Both the position numbers and the translations under genes were made by a program. Shown one piece after another: positions 1 through 7,692 of a stretch of DNA of 7,692 nt. This DNA is from Sulfurimonas sp. (GTDB lineage Bacteria > Campylobacterota > Campylobacteria > Campylobacterales > Sulfurimonadaceae): contig JAIOSY010000163.1 of NCBI GenBank assembly GCA_021107375.1, positions 1 through 7,692 of the forward strand, read 5' to 3'. The notes below the pieces were generated by a model. That model had not been told where the DNA came from and searched no databases. It saw only the letters and a list, made by a program, of their open reading frames with translations. How positions within the stretch are numbered: the stretch's first letter is position 1; every line of letters begins with the position of its first letter.

Positions 1-85
1 ATTTCCATGATTACCCCATTTAATTAATTACAAAATTATCTCTAAGTATAGTTACATATTGGTTACAAATTAATTAATTTAGATA

Positions 86-625
86 TTATTTTATATATGC
101 TTTTATAACTTCTTGTCTCTCTATTGGTCTATCTCCAGCATTTCTACCCATAGTTGCTACATTATGTAGTTTTTTAAGTGTTTTTATAGATTCAGGAGTT
201 GCTTGACCAAAAATAGTATGACGACCATTTAGCCATGGAGTTTTTGCTGTTGTAATAAAAAATTGACTTCCATTTGTGTGTGGACCTCTATTTGCCATAG
301 CTAAAACACCAAATTTATTAAATGTTTTATCTTTATATTCATCTTTAAATTGTTTACCCCAAATAGATTCTCCACCACTACCACTCTCTGTTGGATCTCC
401 ACCTTGAATCATGAAATTTTTAATAATTCTATGAAAAGCTATACCATTATAGTATCCATTTTTTATATGAGTTGTAAAATTCTCAACAGCTAGTGGTGCT
501 ATATCTGGAAATAATTCTAATTCAATTGTTCCTTGAGTAGTCTCAAGTATGGCATGTGGATTATTCTCGTTCGCACTTAAATTTAGTGAAAACATAACTA
601 GAAGTGCTAGTAGTATTTTTTTCAT
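86..625 (-). CDS. ppiA: periplasmic cyclophilin-type peptidyl-prolyl cis-trans isomerase
   Basis: This 179-residue cyclophilin catalyses cis-trans isomerisation of X-Pro bonds and probably helps fold proteins in the periplasm. Residues 1-18 form a signal peptide: Lys2-Lys3, a Leu-rich core, then LSA before Asn19, a plausible signal peptidase I site. The cyclophilin core follows from about 25 to 178. FHRIIKNFMIQGGD starts at Phe64 and carries the catalytic Arg66 with Phe71 and Gln74. MANRGPHTNGSQFFI starts at Met110, Trp131 lies in TPWLNGRHTIFG, and His136 follows. All canonical active-site residues are present, so it should be active. The length is normal for a single-domain bacterial PpiA/PpiB protein with a leader. 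The ATG has a good AAGGA (634-638) eight bases upstream, inside the end of msrB, whose stop lies only four bases away. It is therefore the last visible gene of the msrB operon. The exact symbol is less certain than the family. Confidence 0.96.
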   Translation of the reverse strand: MKKILLALLVMFSLNLSANENNPHAILETTQGTIELELFPDIAPLAVENFTTHIKNGYYNGIAFHRIIKNFMIQGGDPTESGSGGESIWGKQFKDEYKDKTFNKFGVLAMANRGPHTNGSQFFITTAKTPWLNGRHTIFGQATPESIKTLKKLHNVATMGRNAGDRPIERQEVIKAYIK

Positions 626-629
626 TTGT

Positions 630-1019
630 TTATTCCTTTTCTTTAAAGTTTAATGATACTGAATTTATACAGTATCTAAGGTTAGTTGGTTCTGGTCCGT
701 CGGGAAACAGATGACCAAGATGAGCATCACAAGATGAACATCTAACCTCTATTCGACTCATCCCATGAGTCATATCTTTTATCTCAGTAATTGAATCTTC
801 AATAGCTTCAAAATAACTAGGCCAACCTGTACCTGAGTCAAATTTTGTATCTGATTCAAATAAAGGTAAGCCACAACAGATACAGGTATAGATTCCATCC
901 TTTTTATTTGTATAATATTTCCCAGAAAACGGAGCCTCTGTGCCATGTTCTCTTGTAACATAATACTCTTCAGGGCTTAGCTGCGTTTTCCACTCTTGTT
1001 CACTCTTGGTGATTTTCAA
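630..1019 (-). CDS. msrB: peptide-methionine (R)-S-oxide reductase MsrB
   Basis: MsrB reduces methionine-R-sulfoxide in proteins, repairing oxidative damage with electrons usually supplied by thioredoxin. The 129 residues form one SelR domain. The zinc-binding pairs are Cys46/Cys49 (in CICCG) and Cys94/Cys97 (in [11 protein letters not shown]). The substrate-site SGTGWPSY begins at Ser62, and the catalytic cysteine is Cys117 in RYCINS. The resolving cysteine that many MsrBs carry in the SGxGWPS segment is Thr64 here, while Cys48 is an extra cysteine. No signal peptide is present, so the enzyme is predicted to be cytoplasmic although the next gene is exported. The start is TTG (1017-1019): an in-frame stop lies four codons upstream and the next in-frame Met is residue 83, far inside the domain. 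The start lies inside the last codons of the upstream helicase-like gene (20-base overlap), so translation is probably coupled. Confidence 0.96.
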
Positions 1020-2514
1020 AATTATTTCTTATTAATGCTAAATTTTCACATTCATCTTCATATAACACATATACTTTCTTTTTAGCTAAATTATAAGCAT
1101 AGCTAAGTTCATCTACATCTGCATAGCAAATATTCATAAGGATAACAAATTTTACATTAAGGGAGTTTATATCGTCATAAGATGATAGCATTAAACTATT
1201 TAAATCTTGATCAATTAAATTTTTAGAACTATCCAATAATAAAGTTTTATCTTCAATAAAAAATTCTAAATCATCTGCTAATCTTTTTTGACTTATTTTA
1301 GAACAAACTACAAGTATATCTTTGGCTTTATCTGTTTTAAGTAAAGAAGATATAGTTTGAAGTGCTTTGGCATGTGTATTTGCTTGATAAAATATAGTCT
1401 CTTTTTGTGGATTTTTAAAGTTTTTTGTAAATATTAACTCTTCATTTTTAGAATTAGAGGTTTCAACTATTATAAGATGATTTTTATTTTGTACATGCTT
1501 AATATATTCTATAAATTGAGTAAAATAAAGTTCTGAATCATCACAGATGATTAAATCTGCAACATGAAATCTTTTTTTCATCAAAGCTGTGTCAATCTCT
1601 AATTCATTTTTTAGAGGTGCATAATTAAGTTTAAATAGATGTCTATTTACTAGTTCTATAGGGGTAATAATCTCTATAGATGTCATATCAAACTCAATTA
1701 TAGCATGCTCTATAGAGTTGAGAAGCTTTTTCTTTAGTATATCGCAAGCAAGAGTTGTTGGTTTGATTATTATTATTTTTAAATCTGTTTTTTTTAGTTT
1801 TTCTAAAATTGCTTTTAGTAAAATAGAACTTGTTTTACCACTTCCATTAAGTGCTTTAAGTGTAGTATATTTTAAAAGAGGAGAATCTATAAATTCTCTT
1901 TGTTCTTTTGATGATAGGTGTAAAGTTTCAGAGTTTTCTACAATTGCATATTGAATTAGGAGTGTGGACATTATCTCTGATGTATTAGGCAGTTTTATTT
2001 TTGAAATTTTACTTTTTAGTATTTTTATCAATATAGTATCTTCTGATGAGTCATTAAACATCACTTTTTCTTCTGGTAATAATTTTTGAAATGATTCATC
2101 TAAATGTTTATATTCATCAGTATTTAAATTTTCCATAAGTAAATAATTAAATATAGGTACCCCATCGTTATGTATTAATTCATTAAATTTTTGTTTAATA
2201 AATTCATGAGATTTTTCAAATGCCAAGTTGTCTTTTTTGGAATCTTGTAAGGTTGCTTTTTCAATTTTCGCATTTTTCAATTCATTATATGACCAATCTT
2301 TATATTCAAACAAAAAGATACCTCTACTCTCATCTGAAATAAGAAGAGGGATAAAAAAGTTTTTACTATGGTGATATATAGTGATGTTTTCAAAAATAGG
2401 AAAATTATTTTTATCCGCTACAGATTTTAATTTTTTTATTAGCAAAGAATCTGGAAGTTTTAAAGGCTTATTTTTATTTTTGTAAAAGAGGGAAGTAAAA
2501 AAAGATAGATTCAT
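1000..2514 (-). CDS. NERD nuclease-related / degenerate SF1 (UvrD-like) helicase protein
   Basis: This 504-residue protein looks like an N-terminal NERD domain joined to a reduced superfamily 1 helicase core. Around residues 40-80, [10 protein letters not shown] contains Glu70-x-Lys72 followed by Trp74, as in the E-x-K-x-W signature of NERD nucleases, although the usual preceding Asp seems replaced (near Pro56). The helicase part starts with a Q-motif-like stretch (Gln205). Walker A is ALNGSGKTS (Lys227, Thr228), and a motif Ia-like [14 protein letters not shown] starts at Lys251. Motif II reads LIICDDSE (Asp325-Asp326), where UvrD proteins have Asp-Glu. Near the C-terminus, [12 protein letters not shown] resembles motif VI, but the arginine finger is Leu476. 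ATP binding is likely and unwinding is doubtful. The protein is also shorter than UvrD and lacks room for full 1B/2B insertions. No Shine-Dalgarno precedes the ATG. It heads an operon with msrB and ppiA. The function is unknown; a DNA-repair or defence role is only a guess. Confidence 0.75.
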
Positions 2515-2530
2515 TTGATTTTATAAGATA

Positions 2531-2552
2531 TTGCCGCAAAAAATGCGGACAA
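2531..2552 (-). terminator. GC-rich hairpin after HU gene (weak terminator or attenuator)
   Basis: TGCGG (2544-2548) and CCGCA (2534-2538) form a perfect five-base stem around an A/T loop. It can be extended by TTG/CAA (2531-2533 with 2550-2552) across one bulged base. It stands out in very AT-rich DNA between the HU stop codon and the start of the NERD/helicase gene. The downstream strand is TATCTTATAAAA rather than a clean U tract, so termination may be partial and allow some readthrough into the next operon. Confidence 0.5.
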
Positions 2553-2562
2553 TATAAATGGA

Positions 2563-2847
2563 CTATTTACCAGCTGCGACACGGTCTTTAAGACCCTTGC
2601 CAGCTTTAAATTTAGGAACCATTTTGTCTTGAGTTGTATAAGTTTTATCAGTTCCTGGAACTTTACCACTTTTACCTTTTTGTAAAGCAGCAGAGAAACT
2701 ACCAAAACCAACTAAAGAAACATCGTCTTTATTAACTAATGCCGTAGTAACAGCTTCCGTGAAAGCTTTAATAGCAGCTTCTGCTTCTACCTTAGTTTTA
2801 TAGTCACCACTTGTTTGTACTAGTTCAACGAATTGAGCTTTATTCAT
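2563..2847 (-). CDS. hup: HU family DNA-binding protein
   Basis: HU is a small dimeric nucleoid protein that binds and bends DNA with little sequence preference. The 94 residues have the standard layout. An N-terminal helical dimerisation part (about 1-42) begins MNKAQFVELV, followed by the VSLVGFGSF saddle segment (43-51). A beta arm comes next, whose tip contains Pro64 in GKVPGTDKTY and would intercalate into DNA. The C-terminal signature is VPKFKAGKGLKDRV (77-90). The length matches the usual 90-95 residues. The protein is rich in Ala and Lys and its codons look more GC-rich than those of the neighbours, as expected of a highly expressed gene. The start is fixed by AAGGG (2854-2858) seven bases before the ATG and by a TATAAT upstream, so it probably has its own promoter. 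A hairpin follows the stop codon. Whether the protein is HU or the related IHF cannot be fully settled by eye, but HU fits better. Confidence 0.96.
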   Translation of the reverse strand: MNKAQFVELVQTSGDYKTKVEAEAAIKAFTEAVTTALVNKDDVSLVGFGSFSAALQKGKSGKVPGTDKTYTTQDKMVPKFKAGKGLKDRVAAGK

Positions 2848-2878
2848 AAAATACCCTTAAATTCAAAATATTTCCGAG

Positions 2879-2907
2879 ATTATAAATACACCACAGTTAT
2901 ACCACTA
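2879..2907 (-). promoter_or_regulatory. predicted promoter of the HU gene with tandem ACCAC repeat
   Basis: Read on the minus strand, a perfect TATAAT lies at 2879-2884. It would start transcription near 2872 and give a leader of about 24 bases containing the AAGGG site. No good TTGACA is seen 17 bases upstream (TAGTGG), which is common in Campylobacterota promoters. Two copies of TAyACCAC (plus strand 2887-2894 and 2898-2905) sit 11 bases apart between the -10 and the -35 position, one helical turn, so a regulator could bind there. Confidence 0.5.
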
Positions 2908-2944
2908 CGGCGATAAAATAATTCAGCTATAGACACTTTATAAT

Positions 2945-3178
2945 TTATTTGCTTAAATTTTTCTTCTTTTTGTCAAAAAATGTCATGAAATAGCTAACCT
3001 TTGTTTCTTTTAGTCCACATTTAGCTTGTTTCAAGAGTTTTTGTATTGAGAAATTATTTTTTCTTGAAATAATTAAAGTTGATATTTCTTTAATTTTTTG
3101 GTATTTATCTTGATTTGAATGTATAGATAAAAATACATCTTCTAAGCCATCTCTTTCACTTTTACTGAGTGTACTCAT
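2945..3178 (-). CDS. small conserved-looking protein of unknown function
   Basis: This 77-residue protein has no family that I recognise with confidence. It begins MSTLSKSERDGLEDVFLSI and appears mostly helical and soluble, with a middle Ile/Lys-rich segment (about 25-52), one Cys (Cys54) and a very basic tail, KKKKNLSK. It has no signal peptide and no membrane segment. It looks genuine: a strong AAGGA (3185-3189) sits six bases before the ATG, overlapping the stop codon of the XRE regulator, so the two genes are co-transcribed and translationally coupled. The basic tail and the pairing suggest a nucleic-acid-associated accessory or a partner of the regulator, but that is inference. There is no obvious terminator after it; the HU promoter follows. 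Confidence 0.7.
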   Translation of the reverse strand: MSTLSKSERDGLEDVFLSIHSNQDKYQKIKEISTLIISRKNNFSIQKLLKQAKCGLKETKVSYFMTFFDKKKKNLSK

Positions 3179-3187
3179 AATAAATCC

Positions 3188-3427
3188 TTAATTATCTAAT
3201 TTATTAATTTTTCTAACTGTTCTAATCACTTCATCATCATCCAACTGTCCTAACATTTTCATAACAACAGAAGCAGCTTGTGGTTTTGCACGACCTAACT
3301 TCCAATCCTGATATGTTCGCATAGATATTCCCAGTGAAAGAGCCATATTTTTTAAAGATATTTTTTTTCCATTATTTTGAGATTCTAGTGAATTGTGAAG
3401 TATGTTAAATAGATCATCGATTTTCAT
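3188..3427 (-). CDS. small XRE/Cro-type helix-turn-helix transcriptional regulator
   Basis: With the preferred start this is a 79-residue protein, essentially a single HTH domain. Residues 26-49 (KNMALSLGISMRTYQDWKLG, then RAKP) match the pattern of lambda-Cro/XRE regulators: an LA-like first helix, a GIS turn, a recognition helix and a W-x-x-G-x-x-x-P close. The reading frame stays open to 3472, giving 15 more residues (MLKCIFKYIFRIILF), but that stretch is hydrophobic, has no Shine-Dalgarno and overlaps a TATAAT promoter element, so it was not chosen. The preferred ATG (3425-3427) also lacks a Shine-Dalgarno but sits exactly where transcription from that -10 would begin, which fits a leaderless mRNA. 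Inverted repeats upstream suggest that it controls itself and the next gene. The target genes are unknown. Confidence 0.8.
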   Translation of the reverse strand: MKIDDLFNILHNSLESQNNGKKISLKNMALSLGISMRTYQDWKLGRAKPQAASVVMKMLGQLDDDEVIRTVRKINKLDN

Positions 3428-3463
3428 AAAAAGAATTATACGGAATATATACTTAAATATACA
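3428..3463 (-). promoter_or_regulatory. predicted promoter of XRE regulator, possibly leaderless
   Basis: Reading the minus strand, TATAAT (3435-3440) is followed by TCTTTTT and then the ATG at 3427. Transcription normally starts about seven bases after the -10, so the transcript would begin at or one base before the start codon. At the -35 distance (3458-3463) lies TGTATA, part of a GTATATTTA-like word that also belongs to the inverted repeat cluster. A bound regulator there would block the promoter. Confidence 0.5.
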
Positions 3464-3490
3464 TTTTAGCATAGTTATGTTGTATATTTA
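3454..3490. repeat. 10-bp inverted repeat, TAAATATACA / TGTATATTTA
   Basis: TAAATATACA (3454-3463) and TGTATATTTA (3481-3490) are perfect reverse complements separated by 17 bases. The left arm covers the -35 position of the regulator's promoter. This layout suits an operator pair for the XRE protein. AT-rich sequence raises the chance of accidental repeats, so the functional reading is inference. Confidence 0.55.
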
Positions 3491-3527
3491 GTATATTAAA
3501 TAGTATAAATAGTATTTAATATACTAA
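3488..3527. repeat. perfect 15-bp inverted repeat with 10-bp spacer
   Basis: TTAGTATATTAAATA (3488-3502) is the exact reverse complement of TATTTAATATACTAA (3513-3527), with spacer GTATAAATAG. TAGTAT also recurs in direct orientation at 3489, 3501 and 3510. The repeat overlaps the 10-bp inverted repeat by three bases, giving a continuous operator-like cluster upstream of the XRE gene. A possible second minus-strand -10 (TATAAC, 3534-3539) would start transcription close to its outer edge. Confidence 0.65.
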
Positions 3528-3540
3528 TAATATGTTATAG

Positions 3541-3558
3541 TGCACGGTTTATCGTGTA
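3541..3558. other. short dyad TGCACG-GTTTAT-CGTGTA
   Basis: TGCACG (3541-3546) and CGTGTA (3553-3558) form a six-base dyad with one G-T wobble and a six-base loop. It lies between the terminator of the cyclase/FapA unit and the XRE operator cluster. It is GC-rich compared with its surroundings and has no U tract beside it, so it is not a terminator. It may be a protein-binding site, but nothing further can be said. Confidence 0.3.
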
Positions 3559-3562
3559 AAAT

Positions 3563-3610
3563 AAAGAAAAAAAGAGTAACTTTAAATTATTGAAATTTAA
3601 AGCTACTCTT
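3563..3610 (-). terminator. strong Rho-independent terminator of the cyclase/FapA operon
   Basis: On the minus strand, AAGAGTA (plus 3604-3610) pairs with TACTCTT (3572-3578). After one C-A mismatch, a nine-base stem continues (3594-3602 with 3580-3588) around a five-base loop (3589-3593). A T-rich tract, TTTTT-C-TTT (3571-3563), follows the stem directly. The stop codon of the FapA-like gene (3603-3605) lies inside the upstream arm, so the terminator ends the three-gene unit immediately. Confidence 0.88.
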
Positions 3611-5276
3611 GGAGTTTTATTATTTGGTTTGTTGGGTGTAGGGTTATTTTGTCTTCTGTGATTTCAAGATAAAATGGGGTATATTCTTTAGAGTTAGTTT
3701 TGAAAGTAATTTCATTTTCATCATCTATGCTAAAAATTATAGTATTTAATCCTATTAAAGGTTTTTCTATAGATATTTTTGCTCTGTTTACAGAGTTTTG
3801 TATATCTAGTATCTCTTGTTTTAATTTTTTAATTTCAGATTTTATACCATTAACTATAGAAGAGTTATGTCGATTGGCCTCTTCAAGAGAGAATTCTAAC
3901 TCTTCAATCTCCTCTTTTATAAACTTTATTTTACTTATTAAAATAGGTACATCTTTGTAGTTGATTTTAAGTTTGTTGTCTTCGCCACTAATCAAGTTAA
4001 TTGAGATTGAATTTGAAGCATAAACTTTAAGATTGTTTTTTACATGTCTAATTTTGACATCTTGAGCGTAAATGGAACCACCAAGACAAGTTTGTATATT
4101 TGCACTTGTAGCGTGAACTTCTCCACCTTCTAAGAGATTTATTTTAGCCTCTTTGCATCTCAACTTCCCCTTATGCCTATTGATTGTTGCGTATTTTGCA
4201 TATTGAGTAGAATCTTTATGAGTCGCTCCGTCAATTTTAAGGTTAATAGATTCTATTATGCTATTGGCTCCAATGTGACCGCTTACATTAATGGTTTCTG
4301 AAACTAATTTAACTCCCTCTCCAACACTATCTTTATTTGTGTCTTTTTGAGAAACTTCTATCTCTATGTTATTGGTTTCTTCTGAGGCTATTGAATCTTG
4401 AATTCTTGATAGTCTTGCCATTTTGATTTTTTGATCTACACTTATATTTGTATCACTATATTGTACAAACCCTTTTATTTTACTAATATAACTTTTTTTA
4501 TTTTTTACCTCTATAATTTTTATACTATTTAAATCAATCTCTTGTTTTAAATCTTCTTGATTGTTTGCGTACTCCGTACCAATCTCTTTTCCATAACAAT
4601 TTAGCCCATTCTTACCAAATTGTGGTTTATAAAAATCTATTAAAATTTCATCTTTTTCTACTTCTATAATTTGATAGTTATTCTCTTTTTGTAAGAATTT
4701 TATCACAAGTTTACTCTCTTGAGTTAGTTCAGGTAAGATACCGTCAAATAGAGGTAGTTTTATATTTTTTATAAATTTTTTAGCATATATATATTTTACT
4801 AGTGCTTTTAAATTTTTAATCATAGATTCATCAAACAGTCCTACGATAATTGAGTTAGAAGCTTTTATTTTATTAATCTCTCTAAAAAGTAAAGATAGTA
4901 ATTCTTTAGGTTGATAGTTCTGATAAGGAATATTTGAATCAGGGGATAATATTATTTTTGGATGACTAGAATACTCCCCTAGTTCTATTTTATAGTTTAG
5001 TTTGATTTTGTGTTTATTAATTTCAAAAATAGTGATATCATAGTATTGAGAAAATTCAATGTGTTCATTTATTATTTGATTTTTATCCGTATATCTTGTT
5101 TTTATACTTTGATTTGAAAGTTCAAACTCTGTTTGTGAAGAACTTTTTATATAAGAGTTGATATTGTTTATTTTAAAATCACATAATGATTGTTTTATAG
5201 AGTTTTTAGTTGCAAATTCTCCTATGGCGTCATTAATGTTTTTTGTAGTAATCTCTTGGGTTATTTGTTTAGCCAT
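3603..5276 (-). CDS. FapA/DUF342-family protein
   Basis: This 557-residue protein belongs to the FapA (DUF342) family; the Vibrio vulnificus member takes part in polar flagellum assembly. The N-terminal half (about 1-215) is a variable alpha/beta region. The family-type turn FYKPQFGKNGLNCYGKEIG starts at Phe215, close to the P-x-GxxGxxxxGxxI pattern. A Gly/Asn-rich repeated beta region follows (about 325-430), with INVSGHIGANS, ATINRHKGKL, INLLEGGEVHA and IYAQDVKI, as expected of a right-handed beta helix like those of bactofilins or MinC. Residues 445-505 form a Glu/Lys-rich coiled coil. A short beta tail (about 510-557) ends the protein. There is no signal peptide or transmembrane segment, so it is cytoplasmic. 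It starts one base after the previous gene's stop and has no strong Shine-Dalgarno of its own, which implies coupled translation. No flagellar gene is nearby, so a flagellar role is not supported by context; a scaffold for the cyclase unit is an alternative. Confidence 0.85.
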   Translation of the reverse strand: MAKQITQEITTKNINDAIGEFATKNSIKQSLCDFKINNINSYIKSSSQTEFELSNQSIKTRYTDKNQIINEHIEFSQYYDITIFEINKHKIKLNYKIELGEYSSHPKIILSPDSNIPYQNYQPKELLSLLFREINKIKASNSIIVGLFDESMIKNLKALVKYIYAKKFIKNIKLPLFDGILPELTQESKLVIKFLQKENNYQIIEVEKDEILIDFYKPQFGKNGLNCYGKEIGTEYANNQEDLKQEIDLNSIKIIEVKNKKSYISKIKGFVQYSDTNISVDQKIKMARLSRIQDSIASEETNNIEIEVSQKDTNKDSVGEGVKLVSETINVSGHIGANSIIESINLKIDGATHKDSTQYAKYATINRHKGKLRCKEAKINLLEGGEVHATSANIQTCLGGSIYAQDVKIRHVKNNLKVYASNSISINLISGEDNKLKINYKDVPILISKIKFIKEEIEELEFSLEEANRHNSSIVNGIKSEIKKLKQEILDIQNSVNRAKISIEKPLIGLNTIIFSIDDENEITFKTNSKEYTPFYLEITEDKITLHPTNQIIKLQE

Positions 5277-5277
5277 T

Positions 5278-5937
5278 CTAATAGTCTAATAAATCACTAT
5301 AATCATATTTAGAAAAATCAAGATACAGTTTTCCATTTTGTTGAATAATTCTAACATCATTATTGTGAACAGCTAAAAATCTTTTTTTAATAACCTTTCT
5401 TTGATAAGATTTTAAAGAGAGTGTTCTTAGATAAGTTCGAAGTTCTTTAAGTTTAGGTTTTTCTTCTTGTTTTATTATTTTTTCAGTTTCAATAGTTTCA
5501 ACATCATGAACATTACTGTTTGGATTATAATCCATAATCAGTTTTTTATTTACAAGCTCTAATATGCTTTTTAATTGTTCATCTTTTGCATTATAAACTT
5601 GCTCTATTTTTTGCATCTCATTACGAAGCATCTGCTCTTTATCATCTATAAGTTTATCTATCTTTTCCTCAAGTTGTACAATTTTATGCTTTAGTTGTTG
5701 ATTCTCTCTCTGATAGAGTGCCAAGACAGTCGCTACAGTTGTTTTCGGTTTTGCAATGGCTTTAGATGTAGCAATAGTTTCATTGTTATCTTGATTGTTT
5801 TTAGGTTTTTGGGGTGTTATAATATATGTTATACCATTTTCAATAATATAATTTAATCTTTTAGTTTTTAATCTTGAATTAATCATCTCTTTTGACATTT
5901 TAAAATTTTTTGAATATTCATCTATTGTTAGTCTCAT
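5278..5937 (-). CDS. putative HTH and coiled-coil protein, unknown function
   Basis: This 219-residue protein has a three-part layout. Residues 1-42 (MRLTIDEYSKNFKMSKEMIN onward, ending GITYIITP) resemble the excisionase/MerR-like winged helix: LTIDEYSK as first helix, MSKEMINSRLK as recognition helix and a short beta wing. After a Thr/Lys-rich linker (43-68), residues 70-133 form a strong coiled coil with Leu/Ile heptads (ENQQLKHKIVQLEEKIDKL and beyond). The C-terminal region (163-219) is basic and then acidic/aromatic (KKRFLAV, KLYLDFSKYDYSDLLDY) and could be a docking segment. The layout recalls the small Campylobacterota DUF3972-type proteins, but membership is unproven. The start is fixed by AAGGGA (5946-5951) eight bases upstream and by the ATGA overlap with the cyclase stop. 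It lies between a cyclase and a FapA-like protein and may link them. Confidence 0.8.
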   Translation of the reverse strand: MRLTIDEYSKNFKMSKEMINSRLKTKRLNYIIENGITYIITPQKPKNNQDNNETIATSKAIAKPKTTVATVLALYQRENQQLKHKIVQLEEKIDKLIDDKEQMLRNEMQKIEQVYNAKDEQLKSILELVNKKLIMDYNPNSNVHDVETIETEKIIKQEEKPKLKELRTYLRTLSLKSYQRKVIKKRFLAVHNNDVRIIQQNGKLYLDFSKYDYSDLLDY

Positions 5938-6602
5938 CTATTTTTTCCCTTATTTATTATAGAGTTGAAATTTATGTTTGGTGGATTAATTATTCCTGGT
6001 TCTCTTAACCAAACGATTGTTCCTTTTTTCTCATGATAGTGTTTATCTTTAAAACTATACATCTCAGAATGTTTAAAACCTTTTTTAACCAATAAAGCAT
6101 CAAAGTCTTTAAATATGGATAAAAATTTTCTTAAGCTTTCGTATGCTGATTCAGATGCCATAACTGTTGATATGGAAAAACTTTTTAATTCTAAATATCT
6201 AGCACAGTCATTAAGTCCAGCTCCAATATAGTTAGTATGACCTAAAATATCAGTAAATTCATAAATATCACCAGTATGTGCAGCAATTCTCATCCCTTTA
6301 AAATATCTAAATTTCTTAGATATTTGTTCTGATAAGTGATTAAAACTAAGACCTAAAATTATTCCATAACCTTTAAGTCTAGGGTTTAGAATACAGTAAA
6401 ACCCATCTCCTGTAGATATGAGTCCGAGTACAAATTTTTCTAATGGCATTCCAGAATTTGCTAGCATCTGTAACATCATTTTTTTATAAGTAATTGTTAC
6501 AAAATTTATAATCTCTAGCTGTTGTAATGAATCTAATTTTGAAAAATCAATTATATCAGTAAGAATAATATCAGTGTTTAACACTTTTTTATTTTTTGGC
6601 AT
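5934..6602 (-). CDS. class III nucleotidyl cyclase-like protein
   Basis: The 222 residues contain one class III (adenylate/guanylate) cyclase homology domain, about 8-165, with no sensor or membrane part. Visible motifs are DIILTDIIDF (metal-binding Asp16) and STGDGFYCIL (second metal Asp66). MRIAAHTGDIYEF and YIGAGLNDCARYLEL follow, the latter with the transition-state Asn131 and Arg135 spaced as in active cyclases. The residues that normally select the base are unusual: the Lys four positions before Asp66 is Ile62, and the Asp/Thr/Cys seven before Asn131 is Asn124. The enzyme may therefore use another nucleotide or only bind one. The C-terminal 50 residues (KDKHYHEKKGTIVWLREPGI) match nothing I know. 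The ATG has no Shine-Dalgarno; a -10-like TAAAAT lies upstream. It is the first gene of the unit with the HTH/coiled-coil and FapA-like genes. Pycsar-type uridylate or cytidylate cyclases are a conceivable relative, but no Pycsar effector is adjacent. Confidence 0.82.
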   Translation of the reverse strand: MPKNKKVLNTDIILTDIIDFSKLDSLQQLEIINFVTITYKKMMLQMLANSGMPLEKFVLGLISTGDGFYCILNPRLKGYGIILGLSFNHLSEQISKKFRYFKGMRIAAHTGDIYEFTDILGHTNYIGAGLNDCARYLELKSFSISTVMASESAYESLRKFLSIFKDFDALLVKKGFKHSEMYSFKDKHYHEKKGTIVWLREPGIINPPNINFNSIINKGKNR

Positions 6603-6627
6603 CTATATATTCGCTGTTTTTTTGGTT

Positions 6628-6656
6628 ATTTTATCATAAAATTTCTTTAATAAAAG
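6628..6656 (-). promoter_or_regulatory. tentative promoter of the cyclase/FapA operon
   Basis: On the minus strand, TAAAAT (6628-6633) is a one-mismatch -10 element 25 bases before the cyclase ATG, with expected transcription start near 6621. The -35 position (about 6651-6656, CTTTTA) is weak. The position in the gap divergent from fbaA makes a promoter likely, but the exact element is uncertain. Confidence 0.35.
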
Positions 6657-6673
6657 TTCTTTTAACACACTAT

Positions 6674-6706
6674 TGGTATAATTACAAAATTATATTTTTT
6701 TAAGGA
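6674..6706 (+). promoter_or_regulatory. extended -10 promoter and Shine-Dalgarno of fbaA
   Basis: TGGTATAAT (6674-6682) is a perfect extended -10, with transcription expected to start near 6689. AAGGA (6702-6706) lies six bases before the ATG at 6713. The -35 region is not recognisable, which an extended -10 can compensate for. The short leader holds nothing that looks like a riboswitch. Confidence 0.65.
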
Positions 6707-6712
6707 AGCAGT

Positions 6713-7692
6713 ATGAGTAAAGGTGTTTTAGATATTGTAAAGCCTGGAGTTATTTTTGGCGAAGATGTTCAAAAAGTTTATGACTATGCAAAAAAAGAGG
6801 GCTTTGCTATCCCTGCTGTAAATGTTGTTGGAACTGATTCCATAAATGCTATTTTAGAAGCGGCAGCAAAAGTAAACTCTCCCGTAATAATTCAATTTAG
6901 TAATGGTGGAGCATCTTATTATGCTGGAAAAGGTTTAAGTAATAAGGATGAAAAAGCTGCGATTATCGGTGCTATTTCAGGTGCTATTCATACTCATATG
7001 ATGGCTGAAGCATATGGTGTTGTTGTTATTCTTCATACCGATCATGCTGCAAAAAAATTACTTCCTTGGATAGATGAACTACTTGATGCTGGTGAGGGTT
7101 ATTTTGAATCTCAAGGAAAACCACTTTACTCATCTCACATGCTAGACCTTTCTGAAGAAACATTACTAGAAAATGTAAGTACATGTAAAGAGTATTTTAA
7201 AAGAATGGCAAAAATTGGTATGAGTATTGAGATAGAACTTGGTTGTACTGGTGGGGAAGAGGATGGTGTTGATAACACTGATATGGACAACTCACTTTTA
7301 TACACTCAACCAGAAGATGTAGCCTATGCTTATGAGGAGTTGATGGCAGTTTCTCCACACTTTACAATCGCAGCTTCATTTGGTAATGTTCATGGTGTTT
7401 ATAAACCAGGAAATGTTAGTCTTACTCCTAAAATTTTAGATAACTCTCAAAAGTATATAGAAGAAAAATTTAAAACACTTCCAAAACCTGTAAACTTTGT
7501 TTTTCACGGTGGTTCAGGTTCAGCTCCTAGTGAGATTGCAGAAGCTATCGGTTATGGTGTTATCAAAATGAACATCGATACAGATACTCAATGGGCTACA
7601 TGGGTTGGTGTTAAAGATTACTACGAAAAAAATCGTGACTATATGCAAGGTCAAATCGGAAATCCAGATGGTGAAGATAAGCCAAATAAAAA
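6713..7692 (+). CDS. fbaA: class II fructose-1,6-bisphosphate aldolase (3' end cut by window)
   Basis: This zinc enzyme interconverts fructose-1,6-bisphosphate with dihydroxyacetone phosphate and glyceraldehyde-3-phosphate in glycolysis, gluconeogenesis and, in autotrophs, sugar synthesis. The frame opens MSKGVLDIVKPGV and stays open for 326 codons to the right edge. The Escherichia coli FbaA-type enzyme has about 359 residues, so roughly 30 C-terminal residues are missing. Key residues are in register with that enzyme, shifted by one: catalytic Asp110 and zinc ligand His111 in LHTDH, the IELGCTGGEEDGVDN segment (Glu182, Glu183), zinc ligands His227 (NVHG) and His265 (FHGGSGS), and KMNIDTDTQWA from Lys285. 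It is thus the long class IIA type and looks fully active. The start is supported by AAGGA at 6702-6706 and an extended -10. It is the only plus-strand gene, divergent from the cyclase operon. Confidence 0.98.
   Translation, partial: MSKGVLDIVKPGVIFGEDVQKVYDYAKKEGFAIPAVNVVGTDSINAILEAAAKVNSPVIIQFSNGGASYYAGKGLSNKDEKAAIIGAISGAIHTHMMAEAYGVVVILHTDHAAKKLLPWIDELLDAGEGYFESQGKPLYSSHMLDLSEETLLENVSTCKEYFKRMAKIGMSIEIELGCTGGEEDGVDNTDMDNSLLYTQPEDVAYAYEELMAVSPHFTIAASFGNVHGVYKPGNVSLTPKILDNSQKYIEEKFKTLPKPVNFVFHGGSGSAPSEIAEAIGYGVIKMNIDTDTQWATWVGVKDYYEKNRDYMQGQIGNPDGEDKPNK

Follow-up and report, generated by a model that had tools for sequence, protein, structure and literature searches.

The window analysed here (7,692 nucleotides of a Sulfurimonas sp. 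contig) contains three consecutive genes on the minus strand, referred to below as CYC (6602-5934, an ORF of 222 aa), HTHCC (5937-5278, 219 aa) and the FapA-like gene (5276-3603, 557 aa). In the ORF coordinates, the stop codon of CYC (TGA) and the start codon of HTHCC (ATG) share the bases ATGA at 5937-5934, and a single base (5277) separates the HTHCC stop from the ATG of the FapA-like gene, in agreement with the layout described in an earlier, sequence-only reading of this DNA. Translational coupling of CYC and HTHCC through the overlap is likely, and HTHCC is probably translated from the same mRNA as CYC; the exact overlap is not conserved, since the gap between the two genes is widely spread among relatives (mostly -11 to 27 nt). 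The terminator proposed on one side was recovered by a terminator scan as an intrinsic-terminator-like hairpin with a T tail at the operon end (minus strand, 3610-3572; 17 pairs, G-C in only 3, a loop of 5, then TTTTTCTTTA), the window having 4 such sites vs. 2.0 ± 1.4 in shuffled sequences. The operon ends near hup (HU).

A divergent promoter common to fba and the operon was located at 6628-6671 (minus strand) by conservation among relatives. It consists of an inverted-repeat element (6671-6653, degenerate in the window) and an extended -10 (TATGATAAAAT, 6638-6628). At least 13 of the 19 bases of the element were matched in 70 of 71 loci and TATGNTA(A/G)AAT in 62 of 71, the consensus having been derived from the same set of loci on which the matches were counted. 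The promoter region suspected earlier is thus upheld by the comparison with relatives and not by the promoter scan, which alone did no better in the window (46 sites) than in shuffles (44.4). The inverted repeat GTTCNTTTAAANGAAC was also considered as a regulon operator and rejected: at ≤ 1 mismatch it was found at 16 places in 8 genomes vs. 19 for the reversed control, and it is kept at fba in G020, a genome without HTHCC. Being no commoner than the control and retained in that genome, it is better read as overlapping parts of the divergent promoter than as an HTHCC site.

Gene neighbourhood and selection

Across Sulfurimonas and close relatives, CYC lies directly in front of HTHCC in 79 of 80 loci and apart from it in one, sometimes with a FapA-type gene behind. 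HTHCC, the hub of the operon, has a constant site next to fba, hup or both in the 35 genus genomes that carry it there. An intact cyclase is absent from 17 of these 35 genomes, so HTHCC must have a job without it, and only 11 carry the full trio. The fixed three-gene unit first proposed can therefore be discarded: CYC and the FapA-like gene vary independently, and as each of them is absent from many relatives, the unit is "self-contained" only in part. Nor are the genes mostly apart in relatives, as every CYC and FapA-like gene observed within the genus accompanied HTHCC.

Independent gain and loss of CYC and the FapA-like gene would also be expected if the three genes were merely co-transcribed neighbours with no common task. 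We consider this very unlikely given the constant company of HTHCC in the genus and the single locus in 80 with CYC apart from HTHCC, despite at least six changes in the presence of each outer gene on a quick HTHCC tree. All three genes are under purifying selection, with a median dN/dS of 0.048 for CYC (46 pairs) and 0.062 for HTHCC (40 pairs), and a value of 0.095 for the single usable pair of FapA-like genes.

The cyclase-fold protein and its relatives

CYC is a stand-alone protein for which the structure model predicts a class III nucleotide-cyclase fold, with the active-site residues D16, D66, N131 and R135 predicted to be present and no sensor domain, so that the suggestion of a sensorless class III cyclase holds at the level of predicted fold. 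Within the family, the metal-binding aspartates are each kept in 199 of 201 members (D16, D66) and the transition-state pair in 195 (N131) and 194 (R135); all four residues occur together in 192/201, and in the other nine one or more are missing, both N131 and R135 in six of these. The purine-selecting lysine, four residues before the second aspartate, is replaced by I62 in the window and by V or I in all 201 members, and the other base-selecting place is occupied by N124.

By its predicted fold, its two metal aspartates and its Asn/Arg pair, CYC resembles the class III nucleotide cyclases (PF00211), among them the pyrimidine cyclases of the PycC type (8jsz, rank 36 among the fold matches). 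It differs from them in having V or I where the lysine is invariant (12/12 canonical cyclases of the relatives), in lacking a sensor domain, in having its gene upstream of one for a likely DNA-binding protein, and in having no Pfam profile match in the window. PF00211 matched 5 of 48 CYC members weakly (best E 0.013), with no match listed at CYC loci in the search of the genomes, and the profile comparison with canonical cyclases was likewise weak (probability 38, E 3.3e-4). The cyclase profile returned nothing useful from a PDB sequence search, and NCBIfam offered no usable family.

A survey of Campylobacterota that searched PF00211 and PF01295 reports, in the sections available, only CHASE2 adenylate cyclases (PMC9239204). 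These share the phylum and the fold with CYC, but CYC family members show no CHASE2 match and fall outside PF00211; the family would thus be a second cyclase-fold family of the phylum, conserved, strictly placed and beyond the PF00211 profile of that survey. Soluble, single-domain, cyclase-like proteins recognised by their fold and keeping the metal aspartates are also described in the accessible part of a study of DUF2652 (PMC4886424), whose mycobacterial members differ from CYC in carrying a Lys/Glu pair; DUF2652 is absent among the Pfam matches listed here.

The shared fold of PycC raises the question of a Pycsar-like anti-phage module, and a distant relative (G079) is encoded behind a ThsB-type TIR gene, near a Cas6 gene. 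Such a module is nevertheless hardly credible: no PADLOC model fits CYC, the FapA-like protein or the cyclase relative of G040, no effector domain was detected by Pfam and PADLOC in the three proteins of the window (the neighbours of CYC being HTHCC and the FapA-like protein), a single-sequence query found no relatives in viral contigs, and the genomic site beside fba and/or hup is fixed in the genus. The defence role considered in the earlier reading was dropped on these grounds. With HTHCC, PADLOC gave only two weak matches over its helical part (best E 0.0017).

HTHCC and the FapA-like protein

HTHCC is modelled (pLDDT 82.5) with a putative MerR-like winged helix at the N-terminus (residues 2-40), a coiled coil (68-137) formed by a 70-residue helix, and a C-terminal domain (163-217). 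The N-terminal fold matches are modest (Z of 6.2 at most, no Foldseek match reaching E 0.001) and include RacA and pSK1 Par; in one of the fold comparisons the winged-helix families were possibly incomplete, and the absence of a family there means nothing. Together with HTH_17 found in HTHCC paralogues, the model and fold matches support the helix-turn-helix and coiled coil read in the middle gene, and HTHCC is predicted to be a DNA-binding adaptor. No recognised nucleotide-binding domain was found in it, and a PDB sequence search with its profile gave nothing useful. DUF3972 (PF13118), from the same phylum, matched 20 of 42 HTHCC members weakly at E ≤ 1 (best 5.1e-5) and the window protein not at all; judged from one DUF3972 sequence, the two share an HTH-like start and a coiled coil, but DUF3972 is a separate, shorter gene by purE and HTHCC has the extra C-terminal domain. 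Domain-wise conservation of HTHCC did not change clearly with the presence of the cyclase or the FapA-like gene; for the coiled coil and cyclase presence, 12 of 300 shuffles is suggestive and, being uncorrected for relatedness, hard to read.

The third protein is a divergent full-length homologue of Campylobacterota FapA (PF20250/PF03961; hhalign probability 100, E 2.8e-68, 533 columns), which substantiates the FapA relationship noted earlier. It differs in being ~25% identical, ~80 residues shorter and encoded behind HTHCC. Its FapA_N region (200-275) scores 25.3 bits, under the Pfam cut-off of 27, and FapA_N was matched at E ≤ 0.01 by 27 of 28 FapA-like members (alignment A4). The beta-solenoid domain PF03961 was not matched at E ≤ 0.01 in these 28 members, nor, with the limit relaxed to 0.1, in three FapA proteins from the genus; the FapA-like protein presumably forms a beta solenoid. 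A PDB sequence search with its profile gave nothing useful.

FapA is named for flagellar assembly, and the operon could accordingly be a motility regulator, with a cyclase family of flagellar origin tied by the FapA-like protein to flagellar placement. Two relatives of the cyclase fit this picture, one (G040) followed on its own strand by flagellin-type, flaG, fliD and fliS genes, the other (G056) situated at a contig end and followed by an Epimerase_2 (neuC-like) sugar gene cluster. We regard it as quite unlikely, as these are the only two clear out-of-family loci and the genus has fba and hup as neighbours. In the loci examined, classical FapA of the phylum was not found within a flagellar operon: the order murJ-FapA-ruvA-ddl-murF was seen in 6/6 (four of the genus, L187, L189, L191 and L193, and two others, L195 and L196), two further copies (L188, L194) being located elsewhere. 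The objection that FapA homologues always sit in flagellar operons without the cyclase does not apply here.

The winged helix with its long helix, the RacA and pSK1 Par matches and the proximity of hup also suit a DNA-organising or chromosome-anchoring adaptor built like RacA or pSK1 Par, with the FapA-like protein as a pole or envelope scaffold and the cyclase tuning the link; FapA of Vibrio is reportedly recruited by the pole protein HubP. This alternative is unlikely, if less so than the flagellar one. A bolder reading is a long shot: a lineage-specific cyclase that escapes the profiles of the Campylobacterota survey would make a non-standard, perhaps pyrimidine, cyclic nucleotide controlling a RacA-like DNA tether on a FapA-type scaffold. 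If true, a second messenger would set the cellular position at which the chromosome, or a group of promoters, is tethered.

A possible cyclic-nucleotide switch

The explanation we favour, tentatively and at somewhat less than an even chance, is that of a Sulfurimonadaceae operon built round HTHCC, with two optional partners, CYC encoded upstream and a FapA-type protein downstream, in which a cyclic mononucleotide would switch the action of HTHCC on DNA. CYC would be an active homodimeric cyclase, with an unusual choice of base because the purine-selecting lysine is absent, and its product, or CYC itself, would act on HTHCC. The latter, dimerised by its coiled coil, would bind DNA with its N-terminal winged helix and work through transcription or DNA anchoring, the FapA-like protein, where present, serving as a scaffold that holds or titrates it. 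The gene set would then be a small signalling switch, so far undescribed; no paper on a system of such composition was among those listed in the literature searches. The hosts are sulfur-oxidising bacteria, and little work seems to have been done on their signalling by cyclic mononucleotides. Counted against this explanation were the 17 of 35 HTHCC genomes lacking an intact cyclase, the absence of a clear change in any HTHCC domain with partner presence, the nine cyclases with lost residues, the weak profile match to canonical cyclases, the lack of a recognised nucleotide-binding domain in HTHCC and its modest N-terminal fold matches. CRP-type cNMP-binding domains (PF00027) are present in 59 of 60 relatives, so the nucleotide could act elsewhere, and their presence says nothing about where it does.

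CYC could instead be a nucleotide-binding sensor of cyclase fold that binds HTHCC directly, with no turnover. This is the less probable of the two, and still deserves serious weight: the replaced lysine and the losses of catalytic residues agree with it, and an HTHCC paralogue is encoded behind yajQ (a cell-shape operon around this paralogue was dropped once the neighbour proved to be yajQ). In the excerpts consulted, the YajQ protein XC_3703 binds c-di-GMP and works with the LysR-type regulator XC_2801 (PMC4199771), a pairing of a nucleotide-related protein with a DNA-binding partner, although HTHCC is not LysR-type. The position of the paralogue behind yajQ thereby also suggests the logic of the favoured explanation. 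The joint retention of the four residues in most of the family and the low dN/dS argue against a pure sensor. With the yajQ-linked paralogue, one likely DNA-binding family is placed twice beside nucleotide-related proteins.

Operon layout and the genes that travel together

The draft genome that carries the operon is of Sulfurimonas type, with 316 contigs and 71.5% completeness. Three minus-strand genes encode CYC (6602-5934), HTHCC (5937-5278) and the FapA-like protein (5276-3603); the ATGA overlap, the one-base gap and the terminator-like hairpin (3610-3572, minus strand) described in the sequence-only reading were all confirmed. Upstream lies the divergent fba gene (F_bP_aldolase, from 6713 onward), and downstream are a small HTH-like gene, an unknown gene and hup (HU). 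The operon genes are under strong purifying selection, with a median dN/dS of 0.048 for CYC (46 pairs) and 0.062 for HTHCC (40 pairs), and a single pair available for the FapA-like gene.

A set of 60 relatives yielded matches to CYC in 22 cases, to either HTHCC paralogue in 41 and to FapA of any kind in 51. An HTHCC orthologue was found in 35 of the 37 genus genomes (G000-G036), the two without it being G020 and G034, the latter with a contig end near fba. Its neighbours included fba in 32 genomes and hup in 32, with one or both of them in all 35; most missing neighbours are explained by contig ends, except in G036, where other genes occupy the fba side. CYC and the FapA-like gene were both present in 11 of these 35 genomes, CYC without FapA-like in seven, FapA-like without CYC in 12, and neither in five, with no significant association between the two (Fisher p 0.72); a FapA-like gene cut by a contig end (G008), a broken one (G036) and a CYC split between contigs (G033) were counted as present. 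Broken CYC remnants, scored as absent, persist in G003 and G010 and thus document loss of the gene. A quickly built HTHCC tree, with stars on 8 of its 32 inner branches, requires at least six changes in the presence of each outer gene.

CYC was the sole query of a contig scan that retained 80 loci of 87 relatives, some of whose genomes are also in the genome set. HTHCC follows CYC in 79 of them (the sole exception being the G040 locus L176), while a FapA-like gene comes after HTHCC in 30, is absent from 39 with at least 1700 nt visible, and may or may not be there in the other 10, which stop too early to tell. Downstream, hup was seen in 58 loci, and the 22 without it all end less than 2.9 kb from CYC except L131 and L176. 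The gene in front of CYC is fba in at least 38 loci; most of the remainder have another gene there, which in Sulfuricurvum-type records often encodes about 500 aa. These co-occurrence counts identify HTHCC as the hub of the operon and CYC and the FapA-like protein as its optional partners; a fixed three-gene unit is not supported.

Another gene stands behind HTHCC in a few relatives where FapA-like is missing (L044, 4970-6877, where it encodes 635 aa; L120, L126, L129); the only family match was a weak one to Glyco_hydro_17, below the cut-off. The small HTH-like protein near hup (3188-3472, minus strand) is 79 aa long in most relatives, shares 85-96% identity with its best match across their loci, and matched no family above the cut-off. 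A 504-aa protein between hup and msrB (1000-2514, minus strand), with weak AAA_19 and NERD matches, is absent from some relatives and has diverged more quickly than the proteins around it (31-63% identity to the best match vs. at least 70% for hup and most msrB).

The FapA-like protein and classical FapA

The assignment to FapA held at the level of homology: hhalign against the classical FapA of the phylum gave a probability of 100 (E 2.8e-68, 533 columns), and FapA_N was matched at E ≤ 0.01 by 27 of the 28 FapA-like alignment members, the protein of the window scoring 25.3 bits against a cut-off of 27. None of these 28 members matched the solenoid domain PF03961, and neither did three genus FapA proteins that were also scanned; the proposed beta-helix is therefore only expected from the family. 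Classical FapA itself sits in the order murJ-FapA-ruvA-ddl-murF in six of six loci (L187, by Pfam; L189, L191, L193, L195 and L196, by BLAST), and no flagellar-gene neighbourhood was seen in the six loci read. The genome of the window likewise has it beside murJ, on the short contig L190, and further copies sit elsewhere in L188 and L194. Background on FapA in Borrelia is provided by PMC11607428.

Cyclase relatives and a possible mechanism

Two overlapping draws of genomes were searched with a profile. Across the order, 29 of 398 genomes carried CYC, of which 25, including one weak match, belong to the window's family; across the phylum the count was 30 of 397, with 28 from that family. A single weak match outside the family came from G382. 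Canonical cyclases above the PF00211 cut-off occurred in 33 of the 60 relatives, with none in the window's genome and none at CYC loci among the matches listed. PMC9239204, a survey with PF00211 and PF01295, reported adenylate cyclases from 21% of Campylobacterota species and found CHASE2 in every one; the CYC family falls outside PF00211. PMC4886424 offers a precedent for cyclase-like DUF families.

Two clear relatives lie outside the family: one in G040 (L078, 5740-6393) in front of flagellin-type, flaG, fliD and fliS genes, and one with a coiled-coil-like tail in G056 (L079, 14493-15491), which precedes a sugar cluster with Epimerase_2 at a contig end. A search started from the G040 protein found 26 proteins. 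G079, also outside the family, has a weak relative that follows a TIR gene of ThsB type (L192, 5970-7720 for the two genes), and a Cas6 gene is close by; this class III cyclase reaches 23.1 bits with PF00211, and together with the TIR gene looks like a Pycsar-type pair (PycC background in PMC11224242). Six database relatives (P0024, P0033, P0054, P0055, P0071 and P0092) have lost both predicted transition-state residues, N131 and R135, and possibly represent a catalytically dead branch.

Building on the demonstrated gene order, co-occurrence, homology and conservation of the operon genes, we propose that CYC, as a predicted enzyme, would make a cyclic nucleotide that HTHCC may read, or that CYC might instead bind HTHCC, while the FapA-like protein could anchor or titrate HTHCC. 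An analogy is XC_3703, a c-di-GMP-binding YajQ protein that enables a LysR-type regulator to bind in the flhB promoter region (PMC4199771). No report of the CYC-HTHCC-FapA-like gene set was found among the titles listed by literature searches that mostly covered papers available without subscription.

The conserved divergent promoter shared with fba

The divergent promoter (6628-6671) carries an inverted repeat. At least 13 of the 19 bases of GTTCATTTAAAAGAACTTT were matched between fba and the operon in 70 of 71 loci, and all 19 in 21, in a set where several loci are one genome fetched twice and from which the consensus itself was derived; TATGNTA(A/G)AAT was present in 62 of the 71. The pattern showed no enrichment elsewhere in the 8 genomes scanned. 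The copy in the window is degenerate (14/19), and the site is retained at fba in G020 (18/19), a genome without HTHCC. In many relatives this promoter is kept almost base for base, and the inverted repeat persists after HTHCC loss.
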